NCBI GenBank assembly: GCA_016169945.1
Contig: JADLSH010000293.1
Span: forward strand, 620,001 to 684,000
Origin: Trachythela sp. YZ-2020
Lineage: Eukaryota; Cnidaria; Anthozoa; Malacalcyonacea; Clavulariidae
DNA: 64,000 bases
Direction of reading: 5' to 3'
Shown here one piece after another: positions 1 through 64,000 of this stretch (positions within the stretch are counted from its first letter, which is position 1; the number at the start of each line of letters is the position of its first letter). The notes under the pieces were generated by a model. That model saw only the letters and a list, made by a program, of their open reading frames with translations. It was not told the origin of the DNA and made no database searches. Both the position numbers and the translations under genes were made by a program.

Positions 1-73
1 TCGTTCCCGTTCATGTCTCTCTAAAATCATCCTCTCCTCTAGTTGTTAACAATTAGTCTCCCACTTTCGTCCC

Positions 74-483
74 TACTATTCTTCCTGTGTTTGACGCTCC
101 CTTGCTTCTAAAAAGTCAGTAAGTCTTCCTTATGTTGTAATAACCCTGAGTATTTAGCATTGGTGTCCTTTTCCCATTGAGGCACAGTTCTAGGTAAAAT
201 ACCACTATCAATTTTAAACTCTTCTAGCTGTGAAATAAGCTCCGAATGTTTGCTCGTAATCTTGGATGCTTGTTTAACCGTTGTTTTAATTTCCTTAACA
301 TCGTTCGCTCGAAGCAGCTCGTCTGCCCCCCTCCAAATAGTTCTCTAGCTTCGAAATTTCCTTTTCTATTGCAGTTTCCGTACGTTCGGTATCTTCTACT
401 AAATTATCTACTTGTTCATTGCCTTCGTCTACCATTATATTCGTTGTATTTGACTTAATTCGAGATTGAAAATGATAAACCAA
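74..483 (-). pseudogene. BEL/Pao-type retrotransposon gag, 5' part, frameshifted
   Basis: The minus strand opens with an ATG at 483 and codes about 55 residues that are charged and predicted helical (acidic run around VDEGNEQVDNLVEDTER). A homopolymer of C at about 325-331 marks a frameshift; the next frame continues as helical sequence (KEIKTTVKQASKITSKHSE, then LISQLEEFKIDSG) to a stop near 108, and a third frame continues to about 74. The coding start lies about 60 bases downstream of a motif resembling a BEL/Pao primer-binding site (next entry), so I read this as the N-terminal coiled-coil part of a Gag protein, which would build the particle. The rest lies outside the window. Assignment to BEL/Pao rests on the leader more than on the protein and is moderate. 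Confidence 0.5.
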
Positions 484-905
484 AATGGCGCTAAAATATA
501 TACGTACTTCCCTGTCGATTTCGTTCGTTTTTCTTCGTAAATATCCTGGTCACGGCACCAAATGTACCGACCCGTTACTCGACAAACACTCACACATACA
601 TACAATTACGTTTAATAGAAAAATAACAAAAAAAATACAAAATTTAAACCTATATTCACTCGTTGAACGTTCGTTGTTCGTATCTCCTCGTGTTCGTTTC
701 ATACTATCTATATCCCCCGGTTCTGTCCATCATCTAGCCGGCGCACAGGTGGACTCCTCCAATTCGGGTCAAAGCTGCAATGCGCCTTCTTGTACCCTAC
801 TTTATAATTTTACTCTGTATAATGCCAGACAGTTTTACTCATCAACGGGAAATTGTTTGACTTTAATCAATGGGGTAATATCAGGAGACCTATTTTGCTC
901 GTAAA
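484..905 (-). mobile_element. LTR-like leader of the BEL/Pao element
   Basis: On the minus strand, about 60 bases before the gag start, lies TTTGGTGCCGTGACCAGG (complement of about 546-563). A TGGTGCCGTGACC-type site directly after the LTR is typical of BEL/Pao elements. The LTR would therefore end near 564 (terminal TGTACCGACCC on the plus strand) and extend toward about 905. The second LTR is not in the window, so the outer border is a guess. Confidence 0.45.
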
Positions 906-1899
906 ATTATTTTTATAGTATCTCTTATTTATAGCAAATACTATTTAAAAAAATGAAATTTCATTAAGTATAAGAACATCTAGAATCATGCAATATATTG
1001 TGTAAATAATATATTTTCAATTTTTCAGTTGACATGTTAGTGAAAAAGACGCTGGTCAAGGTTATTGTGGGCCACTGGAATTATCAAAGAAATACTGATG
1101 CCCTTCCACTTATGCATTGGCAAAGAAATAGTGGTAATCAATTTCAGTTTGCGAGATATAATCGATATTGTGATTTGTCAGCTTGCAACAAGGTACCCAA
1201 AGATCACAGTAAGAACATCTATATTTTCCTGTTTTAAAGACATTTTATATATATTTGGCAAGAATGAGTCTCCAAATGTAGACCGGTGTAAACTGCATTA
1301 TATTTTATTGATCGTTATGATAAGCAATAGATCAAGAATACCAAGAGTGCGCAAGCGGAGTTCGCTGTCACAAATCCTCTTTTAGCCGTACAGAATGCTT
1401 TGCAGTATACTATCATATACAGTACAGCACCCTAACACCGTAGCCTGTGCAGTACATGTACATATATTGCAATCACGCAATCATTGTTTTGTCTATCCAA
1501 GCCGAAGGCATTGATTGTCTTCTAAATACAGTAACAGTATTATTTGTGACTGTCAATGCAACCTTTGTGCTCTTCCTTGTTTGATCCAAGCTTCTTATTA
1601 TTGGTTTGGTTTAGACTTTGCTTAAATAAATTCCAAATATATTTGGGACCGTACCAAAACTTTGCAACTTTACAAGTCTGAATTTGTCCCGGCCCATGTA
1701 CATGTAAATGTAGCCTTTACTCTTTAGTTTTATTATTATAAGTAGTAATATTAAATGTAAAGACAACCGAAAGCTAACATTGAACTCAAAGTAGCAATGA
1801 ATCTTAGATTGTTAGCAAAATTTGTTTATACATGTAGTTTGTATCAACTTTAAAATATGGAAATACATGATTTTTACCAAATTGGAAATATTGATTCAG
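906..1899. other. AT-rich non-coding stretch, no gene seen
   Basis: Short overlapping reading frames at 1034-1385 lack codon structure, splice context or recognisable motifs. I see nothing I can support here. Confidence 0.6.
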
Positions 1900-2458
1900 T
1901 AATTTTGTGTTCCATGCAGTATAATGTAGATTTGACCTATTTTATAATAGGTTAATTCTACGTCTTAAGTTTTTACCTATTTTTTTAGTTGAAGCAACTG
2001 TGTGTAACCAATGAAAAGGGGTTATCTTAGACTCATGGCCTTAACCGTTATTTATCGGTTGTTATAACTAATAATTATAGGTTGAACCTGTATTGACCAA
2101 ATCATATTGGTTAAATCAACAAAATATTATTTGTTAAATTGATCAAATATTTATTGGTCTAAACGACCTATATATTTTAGGTAAAAACTACCCATGTTTC
2201 TTATTTGGTTTAACCCAAAGAAATGGGTTGTAATGACATATTTGTAATTTGTCAAAATAACCATTTAATTATTTGTTAAAATAACCAATATATTATACGT
2301 TAAAGTAACTACTTGGAATGGTTTGTTTTAACCTATTTAATTCTAGTTATTTCAACCGATTTAAATAACCTATTTCAGTTGGTCTAGTTGTGCTAGACCA
2401 ACTGAAACAACCTATTTTATGGTTGTTTTAACCTATCAGTTTTTACAGTGCAAGATTT
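1900..2458. repeat. degenerate AT-rich array built on AACCTATT / ACCAAAT words
   Basis: The words AACCTATT, its complement TAGGTT, and ACCAATAT/ACCAAATC recur every 15-30 bases over 550 bases, switching strand along the array. The array ends at TTTTTACAGTG. It looks like a decayed minisatellite or the inside of a fold-back element; no terminal repeat was found. Confidence 0.5.
2373..2407. repeat. perfect 15-bp hairpin
   Basis: TTTCAGTTGGTCTAG and its exact complement CTAGACCAACTGAAA are separated by the 5-base loop TTGTG. It sits inside the AACCTATT array and is the only perfect long stem there. Confidence 0.8.
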
Positions 2459-4628
2459 GATAAATTTAATATCATAGTTTCAGAAAAAGAACTTTGGTTT
2501 CTCCATGACCTGGACGTCTACAACTTCATTAATAGTTTTTTTGCAATATAAAGAAAAGAACATGTTAGTTGAGAAGCTTTTGAAAATTCCACAAATAATA
2601 CAGTCCAATGGATTTATATATATATTAGAACATTATCATTCAGGTGATAATAAAGGCAACTGTATTATTGCAGTATACTCCTGAATGGCTAAATTCAACC
2701 ATGATGCTGAAAGAACTTTTACATCTTAACACTGACTTTATTGCATGTATATATTAGACATTATACAATTTCTAATAATTTCTCAAGATATTAAAGGTAG
2801 TCTATAAATTAGATAACTTTGATATATAACCTTTTTAAAAATATTTGTTTGACTGACCTACACTAAATGATAATCACAGTTAATATGAACTTGTTGTCTG
2901 TTTTGTTTGCTTGTTTCTTTATTGACTGTCCACATGTGGGTACGAGTTTGAATGCCAGCTTTGCGTATTGGTTACTTCAACTCCAGAATGAGCAAGGAAA
3001 TTTATCCTTTCTTATTTCCTTGAGAAATAGATCTTCTATTGAAGTACTGTACGGACGAAAATGTGGGAATTTTAACCAAAAAATGATCATGTCAAAAATA
3101 GAAATCAGACAGGATCCCATGGCAGATCTGACGTTAACTAAGAAAGCTCTAACAATATAACTTGAACAGCTTGGGTTTGTTGGGCGTACACAAGTTCCAG
3201 AATTTGACAAGTGTCGTGAAAACAGCAAGATCGGCCCTTCCCGCATCCAATTAGCGTTGCCTTTTAGTAAACTACTTTTTCTGTGCAAGAATTCCAATAA
3301 GCGATGCTGTGCAGAAATTAATTACACTGAAGGTCACTTGCAAGATACATTAGCCATTTTGATGACGTAGTTTCATTTTATGTTCTAAATACTCCCATTT
3401 CGTTTTTGGAATTACATTATCTCGCTGGGGAGTTTCGAAATACAATCCTGCATTGTAGATATACAGTCAAAAGAAGCATTTTCGGTAAACACTATTGCTG
3501 TATACAAGGGTAGAATAATTTTCACAGATCCCGAAAAACACAGAATTGTCAGTTAGCATGGAGGTATTGGCGGGTGAGTTCAACCACTCTTTTAAATCAA
3601 GATGGACCTACAGTTTCCTGTCAGTTTTATCAACTAACTGGGGTCCCTGTTGAGTTTAATCGTGTAATATATGTTCACTTTGCAATTCCTGGACAGGATG
3701 TATCAAAATATTCTCCACTCTAGTTAACACTACCCAACAACTCAGTGTCATTGGCAAATTGTAAATATAGGCTTTTATGTGTACGACAAGCACGAGAAAT
3801 ACCAAAGATACAAGCAATGTATCCTTCATTAAAGCAATTCTTCATGTTAAATCATGCCTGGATGTTCTTCGTGGTAACGAAACTGTGATTCGAAACTCAT
3901 ACGACAAGTCACCAAAATCGGTGAGTGGTTCTGAAGGAAACGTCCCTGGAAAATCCGTAGTCTCAGAAATCTCTAAAAAGGACAACTAACTGGTCAGCTA
4001 TCTGCTACTAACCCTAATTAACTCAAAGTCGTCGCATACAGTGCCTGATCGGGCAGCAAGTTTTATCGACGTACTTGATATCAAGCTACTCCCAGCAGGC
4101 AATGGAGCACAAGAGGAAATACGTTCATTGCGTGAGTGAGTTCTGTCGTATGGTACTGAGTTGAGACACTTCTCCTGTCTTCAGGCTGAGTAGTAGATTA
4201 AAACGAAGAAAAGGAATTAGCAACGTACTTTTTTCCTTGAAGAATACAATTTCGAGTCAGATGAAGAAGAGGCAAATTCAATCGCAACCGGTGAAGTAAT
4301 GGACGAAGTTTGCAACCCGAAGAAATATTTGATGGACGTCTCCTCCTCGTTTGGTAGGACGGTGAAATTTAATAGTCGACTGATATTCTGAATTTCACGT
4401 TCCAAGCTGTAAGTACACGATTTCGTAACATCTTATACATTAGATATGCAGTCCAGATTTTGATTGATTTCAATGCGCTTAAACTGTATTTTCAAATTTT
4501 CTATGCAGAGAAAAGTTACAGAAACAAACATAGGACAAATCAAAGAGAAAATTATGTTCCGTGGCTGAAATTTAGAGAACGATTATTCGAGGCATATACT
4601 GTTGTTGGACTCTATGAATTGTATCCTA
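2459..4628. other. non-coding stretch, no supportable gene
   Basis: Frames at 2867-3160 and 3777-3989 are open but show no known motif and no splice context. I would not annotate them. Confidence 0.55.
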
Positions 4629-4632
4629 CTAT

Positions 4633-4909
4633 AGTAGAAGGTGTTTCTGTTTAAAATATTCGAACGAAAATTTATATACATTTTTTAGACCTAGCCAGGA
4701 GCAGTTGCGAAAAATGCAACTTAAGCCCTCCGCCAAGAATTGAACTTGCAGCCCTGCGATTCCGGTGCAGCGCTCTAACCAACTGAGCTGCAGAGTCCAG
4801 TTGCTAAGCATTAACCGCAAGTTCGGTATATATGATGGAAGTGATGCCAGTATTAGGTATGGGTAAATATCAAGATTTTCTTCTCGGTATCTCGTTCGAT
4901 AGGACTAAT
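4633..4909 (-). mobile_element. tRNA-derived SINE, copy 1 (minus strand)
   Basis: On the minus strand the segment at about 4798-4712 reads as a tRNA-like head. The A box is GCTCAGTTGGTTAGAGC and the B box is GTTCAATTC. It is followed by a body with GCAACTGCTCCTGGCTAGG and a 3' tail ending in TTTTCGTTCG. The unit is 277 bases and is followed directly by a second copy in the same direction. RNA polymerase III would start at the tRNA head. Confidence 0.8.
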
Positions 4910-5186
4910 AGTAGAAGGTGTTTGTAGATGGAATACTCGAACGAAAATTCATATACATTTTTTAGACCTAGCCATGAGCAGTTGCGAAAAATGCAAATTA
5001 GGCCCTCTGGCAAGAATTGAACATGCGGTCCTGCGATTCCGGTCCATCACTGTAACCAACTGAGCTGCAGAGTGCAGTTGCTGAGCATTAACCGCAAGTT
5101 CGGTATCTATGATTGGAGTGATGCCAGTATTAGGTATGGGTAAATAGGAAGATTCTTCTCTCGGCATCTCGTTTGATAGGACTAAG
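4910..5186 (-). mobile_element. tRNA-derived SINE, copy 2 (minus strand, tandem)
   Basis: Same unit as the preceding copy, with exactly the same 277-base period (AGTAGAAGGTG at 4633, 4910, and a variant at about 5187). The B-box region is slightly diverged. Tandem head-to-tail SINEs are unusual for target-primed insertion and suggest unequal exchange. Confidence 0.8.
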
Positions 5187-5445
5187 ACTAGAAGGTGTTT
5201 GTAGATGGAATACTTGAACGAAACTTAATACTCGCATCTCTCCCATCATATGTTCCGAACTTGCGATTAATGCTCAGCAACTGGACTCTGTAGTTCAGTT
5301 TTCTAGAGCGCTGCACCGGAATCGCAGGGCGGCAGGTTTAATTCCTGGCAGAGGGCCTAAGTTGGATTTTTCGCTACTGCTCCTTGCTAGGTCTAAAAAA
5401 TGTATATAAATTTTCGTTCGAATATTCCATCTACAATTACCTTCT
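5187..5445 (+). mobile_element. tRNA-derived SINE, copy 3 (plus strand, inverted)
   Basis: The same head (GAGCGCTGCACCGGAATCGC) and the same tail occur on the plus strand, so the array flips after the first 35 bases of what would have been a third tandem unit. The head is at about 5284-5362. A fourth family member lies at 32686-32812. Confidence 0.75.
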
Positions 5446-6340
5446 AATATTAGTCCTCGGGATGAGGCATGGCGGGATAACGGGATTTGAAGCTAACATT
5501 AGCCGGAATGACGAATTTCAGAACCCGATAGAATGCCTTCTAGCGCGGATCGATGGCGAAAATTCTGTGAAGTCTAGTTTGCCTTACGTATCATGAAATT
5601 GAAAGTATATCGACAATCACGTAAGCTGCAGATTTTGTTTATTTCTCTCTCTTAGAAGGTAAATTTGTCTATTTTTTAACAATATCAAAGTTTTAATACA
5701 ATTTAGGACTGAATCGAGCACGACCGGGCTGCTCTGTCTATATTCAGTTGCGGTCGCCATTGGAGCCTGGGTATTAAGCTGTTTTGTGGCTAACGCTATC
5801 ACGAACACACAGTATGCCCGTTCGCAGATTAAGCGGTGGGCATGACCCCAGAGAAATCGAACGAGATAACGAAATTCATTGGTTGTCGTGATTTCAATGC
5901 ACCGACATCGTGATTTGTGCGGGACGTTCGCGTGACAATACACGAAAAGCGATTGTGTTGATTTCTTTAAATGATGTTTCAACGTATATTGATTTGTAGA
6001 AATCATCTACTGAAGCTAAAAATGGTTTTAAAATGTCATGGGCTTCTGTCTTATTAAAGATTGTTTTCGATTATTATTTTCCATTACGTTCGTTTCTCCC
6101 ACGCGGGGGGAGCGACCTATTCGAGTCACGTCACTAATTATTTGCGCGGCCATGCCAAGAAAGTTGAATGTTGTTGAACTGATCAACCTAAGAATAATAT
6201 CCCTGAATTCAAGAATTCGTAAAATGTCGCAAACTACCATACTTAATCGTTTAACAAAGGGAAATGAAACTCTCTTGAAAAACTTAAGTCTAAAAAACTG
6301 GTCTAATTCAGACACACCCATGCACACCGAACAGAGTAAT
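5446..6340. other. non-coding or unrecognised
   Basis: A 129-codon minus-strand frame (5617-6006) and a plus-strand frame from 6038 are open. From about 6100 the plus frame may belong to the 5' part of the LINE below, but no motif proves it. Confidence 0.4.
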
Positions 6341-6349
6341 GGGAAACCA

Positions 6350-7640
6350 TCTCACTTTGGTACAACAAATCACAAAAGCGTAAACGTGACTGGTAATATT
6401 CAAAATATTAATAAATATTACCCTTTTCCAGTTCTAATCTCAGATCGTTTACGATTCAGCAATTCGAATAGTAATCTCAATAAAATAGCTAGTAGTAAGA
6501 AAAAATTGAATTGTATCAAAATTAAAACATGCGAATCATCAATTGCCTGCTTAATTCCATCTACTGTATACTCCTTACTAACGCATGCCATATAATCTGG
6601 TATTGCTGCCCTGAATAATCCCTTTTTGGTCAAAATTACAGAGTCCTGGCTAAATTCAAACATTCCGGAGGCTGCTGTAGCTGCTGTTGGGGTGGGGAAC
6701 CACGGAATACTTCTAAGAAAACTCGCTGAAATGAACGTGTCGAAGTGCTCTTGGCTATGGACGCGGAGCTTTCAAGACGCGAGGAATCAACAAGTGAATC
6801 GGGAGGTGTCCTGTCATCCACAAGATCATGCCCTTCAGGAGACCTCCATGGCTATGTCATATTGTTTAAAGTCCATGTTAATGACCTTGAAGATTGCATC
6901 GCTAACTATTTAGATATCAACGCGTACAAATTTGCCGACGATTGCACTCAAGATGAAGTGATTCCCTATGGTTCTACCAGTGACATGCAACAAGCACTTG
7001 ACGCAATGAATAACTGAGCATTTAGAAACGAGACGAAATTTAACGCCAAAAAAACCTAGCTAATACACGTGGATCTGCTTTAAAGATGCAATTCCTGAGC
7101 CACTACCACTTATGATTGGTAGTGATAAGATAGAAATAGTGAACTCGTTTAAGTTGCTGGGTGTCTGGATTAAAGATGACCTTAAATGGAATTATCTCAT
7201 AGAAGAAACTTTTTTTGCCCAATTTACAGAATAAAGTGGGCTTAACTTGCTACGAAACAAAAATAAGACATATATTGGAATACGCGGCACCTATATGAGG
7301 TGGTCTACCACAGTACCTAATTGACGAGCTGAAGAATATCCAGGTTAGAAGTATGATAATTCTGTGGTAACCAAGTTGTTCGCTTCAAACTCTCAAACAG
7401 CGTCGGGCACTTACGAGTACAAAAAGATCGGTAGCGATGAAACGCATCCATGCAGGAAATATATCCCTAACTTAGTAATAAACAATTATGACCTAAGAAC
7501 GCCAAAAATCCTCCCACAAGTTTTCTCTAATACTAAAAGATACGAACTATCGTTTATCCCTTGCGCAAACTCATTGTTATAAACAATATTTATAAATAAA
7601 ATATAGTTGTAAATCCATTGTATTTTTACATTAAAGATGG
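6350..7640 (+). pseudogene. APE-type LINE (CR1/L2 style) ORF2, heavily deleted
   Basis: Three islands of LINE protein lie in order on the plus strand. First is an endonuclease-domain fragment with TESWLNSNIPEA (about 6637-6680), the conserved TE-W element of APE endonucleases. Next is a reverse-transcriptase segment with KFADDCTQDEV (about 6929-6960), where FADD replaces the usual YADD, followed by IVNSFKLLGVWIKDDLKW. Last is a C-terminal piece EYAAPIWGGLPQYLIDELKN (about 7280-7340). Stops and frame changes separate them and most of the endonuclease and palm is missing. The A-rich end near 7600-7640 fits a LINE 3' terminus. Dead copy. Confidence 0.75.
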
Positions 7641-7658
7641 ATAAAAATAAATATTATT

Positions 7659-7765
7659 ATAACAATAACTTCGACGTATCGAGCAAAGGCACTTCGTCTG
7701 GATGTTAGTTACTCAGGAAGTTAGAGACGAAGAGTCTTCGCTCGAAACGTCGAAGTTCTTGTTAT
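7659..7765. repeat. 107-bp imperfect palindrome around CTTCGACG / GCTCGAA
   Basis: The left arm ATAACAATAACTTCGACG, TCGAGC and CTTCGTCT is mirrored on the right by AGACGAAG, GCTCGAA and CGTCGAAGTTCTTGTTAT, with a loop of about 25 bases. It could be a small fold-back MITE. No target duplication was recognised. Confidence 0.65.
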
Positions 7766-8507
7766 ATTTCCCAGGTAGTTTGATCCTATAAAGCATTTAA
7801 GCATATCTTTTCCATTCCAAGTCTGGGCAAGATGGCGAGCGGATGGATTTTTTCACGCTCCGTATTTTTTATACTTTTTCTTACTCTATACGAGGATAGA
7901 GGAAACGAAAGTCGACTCCCTAACGTTCATAAAGATTTCTTCTAGCACTGGGAAGATTAATTTGCCCGAAATTTCACGAATACTGGCGAACATTTGGCAG
8001 GATATTAATCCGAATTTGAACTTGAGTACAACAACACAAGAATTTCGCATTGCTGATAGCCTATACCAGGAGGGGATGAAAACAGAAATTCACCTCCTAA
8101 CAGTATGGGAAGTACTTTTGGCTTTAGGAAGAGACACTTGACTGAACGTTCAACAATATTGGTGAAAATCTTGCCGAGAAACTATCTGAACTTGAATTTG
8201 AACTTGAGTGTAATAAAACAAGAAATCTGCAATGTTAATTATGCGCATAATATGTACACTGAACCATCAAATGAAGCGACACTGCGACTAATCGGCGCAA
8301 TAAATCACTCATTCTATTTAGTAAAGAAATAACTCCTCGAACTCGGTTTTCTCATCAAAAGCTGAAAACAACCAGGGGCCGATCTAGAAATTTTCGTACG
8401 TTAGTCAAACAATTTTGGTTCCACTACCCCAGGGGGGAGCACATTTTTTTGGTGGGAAGGGGGGGCACCATTGTTTTTAGCTAGGCAATAAAATGACTGT
8501 TTCGCCC
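7766..8507. other. no gene seen
   Basis: Low-complexity and unique sequence only. The frame at 8105-8332 has no motif. Confidence 0.5.
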
Positions 8508-8516
8508 CATATCATG

Positions 8517-8716
8517 TAGCCTGCTCGCAGACGTTGTTAAAAACAAACGTCTGCTGAACCGAGCGCCAGAACGAGTTCTGCTATTTTTCCCTCAACCAAT
8601 CAGAATTTACCTTCCAAATTCTGGAAAGTGACGTTTTGCGGAAAACTCGTTCTGGAACTCGTTCTGGCGCTCGGTTCAGCAGGCGTTTGTTTTTAACAAC
8701 GTCTGCGAGCAGGCTA
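8517..8716. mobile_element. 200-bp MITE with 9-bp target duplication (Mutator-like)
   Basis: Terminal inverted repeats start TAGCCTGCTCGCAGACG and continue through a further block including AAACAAACG..TGCTGAACCGAGCG, about 75 bases with gaps. The flanks are CATATCATG (8508-8516) and CATATTATG (8717-8725), an 8/9 match, so the target duplication is 9 bp, typical of Mutator-like elements. There is no coding capacity, so it is non-autonomous. A footprint with the same tips lies at 9237-9254. Confidence 0.8.
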
Positions 8717-8828
8717 CATATTATGGCTCATCAGCATGCCAAGGAAACACAATTTGCCATATATTATGCTTCTAGATATCGTATTACAAACAGCGTAACA
8801 CCAAACCTAGACTTGCTCCAAGTCGACC

Positions 8829-8905
8829 TCTGCTAGTCGAGGGCAGCACTGGTCGAGGGCAGCACTAAAGCGAGGGCAGCGCTGGCGAGGCGAGCGCGAG
8901 CGACA
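8829..8905. repeat. short tandem GAGGGCAGCRCT repeat
   Basis: The unit TCGAGGGCAGCACTGG, with variants, occurs about four times, followed by a GCGAGCGCGAGCGA tract. Simple local duplication. Confidence 0.6.
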
Positions 8906-8990
8906 AAGTCGCGAGCGGATGGTCGACTTGTCTCGCTTGCAGGTTTTCTTGTCGCGTTTCGCGCCAAAAGTATGAAGAAAGACTTGCCTA

Positions 8991-9300
8991 TTAATTAACA
9001 GGGGGCGTAGTTGCTGATGTGCGGTAGTAATCTGATATAACTATCCGGCCTAGCTGGACATCTGCACATGGCATTGTGCACAGGTATGGCATTCGCATGT
9101 GAATGGCAGCATGTAATTGGTCTTTCATCAGCGAGACCAATGGAACAACAACGACAACTAGCGACTTGCTATTTTCCGACATGTGCTTGAAGGCATGGGG
9201 AGCTAACTCAAAAGTTACACTTTTCCCAGCTCCCGTTAGCCTGCGCCGCAGACAAGCTCCCGTTCGCGCAGAAACGAACACATCTCTACCAGATAGTTAG
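8991..9300 (-). pseudogene. RecQ/WRN-like DEXH helicase fragment (motifs I and Ia)
   Basis: The minus strand codes GAGKSVTFELAPHAF, an ATP-binding motif I (GxGKS), and about 20 residues later SLVVVVVPLVSLMKDQ, the motif Ia region of RecQ-family helicases (VxSPLxSLMxDQ). These proteins unwind DNA with 3'-5' polarity. Only about 70 residues are present and the sequence loses similarity after MKDQLHAA, so this is a fragment of a host gene or of a helicase-bearing repeat. The stretch just before motif I is disturbed by a 27-base insertion (next entry) that adds nine residues inside what should be a loop into the P-loop. Not functional as it stands. Confidence 0.65.
9228..9263. mobile_element. transposon excision footprint, 9-bp direct repeat around 18 bp
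   Basis: AGCTCCCGT occurs at 9228-9236 and again at 9255-9263. Between them lies TAGCCTGCGCCGCAGACA, which looks like the two tips of the TAGCCTGC MITE family joined back to back. It interrupts the helicase frame. This is the structure expected after imprecise excision of an element that duplicates 9 bp. Confidence 0.6.
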
Positions 9301-9554
9301 GCTTCTATGGTCTGTCGTTGATACTCTTTTAACTGCGAATAACCAGAAGACTGCCTTGCTTTTTCAATCGCCTTTGAGATCGATCTCTCCATATATATTT
9401 GTAATTTGTGCGCTATTTGCCTTTGTGTCTGGTGTTAATTGGACTTTCGGATGTCTATTTATAAATGTGAAATTTGATGAGCGAGTGCGACGCTTTGATT
9501 GACATGTTCCTTTTCATGTTCTCTCTGATTGGTTGAAGGGATCATCGACAAAGC
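9301..9554. other. spacer upstream of the LINE
   Basis: No motif seen; it may be the LINE 5' UTR. Confidence 0.4.
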
Positions 9555-11930
9555 ATGTTCATATTAAACGAATCTGTTGACCTTCCAAATAATTGTACAC
9601 TGCCATGTAAGCCCCTTACTACAGAATTCCATCAACTTAATACCACTACATTAAAACAGAGGATTAGTAATTTTATTCCAAAATTAATGGTGACTAATGT
9701 GAGATCTTTGGCCCCTAAAATAGACGAAGTCCGTGATTTCATGATGGAAAATGAAATAAACTTATCCTTTCTAACTGAAACTTGGCTCAATGACTCAATT
9801 ACAGACAGCGTTGTAAGCATACCTGGCTTTACAATTATACGCAAAGATAGATCTATAAACAACCATGGCGGAATCTGTATTTATATCAGAGACGGTGATA
9901 CGAAACTCAAAATCCTTTCAGAAATTTCATGTTGTTCCGAACACGAAATCTTATGGCTTCATATAAAAGCTAGACGACTTCCTCGTGAATTTTCCTCAAT
10001 CATAGTTGCCGTCCTATACCACCCCCCCAGTGCCGACGATTTCAGCATGCAGAGTCACTTATTTCAGACACTGAGCGAAGTCGAAGCAAAATTCTATAGC
10101 TGCGGTATTATCATTGCCGGGGATTTCAATCGTCTAAATGTGAATCAAATAATTAAGCATTTTCGGTTGAAACAAATTGTTAAATCACCAACTCGAGGCG
10201 AAGCAATACTTGATCTTATATTAACTAACATGCATGAGTTCTACAAGTCTCCGCAAATACTCCCTCCAATTGGATTATCTGATCACAACACAGTTGTAGT
10301 TTCACCCACCCACATTGTGAAGAAAGCAAAACCTTCATTCGTATACAAACGAGACCTTCGTCAGAGTAAGAAAGATGCCATGGGTAGATTTTTACAATCA
10401 ATCCTTTGGCCTGAAATTTTTGCTCAATCACAAAGCTGCGAAGATATGGCGAATTTTTTTTATGACATTGTATCTATTGGTCTTGACCTCCTCATGCCAA
10501 TTAAACGGATTAAGAAAATCTCTGCAGATGTACCTTGGATGACCGATAAATTGAAAACATTTATAAAAAAAAGACAAGAAGCCTTTTTCAGTTACGGTCC
10601 AAAATCCAACTGCTATAAATACTACCGAAATATTGTCAATCGTGAGAGAAAAGCGTGTAAATCAAAATACTATACGACCCAGGTTCACAGTAAAGAAAAA
10701 GATAACCCTAAAGCTTGGTGGAGTGAAATTAAACGCCTAGGAGGCATGAAATCAATGAATAGCTCCCTAATAAATTTGATAAATATCGCTGGTCTTGAAG
10801 ATATATCGGAACAAGAACTAGCAAACAGAATAAATATAGCCTTTCTTGAGCCCTTATCAGAATATCAACTATCTTCACCGTTAGATCGACTTAACTTAGA
10901 GGAAAACCCAGAATTCTTAGAAGTTTCTGAAGAAAGGGTTTTGTCACATCTACAAAAACTCAACTCTAGTAAAAGTGGTGGCCCTGACGAAGTGCCCAAT
11001 TGGCTCTTGCGAGAGTATGCTGTAATCCTTGCCCTCCCAATTAGTTTACTCCTAAATGCATCCTACAAACAACAACGTCTACCTGCAATATGGAAACTTG
11101 CGAATGTTTCACCGCTGCCAAAAGTAAAAATAGTACAGGACCTGAAAAAAGAACTTAGGCCCATTTCATTAACACCTAATATTTCGAAGGTTGCAGAGCA
11201 TTTCGTTGTTAATGATTATGTGAAACCAGCTGTTTTGAAGAAAATTGACCCCAATCAGTATGGAGCAATTCCGAAATCATCGACGATCTTTGCTCTTCTT
11301 AGTATGGTGCATAACTGGACCTCCGGGCTTGACGGTACCGGTTCTACAACTAGAATCATTTTATTCGATTACCAAAAAGCTTTTGATCTAATTGATCATA
11401 GAATTTTGTTTAATAAGCTACTTCAGTTAGATCTACCACGAAGTGTTATAAACTGGATTATTGATTTCTTAAGTAACAGATTCCAAAGAGACAAACTTTC
11501 ACAAGGATGTTTTCAGCTTGGGGTGCAGTACCTTCGGGCGTCCCTCAAGACACCATTTTGGGTCCATGGCTCTTTTTAATCTTGATAAATGATTTATCTA
11601 TCACAGATACTGACTTATGGAAATACGTGGATGATACGACAGTATCGGAAACAGTTGACAAAAACCAACAGAGTAGAGCACAGACAATTGCTAATGAGAT
11701 GTCACAATGGTCCCAAAACAATAAAATGAAGCTGAATGAAGAGAAATGTAAGGAGCTCCGTATTTCCTTCTCAAAGTCCCTCGTGATTTTAACCCGATAC
11801 TTATTAACAATAAAAGTATTAGAGTCGTAAAATCCGTTAAACTTCTGGGCTTGTCATTCGATAATAACCTGACGTGGAATTTACATATCGAAGAGGTAGT
11901 TAAAAAAGTATCCAAACGAATCTATTACCT
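9555..11930 (+). pseudogene. APE LINE (CR1/L2 style) ORF2: endonuclease and reverse transcriptase, nearly complete
   Basis: A 674-codon frame from ATG 9555 carries the apurinic-type endonuclease: VTNVRSLAPK, then LTETWLNDSI (catalytic Glu), HGGICIYIR, IIAGDFNRLN (the GDFN element) and LSDHNTVVV (the SDH triad end). Next comes reverse transcriptase: RPISLTPNISK, FDYQKAFDLIDH (motif A Asp). At about 11505 a frameshift moves the reading to the frame with VPSGVPQDTILGPWLF (motif B) and KYVDDTTVSE (catalytic YVDD). A second shift near 11790 leads to KSVKLLGLSFDNNLTWN and KKVSKRIYYL, where the frame is cut by the 11931-13845 insertion. The enzyme nicks target DNA and copies its own RNA into it. With only two or three lesions the copy is young but dead. 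Confidence 0.9.
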
Positions 11931-12181
11931 CAATCGTGGACATAACAGTTGATAAAATTGCTTAAATTTTCCGGAACACACATTCGACTAACTTCATTAG
12001 GCTTTCGCCCCCCTCTCCCCCAACCAATGTTGCTATTATTATCCCCAGACTTAAAACGCAACATAACAACATTGTCTAGGGGGAAGGGGGGATATCCAAG
12101 GTCAAATACAGAAATTATAGTACAATTTATACTCTGACAGACGCATCTTGGAATTTTATTAACAAGTTATGTCCAGGATTG
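11931..12181. repeat. left 251-bp repeat of the composite insertion
   Basis: Bounded by CAATCGTGGACATAAC and its near complement GTTATGTCCAGGATTG. It contains a CCCCCCTCTCCCCC run and a GGGGGAAGGGGGG run that can pair. Nearly identical to 13595-13845. Confidence 0.85.
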
Positions 12182-12814
12182 TCTGAGAACGGACCTTGAA
12201 ATAGCGAGAATATGTTGGGTTATATTGACGATTTAAAGTCTGAATTACTCTGCTAAGCATTAGATTGTTATAAAACAGACCGTGTTTTAAAGATTTGAAA
12301 GGAATTGTGCGATTATTTATTTCTTAAGTGTTGCATAAACATATAATACGCGAAATTGACTGTTGAAATTAATAGGCAATAATAGCGCGCGTAAAAATTC
12401 TACTGTCAAGGTAATGAGCGTGCAGGGTAACTATTATCAATATCGTACATAGAATGTATGATCTGTCCTTATTTGGCAATTATCATCTTGCAGTGTAAGC
12501 CACTCTAATTTAAAGTCAATTTTAAGCATTTTTACCGACATTGCTGACGGGAAACTGAAGTAATTTGCATTATAGGCCTGTTAAATCTTGGTCGAAATCA
12601 CCATGTCTTAGTTTATACCGTTATATACAGCGTTTATAATAAGCATATAACTAGAGTTTAAAAGCATTTGTAGGATATAAAACAGAACTTGCTATGTACC
12701 AGTGCATTATCAATTCGAATAACTTAGGATATATGAGTTTGTGCGAACATATATCCGTAGCAAAAGTCGAATGTAATATGATGCGCACTTCATTGAGACT
12801 CAATGGATAATAAC

Positions 12815-13210
12815 CCGACGGTTAACCGCACGGTTAACCATAGCTAAATCTTAATTATATTTAAAGCAATGTTATAAATGTATACCTTTTGGGACTTGAT
12901 TCTTTTATTAGATATAAAGGAACCCTTAAGAAACGTTTTAGGAGCAATTACTGTTACCATTGGCGTATTCCAACGGTTAACCACGGTTAACCACTATTTT
13001 GTATATATAATTGAGTCTTTAGTATATTTAAATTACAGTGGTTAACCGTGGTTAACTCATAGTTGTGAACACTTTATTCTTTTCCATGGTTAACACTATG
13101 TTTAGAAACAGCACAATATGCTAAAATGCAGGCACATTTATCGCCACAAAGTCACAATTTCTCATTATTGCTCATGGTTAACCGTGAGTTAACTGTGGTT
13201 AACCGTTCAG
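12815..13210. repeat. cluster of GGTTAACC palindromes inside the insertion
   Basis: GGTTAACC or a one-base variant occurs about ten times in 400 bases, often in pairs, for example ACGGTTAACCGCACGGTTAA near 12817 and GGTTAACCACGGTTAACCAC near 12975. Spacing is irregular, so this is not a plain tandem repeat. Confidence 0.75.
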
Positions 13211-13594
13211 CGCCACTGGATACCAGTAGGTCTTATTCGCCCCAAAATGCGATTTATGTCCACTTTATATTTACAAAGCATCCCAATTAACGGCAAAACA
13301 CAGATATTAAATTCTCCTGATACATTTCTTACAAAGTATTTTTAACCTTTAGGTTTATGTACTGCATACGCATGTACTTGCACTAAAGACGCTCGTGAGC
13401 AATATTTTGTCAAATTCACATATATAGTCTTTATCAGCATTGCCTTTGCTTAAGCATAAAAAATAGTTCAAAAACTTAAAGGTTAGCATCATTTGAAAGC
13501 TTAGTGATCTGTCCTTAAACAAATGTGTGAAATGGACCTTACGATTATCGGTAACTGATTGCGTGTCACTTCGAAAACTGCAATGTATCACAGA

Positions 13595-13845
13595 CAATCG
13601 TGGACATAACAGTTGATAAAATTGCTTAAATTTTCCGGAACACACATTCGACTAACTTCATTAGGCTTTCGCCCCCCTCTCCCCCAAACAATGTTGCTAT
13701 TATTATCCCCAGACTTAAAACGCAACATAACAACATTGTCTAGGGGGAAGGGGGGATATCCAAGGTCAAATACAGAAATTATGGTACAATTTATACTCTG
13801 ACAGACGCATCTTGGAATTTTATTAACAAGTTATGTCCAGGATTG
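13595..13845. repeat. right 251-bp repeat of the composite insertion
   Basis: Direct copy of 11931-12181. Its inner flank ACAGACAATCG is the inverse of the inner flank of the left copy (GGATTGTCTG), so the two repeats were in near-mirror contexts. Confidence 0.85.
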
Positions 13846-14425
13846 CTGATCCAACTCAAACGGGCCAGTATTCCTCGGAATGATCTGGTTCTATTTTATG
13901 TTACATGTATTCGATCTGTTATCGACTATGGTATCCCTGTCATTTACTATTCGTTGCCAAAATACTTGCGTTCCGAATTGGAAAGATTACAAAAAAGAGC
14001 TATTAGAATTATCTGTCCAAATACTAATTACGAAGACGCTTTAATTAGTTGTGGATTGGAGTCACTGTCTGTTCATCATGAAAATATTTGCACTAGTTTA
14101 TTTCAAACAGTAGTTGCTGATGAAAATCATAAGTTACGAAGTTTACTGCCACCTACACATACTTCTTTTTATGATTTAAGAAACGATAGGAAATTTGAAA
14201 TTCCTAGATGTAACACTAATCGTTTTCAAACTAATGACTTAATATTTTTAATAATTTTAAATTTTATAGTATATTAAAGTAATAAACATCTTGTATATAT
14301 AATATTTATATGGAATGTCATTATAATGGCTTGATAAACTCTTCTTTTATATTCTTGTAATTAGTTGAATTTTCTTGTAAAAAAAATACGCAATTCAGCC
14401 TATGGCTGCGAAGTATTTTATTAAA
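13846..14425 (+). pseudogene. 3' end of the split LINE: C-terminal domain and 3' UTR
   Basis: The frame continues directly from the 5' half: IQLKRASIPRNDLVLFYVT, then SVIDYGIPVIYYSLPKYL and LERLQKRAIRII, the standard C-terminal region of CR1/L2-style LINEs (an R..L.SVIDYG element followed by LE..QKRA). A stop falls at about 14275. The 3' UTR ends in CAATTCAGCCTATGGCTGCG, resembling the conserved LINE 3' tail recognised by the reverse transcriptase, then the ATCT repeats. Confidence 0.85.
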
Positions 14426-14455
14426 TCTATCTATCTATCTATCTATCTATCTATT
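14426..14455. repeat. (ATCT)n LINE 3' tail
   Basis: About seven ATCT units follow the LINE 3' UTR, the short simple-repeat terminus typical of L2/CR1-style elements in place of poly(A). Confidence 0.85.
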
Positions 14456-15647
14456 ATATATAGCTCAGCGTTACTGACCCGTTTTGGGGTCAGTAAAATT
14501 TGGCGCGCTGCAAGTTGGAAAAGTCCCTCGTCTCAAATCGCGCACTTCCGCAAATTCCTTACTCTTTCGCAAATACTTCCTTGAAAATTCCTTCGTTATA
14601 AAGACGATCCTAAAGACTAGGGACTTTGAGAAAGTCTACACCAAACCATGCGGTCAAAGACTCAAAATTTCGACATAACAATTTGTGTTAATACTCTTGT
14701 GTAGTATTAATATTTGGTTTGGTCGATAAAAATACATCCGCAATACCTTGGCTGATACAAATATTACAACAAATGCCAATATAACGACTATAATTATAAT
14801 AATATAACTGACCTTTTCACCAACCGCAAATATATGCTAAATTTGCTAATTCAGTCAAGCGGCTTTTACCGGCGTGAAATAGACACACTTTGAACTTAGT
14901 AATACTCAGTAATAGTATTAGTATCACACTATGAAGTATAAACTAATATAAATAGAATCTCTTTTAATACCTTATCGCTGTACACTTCTTATTTTGTTGA
15001 CGAGCAACTCTGGGTATGAAAATTTCTGCGCCAAAATCTCTCGACAGACTGATATCGGTGTCATTGATAGCATCTAAAAGCTCTTGGACAGATCTTGTAT
15101 CCAAAGCGTGCATTATACTCGATACTCAAACCAATTTGAACCTTTGCGGTCAAGTAGCAATCAGAAAGACTTTATTTTCATTTCGTATTGACTGAAGACT
15201 GCTGAATACCCCAAGGAGCGACTGCTGAATACAGAATACCCCAAGGAGCGAATTAGTCAAGATGAGTCAAACAAATCGAGCCAATGAGAAAGGACAAAAT
15301 TTCTTTAACCAGCCAATCAGAAAGCTCGAATATTGCCCAAATGAGTCAGACCCCCTCAAACTTTAGTCAAAATGCAAGTGGACCAATGAAATGCCTGGAA
15401 TCCGCCTCAGATTAACCTAAACTCAAGCAGATAACCGCTATTTTGACTTTTTTACTGCAGGCTCGGCCGCTGCACGAAATTGATAACTGGAGTATTTTTG
15501 AATATTAAGTACTTCCCTGTCGCTGCATGAAATATTAAAACTGGACTATGTATTTTTATATCTGCGCAATTTTTACCTTAGTCGCGTGACTAGTTTGACT
15601 ACCCCTAGATCCGACCCTGAAAACAACTAACCGGTCATGTTTCTACT
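14456..15647. other. intergenic, with one hairpin and one short duplication
   Basis: TACTGACCC (14472-14480) pairs perfectly with GGGTCAGTA (14487-14495) around a 6-base loop. At 15199-15250 a block of about 22 bases containing CCAAGGAGCGA is duplicated in tandem. Otherwise no gene is seen. Confidence 0.55.
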
Positions 15648-17410
15648 ATGCGAACTCAAGTGAATCTCGCCGGATCCTATTACGCTGTGAACACATATCA
15701 GAAAATCCTGGTCCTATTACTAAACAGAAATCAGTTAATTGCGACAAATACGAAAAGACGGTTAAATCAATGCCATATTAAGTGTCTAAATATCAAATCA
15801 GCGAATAGTGATTGGATATGCCCTCAATGTGTAGGATCAGTTCTCCTTTTCCATGGTTGTTCTGATGCAAATATATTCGATGAAGGACTCGACATAACTG
15901 AATATAACACAACACCCGAACAAACATCCCTGGAAAATCTTCATATACTGCAAGAACAATCCAATAACGTTCGAGTCATGCACCTAAACACCCAAAGTAT
16001 GGCCTCGACATTCAATAAACTGTTAGCAACAATACATTTTTATCCTACGGATATTATAACGTTAAGTGAGACCTGGTTAAAGGATAATCCTGCGCTATAA
16101 TGTGGCCATACCTGGATATACTACAGTTATCCAAAATAGAGAATCAATAAGAGGCGGTGTTGGTGCTTATATCCGTGTGTCTATTAAGTTTAAACGCCAG
16201 AAAGATATCGAAAACCTTCAACCTGATCTTGAACACCTTTGGTTGGAAATCCCGGGCAAGAATAAATATAGCCGAGCACATATTGGAATCATGTACAGAT
16301 CTGCGCGCATCATAAGCTCCTCTGACTGGCTACAAAGGCTGGAAGTTCTTCTTAGCCACATTACAGTCACTTGGGATGGCTTGCTTATATTGACAGGAGA
16401 TATGAACATTGATATGTTACAGCCCTCAAACACGCTTACCAAACAATATCTGACAATCTTGGATATATTTGACTTGAAGCAAGTGATTGATAAACCTACT
16501 CGTCTGACAAAAAGGTCTAAGACATTAATTGCCCACATACTGACTAATGCTCCACAGATAATTACTTATACTGGTATACTGCCCTGCTCAATAATCAGTG
16601 ACCATGATGGAATTTACGCTTGTGTTAACGTGCGTGCATCGCGTTTCCAGCCTCGGTACAAGTACATTAGAAATATAAAAAAGTTTAATGAAAAAGCCTT
16701 TCTATAAGATTTCTCCACCCTTCCTCTGTCAGTCATAGATTACAATGATGACCCTGACGACCACTTACAGACCGTTAATTAACTTTTTAGAGAATGTTTG
16801 GAGATAAATGCTCCTCTCAGAAGAGTCCGCATCACACGTCCTCCGGCTCTGTGGATAAAGTGCCCCTTAATACAAGATCTTCAACATCAAAGAGACACCT
16901 TACGACAAGAAGCGCACAGTACAAACTCAGACGAAAGCTGGTGTAAATTTCGAGCTGTTAGGAACAAGCTTAAAGTGGCTATAAGAACTGCACGTAAAAC
17001 TTTAATCGAGACGGCCCTGTCTTCAAAGAGATCACGTGATGTATGGCGCATTATCCACAGGATCCTTAAACCTAATCCGAAGCCACTCCACATGGATCCT
17101 GACATTTTCAACACTCACGTTGTCACCACTGCCCAGAGGACATTCAAAACGTCAGCGATTCCGATTTAACAACTTATCAAGTATATTGATAACTTTCCTG
17201 ACCCTCATTCAGCCAAGCCTGGTTTCCATCTCAAACCAGTTGTACGTGAAGATATTCTGAGTGCTATTAAATGCTTACGATCCGACTGCTCAACTGGCGG
17301 AGACCAAATAGTAGTAACATTTGTAAAGTTGACTGCTGACTACTTAGCTGGTCCTTTGATGAACATTATTAATATCTGCATTGAGAATAATCAATTCCCT
17401 AAACACTAAA
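15648..17410 (+). pseudogene. PHD-bearing APE LINE, ORF with finger, endonuclease and start of RT
   Basis: The first frame contains CHIKCLNIKS...WICPQC, the second half of a PHD-type zinc finger as found at the N-terminus of some CR1/L2 LINE proteins. Then VMHLNTQSM and TLSETWLKDNPAL start the endonuclease. A stop and frame change at about 16100 lead to IPGYTTVIQNRESIRGGVGA, LLILTGDMNIDML (GDxN element) and ISDHDGIYACV (SDH). After further stops at 16706 and 16780 come a basic helical linker and, from about 17220, GFHLKPVVREDILSAIKCL and STGGDQI from the front of the reverse transcriptase. The element is truncated in the RT domain at about 17410, so its 3' end is missing. Unlike usual LINE decay, this is a 3' loss. 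Confidence 0.85.
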
Positions 17411-18026
17411 TATCGAAAAAGTTGCAAAACCCCATTGGCTTAAAATATATATACGTCAGAATGCCATTAAATTACAAAAGAATGATGATATAAAATACCA
17501 GTGCGAAAATCAATTTCTCAATAAAATGCGCTCGAAAAACTTGTGAGTTTAGTCTCAACATTTGAGAGTCGCACTAAAAGGAATATATCTTGAGTCCTTA
17601 CATATTAATTTGTCATAAGAATTAAATTAAACAACACATGAAAATCAATTTAACATTATTTTTATTAATAAGTTTAAAAATATAAATTCTGAACTCCAGT
17701 ATTTGGATGCTTACTTTAAATTATGTTTTTGTGTTTTTGCACCATTTCTTATGCAGTTTCCCCCCTTCAATTTCAACTCACAAGCCCGCTCTCACCAGTC
17801 CTCAGCCACATCACTCACATCTCAGCGGGCTATGAGAGCGTTTCTCCGCTCGGGTTTAAAGCGCACAGGTTTTGTCATATCTATCTTCCATATATCAGTA
17901 ACCGTGAGTTACCCCCTAAGCCCCATCTACTAATGCGGCCTGAACGAGTAGGTCTGATAGGCATAATTTGAACTATTAATCTCTAATATTTGTCTTCAAA
18001 TGGTTTTTGGTTTAAAGAGAAATGCC
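17411..18026. other. no gene seen
   Basis: AT-rich, with short overlapping frames at 17703-17971 that read the same bases in two frames and have no motif. Confidence 0.5.
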
Positions 18027-18530
18027 TTAACCGTTGGTGGCCAAAAAATATTGGAGACTTATACAATAAGCTGTGTAACAACACCCTGAAAAATCCACGG
18101 TTAGGCCCCACAAATCTACTACACGTTCAGAAGGGCTTACATCATCCATAAACGTCACAGAGATTTTATGACATGGAACAAATCTAATGCAATCTAGAGC
18201 TCGCTTCGCACTATCGAAGATGTTGGTACGGAGAACATTAAACATAGTACTAACATTTACTTGCTGAGCTAATTCTAAGGACAAAGCTTTCAAAGAGGGG
18301 ATATTTGAACATGATCGTCATCCTTATTGGGCACAAACATTTCTACTGGATCATCAGAATTAATTTCTTCATTCCTATCGATAGTTCCCCATATTGATCA
18401 TCAACAATAAAAAATGAATCATACTGTACCTGTTGTCAACATTTTCCATTTCCAATGCCAAAGCAATGGCGGCATTCGTCTCAATTTGCTCAGTCTGCTC
18501 TGGCTTTGTGTTGGATAAAGTACAAACCAA
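18027..18530 (-). pseudogene. HECT-domain E3-like fragment, broken
   Basis: The minus strand carries ISVTFMDDVSPSERVVDLWG, which resembles the opening of a HECT domain as in G2E3-like proteins (SVxFxDDxxxSEGAVDLGG). It is preceded by helical sequence (LSLELAQQVNVSTMFNVL) and an acidic segment (EEINSDDPVEMFVPNKDD). A short possible intron (donor GTACAGT near 18430, acceptor ATCGATAG near 18375) would join upstream KPEQTEQIETNAAIALALEM to the acidic segment. A one-base shift occurs near 18292. Gly-to-Trp and other changes, and the absence of the HECT catalytic cysteine region, make this a relic. HECT/G2E3-like fragments are often multicopy in cnidarians. Confidence 0.5.
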
Positions 18531-19731
18531 CAACATGTTTCTGGGTCTTAATCATAGATCGATGGCGTACGACCTTTCAATTTTGCCTTAACTTAAATTG
18601 AGTGGACTTTCATTATTATCACTCTAATTTTAACTATAAAATGCTTCTTTTAATAGCGAAATTTTATAGGTATACAAATCTGTTCAGAGTACAAAAGGTC
18701 ATAGCTTTCTATGGTTTCTACTTCTCTCTTGTTGTTAGATTTCAGTTTATCAAATGCGGCTTACAGCAGTTCTTTCCTATCACATCACTTCTCCGCCCTT
18801 TCATAAATGTTTAAACATTTGTAATTATTCAGTTCAACAACTTACTGATATTCTATGTCTATGAATATGATAATATTTTTGAACTATTGTTTGTACAAAC
18901 GGCGAGCGGTTGCTGCATGCACGTATTTCTAGTTTGATAATTGACACATACATTCGATGTTATTTTTGTCCAGGCATTCATCATTTGTATCTTTTTGACA
19001 CATCTCCTCATGCAGCTGTTTAATTTTTTGGAATCCTAAAATTCTACTAGATGTATACGTGCGAGCAGGTTGGTAAACTTACTTGTTGTTCCAGAGCCTA
19101 CATTTGCTTTATTGATTTGAACCACATACTTGACAAAACTTCTACGATGTCAGCCAATAATGTTGAACAACCGCCATGTTTACGCTTATTGTATGTGGTC
19201 GCGGCAAAAGGTGCGAAATGAAAAATTTTGATGGCTTTTTATTTTATCATTTTAAACCACGAATATAATACAAAAAAGTCAAACAGCAACGACTTCCTTG
19301 GCATTACGAATGGTAGATTGTAATAAGCAAACAATGATTTCGAAATGAAGGGACAATAAGACCGAAGAAATTGATAGATAACGATAGGTAAAAAGCTATC
19401 CAATGTGTTTCAAAACCGAGACTGATATCGAAGACAACGAAAGAGACTTGTTTATAGTAGAAGTTCGGGGCCTGTTCTTTGTTAATAAAGAACTGGTTGC
19501 CTTCATCTTTCGGTAGAATATAATTGACGTTCGCATTCAACGATGAAACATTAGAGACAAATTGGCCTATGCGGGCAATTTCGGTGTTGAGAATCTTTTA
19601 AATTTCAATTTACATTACCAAAAATACATAGCTAAATAAAATGGACCAGTCCTAGATTGAAATAAAAATATCTCTATTTCAAGTCAAGTGTTTGTTTTGA
19701 TAAATCACTTCTTTAAATGCAAAACACTTAC
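18531..19731. other. non-coding, intron or flank
   Basis: No exon or repeat recognised. If the receptor gene is transcribed from the minus strand, this lies 3' of the YWTD exon and should contain its next intron. Confidence 0.45.
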
Positions 19732-20110
19732 CCCACGATGGGATCCACAGCTATCAAGTATGGATTATCAGTGTTGATCAGCACCCTGCCATCTTTGCCG
19801 TCTAAAGTCGCCACGTGAATCTTATTTCCATTCTCATCGCTCCAGAATATACGGCGTCCTATCCAATCAATTGTTAGACGTGCATTCGCGTCAACATTTT
19901 CCACAGCAATTTCTTTACCAGTACCGTCATAATTCGCCCGATAAATGCGTTCTTTTTCGGTAAAGTACATTTTCTTACCCACCGTATCAATGTCCAACCC
20001 AAAACGATTTTCGAGTCCAGAGATGAGGTCTGCTGAATCACGTGTTTTCAAATCAATTGCTTGGATTTCACTGCGGGTGCGGCAAATTATGTACGGCTCA
20101 GGGTAGAGAC
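19732..20110 (-). CDS. LDL-receptor class B (YWTD) exon of an LDLR/LRP-like receptor
   Basis: The minus strand has an acceptor TTTTTACAG before 20110 and a donor GGG|GTAAGTG after 19732, giving a 379-base internal exon. It encodes YIICRTRSEIQAIDLKTRD, RFGLDIDTVGKKMYFTE, IYRANYDGTGKEI, TIDWIGRRIFWSDENGNKI and YLIAVDPIVG. These are two to three blades of a six-bladed YWTD propeller; the TIDWIGRRIFWSD blade is close to the family consensus. Such propellers bind and release ligands on the outside of the cell membrane. The exon enters in phase 1: its first bases GT need a G, which the EGF exon at 40600-40722 supplies. No stop interrupts it, so it looks like a live host exon. Confidence 0.85.
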
Positions 20111-22439
20111 CTGTAAAAATTTAATGTCAAATGTATGTCAAATAGATTTGTGTTGCAGAAATTTTAAGTATGTTATAACCCTTTATTACACAATAGAATT
20201 ATCACCAATATCAATAGAAGTTTGACCCGTCCTACGCATAAATATGTTATAGTTGAACAAATGAAATAATTATTTGGCACTGCAGCTAAAGATATAGGGT
20301 TAACAACGTTGCTATGACTCGTTTCCCACTTTTAGTGCAGTTATATTTTAGCTGAATGTCTCTATGTGTGGCAATGTAGAGTGCAGCTATTTTCGAAAAT
20401 GTCGGTGAATTCTTGTAAGTGACGACTTGTAAAGTCTTTGGTCAGTTTTGACTCATGGATGCTCGAGATGCGCAGGACCCTTTGCTAGGCATATTATGCT
20501 ATAACTTGCACTACTCATTCACACATTATCTATTTTATATTCCTCCAGCATGCATTGCCCGCACATCTTTTTCAATAATAACCTATGAAGCCGCTCTCGA
20601 ATGCCTCGAGGGTTTGATTTTTAGCATATGTTTAATATGACATCTACTTTTCATTCTCTCTCACTGCGTTCATCCGAACGAAAAATATTTTATCAATTCG
20701 GCATACCTGATAAAACAACATGTTTTACAAAGGCAAGCCTGCTCTGACAGACAAGAATGTAGGCAACAAATATATTTGAGATTTTGCTACCTTTACAAGA
20801 TATTATCGTAATTACTCAACACATCCCTTATACAGACTGTACATTCTCCATGCCAGATTCGCTAGGCAATTGCGCTTTTAGAGGACGATTACTTGAGTAT
20901 AGAATATCGTTTAACACCAGTCACATAATTATGACTTTTGTTGTTAATGTTCACGTCTGTATTCTTGTTGAATGTACTGTACATACCAAAATGTATCAGG
21001 TTATAATACTAGGCCGTGAATTTGCATGCTATATAAACATGCAGTTCTAGAATTTAATTCTGTGTTTAATCGGTTCATGTTCTATCAAGGACCGCGGAGC
21101 ATTTTTTGTGTTGGAGGGGCTAAAGATCACCGAGGGCGCAGTGACTCTAATATCGAGGCGCAGGACCTTGAGTGGGGTTTGGGGCATGCTCCCCAAAATT
21201 TTTAAATTTACAGTCTCTAAAAGGCCATTTCATGCACTTTGGTGGAACATTTATGAGCAATGTCACAATAATTATTTCCAAATATTTGGTTGAACGAAAA
21301 ACTGCTGACCACGAAACATACCGATCTTATCTACGCAACGAATCATTGTGTACTGCCAGGACTGAGTTCGAGGAAGACAATAATAAAGTGCAGATTTAAT
21401 TTAATATCTAGACGTAGCAGAGATCTTGTATATATAATATTTTCTTCAGTTTAACTTCATACGATTGTAAAAAATACAAAATGTTTAACTATGTCTATTC
21501 TAATAGAAATCACAAGAAGTATGACAAATTAATGGGGGGAGGGGGGCTAAAGCCCCCTAATGACCAGGTGCAAGGCGTTTCTATGTTTTTGTAAGTGTTT
21601 TCAATGTTTCTTTTAGAGGAGGAGAGGTTGGAGATGCTTGTAGGAGGTAGAATTTTACAGTTTCCATAGTTTAACTAGTCGGGTGAAGTAGGGCGCTTTT
21701 AATGTGTTGGATTTGCGGAAGGGGACTTTAAGGGCGAGGGAAGGATTTTAACAGAAGCGAGTGCGACCTTTGCTGGAAAAAGAGACAAAGGTATTGACGT
21801 CCAAATCTGTGCTGCCATAAATTGCGTTGAAGAAGAACACCAAATCAGTAGTCTCTCTCTCATAGCAGAAGGGGAATAAATTCAGAATTATCAGACGTTG
21901 TTGGTATGTTAGTTCCCCACGCTTGGAATTTAGTATCCATGCGTTGGCTCTTATCTGGACGCTTTCCACTCTGGATCTGAGTTTACGGTGTGTGGAGAGC
22001 AGACTTCAGTTGCGTAACTTAATTAAGACTTAACGAGCATTTGATACAGCGTACTGTGTTGTTACTCAATAGAGGGCAAGTTAGTTTGAGCAGTCCAAGC
22101 ATCTTATTCGTTTTACCAGTGATTTTGTAGACAGCGTCAAGTCCAAGTTGCTAAACAAAGAAAAACCCAGTGGGAAAATCTGGAACGTGTACTCCATCCC
22201 ATGTTACAGCAAAATTTCTTGGAGTATAAAAGAGAACTTGTTGCTTGATTGGAAATTTTGTAGTATCTCACTGTAACGTACGCTGCTTCCCAATTCTTCT
22301 GTCCAAACCATTTAGCTATTTCTTTTACAAACTCTGTGCAATCAGGATGTTTCTGCATTATTGGCATGGTTCTCTGTCTTTTCTCCGCTTCTACTATGTT
22401 ATCAATTCATGCCCACCTTCTCTGTAGACCTACAGGTCT
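20111..22439. other. intron-like stretch, no exon seen
   Basis: G-rich blocks near 21105-21190 and 21535-21565 (GGAGGGGGGCTAAAGCCCCC) resemble the inner ends of non-autonomous hAT-like elements, but I could not define both termini. Open frames at 20784-21050 and 21748-21969 lack motifs. Confidence 0.4.
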
Positions 22440-22690
22440 CCTTTTCTTTCAGTTATTTTTCTTTTCCGATCTACCGATGTCAATGCATGGACATCGGCTC
22501 TTCTCTAGATCTACTGATCTCAATTCATGAACGTTACATCAGCTTTTCTCTAAATATACTGATATCTCAAATTCATGCATATCTCAAATTCAGCTTTCCT
22601 CTAGACTTTACTGATCTCTATATCTACTTATCTGAATTCATGCACATCAACTTTTCCCTGTTGTAATTGATCTCAAATCATGCACATCTG
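22440..22690. repeat. degenerate minisatellite, unit about 45-55 bp
   Basis: The block TTTCTCTAGATCTACTGATC followed by CAATTCATG and ACATC recurs four to five times with losses. Part of the receptor's long intron or its flank. Confidence 0.6.
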
Positions 22691-23344
22691 GCCAATTAAT
22701 TGTCATTCATGCCTTGTATAGGCTTGTATACAATTGATATGGAATTCAATGTTATTCCAAAATGTTATTCCAAAATTATGTTTGTATCATGGTTGTACCG
22801 CTCCATCGATTGATTGTATAATAGACCCATAAATTGATATGCCTGTTAACTACACGGTATTGATTATTGTAATCCATGAGTGAGCTCAATTAAAAGTCAA
22901 CTGTTCTGGTGAAAGTATGTTGTGACAACCTAGTCCTAACCGTATTGTATTAGCCGTGCTCTTCTTGCATAACCATGTCTACCAGTGATTGGGAATCAAC
23001 GTTTTTTGTTGACCATTGTATTTCCATTTCAAAATCCAGCTTCCAATAAACGAAATCGTGATATCTTGGTATATTTACTCCGAAATTCCAAACAGAATCA
23101 ATGTACATCCGATTCACAAAAATGTTTCGATACGGCATATCCATTTTAGAAAAACAATATTCTAACATTCTTTAAGTTCTTCAACTTAAACGTTTGTTAG
23201 AGGCATTTGTGTTCTTTTGTAGATATCATACAGTATTAGTCCTTTGTTGTTGAAAAGCTAAACTCTCGCCGCGACTGGTAGATAATGTACAGTTCAGGAT
23301 CTCTTACTTCCAAGAATCTTTCTCTGCAAAATTGTAATACCTCT
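22691..23344. other. no gene seen
   Basis: Unique AT-rich sequence. The minus frame 22950-23168 has no motif. Confidence 0.45.
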
Positions 23345-23483
23345 AATTGTTAGTCAAACCTAACCCCACCTAACACTAGCACAACCCTAACCTAACCCCC
23401 TAACCTAACCCTACCCTAACCTAAACCCCAAATAACACCCCAACACTCTTCTAACCTAACCTAACCTCCAACCCTAACACCGT
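23345..23483. repeat. interstitial telomere-like (CCTAAC)n tract
   Basis: About 140 bases are made of CCTAACC, CCCTAACC and CCTAACCCTA words with scattered changes. This is the C-strand of the TTAGGG telomeric repeat, decayed and interrupted. Confidence 0.8.
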
Positions 23484-23496
23484 GATATGTCTTATA

Positions 23497-23677
23497 CAGG
23501 GTGTGTCAAAACAACCGCTACCCTTAGAAATTAGAGGCTTTAGAAAAAGCCTCGATTTTGTACACTTGGGAATTTAAAATTGCTTATTTGCTTCTAATTG
23601 CATGCAAATATGCCAGACAAAGCGAAATTTCTAAAGTCTCTAATTTCTAAGGGTAGCGGTTTTTTTGAGACACCCTG
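23497..23677. mobile_element. 181-bp mariner-type MITE (CAGGGTGT ends, TA duplication)
   Basis: The ends CAGGGTGTGTCAAAACAACC and the inverse of GGTTTTTTTGAGACACCCTG pair over about 50 bases. TA flanks both sides (23495-23496 and 23678-23679). A TA target with CAGGGTGTCCC-like tips is characteristic of mariner-like non-autonomous elements. Its right half is found again at 29485-29572. Confidence 0.85.
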
Positions 23678-23748
23678 TATACTGTCCTATTGTTTTGGTG
23701 CAGACAATTATTTGTGGTCCAGGACATCCAGTATTAAGCAACAATATA

Positions 23749-23790
23749 CAGGGTGTCCCCCAAAAAAGTGACACTATAGAAATTATCTCA
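23749..23790. repeat. solitary MITE terminus
   Basis: CAGGGTGTCCCCCAAAAAAG preceded by TATA is another mariner-type left end. No matching right end was found nearby, so the copy is truncated. Confidence 0.6.
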
Positions 23791-23814
23791 TTGTTCTTAA
23801 ACCGCTCTTAAGGA

Positions 23815-23868
23815 AGGAACATTGCACTATTCTCACGCAATATTGCGCGACAATAGTGCAATGTTCCT
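23815..23868. repeat. 17-bp perfect stem with a palindromic loop
   Basis: AGGAACATTGCACTATT (23815-23831) pairs exactly with AATAGTGCAATGTTCCT (23852-23868). The 20-base loop holds a second palindrome, CGCAATATTGCG. It could form a cruciform or a hairpin RNA. No target duplication seen. Confidence 0.85.
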
Positions 23869-24535
23869 CGGAAGAGAACATCCGGTTTGACTGTAATTAT
23901 AGAAGCCAAGATATACTGTTAAGACACTACCGTTAACCACAAATGATGCGTATTAACCATTTATTTCCCGAAGGCTAGTCCCCACGAATATGCCACTGAG
24001 AAAAACTCGTTCACAATCTCTCATATTGAAGCAAATGACAAAATAAAAATTTTCTCCAAATAGAAACTCCCAATCAATCTCCCAATCTCCAACTGCCATC
24101 AATCTCCCAATGATGTACTGACATAGCTTTGTATTTATTCTCAACATACCGTGTAACCAACAGGTGTTGCTTAAGGACGCGGAAATGACTATTTTGTAAT
24201 TTTCGCCGCGTGGGCGCAATAACTCCTAACCAGTGAGCTCCATATATATCTGGAGTACGACCTTCTAATGTTCTGCCAATAGGAAAAGTGAACGCAAGAT
24301 GGCGGCAATTGACGTCCAAACTCATGAAGGTCATAAACAGTTTTTATACCATTTTTTCCAGCTATTTTTTTTTCTAAGAGATCATATCGCTAATCAAATT
24401 TTTAGTTCATGACACTAAAATTTTTACCGTCATATTGGTGCTCACTGCTCCTAACAGTCAAATGCCAAGTAAACCATATGCAGATTGCAGAACGAATGCT
24501 TGTATTCTTGATCAACGATAAATTTTATTCTACGG

Positions 24536-24592
24536 ATAGACCTTATGCAAAATGACGTCTCAATGCTTGAAGCGCACGGTGAATACTGGTCA
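24536..24592. repeat. left terminal block of the large Polinton relic
   Basis: ATAGACCTTATGCAAAATGA followed by CGTCT and GCTTGAAGCGCACGGTGAAT matches, inverted, 35096-35154 (ATAGACCTTATGCATAATGA, CGTCA, GCTTGAGGCGCGCGGTGAAT) at about 85 percent. If the end is read as starting AGACC it begins with AG, as Polinton termini do. No 6-bp target duplication is visible, so the two ends may not be from one intact insertion. Confidence 0.6.
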
Positions 24593-24783
24593 TAAATATC
24601 GCGGCGAAAATATTTTATTGTGTACGTAGCTTTTGCGGAGAGAACTTTACAGAATATATTTGGGACAAATTTCGGTAAGTGCATATTTTTTGTCAATTTA
24701 AGATGTATTAACATGAAGTATTGCAAGGGTAACCATAGCAACTTGAATTTTTTAGTATTATTTTTTGAAAACAATTATTTAGA

Positions 24784-26622
24784 TATGGATTTAGCAGCCA
24801 AAATTGCTGAATGTGAAACTATGACCGAGCTTAATGCTTTGGAAAGAATGTATATTTTATTGAGGCTGAGAAAAGATTGGTTTACGAGAAGAAGCTGGTA
24901 TTGATCAGCCGTTTGCTTGAGTGGGGAAAGGAAAACGAGCAGTTGGGACTTGCTATGAGCATTTCTGATTCTTGGACGCCTGAACAAAGACGACGGTTTT
25001 TACAGGACTGGCAAGACGATGAGCCTTTGGTACAGTTTGGCCGTGGGGGAGAAACGATCTTTCGATGAAGTGAACGATGATGAGAAAAAATTCAAAACGC
25101 AAGGTATGGACTATACAATTAAATTTGCAAATACGTTTGCTCATTTGGAGCTTTCTCAATATCATGATCGCCTTCACGAGATATTTGGGAGCTTATTGAA
25201 TATGGTCACTGGAGAGATACCTATGCACGATCAAGTCCGTTTTGTTTTGCGATCACCTCTGCTTGAAACCCCCATTTCTCTTCCTTTCATGCAACGTCAA
25301 CGACTTACAACTGAGCGGGTTTTAGCTGAAATTGAGCGTGTCATTCAGTCTAATAAGAAATTTCGTTTGAATGATAACAGTGGCGAAGCCAGCTTGAATT
25401 GACTGGTCATGCTTTTATGAACATGGTTAGTTTAACCCGTCCAACTTCCGAGTGCGAAAGGCGCCCTAGGGGGGTCTGGGGGCTCGCCCCCAGAAAAGTT
25501 TTGGTTTTTAAAGCTCGGAAACGCTATTTTCCGCATTCTGAGGGACGTTTAAACGCAAAATTAACCTCATAAAAACACCAAAATTATGACAATTATGACA
25601 ATTTTTAGCATCGACTCTCGCAAGGTTCTTCCTGAAATATCAATTAAAGCATTTTTGGATGATTCAAAATATTGAAGCGTCACACTGCTGTTTTGCTATT
25701 GATATTTCAAACAACTGCAGCTCTGGACTATAAACAAATTGCAACAACAGGTCTGCAACTATTGGTATAACAATAAAAACATTGTCTTGCTACCAACACA
25801 TGGTCAATACACGATCATATTTCACTCTTATTTTTTCAACTTCGCAGCTTACTTAGGGACTGTTGTTACAATTATAAATTACATACCACCATTATGGTTC
25901 TCGTTACCCATATCTAAACTTAAAAATCAGCAAATCACTTATAATATCCGCATCAATAGAAGCAGGATTAGTCACACTTGCTGAAGCCATTCTATAAACG
26001 CGCAAAGACAATATAAATATGATAATTACTCACCTTACACAAGTGTCTTCAGTCGCGCGGAAAGCTCGCTAGGGAAGGCAGTACAAGTCATGCCTTCTCC
26101 AAATAGCATGAGTTCGGCTCAATAAACAGCCGTTTTGAGCATGCGCAAGGCCAGTTATCCAATCAGTATTAAATATTATAGCAGCTCATGCCTTCTGAAA
26201 AGAGCACACGAGTCGCGCGTGAATCGATATATTGCCGGAAATGAATCTTGTAGAACTGCAGTTGCTAGGAAACAGACACAGCAAGAGTCGGCAAGGCTGT
26301 AAAATTGCGTAAATGTAATAGAAAGCGGAAAAATATTAAAAAACAATAATGAAAAATCCAGAAAAATGAGAAGGTTGGATTTTAAAGCTTTGGGATAAAC
26401 AAAGAAATGTTTTAGACGGAACTTGGGCATGACAAGCATGACCGGTAGCTACGCCACTGAATGATGGTGAGAATGTTAATTTAATTCATGTTGAAATGTC
26501 CCAAGAGGGAACCGGCACTAAACGTAGTGAAATTAATTTGGAAAAACATTTGATAAATAAAAGAGCTATTGTTCGGATTCAAAAGGGCGAAAAAGGGGGT
26601 TATACGAATACGAAAATGTAAA
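24784..26622 (+). pseudogene. Polinton DNA polymerase B, N-terminal fragment, split by a hAT element
   Basis: The region from MDLAAKIAECETMTELNALE through SISDSWTPEQRRRFLQDW, YTIKFANTFAHLEL, LLNMVTGEIPMHDQVRF and RVLAEIERVIQSNKKF corresponds to the upstream, non-catalytic part of protein-primed polymerase B genes of cnidarian Polintons as I recognise them. The exonuclease and palm motifs are absent: after the hAT element the frame runs through NVNLIHVEMSQ and SEINLEKHLINKRAIVRIQ (26470-26590) and then leaves the gene. Stops and shifts at about 24903 and 25050 break it. A GTAAGT (about 24676) and TTATTTAG (about 24783) could bound an intron before MDLAAK. An inverted second copy lies at 31547-32230. 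Confidence 0.75.
25378..26459. mobile_element. 1.08-kb non-autonomous hAT element, 8-bp target duplication
   Basis: The ends CAGTGGCGAAGCCAGC and the inverse of GGTAGCTACGCCACTG give the CAGTGGCGTAGC terminus common in hAT elements. The flanks are AATGATAA (25370-25377) and AATGATGG (26460-26467). The uninterrupted inverted copy of the host sequence at 31.6 kb reads AATGATAG there, so each flank has one change or so from the original 8-mer. The inside has GGGGGTCTGGGGGCTCGCCC near 25472 and no transposase. Confidence 0.9.
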
Positions 26623-26950
26623 CATTTTCAGAACAAAATATTGTTGCTATGACACCGCTTTGATTGGCTGCATGCTTAAATTTACAACGGATTAACGTTT
26701 TAGAAAATTTATTTCTTTAAGTATGACAATTCACACAAATAAACAGTTATTAAACATATTGTCCAGCTTTTACACTGTTTTCCAGCTTAGATCACTTAAC
26801 GTTTTGTATATTTCTGTTAAAAAGAAAGCCACATTCTCTAGGGATTACCTCGGGGTTCTCTGGGGGTTCTCTTGGGGTTTCCTGGTGGTTCTCAAGGGGT
26901 TCTCTAGGGGCTCTCTGGCAGTTCTCTCGGGGTTCTCACATATTTAGCAA
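26623..26950. repeat. left inner arm of the inverted repeat, ending in a GGGGTTCTC array
   Basis: This block (TTTGATTGGCTGCATGC near 26658, TATTGTCCAGCTTTTACAC near 26757) is matched in inverted form by 28685-28976. Its last 110 bases are ten-odd copies of GGGGTTCTCT with variants. Confidence 0.85.
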
Positions 26951-27079
26951 GCTAGTACCGTAGAAGTAATCATTAACGGGACCTTGCTGCGGGACATATT
27001 TTGCAGGTCCAGGCGTCCCTTGCGTCCCGTTTGAACGATTCGCTAGGCATCTTTCTCGCTCGCCCCGTTAAAGAAAAAA

Positions 27080-27850
27080 AAGTGGAGGTTCTCATCGAAA
27101 CCGTACTGATTTTTAGAGTAAAATATCGCTACCGGTAAACAGCTTTGGTTGACTGCATGTCTGAATTAACACAAACGGATTAACATTTTAAACAAATTTA
27201 TTCCTTTAAATATAACAATTTTACAGAAATAAACAGTGATTAAGTATATTGTCCAGCTTAGAACGTTTGACTTTGTAAACATTTCCTCTGTTAGCAAAAG
27301 TTTACGTTTCTGTCCCTTACGTGCTATGGGCTGAGCAGAAATGTGTAAGATATGGTTTATTGAGATTACAGCCGAACAGGGCTGCTCTAAACATCTGCTC
27401 TTACGGAACACAAGGGACTTCATTGCGGGACTGTTTTTAAATATGCTTCTGGCTTACACCGTTTCAGGAGAAAAGTAACTGATCAAACAATTTGACTGTG
27501 GCAGTTGCTTTATTTTAACAGATTTATTATTAATGATAATGTAATTCATTTTTCAATTGATAATGTACGCCAGTATCATCACCATCATCACCATCAAAAG
27601 GGCAAAAAAGGGGGTTAGGCGAACGCGAAAATGTATACATTTTTAGAGGAAAATATGAGTAATTAGCGCCGCTTGGAAGCATGCATAAGTAAACAAGACA
27701 AGGCTTATGTTTTTGTATACTTTTTTGCTTAAAAGTAATTACAACAGTACAATGACAATATTAGAGCTGTATTAATAAATGTTCTTAAATATATTGTCCA
27801 ACTTTTACAGTATTTTCTAGTTTCGGGCGTAGAACTGTATGGGTTTAGTT
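27080..27850. repeat. two further diverged copies of the arm segment
   Basis: 27135-27260 and 27595-27830 repeat the arm in direct orientation: GGCGAAAAAGGGGGTTA-like start, a GCATGC block and TATATTGTCCARCTTTTACA. Thus the segment exists four times in 2.4 kb, three direct and one inverted. Confidence 0.65.
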
Positions 27851-28144
27851 AAGCTGTAATTCTATGGTCGCAGGTGCAAGTCATGTTTAGGAGAGATTGT
27901 TTTTATGATAAAAAATGGCTCGTGGCGAGAGTCGTTGGTACTCATTTATGGGACATATTTAGCAAGGCCCGTAGAAGTGCTCATTTACGGGACCTTGTTG
28001 CGGGACGTGTTTAGGCATGTCTCGACGTCCCTTGCGTTCCGTTTGAACGAATTGCTAGCCATCTTTTTGCGGACATAATTTCAGGAATGTAGGACTTTTT
28101 CTTGCGGGACTGTTTTTAAAGAGGCGAAATTAGAAGTAAAACTC

Positions 28145-28737
28145 AGTGTGCAGTATGCAACGAAGGCGAAGAGATTGTCCAGAAGATATCGAACCATTTA
28201 GCAGACATGCATCGACTCTCCCGCGAAGATAGGCAGCAATACCTTTCTCAAGCCAGATCACTTAGTGATCAAAGAGAGTCTGACTGTGAAGAAATGCCCA
28301 GTCGAAAAATAATTCGATATGAGTCGAATGACGAAATGTCAACAGTATCCAATGAAGATAATTTCAGTTCATCTGACGTGGATGATGGCGAAAGTTCCGA
28401 AGAGATCAACGACTCTGATGACAGCGAAGAGGCTGACCCCTGGGGTGTATTGATACACGAAGCAGGGTCGAAACTTCGCGCAAAGTACAATGAACTTGTA
28501 CAAAGTTTTCAAAATGACGGATCTGGTAAAATTGATGCAAAGAAACAGGCCTTTTCAGAAATTCTACCAAAACTTCAAAAGGAATTGGGAAATGTTTATT
28601 TGGATCGCCTGCAATGGATGTCGCAAACGAAAAAGGACCCAGTGCATAAAAAGATTATGGAAACTAGAAACCCATTATGTGATTATGTGAGAACCCCAAG
28701 AGAACCCCCATGCAGAGAACCCCGAGGTAACCCCTAG
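28145..28737 (+). pseudogene. zinc-finger plus helical acidic protein, Polinton-associated, unknown function
   Basis: In the frame of ATG 28207, coding similarity begins upstream: QCAVCNEGEE...ISNHLADMHRL is a Cys2-His2-like finger (C-x2-C, H-x4-H) followed by SREDRQQYLSQARSL. Then comes a Ser/Asp/Glu-rich linker (to about residue 80 from the ATG) and a helical domain that starts at DPWGVLIHEAG and contains LPKLQKELGNVYLDRLQWM and KDPVHKKIMETRNPL. The helical domain matches the minus-strand gene at 43173-43550, and the finger matches the N-terminus of the ATPase at 43936. The 3' end runs into the GGGGTTCTC repeat (VRTPREPPCREPRG), so the C-terminus is lost. An in-frame TAA precedes the finger with no ATG between, so an upstream exon or loss of the start is likely. 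Confidence 0.7.
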
Positions 28738-28976
28738 AGAATGTGGCTTTCTTTTTAACAGAAATATACAAAACGTCAAGTGATCTAAGCTGGAAAACAG
28801 TGTAAAAGCTGAACAATATATTTAATAACCGTTTATTTGTGTAAATTGTCATACTTAAAGAAATAAATTTTCTAAAACGTTAATCCGTTGTAAATTTATG
28901 CATGCAGCCAATCAAAGCGGTGTCCTAGCAACAATATTTTGTTCTGAAAATGTATCATTTTCGTATTCGTGTAACC
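28685..28976. repeat. right inner arm of the inverted repeat
   Basis: Inverted copy of 26623-26900, broken at 28976 by the next element and continued at 31482. Identity by eye is about 93-95 percent. Confidence 0.85.
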
Positions 28977-29484
28977 CACTGATATGTACTAAGACTGGAT
29001 AGAGCATCGTAATACAGAGCCCTAATAGCAATTGAAGCCGGAAGTGAGTCGTGTTTCGAGAGCGGCGGCCATGTGATCTAGTATTTCAAGAACAAGCAAT
29101 CATCATAGAAGTATGAAGAACATTTGAATGTTGAAAGAAACTAAATCTTAAGTAAATAATTTGATATTTTGATCACCGATTTTGACGAAATGTCAGAGCT
29201 CGGCGACTGACCGTCCGAACACATCACTACGCTCTAGAGATTACAATGTAATTCAATTCTTTTTGTATAATAAAACAATCAGTTACTACTTAGAGTAATG
29301 CAGCACTAATTGTTAAACTTTTTGAGCCAGTAGGTAGGTTTAATAAGCGTGCGCGAGGCCAATTTGCAGTTCATACATTACTGTGATTTGAATTTTAGAC
29401 ATGACATATTTGTTGATGGCCAAGCCTTAGTTTGAAAGTATTTCGGTTCTTTGAACCTTTCATGTTGGCTAGCTGAGTACAATA

Positions 29485-29572
29485 CAAATATGCCAGACAA
29501 AGCGAAATTTCTAAATCCTCTAATTTCTAAGGGTAGCGGTTTTTTTGAGACACCCTGTATACTGTCCTATTG
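29485..29572. repeat. right half of a CAGGGTGT MITE plus 15 bases of foreign flank
   Basis: This segment matches 23605-23692 almost base for base, including 15 bases beyond the MITE end (TATACTGTCCTATTG). The left half is missing. Confidence 0.85.
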
Positions 29573-30368
29573 AACAAGACAATACAAATGTGAAGATTGT
29601 GAATGTTTTGAAGCCTCATAAATCAATTATCAAGAGTCAATATGCAAGTCTAGAAATTGCTGTTGACACTATCGTTGTTCTGTTAAATTATTTCATTAAA
29701 GATCTTTAACAACTCAAATGTTGTTGTTGTTGCCTTCACCAGAAAGGTTTCAGGTCAGACTCCAGATTTCAAAATTTCCCCTAGAATATATCTAGCCCCC
29801 TCCCCTAGAATTTGGCTAGCCTTCCCAATCAAACCCATCTTCTGCCACTACTGGATCAGAGTGTTGTGCATTTGACTGTTCAAAATTAATAAAATTGGGA
29901 GATAAAACTGAAAGGAATAATAAATAAACCAACATTTTCAAGAACATATCATTAGCAAGTAGTTTTAATATCCAAAAAAATGAGCATCAATTGTAGCAAT
30001 TAAGTCTTGCATCTTTATTTGATCAGTATTAATATTCACAAGACAGTTTATTTCTCAAATTTGAAAGTAACAAATAATAATAATAATAATATTGCTTTAT
30101 TCACAGTATATCTACAAAGTAGTTCTTCATCTGTGAAGGTTACAATAAATATTAGTAATATATATAAATAGAATAGGAATTTTGTAAAAACATTAAACTA
30201 GGATAATTATACACATGCGATTAGTTATGATTATTTTTTGCTTCATTTGGCAGTAATATTTTAGTATCTTTAGAAACATGAAAATAATCAGTACAATTCC
30301 AAATTAGAAGAGTCCAGAAGAAACTCCCCAGCCATGAGTGCTGCAATATTCGTGACCCTGATTCTGTC

Positions 30369-30719
30369 TTCCCAATTCCTGCAATAAAAGAAAAGGACAA
30401 TTTATATAGAGCCTCACAGAGCATCCTTAATGTTTGTGAAAAAGAGTGAAAAATGCTTTCAAAGAATGCTGGCAACAACTGCTGGAAAACTTCCTCATTG
30501 TAAAGACATTGTTGATACAATTGTTACATTTGTTCTGGGTGCTCTAAATGTTTCATCATTATAATATTCACAGAACTAGATGACTACATGTATGACCCCA
30601 CAATAAACGATAACTTGTTTAAGGAAATTGTCAAGTGCTATTGCAATGGCAAGGAAACCACAGCAAATTTATCCCACAAAATCCGAAACAAGTTAAGCAA
30701 TTTGGTTCTTTTCAACTAG
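30369..30719 (+). pseudogene. unrecognised coding remnant inside the 2.5-kb transposon
   Basis: Three frames in sequence look protein-like: FPIPAIKEKDNLYRASQSIL, then after a shift CFQRMLATTAGKLPHCKDIV and TFVLGALNV, then FTELDDYMYDPTINDNLF to KEIVKCYCNGKETTANLSHK and a TAG at 30717. Segments are compatible with one polypeptide broken by two indels. Its place near the 3' side of the element suggests the end of its transposase. I do not recognise the family. Confidence 0.4.
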
Positions 30720-31546
30720 CAATAAATGTTATCTGATTGAGCTCTTCAGACAGTTCCCTAGCTGAGCTTATGAGTTTAGATACAACCACCAAATGCAACA
30801 AAAGCAGGAAACTGCCAACAAATTGGTAAAAAGATACAATTCCTGGCATCAATGTATAAACAGCACAGCCACAGATTAAAGGATTTGTTATATGATTCAA
30901 ATATAAACTCATTCCAACACTTACGGTACTAACAGAATAGTAGAATTATATTTTGACAACCATAACATAAATATTCAAAACTTACCACAGCAACTTGTCG
31001 GCATAATCGCCGTTGTAACCATTTAAGTTAGTCAAGTTTGCGAAGTAAATATTCAGATTTGTCGCTGGACGTTTGTACTCTGAGTCTGTATTATATTGTT
31101 AACTAAATGGTCCAACGTTTAAATATCATATAATCCTTCTCCTGTTGACCTCCATTGACGAGTCTGTTTTATATCTTCACTCATGGCACCCGTTAACACG
31201 ACGCAAAACATTCGTTTTCTCTGCGATTCAGGGTTAAAAAACTTCAAATTTACTTTTCGAGACATTCATGATGCATATTCTTTTCCTGAGACAAGGTTTG
31301 TTAAGGTCCAAGAAGAGAAACAAGCGTTTTAAAACGAAAACTACAAATTCCGCAATAGAAATATATAGAAATCTGCTGCCATCTGGGGCTGACAAACATG
31401 GCGGCCGCTCTCAAACACGACTCATTTCCGGCTTCAACTCTAAACAATAGATGCACTATCCAGTCTTAGTACATATCAGTGGTATAACCCCCTTTTTCGC
31501 CCTTTTGAATCCGAACAATAGCTCTTTTATTGATAAAATATTTTTC

Positions 31547-32230
31547 CTAATTAATTTCACTACGTTTAGTGTCGGTTCCCCCTTGGGGCATTTCAACATG
31601 AATTAAATTAACATTCACACTATCATTCAAATGAAATTCCTTATTAGACTGAATGACACGCTCAATTTCAGCTAAAACCCGCTCAGTTGTAAGTCGTTGA
31701 CGTTGCATGAAAGGAAGAGAAATGAGGGTTTCAAGCAGAGGTGATCGCAAAAAAAAACGGACTTGATCGTGCATAGGTATCTCTCCAGTGACCATATTCA
31801 ATAAGCTCCCAAATATCTCGTGAAGGCGATCATGATATCGAGAAAGCTCCAAATGAGCAAACGTATTTGCAAATTGAATTGTATAGTCCATACCTTGGGT
31901 TTTGAATTTTTTCACATCATCGTTCATTTCATCGAAAGATATTTTCTCCCGACGGCCAAACTGTACCAAAGGCTCATTGTCTTGCCAGTCCTGTAAAAAC
32001 CGTCGTCTTTGTTCAGGCGTCCAAGAATCAGAAATGCTCATAGCAAGTCCCAACTGCTCTTTCTCCTTTCCCCACTCAACCAAACGGTTGATCAATTCCA
32101 GCTTTGTCGTAAACCAATCTTTTCTCAGCCTCAGTCAAAAAAGACTCAAAATATACATGCTTTCCAAAGCATTAAGCTCAATTTTCGCTGCTAAATCCAC
32201 ATCTAAATAATTGTTTTCAAAAAATTATAC
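31547..32230 (-). pseudogene. Polinton DNA polymerase B N-terminal fragment, inverted copy
   Basis: A 182-codon minus-strand frame parallels the copy at 24784-26622: SISDSWTPEQRRRFLQDWQD, MDYTIQFANTFAHLEL, MVTGEIPMHDQVRFFLRS and NLIHVEMPQGGTDTKRSEIN. It has no hAT insertion and so shows the original join. The start region (about 32095-32190) is disturbed by a short insertion relative to the other copy. It ends at a stop in SEIN just before the sequence that pairs with the left arm. Catalytic polymerase motifs are missing here too. Confidence 0.75.
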
Positions 32231-32319
32231 TAAAAAATTCAAGTTGCTATGGTTACCCCTTGCAATACTTCATGTTAATACATCTTAAATTGACAAAAAA
32301 TATACACTTACCGAAATTT

Positions 32320-32401
32320 GTCCCAAATATATTCCGTAAAGTTCTCTCCGCAAAAGCTACGTCCCAAATATATTCTGTAAAGTTCTCTCCGTAAAAGCTA
32401 C
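32320..32401. repeat. 41-bp tandem duplication
   Basis: GTCCCAAATATATTC...AGCTAC is present twice head to tail (32320-32360 and 32361-32401), with changes near CCGTAAA/CTGTAAA and CGCAAAA/CGTAAAA. The left arm has a single copy (about 24616-24660), so the duplication arose after the arms separated. Confidence 0.85.
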
Positions 32402-32538
32402 GTACACAATAAAATGTACAACCTTCACAGATTATACTTAATACACGTCTAGGGTCACAACTCATTAATCTTTATGACGTCACTCCTCCTGTGATACCTT
32501 TGTGACGTCATCACTCTAAACATACCTGAATACTAAAC

Positions 32539-32854
32539 GTATATATCTACTCACTTGGATTATCCACCAAACCCAGTATTCTAGTTCAACCAAGTGAAGT
32601 GCAAAAAAATCTTTCAATTTACCTTATCACAACCCGCACACCCGATAACCTATATATATACAGAACTTACGGCTACAGCTCAGCAACTGGCCTCTGTAGC
32701 TCAGTTGGTTAGAGCGCTGCACCGGAATCGCAGGGCCGTGGGTTAAATTCTTGCCAGAGGACTTAGTGTTGCATTTTTCGCAACCGTTCCTGGTTAGGTC
32801 TTAAAATTGTGTATATATCTACTCACTTGGATTATCCACCAAACCCAGTATTCT
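32539..32854. repeat. 44-bp direct repeats 272 bp apart around a SINE
   Basis: The block starting GTATATATCTACTCACTTGG and ending CAGTATTCT occurs at 32539-32582 and 32811-32854. The SINE lies between them. The 272-base spacing is close to the 277-base SINE period at 4.6-5.2 kb. Confidence 0.8.
32686..32812 (+). mobile_element. tRNA-derived SINE, fourth copy
   Basis: TAGCTCAGTTGGTTAGAGCG (A box) and GTGGGTTAAATTC (B box), then TTTTTCGCAACCGTTCCTGG and TTAGGTCTTAAAATTG. Same family as the 4.6-5.4 kb copies. The acceptor-like ends GCCTCTG/CCAGAGG still pair. Confidence 0.8.
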
Positions 32855-32960
32855 GAATACTAATTACTTCCGATCCCATATAGGGGCGTTCCCTTAGTAA
32901 ACGTTACGCACTAAGCATGACGTCAAGCTCATTAGTATTCCGCTAAATGGGGGCGGTTAC
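32854..32960. repeat. relic of a Polinton terminal repeat
   Basis: TGAATACTAATTACTTCCG (32854-32872) is identical to 19 bases of the right terminal repeat of the 42.6-45.7 kb element. As there, it is followed by a TACGCA-type word and then ATGACGTCA (32917-32925). Order and spacing are kept loosely, so this is probably a diverged end of a related element. Confidence 0.6.
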
Positions 32961-33096
32961 CTACTTGGCCATACTCTTTGGAGAAACTGACAGAGTTTAT
33001 ACTGGAGAGTATGCTCGTCGAAAACAGTCATACAATGCCAAACAGATGACCCCAAAACTAATCGAAGATGATAAAATTAATGGTATGGGAGCGTGA
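32953..33096 (+). pseudogene. fragment of an unrecognised protein (ETDRVY...LIEDDK)
   Basis: An open frame codes LAILFGETDRVYTGEYARRK, a gap of about ten residues, then PKLIEDDKINGMGA and a stop. The same words occur in the minus-strand gene at 34730-35135. The beginning is cut off at the terminal-repeat relic. Function unknown. Confidence 0.5.
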
Positions 33097-33792
33097 GCCC
33101 ATGACTATATATATGTGCGTGCTTAAAACCTGTTGTTCTTGATTTTTGTTGCTATAAAGCAAACTACTCCTATAAAATTTCGCTCAGCTGTAACGCCATG
33201 AAATCGAACTCCTTTGGCTTTAAACACAAAACAAGTGCTACCTGGTAGATGCTATAAATAGTAATTTAATGTTAGTATTTTATGAGGTATAGACTAGTAT
33301 TTTAATTTCTCTTGTGTCATGAGGCATTTATTAAAATGTTAAGCGCTGATATGTTCGTCAGGTTTGACCTTTAATAATAGTTAAAATATTAAATAGAAAG
33401 AGAATATATTGGTGACCTAAATTTACAACCACAGTGTGTTACAAAAGTGCACCCAAGTGGTTATACCCATACGCCTGTCAATGTTAAGTCCTCCCCACTC
33501 ACCTCCCCAAGGGAAGTGTAAAGGGGAAAACTGCAGGAATTTGATGACGTGCAAGCTCCTGTTGAGAGGAAGTATATAATTTTAACAGACTGGGATGTTG
33601 TGTTTGAAATTATCAGTTTGTATTTAATGCAATGCTAATGTCCTCCCCACAGAGAGGGGCCTTTATTTCTAATTTAACATAGATTTTAGTCCCCGGTGGG
33701 GAATTTGATACTCACTCAATCGCAAAGGTCAAATCTCCCATGGTTTGCATACCTCCCGTTCCTTGGAGTTTGACATTAACAAGCACATTAGG
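33097..33792. other. no gene seen
   Basis: AT-rich sequence with C-rich patches (CCTCCCCACTCACCTCCCC near 33490) but no definable element. Confidence 0.45.
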
Positions 33793-34024
33793 CAGGGCCG
33801 CACAGTGGGGAGGGGGGAGCGGCACTATGTATTTTGGTACTGAATGCAGACTGAGAATGTTATTTCAAATGTTAAAGACTGCAGGACATAAACCAGAAGT
33901 ACAAAAGTATAGAAATTAATTTTGTAAACAAGCACATGACACCAAAGATCTTTGAGAACGGAAAATAGCTGGGGCCCCAAAGCTATTTTTCCCCCTGGCG
34001 CCCAGATGTCTCTGTGCGGCCCTG
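33793..34024. mobile_element. 232-bp hAT-type MITE
   Basis: The inverted ends are CAGGGCCGCACAG and CTGTGCGGCCCTG. The flanks ACATTAGG (33785-33792) and ACATTAGA (34025-34032) match 7/8, an 8-bp target duplication. The open minus frame inside has no motif. Confidence 0.85.
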
Positions 34025-34729
34025 ACATTAGATGTAGCTGGACAGCACAAAAATATTAGGATGATTTAGTTCAACAAATTAGAAGCCACTTTGCTGCCAA
34101 GTTAAACTAGTTAATATTCAGAATTATAACAACATTCTAAAATTATTAAATAATTTATTTTTTCTGTGTCCTGTTATTTATTTATTATTAAATATCTATT
34201 TCAGAATATAGCAGGGGCCAGGGGGTATCACAGCTTAAAAGGATAACATGAGACATGGCAGGTCTGGTTAACCAAATAATGCCCAATGTTTTCCCTGGAC
34301 AAGTAAAATTGTCTGGTGTCAGACTATAATAGCAAAATAGGATGCTTTGCAACTTAATGGATTAAGCTGCAATGAACCTGGAGAGGCACTGCTCGCTGAG
34401 AAGAGGCTAGGAAAAAGTCAGTGTAAGCACCCAAGTCTATAAGATTGCAAGGGATTTTTTATTTATGGGGTTTTTTATCAATATGCTAAAAACCCACCAG
34501 GAAATCTCTCCCTATTCCAATGTTTTGTGCCATCCCCTTTTCCACTTTTTCCCCTTTTTCATAAATTTTAATTTATGTATATGACAGTACAGTACATGAA
34601 TTCATGAAAAGTACCTGGTATGTTACAAAGTATAATCATAATCGCTTTATGCAGATGAAGTCAACACAATAAACCGAGACAAATAAAATATACTTCTCAA
34701 AAAATATATACATCGACAAGTATATATAT
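34025..34729. other. no gene seen
   Basis: AT-rich, with no frames worth annotating. Confidence 0.5.
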
Positions 34730-35135
34730 TTTTCTGTTTCATGTTGTGGCTGTCGTTCTTATCATCTTCGATTAAAAAGTTTTCCTGGGGGTGTCTGATC
34801 TGTTTTTGACGAGTATATTCTCCAGTATTTCACGAGTAAACTCTGTCAGTTTCTGTCATTTTTGCATTCGTCTCGAACACTAAAAGGTGTTCGAGAATAT
34901 CCAGCACTCCAACTCCGCTTCCTCAAAATCGTCGAAAAAAGCTGAGTGCTTGACATATTTTCTGGTCTTCCAAACCGTTGAAGACCCGTGAAAAAGCCTC
35001 TGTTGAAACAGCCTCTAAGAGACGGTTATTAACCTCCAAACATTCACTTTCGACAGTAGCCATTTTGAAATATATTCGAGCTGCGTGACCACTAAGATTA
35101 GAATTCACCGCGCGCCTCAAGCTTCGTGACGTCAT
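34730..35135 (-). pseudogene. terminal gene of the Polinton relic, unknown function, two stops
   Basis: The minus strand starts inside the right terminal block (MTSRSLRRAVN; or, more likely, the internal MATVESECLEVNNRLLEAVS at about 35064). It continues through FSRVFNGLEDQKICQALSFF, a TGA, VLDILEHLLVFETNAKMTET, DRVYS, a TGA, then TGEYTRQKQ and LIEDDK. All parts are in one frame, so only two substitutions or a small change kill it. It has no motif I know. A truncated relative lies at 32953-33096. Its position next to the terminal block suggests a minor Polinton gene. Confidence 0.5.
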
Positions 35136-35154
35136 TATGCATAAGGTCTATTCT
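35096..35154. repeat. right terminal block of the large Polinton relic
   Basis: Inverse of 24536-24592 (see there). It contains a perfect TGACGTCA at 35127-35134, which in the left block is TGACGTCT. Confidence 0.6.
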
Positions 35155-35467
35155 ATTCCTCAGCGAGATTCTAAATGCGAAGTGCAATTTCTATTACGAA
35201 GTACTTGATGTGGATCATTATGGTGAGTACCATTACTGTGTGCATTTTTGTTCTATAGTTCGCATTTTATAATAGGAAGCGTTATGGCAACGTGTTTCGG
35301 CATTTTAAGAATAATAAATAGCAATTTGGAACCGAAATAATGCGTGAGAACTAGAAAAGGTGAAAGTTTTCAAATAGGCGCGCGAAGTCGGGAATGGTCG
35401 CTAAACTCCGAATTCGAGCCGAACAAATTGCGACGAAAGATGCGGACACGGTAGGAAGCGGTCGACC

Positions 35468-35550
35468 GATGTTTGACCTAGGTTTTTAATAGGGGTTTAA
35501 CCTAGGTCTGACTATGTTTGACCTAGGTTCGACCTAGGTTTAACTTTAGA
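35468..35550. repeat. cluster of AACCTAGGTT palindromes
   Basis: TTTGACCTAGGTTT, TTTAACCTAGGTCTGA, TTTGACCTAGGTTC and TCGACCTAGGTTTAAC lie within 80 bases, and another CCTAGG follows near 35600. Confidence 0.75.
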
Positions 35551-35689
35551 ATTGGTCATTGAAAATATAGACATGTGTCATTAAGAATATTAGATCCATA
35601 ATTAACCTAGGTAAATAAGCCCTTTATGGACAATAAGATTAGAAACTTGGCGCAATGTAAACTAAAACAGAATTACATGTATTCCTAAT

Positions 35690-36030
35690 TCTAACCAGAT
35701 ACTAGAAACTTTAAATATCCGGCGTTTGATAATTGCAAGGATTAGCAGAAAATACCATTCAAATATACGTAGTTTTCATGTAAAGGGTTTAGCTAATCCT
35801 TTCCGCAGCCCGCATTGTCGTAACTTCGAAAAAAGGGTCGTTACGTACCTGACGTATTTGTATATATTATGTTAATGTTGGATAAGCGGGACATCAGGAG
35901 CGATGGGGGATAGTTATAAAAAGGCGGGGGGGGGAAGACATATAAACATAAACAGAAACAGGATTTAGAGTATCTCTTTGATACGCGTTGTTATTAAAAG
36001 AACCATAATAACCAGTTTATATTTGGCGAC
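35690..36030 (+). mobile_element. 5' LTR and leader of a Ty3/gypsy element
   Basis: ATTCCTAATTCTAACCAGAT to GTCGTTACGTAC (about 35680-35850) reappears at 39190-39340 with few differences. Downstream is a TATAAAAAGG-like promoter (35920) and TTTGGCGACGAGGATTAACA (about 36024), which fits the primer-binding/leader region of Ty3/gypsy elements. The LTR probably runs to about 36020; the 3' copy is shortened. Confidence 0.7.
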
Positions 36031-36122
36031 GAGGATTAACAAACCACTTATTTAGATGTTGGCTGCGCTGACTAGCAGAAATATACAACTATAAAGCAGC
36101 AAGAACTGAGATATTGACCAAT

Positions 36123-36961
36123 ATGGCGGCCATGACGAGCACGTCAACACTGTATTTTGACCGGATCTTTGTCCGGACGACACTTTACAGGCTTTTGATG
36201 AATTTGTTCAGACCTTCGAGCTGCGATATGATGCCCAATACCCTGACCCTCCGAATACATCCCTGGATGCGGCCATTGAACGGTGGAAACTTGCAAACGA
36301 AGATAAAAAGCCAACGCTCGATGACTATGACAACATTCGCGATGAATGGCGATCAAAAGATCGAGTGACAAAACTCCTCGGTATATTCTCTTCGAAACGA
36401 TTGTTCGCCGACTGGAAAGTTGCAGAACCAGATGATCTCAAAAGAAATAAGGCGACATGGAAACATTTTGTAACAACAATACAAAAGTACTACAAACCAA
36501 CAGAAAATCTTACACTCAAAAACCACCAGTTCCGGACTTTGGCACAGGGCGCCCATGAGTCATTTCCGACATTTTGTAATCGTGTATATAAAGCAGCTCA
36601 GCACTGTAATTTCAAATGCCACAATGACGATTGCACTGCCGAGGATACTGCCATACGCGACCAGATAATTATTGGCACCACACATGAGAAAATCAGAGAG
36701 GAAGCACTCAAAAATTCATGGGACCTCCAACAATTACGCAAGGAAGGAATGAGAATTGAAAGTGCCACCAAAGGACTGGCAGAACTCAACAATGAAAATC
36801 CAGTAAACAAAATGGGCAAATATTCCTTTAAAAACCTAAAGAAAAAACCTGAAACTGGAAAGCCTCGATCGTGTTTCTACTGTGGACAAGACATCAAGAC
36901 GTCTGTTATCGCTCACCTCAAATCCTGCAGAGCACGAACCAGCAAATGTAATTTCTTCTAA
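36123..36961 (+). pseudogene. Ty3/gypsy Gag with zinc finger
   Basis: The start MAAMTSTSTLYF (ATG 36123) is followed by a one-base shift near 36163 into a long frame: LQAFDEFVQTFELRYDAQYP, KLLGIFSSKRLFADW, ATWKHFVTTIQKYYKPTENL and AQGAHESFPTFCNRVYKAA. These form the helical retrotransposon Gag domain. Near the end, CFYCGQDI...HLKSC is a Cys-rich nucleic-acid-binding element of C-x2-C...H-x4-C type. It coats the element RNA. The frame ends at 36961 where a protease should follow, and that join is damaged. Confidence 0.8.
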
Positions 36962-39185
36962 TAACAGTCCGACAATACCAGTTCTTGGAATTGCCAAATG
37001 CGCTGTCACATGTGGTTCCACATCTACTCCAGTTGATTGGCACATAATTGATCACCCATGCGTGCCAGTATTTGCAGGACAAAGTGCAGTACAACTGGGA
37101 TGATCTAGTTTGACCCTCAGCCCCAAGTTTACAAACCAGTACAAATGATCCAGTCTAGCAACAAAGGAGCGCTTCAAGATATCTTAAAGAAATATCCGCA
37201 GAATTTTGAAGGGCTTGGGAAGTTGGAAAACCATCAAGTTAAACTGCATGTCGACCACAGTGTGAAACCGGTCGCCTCCCCAGTTCGGCCAGTGCCATAT
37301 CACTTAAAGGAACGTGTTACCAAAGAGATTGAGAAGATGATAGCCCAAGACGCCATTGAAGAGCATCCACCGATGGAACCAGCACCTTGGGTGTCAAACG
37401 CAGTTTTTACACCCAAGGCAGACGGCGCCATTCGTATGACCCTTGACGCTCGCAACGTGAATAAAGCCATCCAAGCTTCTAACCTGCCCATCCCAAAGGC
37501 AAGAAGATATTAAAGCTAAACTCAGCGGGGCGAAGATATTATCGAAAATGGACTTTACGTCGGCATTTTGGAAAATTGAACTTCACCCAGATTCCCCGTA
37601 CCTTACGGTGTTTCACGGCAACGACAAACTATACCGATATAAGCGGCTCACCATGGGCGTAATGCCAGCACAAGGTGAACTTAATATGGCTCTTCAACCG
37701 CTTTTCGCGCACATACCACAAACACACCTTATTCATGACGACCTTATCGTGGCAACAGAAACCGATGCAGAGCACAATTCCACGATTACAGCCGTCATGC
37801 AAGCCATCACTAACGCTGGTATAACCCTTAATCCAAATAAGTTCACTTTTGGAGCCTCTGAAATTGAATTCTGTATTGGCTGCGAAGGAGTACGACCAGA
37901 TCCCGCCAAAATGGAAGTACTAAATCACATTACACCACCTCGATCAAGGAAAGAATTCATCAGTTTTCTCTGTATGATGCAGTCCAACGCCGATTTAATT
38001 CAAACTTTGCACAGCACGCGCATCCAGATTGAGAGAGCTGGCCAAGAAACACAGTCGATTGACATGGACGAAAGAGCACCATGCAGCATATGAAGCAATG
38101 ATCGAACGATTTACGGCGAGTACACTACTCGAGTATTTCGACATGGGCAAGCAAACTTTCATTTTCACCGAGGCACACATTGCTGGACTTGGAGCCGTGC
38201 TGGCACCAGGAAAGACTCTGGAGAGCGCCAGACCAATTGCCATAGCTTCTAGAACAACAAGCAAGGCCGAGCAGCGCTATCCACAAATTGACCTTGAAGT
38301 CCTTGGTATTGATTTCGCTCTACGACGATTTCGCAACTACATTCTGGGTTCCCCAACCAAAATCCAGGTGATAACTGATCATAAACCTTCATGCTCTATC
38401 TTCAACGGCTCGATTCGTACAGAAAGAATAAAGCTCCGTCATCAAGACATCAGATTTACTGGGGCCTACAATGTGGGAAAGTTAACCAGATCGACTACCT
38501 ATCCCGACACGCGAAACTACCACACGAAACCAATCGCGAAACTACCACGGGAGGAACAAACTGAAGCGGATGACCTCAATAACCTCTTGTACGTACTTCA
38601 TACAACGCCAGCCATTGACTGCATAGGCATTGGGGCTATTGCGCAAGTCACAAGTAAAGACCAGACACTGTAAAAGATAGCAGCACGCGTCAAGAAGGGA
38701 CAGACTTGGATCTCAAAGACAGAATCTGCCGAAGTTCAGCGTTTCGACCCATCCTCCCACAACTCACAGTCACCGGGAATGGCATTATTCTCAAAGATGA
38801 AAGGATCATCCTTCCGACTAAACTCCAAGAAACAGCTATCCAGATTGCACACAAGGGAGCCCATCCAGGACAGGAGGGATTGAAACGACGTCTTAGACAT
38901 CATTTTTTTCTTTCACGGCATGTATAAGAAAGTTGAAGAATTTGTAAAGTCATGCGACTGCAACATCTTTGTGGATAAGAAGACCAAGGAGCCAATTAAA
39001 ACACACCGAGTACCAGAGAAGTGCTGGGAGACAGTCGCAGTGGATCTATTTGGTAGTACAAGGCCCAGTGTCAAGATTCCCTGCCCCGAAGTTAATCGCA
39101 TCAACAACGGCAGACAAAGTCATACCTGCCTTGACAGAAATATACGAAACATCCGGATTGTATGCTCAATCCTCATTATATGGTT
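36962..39185 (+). pseudogene. Ty3/gypsy Pol: reverse transcriptase, RNase H, truncated integrase
   Basis: Reverse transcriptase starts at 37145 (VKLHVDHSVKPVASPVRPVP; WVSNAVFTPKADGAIRMTLD; NVNKAIQASNLPIPK). After a shift near 37510 it continues with MDFTSAFWKIELH (motif A), MGVMPAQGELNMALQPLF (motif B) and HLIHDDLIVAT, where HDD holds the catalytic pair. RNase H follows (TEAHIAGLGAVLAPGK; RYPQIDLEVLGIDFALRRF; VITDHKPSCSIF) after another shift near 38030. The integrase zinc domain is at about 38830-38990 (AHKGAHPGQEGLKRRLRHHF, C-x-C pair damaged). The core begins with ETVAVDLFGSTRP and stops soon after; the second Asp and the Glu are deleted and the 3' LTR follows. Dead by several shifts and a large deletion. 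Confidence 0.85.
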
Positions 39186-39189
39186 ATTA

Positions 39190-39340
39190 TTCCTAATTCT
39201 AAACAGATACTAGAAATTTTAAATATTTAAGGATTAGCAGAAAATACCATTCAAATATACGTAGTTTTCATGTAAAGGGTTTAGCTAATCCTTTCCGCAG
39301 CCCGCTGAGTCGTAACTTCGAAAAAGAGTCGTTACGTACA
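39190..39340 (+). repeat. 3' LTR of the gypsy element, shortened
   Basis: Matches 35680-35850 until GTTACGTAC, then diverges. About 18 bases near 35722 (CGGCGTTTGATAATTGC) are missing here. Confidence 0.8.
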
Positions 39341-40599
39341 TATATGAGCAGGCTCTGTTTATTGGTTGGTTATGAAAATAAGTGACAGTAAAGTATAAAA
39401 ATCGTCTTTCTAAAGAACGAGTCATTAACTCTGATTACTTTTGTTTGAGAAGATCAATCACAAAATATGTTCATATTAAGTACTAGGTACTTACCGCGAA
39501 AGAAATGTTTTAAACAAAGGAAAAGCAGGGGTTGTGAGAAGACTACAGAAGTTGAGGAGGACATAAACGATAAGTAGTTAGCATACTAATCCACGAGCTA
39601 ACGGCGCGAAGCCTCGTGCGAGGGTACCAATTTCGGGAATGTGTCAACATAGCAGAATGCAAAGTCGTCCGCAATTATGTCATGGATCGTACGTCATGGA
39701 CAGAGTTTTTTGTTACGCGCATACGCCAGCACAAATCGAGAGAAGATTGGTATCTATGAAGTTTATGATTGGCTAAGATAAAGATTTTGTTTTTTCAGAG
39801 CGGACATCAGACGTTTGACTGTCAATATTTCATTTTGCAATAATTTTTTATAAGTTTTATTATTTACGGACTGCAAAGTAAACTACAACGACAAACGTTC
39901 TTGAACAAGTGTTTGCGCTTTATGGGATTGTTATATCAGAACTGAAATCAAGCTTAAGGTTTTAAAATTTCATGGGCCTGTCAAAGATGAAACCCAAAAA
40001 CAAACTTGAAAATTTTACAGTAATAATGGCGAATCTTGGTAACCTGCATTGAACTGAAAAATATTTTACTATTATCTGCATTGCGTTACGTACAGTGTTC
40101 ATTCCAGGAATTCAGCCGGGGGTTTTTGTTTTATATTATGGTGTTTTTAACAGTCCTTTATAACCATACAATGAGGATTGAGCAAAACATATTTCAAATA
40201 AACTAACTAAAACGTTTGTAATGAATATAATTTATTTAACAGTTTCTCCTCTATAGCTGAAAGGGATTTGCAGTGGAGTTTCACGAACATATTTCGAAAC
40301 GTTTTACAAAAAGTGGCAAGCTAAATTTTACTTTAAGTTGAAGCGTATAGTGAATGCCTACGCAATGTATAATTCTATACTTGAAAGTATGAATATTTTC
40401 AGTTTTTCCATTTTGGGCACAAATTTATAATTTTATGTTATATAGCATGGCAACCACTGATTGCGCATGCATATACCTTTAACAATTGATATTTCATGTG
40501 CACGAATATGACGATAATAATATTTTTGAACTATAGTTGGTAGAAAGGGCGAGGGGTTGCTGCATGCATGTATTTTCTAGTACATACGGGAATACATAC
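39341..40599. other. intron-like, no gene seen
   Basis: No frame longer than about 60 codons and no repeat recognised. It lies 3' of the EGF exon on its own strand. Confidence 0.5.
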
Positions 40600-40722
40600 C
40601 CACACATCTCGTTCCATTGAAAATGAACCCTTTCTTACACATACACTTGTAAGAACCTAAGGTGTTATTGCACGAGCGACTACCATTAGAACCACAAGAG
40701 TATGATGAACATTCATCAATAT
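40600..40722 (-). CDS. calcium-binding EGF exon of an LDLR/LRP-like receptor
   Basis: The minus strand has acceptor TTTTGCTTAG before 40722 and donor TGG|GTATGT after 40600, a 123-base phase-1 exon. It codes DIDECSSYSCGSNGSRSCNN followed by TLGSYKCMCKKGF and NGTRCVG. D-x-D-E at the start and the S-Y/F aromatic after the third Cys are the calcium-binding EGF signature, and all six cysteines are present. Such modules give rigid extracellular spacing. The exon leaves in phase 1 with a lone G that completes a Gly codon with the GT opening 19732-20110, so the two exons can splice directly. In LDL-receptor proteins an EGF module precedes the YWTD propeller, as here. Confidence 0.9.
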
Positions 40723-41138
40723 CTAAGCAAAAGATTTAAAGAGATATTGGAAAATTTTCCGATAACATTATTAGATACACATACAAACACACATGGAATA
40801 TTTTCATTTATCCTAACGGATTTTGCATAACTAATTTGGAATGATGCTAAAATAATTGTCAATCACAAGAGAGTATATGATTCATAATTTTATATAGAAA
40901 TACATAACTAGTTTGCCGAGAGGGAAAGCCTTAGATTTTTGCTTGAAATTTATCAAAAACGGACAGTCGAGACGAAAATTAGTGAGGGTGATCGGGCGTG
41001 TAGAACAGAAGCGAAAAGCAAGCTAGGCTGGTAAAACTTAGCACTGATTATTATTCGCCAGACATGCATAGGATCCTGTCCGGTGTCGTAATGAACAATA
41101 AAAATATTAGACTATATCAGTAACGACTAAGTGATTAC
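40723..41138. other. intron-like, nothing seen
   Basis: Upstream of the EGF exon on its strand. No further exon recognised. Confidence 0.5.
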
Positions 41139-41455
41139 GGGGCTTCGATGGCGCAGTCGTCAGCGCCTTTCACTTCTGAGATCGTGGATTCGATTCTCGC
41201 TAGTGACTCATGACGCTTATGTGAAAAGAGTCAGTCAACGCTCTACCGAAAGTCGTGGGTTTTCTTCGGGTATTCCGGTTTCCTCCCACATGGAATGTTA
41301 ACAGGGTGGGGTTGGGTCGTAGCTGTGCTTCCTGATCAGGCATGAGTTATACTGTGGCAGCCAGAGGCGCCTTAATAAGCCTTCTATTTTGATCAAGTCG
41401 AACTGCGTCCTTCGTAATTCAGCTCAGCTCTCAGCTGCAAGTAAGGATGATTAGC
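41139..41455 (+). mobile_element. tRNA-derived SINE with a V-like core
   Basis: The head has GATGGCGCAGTCGTCAGCGC (A box) and GTGGATTCGATTC (B box). The core contains GTGGGTTTTCTTCGGGTATT followed by CCGGTTTCCTCCCACA, which resembles the V-SINE central domain shared across animals. The tail follows about 41350-41455. Unrelated to the other SINE family here. Confidence 0.75.
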
Positions 41456-41600
41456 ACCACCCACTTGCTTACTTGCGCTTACTACTTGCGCGCACTTACT
41501 TGCACGCGCGCACTTGCGCGCGCGCGCGCGCGCGCGCGCGCGCGCCACTTGCGCGCGCGCGCGCGCGCCACTTGCACTTGCGCACTTGCCACTTGACGCA
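41456..41600. repeat. (GC)n and ACTTGCGC tract
   Basis: Alternating purine-pyrimidine GC runs of about 29 and 18 bases lie at 41514-41568, flanked by CACTTG / ACTTGCGC repeats. A strong candidate for Z-DNA. Confidence 0.9.
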
Positions 41601-42278
41601 CTTACTTACAAAGGAATATGTGAAAATATTCTGAAGTTAGACCATTTAAAATAATAATTGGTAAGGCGATTTTTAAAGTCAACGTCAATTAGTCAATGTT
41701 CTTCAAAATTAGAAATTTCTCTAGACTCTTCTCTGCATAATATTATGTGTTGTTGTTAAAGATTCATGAAATTGACAACTTTGTTAACCGCTGCAAGAGT
41801 CCTTTTTAATGCTTTTAAAACTGTAAATCTTCTCGTTATTAATAACACACTGTGACACGGGCGTATATCAGCTGTGTCAGTGGGTTAATATATTTGGATG
41901 AAATATTATTTACTAATTATTAATTTATTATTTTCGATCAGTAGACATAATACTCTAAATGAAGACCTTAAAATTGCATGGAATATGAAAAGCAAGGCAT
42001 CAAATCTCGAGGGAAGTAAAATAACAAAATAGCTAAACGAAAGAATCCATCCGGACGATTCCCTAAAGAAAAACAATGTTAGTGTTATAGCCGGGAATGT
42101 CAATGGTGTCGATACCAATATTGTAGAGAACAAAGAAGATCATTCCACAAATATTGAAAACAATGCTGTGACAAGAGAACACAAGGATTGCACTTATGAT
42201 AATGACCGAAGGCAAAGCGAAACGATAAGAGCGCGTCTAGGAATTCAAAGCGGATTACAGATAATGAATGCCGTAAAG
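41601..42278 (+). other. possible broken exon
   Basis: From 41940 a single frame runs (RHNTLNEDLKIAWNMKSKAS, a TAG at about 42022, then NNVSVIAGNVNGVDTNIVEN and HSTNIENNAVTREHKD) up to the hexamer repeat. An acceptor-like TTCGATCAG precedes it. No family recognised. Confidence 0.25.
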
Positions 42279-42386
42279 ACTATGACTATGACCATGACCA
42301 TGACCATGACCATGACCATGACCATGACAATGACCATGACCATGACCATGACCATGACCATGACCATGATCATGACCATGACCATG
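42279..42386. repeat. (ATGACC)n hexanucleotide repeat
   Basis: About 17 units with single changes (ATGACA, ATGATC). In different frames it reads Met-Thr or His-Asp, so it is not evidence for a gene by itself. Confidence 0.95.
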
Positions 42387-42600
42387 AATTTGTCCCAAAA
42401 ACGTCTATAAAGCCAATGTTGTTTGCTCTATGCGGTTTTTTTTGGTGCTAAAATAGCGCCTCTTTCATCAGCGAAAGTGCTTAATTTACACCCTTTATAA
42501 TGCTAAATAATGGGTGCTATTTTGAAACGATCAAAAGTGTTAACATAGCCCACTAGAGGTGATAAATTAACACGATTTTTAGGGTTAAATATATTATGGG

Positions 42601-43153
42601 AGTAGCTTATCCTGCCTAACCAGCAGAATTTTCCCGCCATATGACGTCAGCAACGTACATCGATCGTAATTTTCCCGCCATATGACGTCATTTGCGTACA
42701 TCCAGCACCGGAAGTAATTAGTATTCATACGCCTGGAAGTAAGAATAATGAGGTGACGTAACGTAAAGCGTTGCGTAATATAAAGCGTTGCGTAACATAA
42801 AACGTTGCGTAACGTTTAAATATTAATAGCGTTGCGTAACATAAAACGTTGCGTAACGTTTAAATATTAATAGCGGTGCGTAACATCCATACCGAGAATA
42901 TAAATTCAGGACATAGATGTATTCATACGTCACGCCTGGAAGTAAGAATAATAATGAGGTGACGTACCCTCTGAGGTGTGAAAAGTTTCGCACGACGCTG
43001 TACGGAATGTTTGTTGTCGAGAAATAAATAACAACAGAGAGTTTTGTGTTGGATTTTATTTAAATTACACAGAACAATTTAAATGTTTCTCTTAATAAGT
43101 TTTGGCTTTATTGTTCGATAGCCATGGTTTCTTTAACAAAGTCTCGGACCGTA
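42601..43153. repeat. left terminal inverted repeat, including an ATPase 3' end
   Basis: From the tip: two TTTTCCCGCC (42629, 42670), each followed by ATGACGTCA (42641, 42682), then the 19-mer CGGAAGTAATTAGTATTCA. Next are six GTTGCGTAAC-like words (42768-42885), an extra 120-base partial duplication, and 43005-43153, which is the inverse of the ATPase 3' end. On the minus strand this part reads TVRDFVKETMAIEQ and a stop, compare TVRAFAKETMAIEQ at the real gene. Confidence 0.85.
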
Positions 43154-43172
43154 TTAGACCGCTTGACCGAGT

Positions 43173-43550
43173 TTAATCATCGCTTTCTGCGTCATCATCT
43201 TCCTCAACAAAATCGTAATCCTTTAAAAGTCTTTTTATAAGACATTTCCTCTTATCAATAGCAGCTTCTAAAGCTTCTTCTGGATCAAAGTCATCGCTTT
43301 CCACAAGCGCATCCTTTGTCTTCATTATTTTTCTATGTACGGGATCTTTCTTTAGTTGTTTCATCCACAGAAGACGTTGTATATAAATATTTTCAAGTTC
43401 CTTCTGGAGTTCAGGCAGAATATTGGTGTAAGCTTTGTCGGTAGCAGATTGCTCATCAAGACCGCTGTTTACAAGGCTCTCTTTCATTTCCTCAAAAGCT
43501 GTATTGCTTCTTTGCTTTGCTTCTTCTATCATTGGTATCCAAGGATCCAT
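43173..43550 (-). CDS. small helical acidic protein of the Polinton-like element
   Basis: The ATG at 43550 gives 125 residues: DPWIPMIEEAKQRSN, LPELQKELENIYIQRLLWMK, LKKDPVHRKIMKTKDALVE, a helical basic part (IDKRKCLIKRLLKDYDFV) and an acidic tail EEDDDAESDD. The first 90 residues match the second half of the gene at 28145-28737. Upstream the same frame stays open for another 40 codons (ENNLAAVSEDEVS...ESETEEAEE), matching the acidic linker of that gene, and then meets a TGA. So the original protein was probably longer and included the finger. Transcribed away from the ATPase and ending in the left terminal repeat. No enzymatic motif; a DNA- or partner-binding role is a guess. Confidence 0.65.
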   Translation of the reverse strand: MDPWIPMIEEAKQRSNTAFEEMKESLVNSGLDEQSATDKAYTNILPELQKELENIYIQRLLWMKQLKKDPVHRKIMKTKDALVESDDFDPEEALEAAIDKRKCLIKRLLKDYDFVEEDDDAESDD

Positions 43551-43935
43551 TTCTTCTGCTTCTTCAGTTTCTGACTCATTATCAGACCCATGAGTTGTCG
43601 AAACCTCGTCTTCGGAAACCGCGGCTAAATTGTTTTCCGCAAAATTTGCAGCTCATTCCGTTACCACTGACTGTCCAGAAATGACTTGCTATTGAGCAGC
43701 ACGGCACTTTTATGAGCATGTCGTCAACAGAGAGAAAATAAAGAATAGCAGAGAGTTAGTTTTATCTTTTTATTTTACTTCCTTTCCTGCCTGTTTGGTC
43801 TTTTTGTCCTGTTTGGCTTTTTTGGCCTGTTTGGCTTGTTTGGCCTATTTGGCTTGTTTGGCTTGTTTGACCTGTCATAAAAATAAAAGATCAGGAGAAA
43901 ACAAATCATTTGCATCTGTTCTTCGAGTTGTAAAC
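43551..43935. promoter_or_regulatory. bidirectional promoter region of the Polinton-like element
   Basis: The 385 bases between the divergent genes should hold both promoters. A TTTGGCCTG/TTTGGCTTG repeat of about nine units fills 43785-43875. It creates an open frame (LACLAYLACLACL) in front of the ATPase, which I regard as non-coding because the zinc finger begins right at the next ATG. Confidence 0.4.
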
Positions 43936-45309
43936 ATGGCTAAACGAGTTTGTCGTGATTGTCCTGTTCCCGATTGCGGTGCGAAATATCTCGTACGATT
44001 GGCGACTCATCTCGCGGATGTACATTTGCTAGATATTAACCAAAGAAGAAAGTACTTGCAAGAAGCCAAACTTCAGCCGAAAGTAAAATTTGTTGTATAC
44101 AAAGCAAATGAAAACAATTTATCGCAACAGCAAGACAGAGTGTATGAATTGTCAGAACCAAAGAGACAACACGTTCTTAAGCAAGCCCAGGTGTCATCAT
44201 GGCAATATCAATCTCCATATCCGGACCCCGAAAATCCAGGAGAAAAACGTGTAAGCCGAAGTGCACACTCATTGCCAGCTAAGAAACCAAAAGCTACAAC
44301 CTCATCTTTAACCACCAAACCCTATCCGGAATTCAAACTCCGCCATAAATTCTCACTTTTGGTTGTGGGTCCGAGTCAAAGTGGAAAAACATATTTTGTC
44401 CAACAAATTTTGGAAAACAATCATATCGTGTACGAAGAGCAAAAAAGTATTCGCATTTTTTGGTACTACAACCAGTGGCAAGAATGTTATGACGTCTTGA
44501 AAAAGTCTCTCGGAAAAAGCATCCGGTTTGAGAGAAGTGTGCCCGAACTGTCTGAGAACAAGAGCGAGATTGATACGCGGTACAACAACATCATCATCCT
44601 GGACGATTTCATGGCTGAAGCGACAGACAGTCCTGTGGTATCTCGATTGTTTACCCAAGGCCGCCATCGAAACGCGAGCGTTATCTTATTGCTGCAAAAC
44701 ATGTTTCCAAAGGGGAAATATAATACGGATATCAGCCGAAATGCCCAATATCTGGCTCTCTTCCGAAGTCCAAGCGATAGGAAACAAATTGGTATTGTTG
44801 GAGAACGCATGTTTGATAATAACAGAATACATTTTATGAACGCTTATTACAAAGAGACCGAAAAACCGTTTGGATACTTATTGGTGGATAACAAGCCTGA
44901 CACACCAACCGATAAGCAAGTTCTTGGAGACCTATTTGGCGACTGCCATGTTTATCCCTTCACCACCCAAACTAAAGTGACTACACCCACACCGGTCGAA
45001 ACCAAGCCGGGAAGAAAACATCATCGGTATATCACCTGGTCGGATGCAACTATCCCAGAGTGGCTAAAATACACCGACAAAGCCGATACCGTTCGTGTCA
45101 TTCCCAAAGGATATGCTATCATAGAGATGTATAAATCGTCGCGCAATAGTGTTGATCCTAGCCGTCCGGGTGTCTACAGAAACGGCGAACATTATTGGCC
45201 TGTCAAAATAAGGCACCAATCTACAGGCCATATAAAATGGGTGAATCTGCACGAAGACGAGGCTACGGTCCGAGCCTTTGCTAAAGAAACCATGGCTATC
45301 GAACAATAA
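43936..45309 (+). CDS. FtsK/HerA-type packaging ATPase with N-terminal zinc finger
   Basis: I start at ATG 43936 (457 residues) because the finger begins at once: CRDCPVPDC at 6-14 and HLADVH at 25-30. After a basic, proline-rich linker the ATPase begins near residue 137: Walker A GPSQSGKT (145-152), Walker B IIILDDF with Asp 223 and 224, then FTQGRHRNASVILLLQNMFP and NAQYLALFRSPSDRKQIG, the sensor and arginine-finger region of Polinton, adintovirus and virophage packaging ATPases. In those systems the enzyme pumps DNA into capsids. A C-terminal region of about 110 residues after the domain (ITWSDATIPEWLKY, VYRNGEHYWPVKI) is not usual for the family. No frameshift or stop interrupts it, and all catalytic residues are visible. 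An AATAAA at 45305 overlaps the stop codon. The gene's last 15 codons are in the terminal repeat. Confidence 0.85.
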   Translation: MAKRVCRDCPVPDCGAKYLVRLATHLADVHLLDINQRRKYLQEAKLQPKVKFVVYKANENNLSQQQDRVYELSEPKRQHVLKQAQVSSWQYQSPYPDPENPGEKRVSRSAHSLPAKKPKATTSSLTTKPYPEFKLRHKFSLLVVGPSQSGKTYFVQQILENNHIVYEEQKSIRIFWYYNQWQECYDVLKKSLGKSIRFERSVPELSENKSEIDTRYNNIIILDDFMAEATDSPVVSRLFTQGRHRNASVILLLQNMFPKGKYNTDISRNAQYLALFRSPSDRKQIGIVGERMFDNNRIHFMNAYYKETEKPFGYLLVDNKPDTPTDKQVLGDLFGDCHVYPFTTQTKVTTPTPVETKPGRKHHRYITWSDATIPEWLKYTDKADTVRVIPKGYAIIEMYKSSRNSVDPSRPGVYRNGEHYWPVKIRHQSTGHIKWVNLHEDEATVRAFAKETMAIEQ

Positions 45310-45676
45310 AGCCAAAACTATAAAACGACTCTTATTAGAAGAAACATTTAAATTGTTCTGTGTAATTTAAATAAAATCCAACACAAAACTCTCTGTTGTT
45401 ATTTATTTCTCGACAACAAACATTCCAACGTTTTATGTTACGCAACGCTATTAATATTTAAACGTTGCGCAACGTTTTATGTTACGCAACGCTTTATGTT
45501 ACGCAACGCTTTACGTTACGTCACCTCATTATTCTTACTTCCAGGCGTATGAATACTAATTACTTCCGGTGCTGGATGTACGCAAATGACGTCATATGGC
45601 GGGAAAATTATGATGGATGTACGTTGCTGACCCCATATGGCGGGAAAATTCTGCTGGTTAGGCAGGATAAGCTACT
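45265..45676. repeat. right terminal inverted repeat
   Basis: Inverse of the left repeat without its 120-base internal duplication. Two GGCGGGAAAA words lie at 45598 and 45639. The first pairs with an intact TGACGTCA (45587); the second CRE has decayed to TGACCCCA. The inner part includes the end of the ATPase gene and its poly(A) signals. Confidence 0.9.
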
Positions 45677-45682
45677 TATGGG

Positions 45683-46557
45683 TGTTTAAGTCAAATTACG
45701 TGTTTCACAGAAAATCGCAACAAAGCCCAAGTAACATATTTCTACGGAATATTGTTTTTTGATAGATGCCATGTATACTACATGCATATGATTATAGACA
45801 TTATATACACAACATCTATGGTGTTTTATTGTGTCGCATCTAGTTTACTGCATACATTTAAGAGAAACTTTCAGAGAACGTTATATTCCTAAAGCATAGA
45901 GTCTAAAATATGACACAAAAATCTGAAATAGTCCAAAATACGAGCAGTGTTCTTTGGTTGGAGTTGTCTCTCATGAAAGAATTCAAAGAAATGACATAAG
46001 CGCGGAAAGACGGTCTGGTTTCCTTACGATGTGCGCAAAGTTTTCTGGGATAGTGTCACTGTCACAGGGCCGTGCCATCTGGGGGGGTGTGGGGGGGGTG
46101 CATCACCCCCCAAAAAATGCAAGAGGGGGCCCGGAGTTTGGGGGCAACTAACTGACGAAGCTAAATAACTCTTTTTTCTATAAAGAAAATAACAAAAATT
46201 TTCTAGTTTGCAGCCGTTTTCTTTCTTTTGTCTTTTCGAACTCCCATCTTTACTTCTCACAGGGCTCACTCGTGGCTGCAGTGCAGGGGCCCTTCAAAGC
46301 ACGACTTACATGAAGTTATTCGCGCCTGTTTTTGACCACATAAACCGCGGGCGCAATAGTTGAAACTCTAATTCTCTTTGTCTTCGATCCTCAACCTTTC
46401 ACAATTTTCATCATAATAAACCCAGGTATTTATTCATTTATTCATAACCATTATTATTCCATATTTAATATTTACCATTATACTGCATAACAGCATAAGT
46501 TCGTGTATTTGTATTTTGTAGGAGAGCGTTAAGCCTTTAAGTAATGATTATTAACTA
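45683..46557. other. no gene; possible hAT-like end
   Basis: CAGGGCCGTGCCATCTGG at 46065 with the following G-rich and C-rich tract (GGGGGGGTGCATCACCCCCC) looks like the left end of a hAT-like element. No right end with a matching 8-bp flank was found. Confidence 0.4.
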
Positions 46558-46878
46558 CAGGGTGTATAAAAAAAACGCAACCTCAGAATTTCCTAAGAAA
46601 TCCACTTTGCAATTCTTAAGCATACAAGATTTTAGGCACCTGGGAATTGAAATCGAATTGCTAATAGATCATATTACTGTTGTTGTACTGTACTTGTAAT
46701 ATAAAAGCTTATTTAAGTGTCATTAAATAAATGCATAAATTTTGCTTTATGCACTCGCGTGTGCAGTAATTTTGACAGTTGTGCTATTTTAAATCCTCAG
46801 GCACCTAAAATCTTTTGTCCTTAAAACAATGTCGATTCCATGGGAAATTCTGAGGTTGCGTTTTTTTTATACACCCTG
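46558..46878. mobile_element. 321-bp mariner-type MITE
   Basis: The ends CAGGGTGTATAAAAAAAACG and their inverse continue as CAACCTCAGAATTTCC... for about 90 bases, including a GGCACCTAAAATCTT block. TA lies on both sides (46556-46557 and 46879-46880). Same tip as the 23.5 kb MITE, different body. Confidence 0.85.
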
Positions 46879-46952
46879 TAAAATACGATATTATACCAAA
46901 GATAAAGTTTACCCATGGGCATGGTTTATAATATGCATTGTAATGCACCTAT

Positions 46953-47228
46953 CAATGTTAAGCCTCAGAGGGGGGGGGATTGGGCATGTGTCAATGTGTG
47001 GGGCATTTGATCATCAATTGCATCCCCACCCTGGGATTTTGATCAGCATTTTGGGCCAAGAGGTAGGGGGATTTGAACCAAATGACTGTTATTAATAAAG
47101 TGTTTATTGCAAAATGATTGGCATTTGACCAGTATTTATTGCCCGATGATGGGGCATTTGATCAAACATTTGCTAAAAAATCAATCCCTCACAAATGCCC
47201 GACCCCCCCACTCTGGGGCTTAACATTG
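46953..47228. mobile_element. 276-bp fold-back element with CAATGTTAAGCC ends
   Basis: CAATGTTAAGCCTCAGAG plus a G run pairs with a C run plus CTCTGGGGCTTAACATTG. Inside, GGCATTTGATCA occurs repeatedly. Target duplication not clear. Confidence 0.6.
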
Positions 47229-47588
47229 TTAGGTTAAATTGTATAGAATGGTCAAATTGTATAGTATGTATTAATGTATAGACAGTATAATTGTGTTATT
47301 TTAGACGTCTAATAAATTTAAAAATGCAAAAAAAAAGAAAAATATGTTTGATCTTTTCAGAGTGAACTATCCCAATTTCTAACTATTGACAAGATGTATA
47401 AATTGGTCACTACATTTTCAATAATCAGTAATATGGCTACTGTCAATACCTAGGCTAAATAAAGGCAAAATATTTCCATCACAAATTTAATAAATAAAAA
47501 TAGGAAAGCTATAGAGGTATTGAAAGATTCATTTTCGATCACATATATATTTCGATCATATGCATGTTTGATACTTTTAAATTCTTAG
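47229..47588. other. AT-rich spacer
   Basis: No feature seen; it may hold the promoter of the next gene. Confidence 0.4.
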
Positions 47589-48296
47589 ATGTCTGAACAA
47601 AGGTTTTCAAGCACCTCTGGTGCAGCTAAAAGAAGAGCTAAAAAACGTAAAGGTGAAGAAATAGCAAAAATATCTGGCTCAATGCATAAATTCATTGTCG
47701 TAAACAAACCTGAAAGCCAAAATAGTACAGCCACATCTAGATCAGTCGAAGTTGAACTATCGCGTACAGATAATGAAGCTGTAACAACACGTGATGGCGT
47801 TGAAGATAGTAATGACATTTCGTTTGCAGATAGTACTGACATTTCGTTTGCAGATAGTACTGACATTTCGTTTGCAGATAGTAATGACATTTCGTTTGCA
47901 GATAGTAATGACATTTCGTTTGCAGATAGTAACGACATTTCGTTTGCAGATAGTAATGACATTTCGCTTAGTTGTGAAGGTGAGAAACCAAGTTGGGCGT
48001 CATATGCTGCTAAAGCGTCAATGCTTGGAGACCTTGCAATTGCAATGCAAACACTAGCTTCTTCAACGGTACAGAATGAGGCTTTTAACCCGTCAGAATT
48101 TCTTGTGCAAGTTGTGGAGCTTTCTGACCGCACACAAAATATTGCTTCAGATTTATTTAAGGAGGCACAGAAACTCTTAACAGAGTACCAGCAAGTAACT
48201 CACTTTGAGTGTGTCTCGAACGAAGACAATGACCTAGTTGACCATGATCCCGGAAAAAGGCCCCTTAGGTTGTCTGATAATCAGAAGAAACTCTGA
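47589..48296 (+). CDS. hAT/ZMYM-type transposase N-terminal-like protein with an internal 8-residue repeat
   Basis: The ATG at 47589 gives 235 residues. The start (SGAAKRRAKKRKGEEIAKIS, then MHKFIVVN) resembles the basic helix at the N-terminus of hAT/ZMYM1-like transposase proteins (SGAxKRKxxK...L..FF). Residues 73-127 are seven copies of NDISFADS, from a 24-bp tandem repeat. The rest (SWASYAAKASMLGDLAIAMQ, VELSDRTQNIASDLFKEAQK) is helical, and DPGKRPLRLSDNQKK before the stop resembles the DPG.W...S element ahead of the zinc finger in such proteins. The catalytic hAT domain is absent. Either a truncated transposase or a domesticated N-terminal protein. Confidence 0.55.
   Translation: MSEQRFSSTSGAAKRRAKKRKGEEIAKISGSMHKFIVVNKPESQNSTATSRSVEVELSRTDNEAVTTRDGVEDSNDISFADSTDISFADSTDISFADSNDISFADSNDISFADSNDISFADSNDISLSCEGEKPSWASYAAKASMLGDLAIAMQTLASSTVQNEAFNPSEFLVQVVELSDRTQNIASDLFKEAQKLLTEYQQVTHFECVSNEDNDLVDHDPGKRPLRLSDNQKKL
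47805..47970. repeat. 24-bp tandem repeat, seven units, in frame
   Basis: The unit GATAGTAATGACATTTCGTT plus TGCA differs only at single bases (AAT/ACT/AAC). Because 24 is divisible by three the frame is kept. High identity implies recent expansion. Confidence 0.95.
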
Positions 48297-48558
48297 AGAA
48301 TTCCTGACTTTCAACAGCTCCCCTGAGGAATTTTGTATTTACAACACCTACCCTTGAATAATTTGACTGCAACCCCCTGAAGAATGCTATTTTTTTACTC
48401 AACCCCTGAAGAATTCCAAGCCTAAATAATCACACCCCTGAAGAATTCCAAGCCTAAATAATCACACCCCTGAAGAATTCCAAGCCTAAATAGTCACACC
48501 CCTGAAGAATTCCAAGGCAAAATGGCCCCTTACCCCTGAAGAATTCCAGGGTCCTTGA
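48297..48558. repeat. 32-bp tandem repeat CCCCTGAAGAATTCC...
   Basis: CCCCTGAAGAATTCCAAGCC plus TAAATAATCACA is repeated with a 32-base period at 48405-48500, with looser copies from 48320 to 48550. Confidence 0.85.
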
Positions 48559-48559
48559 C

Positions 48560-48838
48560 ATTGTAGCTTCACAGCGCCTCGAACTTGACGATGCTCTCAG
48601 CAAGGTTTACGGCGTTCAGTTCTTTATTTCAAGCGTGACTGCAGTCAGAACAAATGAGAAAGTTACCAATGCTGAAAACGAAACCGAACCGCAAGTTTAT
48701 CCAGCTGTGGCGTTTTTTATTGTATATCGGGAAACGGGGACGTGCAACCAAACGAAGATATACCAGTTGTTACACAATCGCGACATGAAGGCAACTATAC
48801 AAGGGATAACATCGAGCGTTAACGATGCTACTTACTAA
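48560..48838 (+). CDS. hypothetical exon, unrecognised
   Basis: From 48560 one frame codes VLDIVASQRLELDDALSKVY, FFISSVTAVRTNEKV, PQVYPAVAFFIVYRETGT and NRDMKATIQGITSSVNDATY, then a stop. An acceptor-like TTCCAG precedes it. Composition looks protein-like, but I know no family. Confidence 0.3.
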   Translation: MVASQRLELDDALSKVYGVQFFISSVTAVRTNEKVTNAENETEPQVYPAVAFFIVYRETGTCNQTKIYQLLHNRDMKATIQGITSSVNDATY

Positions 48839-49257
48839 CTAGGCATTTATCGGACGCACAATCACTCGACCTAATCCCAGTTCTCCTCGCAGCGAAAGGT
48901 CGGAAATATCAGAAGAAGAAAGCAGAATAATGAAGCAGGTGATTTTCTTGAAGATGAGTTGACAAATAAAGATAGAGAAACGGCAGATGTTGAGGAGGGA
49001 TAGAGCCAAAACGATAAAACCCACGAAAGCAGAGTGAATAATAATAATAATAATAATAATGTAACATTAACCTGGATTGAGCGATAAAATATAGCGTCGT
49101 AGAATTGTCGAACTTTGGGAATGCGATTTCGATCGCAAAAGTTGTCGAAAGCTCATGGGTTATCCTTTTACTCGCGTAAAGAAAGAGCCGAACTACGACG
49201 AGACATATAGCCGAAAAGGAGTTTTGGACCAAAGCAGATCCAGAGAGCGACGCTGGG

Positions 49258-49542
49258 ATGATCGTAAGCGGATGGAGTCGCGATGTTTTTGACGTGGATA
49301 GTTTTGTTAAGAGACGTAAGGAAGCATATCCTACATTGAGACGCGTAAGACGAAATATTCATGTCAAAGTTATGGATGATCGTTGTCCTATGATCTTAGC
49401 CATGGAAAGAATGAACAAACGTGATCATGATGAACAGCAACAAGTGATTGATGAACAAGAACCAACAATTCGATTAAGTTTTCAAGCGTACTGTATTAGA
49501 CAACTATCAAATCTTGGAGACCATAACTGCATTGTGTGCTGA
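49258..49542 (+). CDS. hypothetical protein, unrecognised
   Basis: A 94-codon frame with a basic middle (KRRKEAYPTLRRVRRNIHVK) and an acidic/glutamine part (DHDEQQQVIDEQEPT). No motif, and its opposite strand is also open in part. Weak. Confidence 0.25.
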   Translation: MIVSGWSRDVFDVDSFVKRRKEAYPTLRRVRRNIHVKVMDDRCPMILAMERMNKRDHDEQQQVIDEQEPTIRLSFQAYCIRQLSNLGDHNCIVC

Positions 49543-51946
49543 ATTCTTCTGTCAAATTGTGTTGTGTGTTCAAGTAAACGATTAAAGTTATAGAAAGCCT
49601 GTTTTTTTGTCCATATATATAATTATTTGGGATAAAATTACAAAAATACTAGCAAAAGAACACCTTTTCCTAAACTGTTTGACTAACTTGACTTTTTAAC
49701 AAACAACAGATTTTTAAAAAGTAAAGTTAATAAATAAGTATTTTTTATAAGCTATGTATAAATTTGCAAGCTTGTCAGTTATTATACAACAAGACGCTCT
49801 ACGGAGCGTTAAGTTGCTGGGAGTTTAAATAGTGGCATGGGTAAATTTGAACACGAGGGATGAATAATTCAATAATTTACGCACTTGTAAGGTTTTAAGT
49901 CCGTTTTTCACTTCAAACGTATCATAACGAAGGGTATTTCTTTGTTTCATGAGCACTCGCGTAGAACTAATGACTTCAAAACCATGGAAAGTGCTATGGT
50001 ACGTTACGATAAGGTTCAGTGGAAAACAGCCTTAACAGGTAACAGTTTGTGACATACTGAAAATAGCTAAAGCAATTAAGGTTACCCTTTCAAAGAAAGA
50101 CTCATAACCTCGATTTATATTCAGCGTGAAACGCAGACTAGACGTACATAATTATGTAGAATGTGGCCATGTTTAATGCAAATTAAATACTGTAAGTACA
50201 GTATTAAGTACTGTAAGTACAGTATTAATTTTGCATTTTAATGATCTTATACACACAAGAATGCAGCATGGGAGGGACAATGGGCTGGGGTGGGGTCTGC
50301 CTGTCACACTAATGTCACGGGGGAGGGTCAATGAGGAGTCTGCCTGCTAAGCTTGTAATTCTTCCATACATTTGAAGAAAGCAGCATATCTTGTACCCCA
50401 AAAATGCAAAATGTGTCTTTGAAAAATCTTGGCGACTGCTTGCCATTCATTAGCTTGCCCATTGGCTTTATGCGCCAGCAGTAGCAGTCACCAGGTGCGA
50501 GGGGACAAAGGGGGGCAACCCTCCACAATTTCTCAAAGCCTTTGAGTGAGAGCTGCCTAACTGTGTAACAAAGCTGTGCCTACAATTTTACAACCAGAAA
50601 AGGCAAATGCGTTCCCCCAGTGATTCCCCTGTATATTGAGGGACAACACACTTGTTATAACCTCAGATATAACTGGATTATATCAGCATCTATTTTTGCC
50701 ATCCCATTTCCCTTGCTACATGTAATTCACAATGACTGGTTCATAGTTCACAGTAGTTTGACGACAATAACGTCACGTGGCATTTAATACTTCCTGTATA
50801 ACTAACTTGAGTTTATTATATCAGCACACCATTTTAACTTTTTTTCATGTAAATAGATGTTTAGTTTGTACTCATTAGCACATTTGACATACAGGATATA
50901 TATTCAGAGTTCTGCCCACAGTGTGCGGCGCCGGGCGGCAGCGCCCAGCAATAAGCAGTGTCGCCAAAGGAGGTTTCTTGAAAAGTTTCAACATGCAGTA
51001 TGAACACGACAATGTTATACTTTGTAATGTTATACTTTGTAGTACTAAAACATAGTCGAAAGCTCGAAATATTAAAATGTTTATTTTCGGAGTTACCGTT
51101 GTTCTATATTGTAATAGTGATTCATACAAGTAATTTTGTGTTTTTTATCTTCGGCAAATTTTGTTATTTAAACATTTAGTATTAGATGAAATTTAGTACT
51201 ACAATGAGCACGATATTAGTTACCGCAGGCGATTCAGAAAAAAAAGCCAAAAAGACGTCTGATGGACGGCTCTTATGACTTATAGTACCATGGCTGAGAC
51301 AAGTCCATCAGGGTGGGAGGGAGTCATACCCTAAGGTCTGCAGGTACCTTGTACTCACATTGCCCTGGGAAAAACCGATATTATGCATGTAGTAACTGGA
51401 GTAATAATTTAATATGCTGGCATTTACACTTTAAAAAACTGAAAACCCATAATGTGATCAAATATTAAATAGCAAATCTCGAAATATTTTATTTCGCAAA
51501 ATTATCCACTGGTTACCTTTGCAAATGATATATCTGATTAGCGATTAGACCATGCCGTAGCAAAATCAGTGATAGGGAATGGCAGCTGGTGGTCTAATTT
51601 CAATTTTCAAATACTCCGGTTGAAAAATGTCTGGCACCCCTGTCCCTGTAGCTAGGCCGTGGGATGTGTTCAATGCGGGGCAGAGGCCACACTTTTTTGT
51701 CTGATCAAACTTATGATTACAGAAGAGTATAAAAATATCGACTGTCACAGTTTAACGGTTTATACTATAAATCCTGAATTTCCCGTCTCGAGAGAAATCG
51801 ATAAATATATATTGTCTAGAGCTTGGATTTGCCCAAGCATTAAATTCTGTCTTACTCTACATACATAAACAAATTTAATGTAACCTGTAAAGATAATAAA
51901 AGACAAATGTTTATGTGAATACTCCACATTTTAGATTCAGAGTAAA
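49543..51946. other. no gene seen
   Basis: Contains a short double palindrome at 50192-50228 (TACTGTAAGTACAGTA twice) and G-rich patches near 50268-50340. Minus frames at 50328-50528 and 50875-51129 have no motif. Confidence 0.45.
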
Positions 51947-52189
51947 ATGTCGGATCGTTTATCATCGTTTGATGTTGCTCGAACTCGAACGCCATTTCCC
52001 ATTAAACGTCCGAATATAGATATCGCCAGCCATTTCCCCCGCATAGAAATATTCGTGCCTCTTTTCACATTAAAGCAGTTACTAGTTCGTAGATTAAGAA
52101 TATTATATTACTTGCAGCAAGAAAAACGACAATGTATTAAAAACACAGTTAATCTCATGCCGAAAACTTCGACGTCATTCGAAATATAG
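51947..52189 (+). CDS. hypothetical small basic protein
   Basis: An 80-codon frame (MSDRLSSFDVARTRTPFPIK...) with a helical LLVRRLRILYYLQQEKRQC part. No family recognised; it could be a first exon. Confidence 0.25.
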   Translation: MSDRLSSFDVARTRTPFPIKRPNIDIASHFPRIEIFVPLFTLKQLLVRRLRILYYLQQEKRQCIKNTVNLMPKTSTSFEI

Positions 52190-52339
52190 GTTCGAAATTG
52201 CATCATGCAGGAGGGAAAGGTGGAAAACGCTGGCGCCCGCGGTAAATTCGGGCAGTGACAAATCTGTAACGTAGGTTATTTTGTTGCCTCAGACGAAAAA
52301 AAATATCTGCCGAATCCTACAGTTGCTCCCCAGCAACTA

Positions 52340-52920
52340 AATAGCTTTACGGGTCTAATTTGCACAGAATTACGTAATTTTATAACACATGACTACCATG
52401 TGGCTACCATCTTTAGTAGCCAGGTGGTAGCCAGGTATTTTAATAGAGATTTCTATTAGTTAGTCACAATCCTGGGCAAAACATCTGCGACACTTCCAAT
52501 TATTTGAACAACTTCATCACTATCATGGCAAATTTAGACAGCCCGCCCCCGATCCCCCACCATTCAATGTTGATTCAGCCGCCAGAACATAGTTAAGTCT
52601 CTTGTTGCACGCTCAACATTGTAACGGAGGGAGAGGGGAGTTTGTGAAGAATTATTGCAGTGGTATAGTAATTAACGTCAAATAAGGAGAGTGTCGCCGA
52701 TGGTTTTGGCCAGGATTGCAGGTAGCCAGTTGTTTTGCCTACAAATAAGTTTGACGGTATCATTTGCATGAAATTACGTCATTTTAAAACACCTGGTTAC
52801 CATCTTTAGTAGCCAGGTGGTAGCGAGGTATTTCAATAGGCATTTCTATTAGTAGCCAGGTAGCCAGTTGTTTTGCATACAAATAAGTTTAATGGTATAA
52901 TTTACATGAAATAGGTTTAT
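52340..52920. repeat. three partial direct copies of a TAGCCAGGTGGTAG block
   Basis: ACCATCTTTAGTAGCCAGGT and GGTAGCxAGGTATTTxAATAG occur at 52406 and 52800. GTAGCCAGTTGTTTTGC plus ACAAATAAGTTT occur at 52722 and 52862. Segmental duplication of unknown origin. Confidence 0.75.
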
Positions 52921-53029
52921 GACATAATTGAGTAAATTGTATTTACTCAATGTAATATTTGTAAACTGAAATCTGAATCTATTTATCTCATGCGAGATTT
53001 ATATTCAATTCAACAGACATAGAAGAATA

Positions 53030-54569
53030 TTTAGTTAAATAAGCTTTCTTACAGTCGCTCTAAATGTTAGTGTTCTAGACTCTTCCTGGTTGAAAACGAT
53101 ACTCAGGATAGCGCAAGATACAAGACCACCGCGGTCCAAACTTCTCCAGACCTTGCTTGATGAATTCGTCTTCTTGTTTTGTAAATCGTAAAGGTTGGTT
53201 CCTTGCTCTCGTGCACCTATCTGCAGACATAGAAATGGCTGCTTCACATGCATCTTCAGCGACAAGGTCGCTTTGATTATCTTCTACAAGCGAGATGGGT
53301 TCCTTTAATTGTTCTATGCAATTATCCATCTCTTCGCCTTCACAACCGCGAAGTCTTTCCATGCACTTTACTTTTTTAACGCAACGTCACGTGCACGAAA
53401 TTTCTTATATTGTAACTTTGCTACATTTGAACAATGTTTCTGGTCTTCGGACACCATCTTTTGTTCTTCTATATTCAAAGCCACAGCACTTTCAGTTTCG
53501 ACAATTTGTCGATATTTGGTCGGGTGAACGCGTATTTGAAAACTGCTTGAAATACTAGGATGCTTAAGAGCTCAGTAAGTTTTTGGAACTGCAAACCATT
53601 ACGATTAACAAGCAGGTAGTCGCATCTTGGTTCTAACAGCGGTCTGACAACCTTGATGTAATCATCCACAATTCCCACACTAATTTCAAATACAATGAAT
53701 TGAAGCCGTGTTTTTTCCCAGTTTTAAAGATTTTCTGATCAACCATTCCTCCGTTATTCTTGGCGCTTTCAATCATTTCAACTGTTAGGTGGAGGTACGT
53801 CATAGGCCTACACCCTTTAATATTCACAAACATGAACACAGCCAAAAACGTGTTGCGAATGTCAATTTAGTTGCATTGACAGCAGACGTTTTACTTCTGC
53901 ACTCTTCCAGTATTTCTTTATAACGATCAATGTGAAAGGGTATGACCTTCTGTAGCTCGCCCAGAGTTGCCCAGCTCCTCCTAGATTCCAGAATCTCGGT
54001 AGTCCAATGAGCACGCATTTCCTTCGCTGAGCATTTCCTTGCACGTTTTATATAAACTTCTGTGACAGAAAATGTTAATTTGCAAAACTCATCCTGGCGG
54101 AGAGTTAAACAGTTTGCGAACTCTAATGGTTCTGAAATACTTGTAACGTATGCCAACTGTCCAGATTGACCCATTTTCCATGTAGACCGAAGATCGTCAA
54201 TAAAAAAAGTCAATAGTCTTCATTTGTTTGTAAACAACAAAATTTTATGAACTTAAGAGCTTGTGTCACGGACACTTCAGCCTGTTTTTGAGCTTTCCCA
54301 CCCCCAGCTGTACTTTGCAGCCAGAGTAAGAAAGACCGGGAGAATTAATCCTCACTCGAACAACAAGGAATTGCATGCTTGGTTTTCTTCTCTGATTTTC
54401 TATCCTCGCCTGCTTGTAAGCCAGTAGCTGTTGTTGGTTTTTCATCAAAGTACTTGAACCAAGGGTTTTTGATACTGACATGTTTTCTGCACCCTCTTCG
54501 ACTGGAAATTCTCGTGTGCTCACAAGAAGTTACCGGACAGCAAACTAACCCTTCTCTACTTATTTTCAA
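53030..54569 (-). pseudogene. Crypton: tyrosine-recombinase transposon, broken
   Basis: Minus-strand pieces in order: an N-terminal Cys/His finger region (LVCCPVTSCEHTRISSRRGC, 54545-54480). Next is a recombinase core-binding region (QLAYVTSISEPLEFANCL; EMRAHWTTEILESRRSWATL). Then comes a catalytic part with GCRPMTYLHLTVEMIESAK, RPLLEPRCDYLLVNRNG and, after a shift near 53520, VHPTKYRQIVETES (the H-x-x-[RK] plus Tyr region). Last is a Myb-like C-terminus (LRFTKQEDEFIKQGLEKF, WSCILRYPEY). Cryptons integrate a circular form by recombination without terminal repeats. At least five frame breaks, so inactive. The order and the terminal Myb-like domain match animal Cryptons. Confidence 0.8.
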
Positions 54570-54779
54570 TTATTATCATTTTCCACAGTACGTTTGAAAG
54601 TTGAAATTTATATAATTATAATCAGGTCTGTTTGCCACTGCATGTTACTTTGAATACATGACTGTGCCTGTAATTTGTGAAAATAATAATCAGGTTATAA
54701 TCTATATCTGAAGCATGTCATTTCTTTTTTATATATTTTGAGATTCCTAATATGATTAAGTTAAAGTCTTTATCATTTT

Positions 54780-54925
54780 GGACTCGGACTTGGACTCGAA
54801 ATATCCAAGACTCGGACTCGGAGACACTGGACTTAAAATTTTGCTAAGGGACTTGGACTTGGACTTGGACTCGGGCTTGAATGTATAGGACTTGGACTTG
54901 CACTTGGACTCGTAATTTGTGGACT
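54780..54925. repeat. GGACTTGGACTC minisatellite
   Basis: About 20 copies of GGACTT or GGACTC, with a 45-base interruption. On the minus strand it reads Ser-Lys-Ser-Glu, which makes a false frame. Confidence 0.95.
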
Positions 54926-55477
54926 TGACTACAACAGTGAGACTCAAGTTACGATCTTGTTTACAACGACTTGCCCGGTGAAATACGGAAAACTATATAG
55001 GGATTTTGAAAAACTGGTACACGACTATTTTTGACCATGTTCTAAATTTTTATCTTATCATAATTATATTTATGTTAAAAAACTTCTAATTAGTTATAGT
55101 ATTTGATTTTTCATGATTGTACCCTTTTAAATATATTTGTTATTCTGCTCAATTTTAGTGTTTAGGTTTTGTTAGCATATGCAAACACACATTGAAAACA
55201 GCTAAGCCTCAGCTATTGCTAAAGTGTTACATCCTGTATAATAATAATAATAACAATAATAATAATAATAATAATAACATTAATAATAATAATAATCACA
55301 ATAACAACAATAATAATGAAAACTCATATACAAAAAAACATATACAAAAAATATGAGCAACCAGTAATCACTATTTTTTTACATAGGCATCCTGGTTGCT
55401 TTATGGTACAAGTTAATCAAGCAGAAATACTTCTAGAAAGATATGTTACAATGTTAATTACATCTAAAAATTACAAT
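54926..55477. other. AT-rich spacer with (AAT)n at 55239-55318
   Basis: A microsatellite of AAT with AAC variants. No gene seen. Confidence 0.8.
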
Positions 55478-56378
55478 TTACCAACGTAAAAGTTCTGGTG
55501 TGTTCCACTGCTTGTCCCTCATACCAAATAGGCAATAAGTTGTCCTTGCGCAGCAGCTGATTATTTTCTTTATCACATAGTTCTTTTGCGATATCTCTAA
55601 TTCCATGTCCTTCTCTAAAAACCCATAAAAGTCCCTACATTCTTTACCGATTATTCCAATTGCTCCCATAGACATATTAAGATATTCTACTTTATTGAAT
55701 CGTTGTTTGAAGGAGCTACAAAGGTCTTTATAGCATTTTGCTTTTCCCCTACAATTTTTTGTCACATTTGTCTCAAAACCTATGGTCAACTCAATTACGC
55801 ATATTTTGTCTTTGGTATTATTTAAAACTAGCCTATCGGGACGGTCCACTTGTCCTGTTATTACCGATTGGTTGTCAAACGAATTGCAACAATATCAGGC
55901 CTTAAAGCCTTCAAACCCTAAATCAGGACCATCAGCAAAAATCTCTAGATTTTCCGGCATCATTCTTAGATTAGATTAGAAGCTTTATTTAAGGAGGCTG
56001 CATGAGACTTGTGGGCCTCCAAAACCTCGTTAGGTGGTGAAGTATGGTGCTCAATATATAATCACGTCTCCATGTATACCGATGTTGTTGTAAGGCGACA
56101 AGACAATACGAAAATACATGAAACTGGGTTTGAAAAATAGTTCAAAGATCACGACTTGAAAACTTCCGAATATTACATCGTTTCAAGTTTGAATTGTTGG
56201 CCAGATCAAGCACCAGATCCGGCCTTGAGAAACAAGTAATATTTTGAGGTAATCTGCTGATCATTTCCTGCCAGAAATACAATATTTTCTTATTGCATTC
56301 TTCCATTAGGCAATTGATTAAAGTACTTTGCCCTTGGGCATAATATATTTTGCCAAGTGTCCTCAACATTCTGTTCAT
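55478..56378 (-). pseudogene. 3' part of a LINE with restriction-like endonuclease (copy B)
   Basis: The minus strand codes SVITGQVDRPDRLVLNN, then KICVIELTIGFETN and a helical end (YKDLCSSFKQRF; SMGAIGIIGKECRDFYGFLE). RPD...[IV]ELT with the following E is the PD-(D/E)xK-like core of the endonuclease at the end of R2/NeSL/Hero-type LINEs. 56142-56378 carries a preceding helical part (LGKIYYAQGQSTLINCLMEE). The reverse transcriptase of this copy is missing. Related to, but clearly diverged from, copy A at 57290-59748. Confidence 0.65.
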
Positions 56379-56986
56379 TTAACAACTTATTTGTTTTTGT
56401 CTTCAGTTCATACTTATTTACACCTTCTAATGACACTTTCTCAATTATTTCATCCGAGATCATATTTCAGGCGAAGTTACAGCGTATAAATGTTGAATAT
56501 CGCTATTCTTAGACATTTTCAAAATACGCCTTACCGAAAGCTGACATTGTTAATATATTATGTCCGAAGCAGAACAGAATTCGATGCCAATATACGATTT
56601 AGGCAAATTTAAATTAGTAATATTTCCACTATTAGAGATTTGGAGGCATTTTCGAACATATTTTGAAAAACATAGCAGTTTCGATGCTTTGCTTTATCCA
56701 GGTCGCTGAATTGGTAAATGGAAAATCACCAGCTAGCGAAGCTTTGAGTAAAGGTAACTCTGAATAATCCTGATTTTCAAGAACGGATTCGTAGGGAAAA
56801 GGTTTATTTTCTGGAGATACTTGTCAACTTCACCATGTAGCTCGCTCTTAATGTTTTCATATCAAAGTTAAATTGTTTACCAAGATAATAATAATGGAAA
56901 CTTTATTAGTGACTTTTTTAGATTATATATACAATTGTAAATCTTACTGATATAAGGTAATTTACAACCGGCTTTTAGTATAGATT
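56379..56986. other. no gene seen
   Basis: Possible further LINE 3' sequence, too decayed to call. Confidence 0.4.
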
Positions 56987-57216
56987 ATCATGCGATGGCG
57001 AGTACAATTAGGGATTAATAGTACGAGTGACATCACAAGTACTATTAATCCCTAATTGTACGAGCAACATCGCATGATTACTTGTTTATTATTAGCATGA
57101 CAAAATTTCCGCCATTTTGTTTGTTTTGGGAAAATCATTAATTGTACTGCAGTACAATTAATGAAAATATTGTACTCCTCTCAACCAATCAGCATCCAGT
57201 AATTTTGTCATGCTAA
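56987..57216. repeat. nested palindromes
   Basis: Arms at 56987-57024 and 57039-57078 pair around GAGTGACATCACAA (core GTACAATTAGGGATTAATAG). A perfect 30-bp palindrome lies at 57135-57164, centred on TACTGCAGTA. Outside it TTAGCATGACAAAAT (57092) pairs with ATTTTGTCATGCTAA (57202). Probably one or two fold-back elements inserted between the LINE copies. Confidence 0.9.
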
Positions 57217-57289
57217 TTATAAACTGATTTAAAATGTCTACGTTGATCCTTAATTAATTATTAATATTTACACTTTTTGCGATTAACGT

Positions 57290-59748
57290 TATCTTAGAGA
57301 TTTGGTTCGAAACCAACAGTTAGTTCAACAATATAGAGACATCCACTTGAAGTTGATAGAAGCAAATATGGACGTTAGGTGTCACCAGTGATGATGGATG
57401 GGTTTGTAACCTGGAAGATCCACATAAAGACATGAGCCGCTGGCGGTCTGTAGGTTCGTCGCAAGTAAGTTTAAAATTGAGTCATGCCTCCACGTGACGA
57501 CTGGCAAACCCCTACCACGTGTAAAAGTGTTTCAGGGGCTAGGCAATGGGAACAGTCTGACGTTTGTTTTTTCCCCATCTTGCAATATTTTGGCGCGTTG
57601 GAGGAGAGTTATTAATTTATCGTACTGTAAAATTAAATATAGTTTTCGGCAGATTTGATTAGGATGAACACCATAATTATTTTGTTAAGTTGGGGAAATG
57701 AGAACTTTGAATAAAGAAGGAGCCTTGACAGGTTAAATGATTGTGAAGTTTATCCTTTTTCTAGAGCGAAAGTCCCTGGGAACTTGTTTGGTGGAGTTAT
57801 AGACATCATACTGAATATTTTTGTTGGTGCTATTTGACTTCCAAAGTTAATTGATTTCTTGGTTTGGAGATGTTTTAAGAGCTTTACGGAGAACAGTCTG
57901 ACATTGGATGAATTTGACAGATGGAGCACAAATATTAAGACCAAATTTGTTTCGGGTTCGAAATACAGTGCTAGGTCTTCCAGATATGGGCATTTCAAGC
58001 CATTTACGAATATAGTTCTTCACCTTATATGAAGTGGTTCACAATCAATTTCAGTCATTAGTTCGTCGACGAGAGACGTTAGTTCAGACTTATGTTGTTT
58101 ATCAGACATGTCGGAATTAAAGTATCTCCCCAAATATTAAAAACTTATCTTCAATATTGATCACAGGAATTAGTTTGTTATTAATGAGAAGCTTCGGTAG
58201 ATATTGGATTGATTTTCTAAGAGCTTTTTTGACGCCAAAGGTACCACATTTATCAACCCGAACAATCATGTTGGAACATTAACACCAAAAAGAGAACCGT
58301 TCAGAAGATGTTGATTTTCTGATTCTTGCCTACTTACAACGGCAGCGTCATCAGCGAATTGAAACCAGTGGATGGGATTGAGAAAGTGGAAGGAGAAACC
58401 AAATTGACAATCACCTTGCAGCACGCCACGGCCAACTGATATGAAGGGGGTACGAAATTCAGATGTAATTGCTGAAGTTTTAAAATCAGTATATAATCAG
58501 GCATATCATTGTAGTCAAGTACAAATGTGATTAGATTGTGATGAACTTCGCCAAAAGCATTATTGAGGTCAAGTAAATAATAACAACAAAGCTTTGTTTG
58601 GTCCGTGCTTTATTATTTGATAATGTTAGCCATTTGGGCGGTGTGTTCTAGAGTACCAGACAGGTTAGGTGTAAATCCTTTTTGTATATTATGTTCTATA
58701 AATATGTTAGCGATTAGGAAAGAGTACATTGCATTATACGTAGGCAAGAACTAAATACTTTTAACCGTATTCTTTCCAGTGTGATGGGTCGGAAATTTAA
58801 TGGGACACTATTATCGGCATTTGAATGAGTATCGTACAGGCTTTTTTTCCATTATGAGGGAATGGTCCCGGATAACCAACAACACGTATAAGGCCAGTTA
58901 CGTAAGTTCTAAGGAAAGGACAGCATTTGAAACATATAATTAAAAGCTGATCAAGGGGCTCGGAGAACCAGATGCTTTCATTCTACGGATTATCTTTGTG
59001 ACTTGTTGATACGATGGAGATTCAAGGTCAAATTGAACTTCACGGTCAGATAATATAGGAATCCAGCTGGGAATATTGAACAATTTATTTGGATGAACTG
59101 CAGCGAGAGTTTTAGTTAAGTATGGAAGACAATCTGCATGTTGAAACATGAAAGTTAAGCATGTTTTTGATATAACCCGAAATTTTTTCCCGATATACTT
59201 GTCATGATTAAATGTTTGGTTGTTGTCTAGACTTGGCGCACCAGACTGGCTGCTGTTATTATTTGGGCGAACCTTAACACGCAGTATATGCGACAGGTAT
59301 TTAATTTAATGAGGTTCCTATTTGTAGACTTGAGGGTTTTCAGAGCTTTCTTTAAATCTTTCACAGTATAGTCTTTATATTGATATAATAGCGAATTATC
59401 AGGCACTGAATCAGTGTAACCAAAGTTTTGAGCAAAATATTCGTATATGATGTTATTTAATAGTTTTATGTTTGAATCTAAATCTTGCGATGAGATTGGT
59501 TGATTTGATTGAATAACAAACTTGAAATGTTCGTTTGCCGTTGACCATTCAGAATTACTTTTAGGAAGTTTAATACCTTCCTTTAAAGCGGGAATATTTT
59601 GTTGGTTAACTATAGGCGCTTCGTTATTAGTTGTTTGATTCATTTCATTGATATTTTCCGCGTCAAAATTGTCTTGTTGTTCTAGATATGTACATAGTTC
59701 ATTGTTTAGTCCATGTATACCTCTACACCTACAGGTACGCTGATGCAT
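57290..59748 (-). pseudogene. LINE with C-terminal restriction-like endonuclease (copy A)
   Basis: Pieces on the minus strand in order: N-terminal RTCRCRGIHGLNNELCTYLE (59743-59685) and a helical region; KIIRRMKASGSPSPL (about 58990) before the reverse transcriptase; RGVLQGDCQFGFS and HWFQFADDAAVVS (about 58430-58330), the latter with the catalytic FADD; VDKCGTFGVKKALRKSIQYL and LPKLLINNKLIPVINIEDKF (58260-58150); and at about 57420-57295 SIITGDT, a stop, RPYLLLSTSSGCLYIVELTV, the endonuclease core with D changed to Y in RPD. Many frame breaks and an internal deletion. Such elements choose targets with a sequence-specific endonuclease. Confidence 0.75.
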
Positions 59749-60119
59749 CTTAAGACCTCGTGCACTTTTACATACTTTACCACCGTAACACTTGACTGCA
59801 GTACGGCTTGAGAAGATGACATTAGGAAAATTAAAGACGTACGGGCGTTTGCTTTGCTGTATTTTCAGCAGAATGATCTTGTTCTGCTTGTGAAACTCGC
59901 TGTTTGCATCGTGACAAAATCGTTAGACAATAATTCGTATTATTTTACATCGTTTCAACCAAGCGTGACAAAATCTTTCCCACAGAATGAACAAACGACA
60001 CAAATCAATAACATAGCGACAAAACTTCAACGAATCACGACTGCAATCTTTACTGATATGTTAATTTCTAAAATAATTTGTGATTCAAGAAATAAATTTG
60101 CGATAAAACTTTAGACATG
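59749..60119. other. no supported gene
   Basis: An 86-codon plus-strand frame at 59854-60114 has no motif; it is antisense to a possible LINE 5' end. Confidence 0.4.
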
Positions 60120-60632
60120 TACAGTACAGACCACGTCGAACGGCTCTGTTCGATGCCTATTGCCTTGTGAATATCAAAATACAAATTTTATAGATGAACC
60201 GATACGAGTAACAAAAACCACCCAGTTTCGTATTGACAACATAATTACAACAGCGCCACAACGCATACGCAAAATGGTGTCTGTTACCTCTCCATTATCG
60301 ATCATAATTTAGTATTCGCAATGCGATATACGTTCGTGCCACGTGAGCAATCTTGAATTATCCAGGATAGTGGTTATACAAATCTTTCAAGTTAAACGGC
60401 TTTTCTAAGGATTTACAAAAAATACCATGTATAATATTATCTTGTTTCAATATCAATTTATTTACCATATCAATACAGCATTCGTTCTTGTTCTTGTTCT
60501 GGTCCCTTCAAAGCCGTTCTAATAACACCCTACTGTCCACATGCTATGATGTCCATAAATAATTGTTCCCAATGTATCGATCTGATTATAGTAATGTTCA
60601 ATTGACGTAATCTGTTTACTATATCACCCCTT
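60120..60632 (-). repeat. probable 3' LTR of the minus-strand gypsy element
   Basis: On the minus strand the Pol frame ends, then a purine run AAAAAAAACAAGGGG is followed by TGATATAGTAAAC, which fits a polypurine tract and LTR start at about 60627. The other LTR is not in the window, so the borders are inferred. Confidence 0.4.
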
Positions 60633-60639
60633 GTTTTTT

Positions 60640-62660
60640 TTAAAGAAGCAAAACACAATAAACTAGTTCATAACACTGGTCATATACGCACTGTCCAAAC
60701 CTGTCTGGATTGTTTCGCATTCTACTTGACCATTTTGCTGGTTCTTTGGGTACCTCAGCTTGATTTGCGTTGTCATTGCCGTTTCCGATTGTATTGTTCG
60801 TGTTGCCAGGATATCTTTCGTCGTGATCTTTCATATTAGCAGTTATTTGTTTTGGTATGCGTTTGAAGTATGACACATTTCGTGTTATAATATGTCCGTT
60901 TTCGTTTCGTGTTGTCCTGTTCGGTTAAATAAGAGTTCCTCCCATGGGACTCCCGTTGAGCAATGCGGCGACGTTCGGTACTGGAGCAAGAAACGACTCA
61001 TTTCCTATTTCCAGGGCCGTTGCTCAATTTTATTTGTTTTTAGCGCCTTAACGAGTGGTTGCATGAGCCGTTCTGCTTCGGCGTTCCCTTGTGGCAATAA
61101 TGGTGTTGACAATACAATTCTTATTTCTAACGTTTCAGCATAGCGTCTGTACTCTTCTCCGTTAAACGGAGGTCCGTTGTCTGTCCTGATTATGCGAGAA
61201 ATGCCGTGAACAGCGAATATTTTGTCGAGTTTTGGTATCACGACCATTACTACTCCGACTTCGGGGAAACGAGTCTATCGATTGATGACTATCAATATAT
61301 AAATACTCACCCAATGGAAGTGGCCCGTAAAAGTCCATATGGATGTGCATGGGATGCATTCCTCTATTGTTTTCTTAATCATCGTGTCCATTTTTGGAAA
61401 CCACATTTTTCGCGTTTTACCGCTTTCGTTATGGTTACGCCAAGATGAATAGCATGAGCAATGTCGATAGCTCGTTGTTCTAGTGATTGTGGTAGCACTA
61501 TCCTGGACCCACGAAGAACTATTCCTTTGGTACTGTAGTTACTGCAAGTTTGTCATTTACAGATATGATTATAAATGTTTATCATGATCCTCTGTCATTT
61601 TCTGTTGCTTGAAGCTTGTTGATGTTGGGTATCGCAGCACTTGTGGGTGTCGTGGTCATCACGCTTGCCTTTCAAGCTGGGAGACCCGGGTTCAATCCTT
61701 GGTCGGACCTCTCCTCATGGTCTTAAAATAATTGAGGAGAAAGTGCTACCTTTACCTTGACATCAATAAATGGTTAAACTTTCACGTCTTCTCGGATAAG
61801 GAAGTTAAAATCGTAGGTACAGGGCAATAGCCTGTTGGGAAATCCGCTCACCAATGAATGAGAAACTCAATAAACTCAAAAACAAATAATCCGCTGGATT
61901 ATTGATTCCTGGCTTATTCTTATTTTGAAAGGTATATACCAGAAGTCTGAGTATTGTTTCTAGCGTCTTGTGGTCGGTTATCAGGACAAAATTGTGTCCG
62001 TACAAGCATAAATGGAAGTGCTCTACCCTCCATAAAATGGCAAGAACGTTTTTGTGTTTGCGAGTATCTCTTTTCTACGTCTGTCAGAGCTCGGCTAGCA
62101 TATGCAACAGCGTTTTCTTCATCAAGTCCATTCGACTTTTGGGGTAGCATGGCTGACATTTCTACTGGACTAGTGTCACCATTGAGATAAGTTTCTTCAT
62201 ATTTTGTAAAATAGACCATACATGGTGCAAAGGAAAGAACTTCGGTTAGGCGGTTGAACGCATTTTGGTCAATTCCATTCCAAACACATTTAATATTTTT
62301 CTTAGTTAGACCGCGCATAGGGTCGTATATACTTTTCCTATAGTTGGAATGAATTTTTAACTATAGTTTTACATTCCTAAAAGGATTTGCACTTGTGAAA
62401 CATTTGTTGGTACTCATGCATTCTTTAATGTTTAAATACGTTTGGATCTGGCTTACTGCCATCTTTCGAGAAAATCTGACCGAAGAATTCCACAGTGTCT
62501 CTCATAATAATACATTTTGTAGCATTGAGACGCAGACCCTTGTCTGAAAGGCGTTTCAGACATTTATCTAAGTTTTCATCATGTTCGTCTCGTGTAGTGC
62601 CATAGACGAGAATACCGTCCGCAATGTTCTTAACTCCTGATAGTTCTTGGAGTTATAATG
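60640..62660 (-). pseudogene. Ty3/gypsy Pol, 5'-truncated, active site lost
   Basis: The minus strand begins within reverse transcriptase at VKNIADGILVYG (about 62640-62605), where the catalytic Asp-Asp has become Asp-Gly. It continues CLKRLSDKGLRLNATKC and VEFFGQIFSKDGSKPDP. RNase H follows (SFAPCMVYFTKYEETYLNGD; VAYASRALTDVEKRYSQTQ; HNFVLITDHKTLETIL), then the SINE insertion. The integrase follows (HIHMDFYGPLPLGEYLYID; IIRTDNGPPFNGEEYRRYAE; LPQGNAEAERLMQPLVKALK), with the DFYG and DNGPPF aspartates and the following Glu visible, and a C-terminal tail to 60640. Several frameshifts. Confidence 0.85.
61640..61825 (+). mobile_element. tRNA-derived SINE inserted in the gypsy element
   Basis: GTCGTGGTCATCACGCTTGC (A box) and CCCGGGTTCAATCC (B box) form the head, with a GCTT...AAGC anticodon stem. 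The tail has TGAGGAGAAAGTGCTACC and CTTCTCGGATAAGGAAGTT. It splits the RNase H/integrase part. A third, separate SINE family in this window. Confidence 0.75.
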
Positions 62661-62741
62661 CACATTGGAAAATTTCAATTTGTTCCGTAATTCAGACTTT
62701 TATGACGTAAAAGACCAATGTTTCTAGTTTAGGGAATGAAT
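62661..62741. other. truncation border of the gypsy element
   Basis: RT similarity ends near 62660; nothing recognised beyond. Confidence 0.4.
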
Positions 62742-63292
62742 AGTAAGGCGGTTGCGTTATATACAGCCCTTTCTGTGTTGATCGCCACGGTATTTGGTTA
62801 GGGAATATAGCTCAAAGACCAGTTCAACCTCCGGCTCCTCTCGTGCAACCAGACGATGCTGCTGCTCTGTTGAATAATCATGTCCCGCTTGTGGAGTTAG
62901 TTATCGACGTTGATCCAGCTGAATCGCATCAGGCTCCGAATTTGGAAGTGATTATATCTTTCTCTGATTTAGTGTTCTTTGTTGTACCTTAGATTTAGTT
63001 TGGAACCGGTTCTGTTTTCTCAGTTACTGGCCATGATACCTACTTTATTAGCGCCAATAGTGTGGGATATGCTTTGTTTGTCATAGTTTGTGGGTCTATT
63101 ATACTAGCTGTAGATGGGTTGGGGGATTTGGTTTTTGAGCATCCCCCTCGAATTGCCCTTTATTGCTTGATGTTTGCCGATTTTTGGACTACATATTTCG
63201 TCTTGGGTGTGAATATTTTGTTTTTCGGCCTGTTCGTGTTTGCTTTTCGTTATACAGGGTCCGTCTACAAAGATATTACATATCAAACTTGA
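62742..63292 (+). CDS. two adjacent open frames, unrecognised; second is membrane-like
   Basis: 62742-62992 reads without stop but lacks an early ATG (VDRHGIWLGNIAQRPVQPPA; PLVELVIDVDPAESHQAP). 62996-63292 starts SVFSVTGHDTYFISANSVGY and has three hydrophobic segments (ALFVIVCGSIILAV; IALYCLMFADFWTTYFVL; NILFFGLFVFAF). An acceptor-like ACCTTAGATTTAG separates them. They could be exons of one membrane protein or chance frames. Confidence 0.25.
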
Positions 63293-63491
63293 CGAGTTAA
63301 ATTCAACGGAAATCCGACATGTAATTATGTAAAACAGGCCTCAAACGAAGACAAAAAGATTCTGAATCCCTTCTTAACACATAGTTCAAGTTGTTCTTAA
63401 TTATACCCATGTGTGAATTGAATACAATAGGTTGTTTGACAGCAATGCTAATTTCAATTTCAAATGGCTTACTTTTTTTGGCATACCCTGT
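63255..63491. mobile_element. possible mariner-type MITE
   Basis: CAGGGTCCGTCTAC and ATACCCTG with TA at both outer sides. The arms match only at the tips, so the call is weak. It overlaps the end of the membrane-like frame. Confidence 0.35.
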
Positions 63492-63536
63492 AGTTGAGTC
63501 CTTAAAGGGATTGGCTTGAGGCTATACAGGGTGTCC

Positions 63537-63856
63537 CAAAGAAAAGTCCCCCTTTAGAAATCACTCTTGTGCGTTTTATACCTTGGGAATTTAATTGAAT
63601 TGTATATGAACGGCGGAAGTATTTACAACTTCCCTTCGTCCAAATAATTTAACGCGACGATCAAAGCAAGCAAAACGATTTCACAAACAAATAGTTTTAG
63701 GACAAATACTCTGTAGTCAGTTGAACCATTATTACTCGAACTGGCGGAAAGACGAATTTGTAATTTGACATTTTTGTGTTGCTGCTCGTTTTAGAAGCTA
63801 TTTTAAATTCCCAGAGGTATAACAACGCACATTTAACAACAAAAGAGTGATATCTA
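63537..63856. mobile_element. mariner-type MITE, right tip replaced by another copy
   Basis: The left end CAGGGTGTCCCAAAGAAAAG continues ATCACTCTTGTGCGTT..ATACCTTGGGAATTT, whose inverse lies at about 63805-63852. The outer right tip is missing and the next MITE starts there. Confidence 0.65.
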
Positions 63857-64000
63857 CAGGGTGTTTCAAAAAAAGGTGAACCCTTTCAAATTAAATACAA
63901 TAGGGTACAATAGATTCTTTGAAAGAAAATGAAAATACGAAGTTCAATTTCAAAAGGTTCACTATTGTATTAAATTTAAAAGGGTTCACTTTTTTTTGAG
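63857..64000. mobile_element. mariner-type MITE running off the window
   Basis: CAGGGTGTTTCAAAAAAAGG with TA before it. The inverse GGGTTCACTTTTTTTTGAG reaches the window edge, so only the last eight or so bases (ACACCCTG) are outside. Confidence 0.75.

Follow-up and report, generated by a model that had tools for sequence, protein, structure and literature searches.

In the current analysis we have identified, in a window of 64,000 nt from Trachythela sp. YZ-2020 (GCA_016169945.1, contig JADLSH010000293.1, positions 620,001-684,000 of the forward strand; all coordinates are window positions), a 3076-bp element at 42601-45676 that belongs to a family of short, high-copy Polinton satellites. 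The view that these satellites are probably mobilised in trans, already put forward in the sequence-only reading, is well supported by the short two-gene form of the copies, dN/dS values below 1 and the presence of full-length elements with the same tips. Judged by sequence comparison, the ATPase of the satellite is a separate lineage from that of the putative helper elements and carries two extra parts, a module resembling a zinc finger and a C-terminal domain. A short element in an animal genome may thus live as a parasite and steer how a larger relative is packaged, since it has the ends of that relative together with its own, different version of the motor.

The features of the element and of related loci in the window are listed in Table 1. 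The 6-bp duplication and the inverted repeats with AG tips noted earlier are borne out; the duplication is perfect and the tip sequence AGTAGCTTATCCTGCC is found at both element ends, giving AGTAG tips. The length of 553 bp previously given for the terminal repeat holds for the left arm but not for the right, which is shorter because a stretch of 152 bp is missing from it; the left arm is in turn devoid of 13 bp present in the right. The two arms show 10 mismatches in 400 aligned columns (97.5% identity). No other frame within the element exceeds 107 aa, and no integrase, protease or capsid gene of its own is encoded there, nor a DNA polymerase B (Pfam run on the two main proteins). Two divergent genes had been described as intact or nearly intact in a complete element. 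The ATPase frame is indeed intact, whereas the partner is reduced to 125 aa as compared with 185-209 aa in relatives and other copies in the genome; the element is therefore complete in both ends, target duplication and ATPase but not in its partner gene.

Table 1. Positions of the satellite features and of related loci in the window
Feature	Position	Strand	Remarks
Left target-site duplication TATGGG	42595..42600		Perfect copy of the right one
Left terminal inverted repeat, 553 bp	42601..43153	+	Tip AGTAGCTTATCC; two TGACGTCA motifs; GTTGCGTAAC-type tandem repeats
Partner gene, 125 aa left of a zinc-finger protein of roughly 190 aa	43173..43550	-	N-terminal part out of frame in the window copy
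Packaging-type ATPase gene, intact, 457 aa from ATG	43936..45309	+	Pox_A32 31.2 bits; 540 relatives
N-terminal zinc-finger-like module	43936..44085	+	Cys9, Cys14, His25, His30 invariant in 19 aligned proteins
ATPase core, residues 126-340	44311..44955	+	GPSQSGKT and ILDD, which we take to be Walker A and Walker B
ATPase C-terminal part, residues 363-457	45022..45306	+	No Pfam match
Right terminal inverted repeat, 413 bp	45264..45676	-	Takes in last codons of ATPase gene (stop 45309)
Right target-site duplication TATGGG	45677..45682		Perfect copy of the left one
Second partner relative	28147..28737	+	Stretch like the ATPase N-terminal module (27%, 62 columns) fused to partner domain (46%, 83 aa)
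Related locus	24612..32415		Inverted arms 24612-25376 with 26458-26879, 28692-28977 with 31482-32415

The ATPase of the window copy scores above the Pfam cut-off of 22.8 bits for Pox_A32 (PF04665), and this family is matched by 59 of the 61 aligned ATPase family members at E 0.01. Poxvirus A32 is a packaging ATPase. A terminase match in PHROGs is likewise obtained for 59/61 of the aligned members at E 1 (best 7.5e-8). The core is the best conserved part, with a median identity of 84% (60 relatives), followed by the C-terminal part with 54% (50 relatives with enough coverage) and the N-terminal module with 39% (40 relatives with enough coverage). The spacing of Cys and His residues suggests that the N-terminal module, in which no finger family of Pfam is matched, is a zinc finger, and at least three N-terminal types of the ATPase are encoded in the Trachythela genome. 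Cys/His modules are present in the partner family as well, whose full-length members open with a finger (MSCxFCGKQF, for example). Just upstream of the window partner, a start resembling a finger can be made out by eye in a different frame. The structure model of the partner is helical (pTM 0.41).

Three ATPase relatives are named by organism and all of them are cnidarian. Viral contigs contained no relative when the ATPase, the ATPase alignment, the repeat motif, the partner alignment or the polymerase fragment served as query, and relatives were found neither in prokaryote genome contigs nor in phage records. The predicted ATPase fold is poor (mean pLDDT 66); Foldseek with this model gave no hit that reached E 0.001 in either the viral library or PDB, the best four viral rows (E 0.005-0.016) being an unnamed protein, two adenovirus IVa2 proteins and a Gaeavirus packaging ATPase. 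A PDB sequence search gave nothing at E below 0.1.

In the 578-Mb genome, AGTAG tips are paired at 18 of 21 independent loci that were read. The target duplication at these 18 is a perfect 6-bp one in 13 cases, carries one mismatch in 3 and is absent in 2, and both genes are present at 16 of them. The search with the terminal repeat revealed copies sharing the short two-gene form and not longer elements with differing deletions. The motor gene has no stop in 78 of 93 scored copies; of the 21 loci read, however, only 5 retain the full ATPase frame, most having decayed frames. A scored partner lies within about 3 kb of 53 of the 93 ATPase copies, and in all 53 pairs it is upstream and divergent, with a median gap of 610 bp.

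The uninterrupted motor frame had been taken as a hint of selection, and the comparison of copies agrees with this. The ATPase core is constrained, with a median dN/dS of 0.255 over 168 pairs, as against 0.79 for the linker (75 pairs), 0.75 for the C-terminal part (107 pairs) and 0.48 for the whole gene (170 pairs); these pairs are not independent, decayed copies are among them, and two allelic pairs are represented by both of their members. Among intact copies the core values range from 0.11 to 0.32, bar one zero pair. For the partner, a value is defined in 9 of 10 pairs of intact-ATPase copies and lies at 0.22-0.34. A reading by decay only has been given less weight because of the dN/dS values and the open frames.

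Full-size elements with the same ends, which had been proposed as something to look for, are encoded in the same genome. One of them, C123 (14.6 kb, target duplication CATCTG), has 75 of its first 80 bases equal to the left end of the window copy and 73 of 80 equal to the right end, ends of this type having been compared with the window copy only. Two others, C37 (14.25 kb, TAGGAG) and C390 (22.9 kb, CACAAC), have ends that match other satellite copies, such as L033 and L051; the long matching stretches occur in some copies only and are lacking in 9 of the 16 satellites compared. The read ends of C37 and C390 contain DNA polymerase B sequence, above the cut-off and with frames interrupted in both copies read, a protease-like gene (19.0 and 20.7 bits, under the Pfam cut-off of 21.3) and an ATPase unlike that of the satellite. 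A cut frame of 329 aa in these ends has no Pfam or PHROGs match, and neither a helper integrase nor a capsid gene has been identified in them.

The helper-type motor is a plain ATPase of 214-229 aa, assigned in C123 by coordinate only. The ATPase of C37 is 30% identical to that of the satellite over 188 aa. The earlier proposal that the satellite kept the motor of its Polinton is not supported, given the short plain ATPases of C37 and C390. A polymerase lies within 20 kb of 0 of 93 satellite ATPases and 5 of 150 helper-type ATPases (76 polymerase places among the matches listed), numbers too small to separate the two groups and hence to serve as proof; an autonomous carrier of the satellite ATPase is compatible with 0/93, since the helper-type control itself reaches only 5/150.

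Since the AGTAG tips and terminal repeats match those of full-size elements, the polymerase and integrase of the helper would most likely act on the satellite ends, copying and integrating the satellite. In the mechanism that we favour, the zinc-finger modules would bind the terminal repeats of the satellite itself, and its ATPase would take over from, or join, the helper motor at the portal of the helper capsid, so that satellite DNA would fill the helper particles. The window copy, with its broken partner gene, would rely on other copies for the partner protein. Steering of packaging is what we infer from these features, and this explanation as a whole is, in our judgement, somewhat probable. 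A bolder version, which we offer tentatively and with some doubt, is that the family has a dedicated zinc-finger-guided motor unlike that of the helper and takes over helper capsids, switching helpers by adding the outer terminal repeat of a helper as a further layer at each end, and changing its aim by swaps of the zinc-finger module.

The satellite could also be an ordinary non-autonomous derivative, left when all genes but the zinc-finger ATPase and the partner disappeared from an old Polinton lineage, these two being passengers that travelled along with the ends and had no packaging role. The decayed ATPase frames at most of the loci read would fit such an origin, as would two non-autonomous elements with helper-type tips (L065, L066) that carry neither gene, and the weak co-location control leaves room for an autonomous carrier. 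We regard it as unlikely in view of the low core dN/dS, the many copies without stops, the persistence of ATPase and partner together and the different ATPase in both full-size elements read at their ends.

Less likely again is interference with the helper by the ATPase and partner, which would supply a decoy motor subunit to poison packaging of the helper, or would regulate its replication, in place of a motor for the satellite. The helper does have its own motor, and a conserved core with a diversifying N-terminal module is expected of a protein whose partners keep changing; the most conserved part is nevertheless the nucleotide-binding core, which a decoy does not need, and this favours an active motor over a pure decoy. 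Very improbable is a role of both genes in satellite copying or integration in place of capsid packaging, for instance as a DNA pump or loader that binds the terminal repeats. The Cys/His modules of both families, the position of the genes between the repeats and the want of room for a capsid gene beside them would suit such a role, but the closest Pfam family is poxvirus A32 and the PHROGs match is to terminase.

Virophages and transpovirons live on larger DNA viruses as parasites or satellites, virophages encoding their own capsid; the packaging-steering satellite proposed here would share the parasitic lifestyle and, unlike virophages, has no capsid. P4, PICIs and similar phage satellites, which are bacterial, redirect the packaging of their helpers, and the strategy proposed here, in which a packaging factor encoded by the satellite re-aims helper capsids, is similar to theirs. 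Polintons/Mavericks share with the satellite the terminal inverted repeats, the 6-bp target duplication and a packaging-type ATPase. They are 15-20 kb long as compared with 3 kb, whereas the satellite has no polymerase, no protease and no room for capsid genes, and its ATPase is of another lineage with extra parts.

According to PMC8097293, vertebrate Mavericks have an end motif of repeated AGT, to which the satellite tips are close but not identical, and Polinton particles are described as inferred from genes and unobserved. Nine Polintons without capsid genes had, according to PMC4028283, lost the protease and ATPase too; gene loss in a Polinton framework is common to these and the satellite, which differs in having the ATPase without the rest. 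Among the titles and abstract openings listed, none deals with a Polinton satellite that encodes its own ATPase, and one literature collection yielded no paper on non-autonomous, derived or miniature Polintons/Mavericks. If the proposed mechanism is true, a capsid-less satellite with a constrained motor would indicate, indirectly, that animals do form particles of the Polinton type and that it pays to parasitise them, and would provide a parallel in animals to the packaging parasites of phages. The DNA content of the particles, and whether the zinc-finger ATPase decides it, would then become a testable question.

The arms of the related locus elsewhere in the window, apparently broken by two insertions, carry sequence for the N-terminal portion of a DNA polymerase B of the Polinton type. 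Relatives of the ATPase and of the partner (P0002, P0121) lie on database contigs of equal length, 13322, which is taken as a hint only.

The short Polinton-like element of the window, referred to here as the satellite, has the tip AGTAGCTTATCCTGCC at both of its inverted ends and is flanked on each side by TATGGG. The perfect duplication and the inverted repeats described in the sequence-only reading are present in the sequence. The repeat length of 553 bp holds good for the left arm and not for the right arm, which is of 413 bp; the arms differ by 10 mismatches in 400 aligned columns and by gaps of 152 bp in the right and 13 bp in the left. The remaining frames within the element are of 72-107 aa, and the right arm includes the 3' end of the 457-aa gene. 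As to the two genes supposed to be intact or nearly so, the ATPase is an uninterrupted frame of 457 aa, and the partner is damaged: by eye its finger no longer lies in the reading frame, which begins at an internal Met. TGACGTCA motifs, which are CREB/ATF-like, occur in the repeat ends and are common to the ends of the full-size elements.

Features of the window and of related elements in the same genome (window positions unless a contig is given)
Feature	Position	Strand	Description
Satellite with flanking TATGGG	42595-45682		
Satellite, tip to tip	42601-45676		
Partner frame	43173-43550	minus	125 aa, between the arms
ATPase open frame	43936-45309	plus	457 aa, between the arms
TGACGTCA motifs	42601-42710, 45570-45676		in the repeat ends
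Second satellite-like locus	24612-32415		inverted arms, partner relative inside
Frame in arms of second locus	31547-32095		N-terminal region of polymerase B
Full-size element C37			inverted pair 14.25 kb apart, tip AGTAGATAAGACCCCCC, duplication TAGGAG
Full-size element C390			inverted pair 22.9 kb apart, tip AGTAGATAATACCCCCC, duplication CACAAC
Full-size element C123			pair 14.6 kb apart, ends AGTAGCTTATCC, duplication CATCTG
Locus L067	C230:6056300-6062300		satellite repeat boundary adjoining helper-type left end
Cluster of outer repeats	G000 C240:1145999-1205304		four inverted pairs

The ATPase matches the Pfam family Pox_A32 with 31.2 bits (cut-off 22.8). This match at E 0.01, and a match to a PHROGs terminase family at E 1, are each seen in 59 of 61 aligned members; the fold model was poor. 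The protein collection contains 540 relatives (120 listed), and the organisms named among the matches listed are Exaiptasia, Actinostola and Porites, which points to a cnidarian as the probable host. In the 61-row alignment the median identity to the window protein is 84% for the core (residues 126-340; 60 relatives), 54% for the C-terminal part (50 relatives with enough coverage) and 39% for the N-terminal zinc-finger-like module (40 relatives with enough coverage), in which two Cys and two His are invariant among 19 aligned proteins. For the partner 365 relatives have been identified (120 listed), the longer of which start with a C2H2-like finger (zf-C2H2_4 at E 0.1 in 19 of 37).

The assembly searched is that of the window (578 Mb, 396 contigs), and as the best candidates alone were scored all counts are lower bounds. 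The 553-bp arm has at least 47 matches (best 40 of 1073 candidates scored). We have read 23 loci, namely the window, 20 arm matches (L031-L050) and two more reached by protein search (L051, L052); L035/L036 and L044/L045 have common flanks and were counted once each, leaving 21 independent loci, and an all-against-all flank comparison of the loci read revealed no further such pair. Of the 21, 18 have AGTAG tips in pairs, taken as such when 12 or more of 16 bases are equal. A perfect 6-bp duplication is found in 13 (window, L032, L033, L034, L035, L037, L038, L039, L042, L046, L047, L050 and L052), which range from 1.5 to 4.3 kb, and one with a single mismatch in L040, L041 and L051; any chance figure for these is too optimistic, since tip pairs were ranked by duplication fit and the best two or three per locus considered. 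L031 and L044 have tips without duplication, and a tip pair is absent from L043, L048 and L049. The copy count proposed in the sequence-only reading gives sequence of both genes, variably decayed, in 16 of the 18 tip-bearing loci, L050 and L041 having that of the ATPase only. A full ATPase frame is encoded in five of the 21 loci (window, 457 aa; L032, 421; L037, 462; L051, 461; L052, 460), and L051 also has a full partner of 185 aa.

Among the best 93 of 1930 candidate places scored in the protein search with the ATPase, 78 are without stop and 40 are stop-free and nearly full-length, a share that does not describe all copies since only the top-ranking places were scored. A scored partner (best 150 of 1326) lies within about 3 kb of 53 of the 93, upstream and divergent in all 53, the median gap being 610 bp; partners of the remaining 40 may lie below the scored set. 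Nei-Gojobori dN/dS was computed for the window and L031-L050, without dropping either member of the two allelic pairs; values from different pairs depend on one another, and decayed copies raise them. The median is 0.48 for the whole ATPase (170 pairs), 0.79 for the linker (75 pairs), 0.75 for the C-terminal part (107 pairs) and 0.40 for the partner (140 pairs); the finger gave 1.0 from two pairs only. A value near 1 had been named as the outcome contradicting selection on the motor, and the core median is 0.255 (168 pairs). When the comparison is confined to the five copies whose ATPase is intact (ten pairs), dN/dS is 0.24-0.39 for the whole gene, 0.11-0.32 for the core, except in one pair lacking any non-synonymous core change, and 0.22-0.34 for the partner (nine pairs of ten with defined values). 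The ATPase core is under constraint.

The outer repeat of L033 has at least 70 matches in the genome (best 40 of 305 candidates scored). The full-size Polinton-type elements C37 and C390, potential helpers of the satellite, encode at one end a protease-like protein, whose Peptidase_C5 match (19.0 and 20.7 bits) is just below the 21.3 cut-off, together with an ATPase of 229 aa in C37 and 214 aa in C390, and at the other a DNA polymerase B (DNA_pol_B_2, 88.5 and 44.6 bits) broken into several frames in both copies. No integrase was seen at the helper ends, which were the parts read. A cut frame of 329 aa next to the end genes of C37, without Pfam or PHROGs match, may be a capsid gene. Elsewhere in the genome polymerase genes have open frames of about 1220-1420 codons; one such gene, on C267 and with the same N-terminal type, lies 10 kb from a helper-type ATPase and has unmatched ends. 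When 41 of the 70 outer-repeat matches were used, weak and overlapping ones being omitted, 16 had a helper-type ATPase within 20 kb, eight of them at 11.6-12.6 kb, the distance at which the opposite end of such an element should lie. A separate co-location control, in which 0 of 93 satellite ATPases and 5 of 150 helper-type ATPases were within 20 kb of 76 polymerase places, is too weak to exclude that the zinc-finger ATPase is carried by an autonomous element. The first 260 bp of the window satellite have at least 94 matches (best 40 of 584 candidates scored), which include the C123 pair. Full-length elements with the same tips, sought on the suggestion of the sequence-only reading, are represented by C123, which in its first 80 bases is equal to the left end of the window satellite at 75 positions and to its right end at 73, and has a helper-type ATPase (95% to that of C37) 1.7 kb inside by coordinate. 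The satellite and the full-size elements have their ends in common, and both are flanked by duplications.

The proposal that the satellite kept the motor of a Polinton is not borne out, as over 188 aa the ATPases of C37 and of the satellite share 30% identity, and that of C37, with 229 aa, is without the N- and C-terminal additions. In the full-size elements read, the ATPase is a different one from that encoded by the satellite. Of the 150 scored rows, 20 form another ATPase group, 42-46% identical to the C37 protein and in frames of 226-536 aa. Polymerase B genes, many open over about 1220-1420 aa, show at least three N-terminal types in eight upstream regions read by eye, which suggests several Polinton-type lineages.

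We propose, as the likeliest mechanism, that replication and integration of the satellite would be carried out by the helper, that the zinc-finger modules would recognise the satellite ends and that the satellite ATPase would drive satellite DNA into helper particles. With less probability, the common ends could belong to ordinary non-autonomous elements on which the ATPase and the partner are passenger genes, an explanation against which the constraint on the core and the recurrent divergent pairing of the two genes speak. Less probable still is that the satellite proteins interfere with the helper, and least probable that they serve copying instead of packaging; the Pox_A32 and terminase matches speak against the latter.

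Some ends are layered. Five independent loci (L031, L033, L034, L035/L036, L039) have a second, inner pair of tips that read AGTAGCTTATCCCGTA or a close variant, flanked by CCCGAA/TTCGGG in inverted and not direct orientation, and all of these except L031 also have an outer pair. L033 has an outer layer that agrees with the C37 repeat at 94-95% identity. L034, L035, L039, L051 and L052 can be aligned to the C37 or C390 repeat along 230-430 columns and the window satellite along 31 bases; for the nine remaining satellites of the 16 compared there was no matching stretch. Some satellites therefore appear to have acquired the outer repeat of a helper on both ends. Between the window and L051 dS is 0.039 for the ATPase and 0.32 for the partner, and between the window and L032 it is 0.28 and 0.10; judged by these values, the histories of the two genes differ, which with the diverse N-terminal modules suggests shuffling.

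L067 is apparently a helper-satellite chimera, its helper-type end having its own ATPase (91% to L061/L063); the 6 kb read contains no AGTAG tip pair. L065 (C296) and L066 (C334) are non-autonomous elements with helper-type tips, equal to C390 in 30 of 30 bases, and perfect duplications (GATATT and CACATG respectively); each arm of L065 contains a Cys-rich frame of 161 aa. In the C240 cluster eight strong matches to the outer repeat fall within 60 kb, the members of each pair 4-5.5 kb apart, and the whole is apparently an array of duplicated elements.

The second locus in the window has arms apparently broken by two insertions, and no target duplication was seen by eye at its outer ends. The N-terminal part of its partner relative resembles the module of the ATPase. 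The frame in its arms is assigned to polymerase B because its relative, the database protein P0304, runs on into DNA_pol_B_2 and because it is 54% identical to the open frame that precedes one of the polymerase B genes of the genome. The insertion on the right is hAT-like by eye, its ends being CACTG/CAGTG and its near-duplication 8 bp long.
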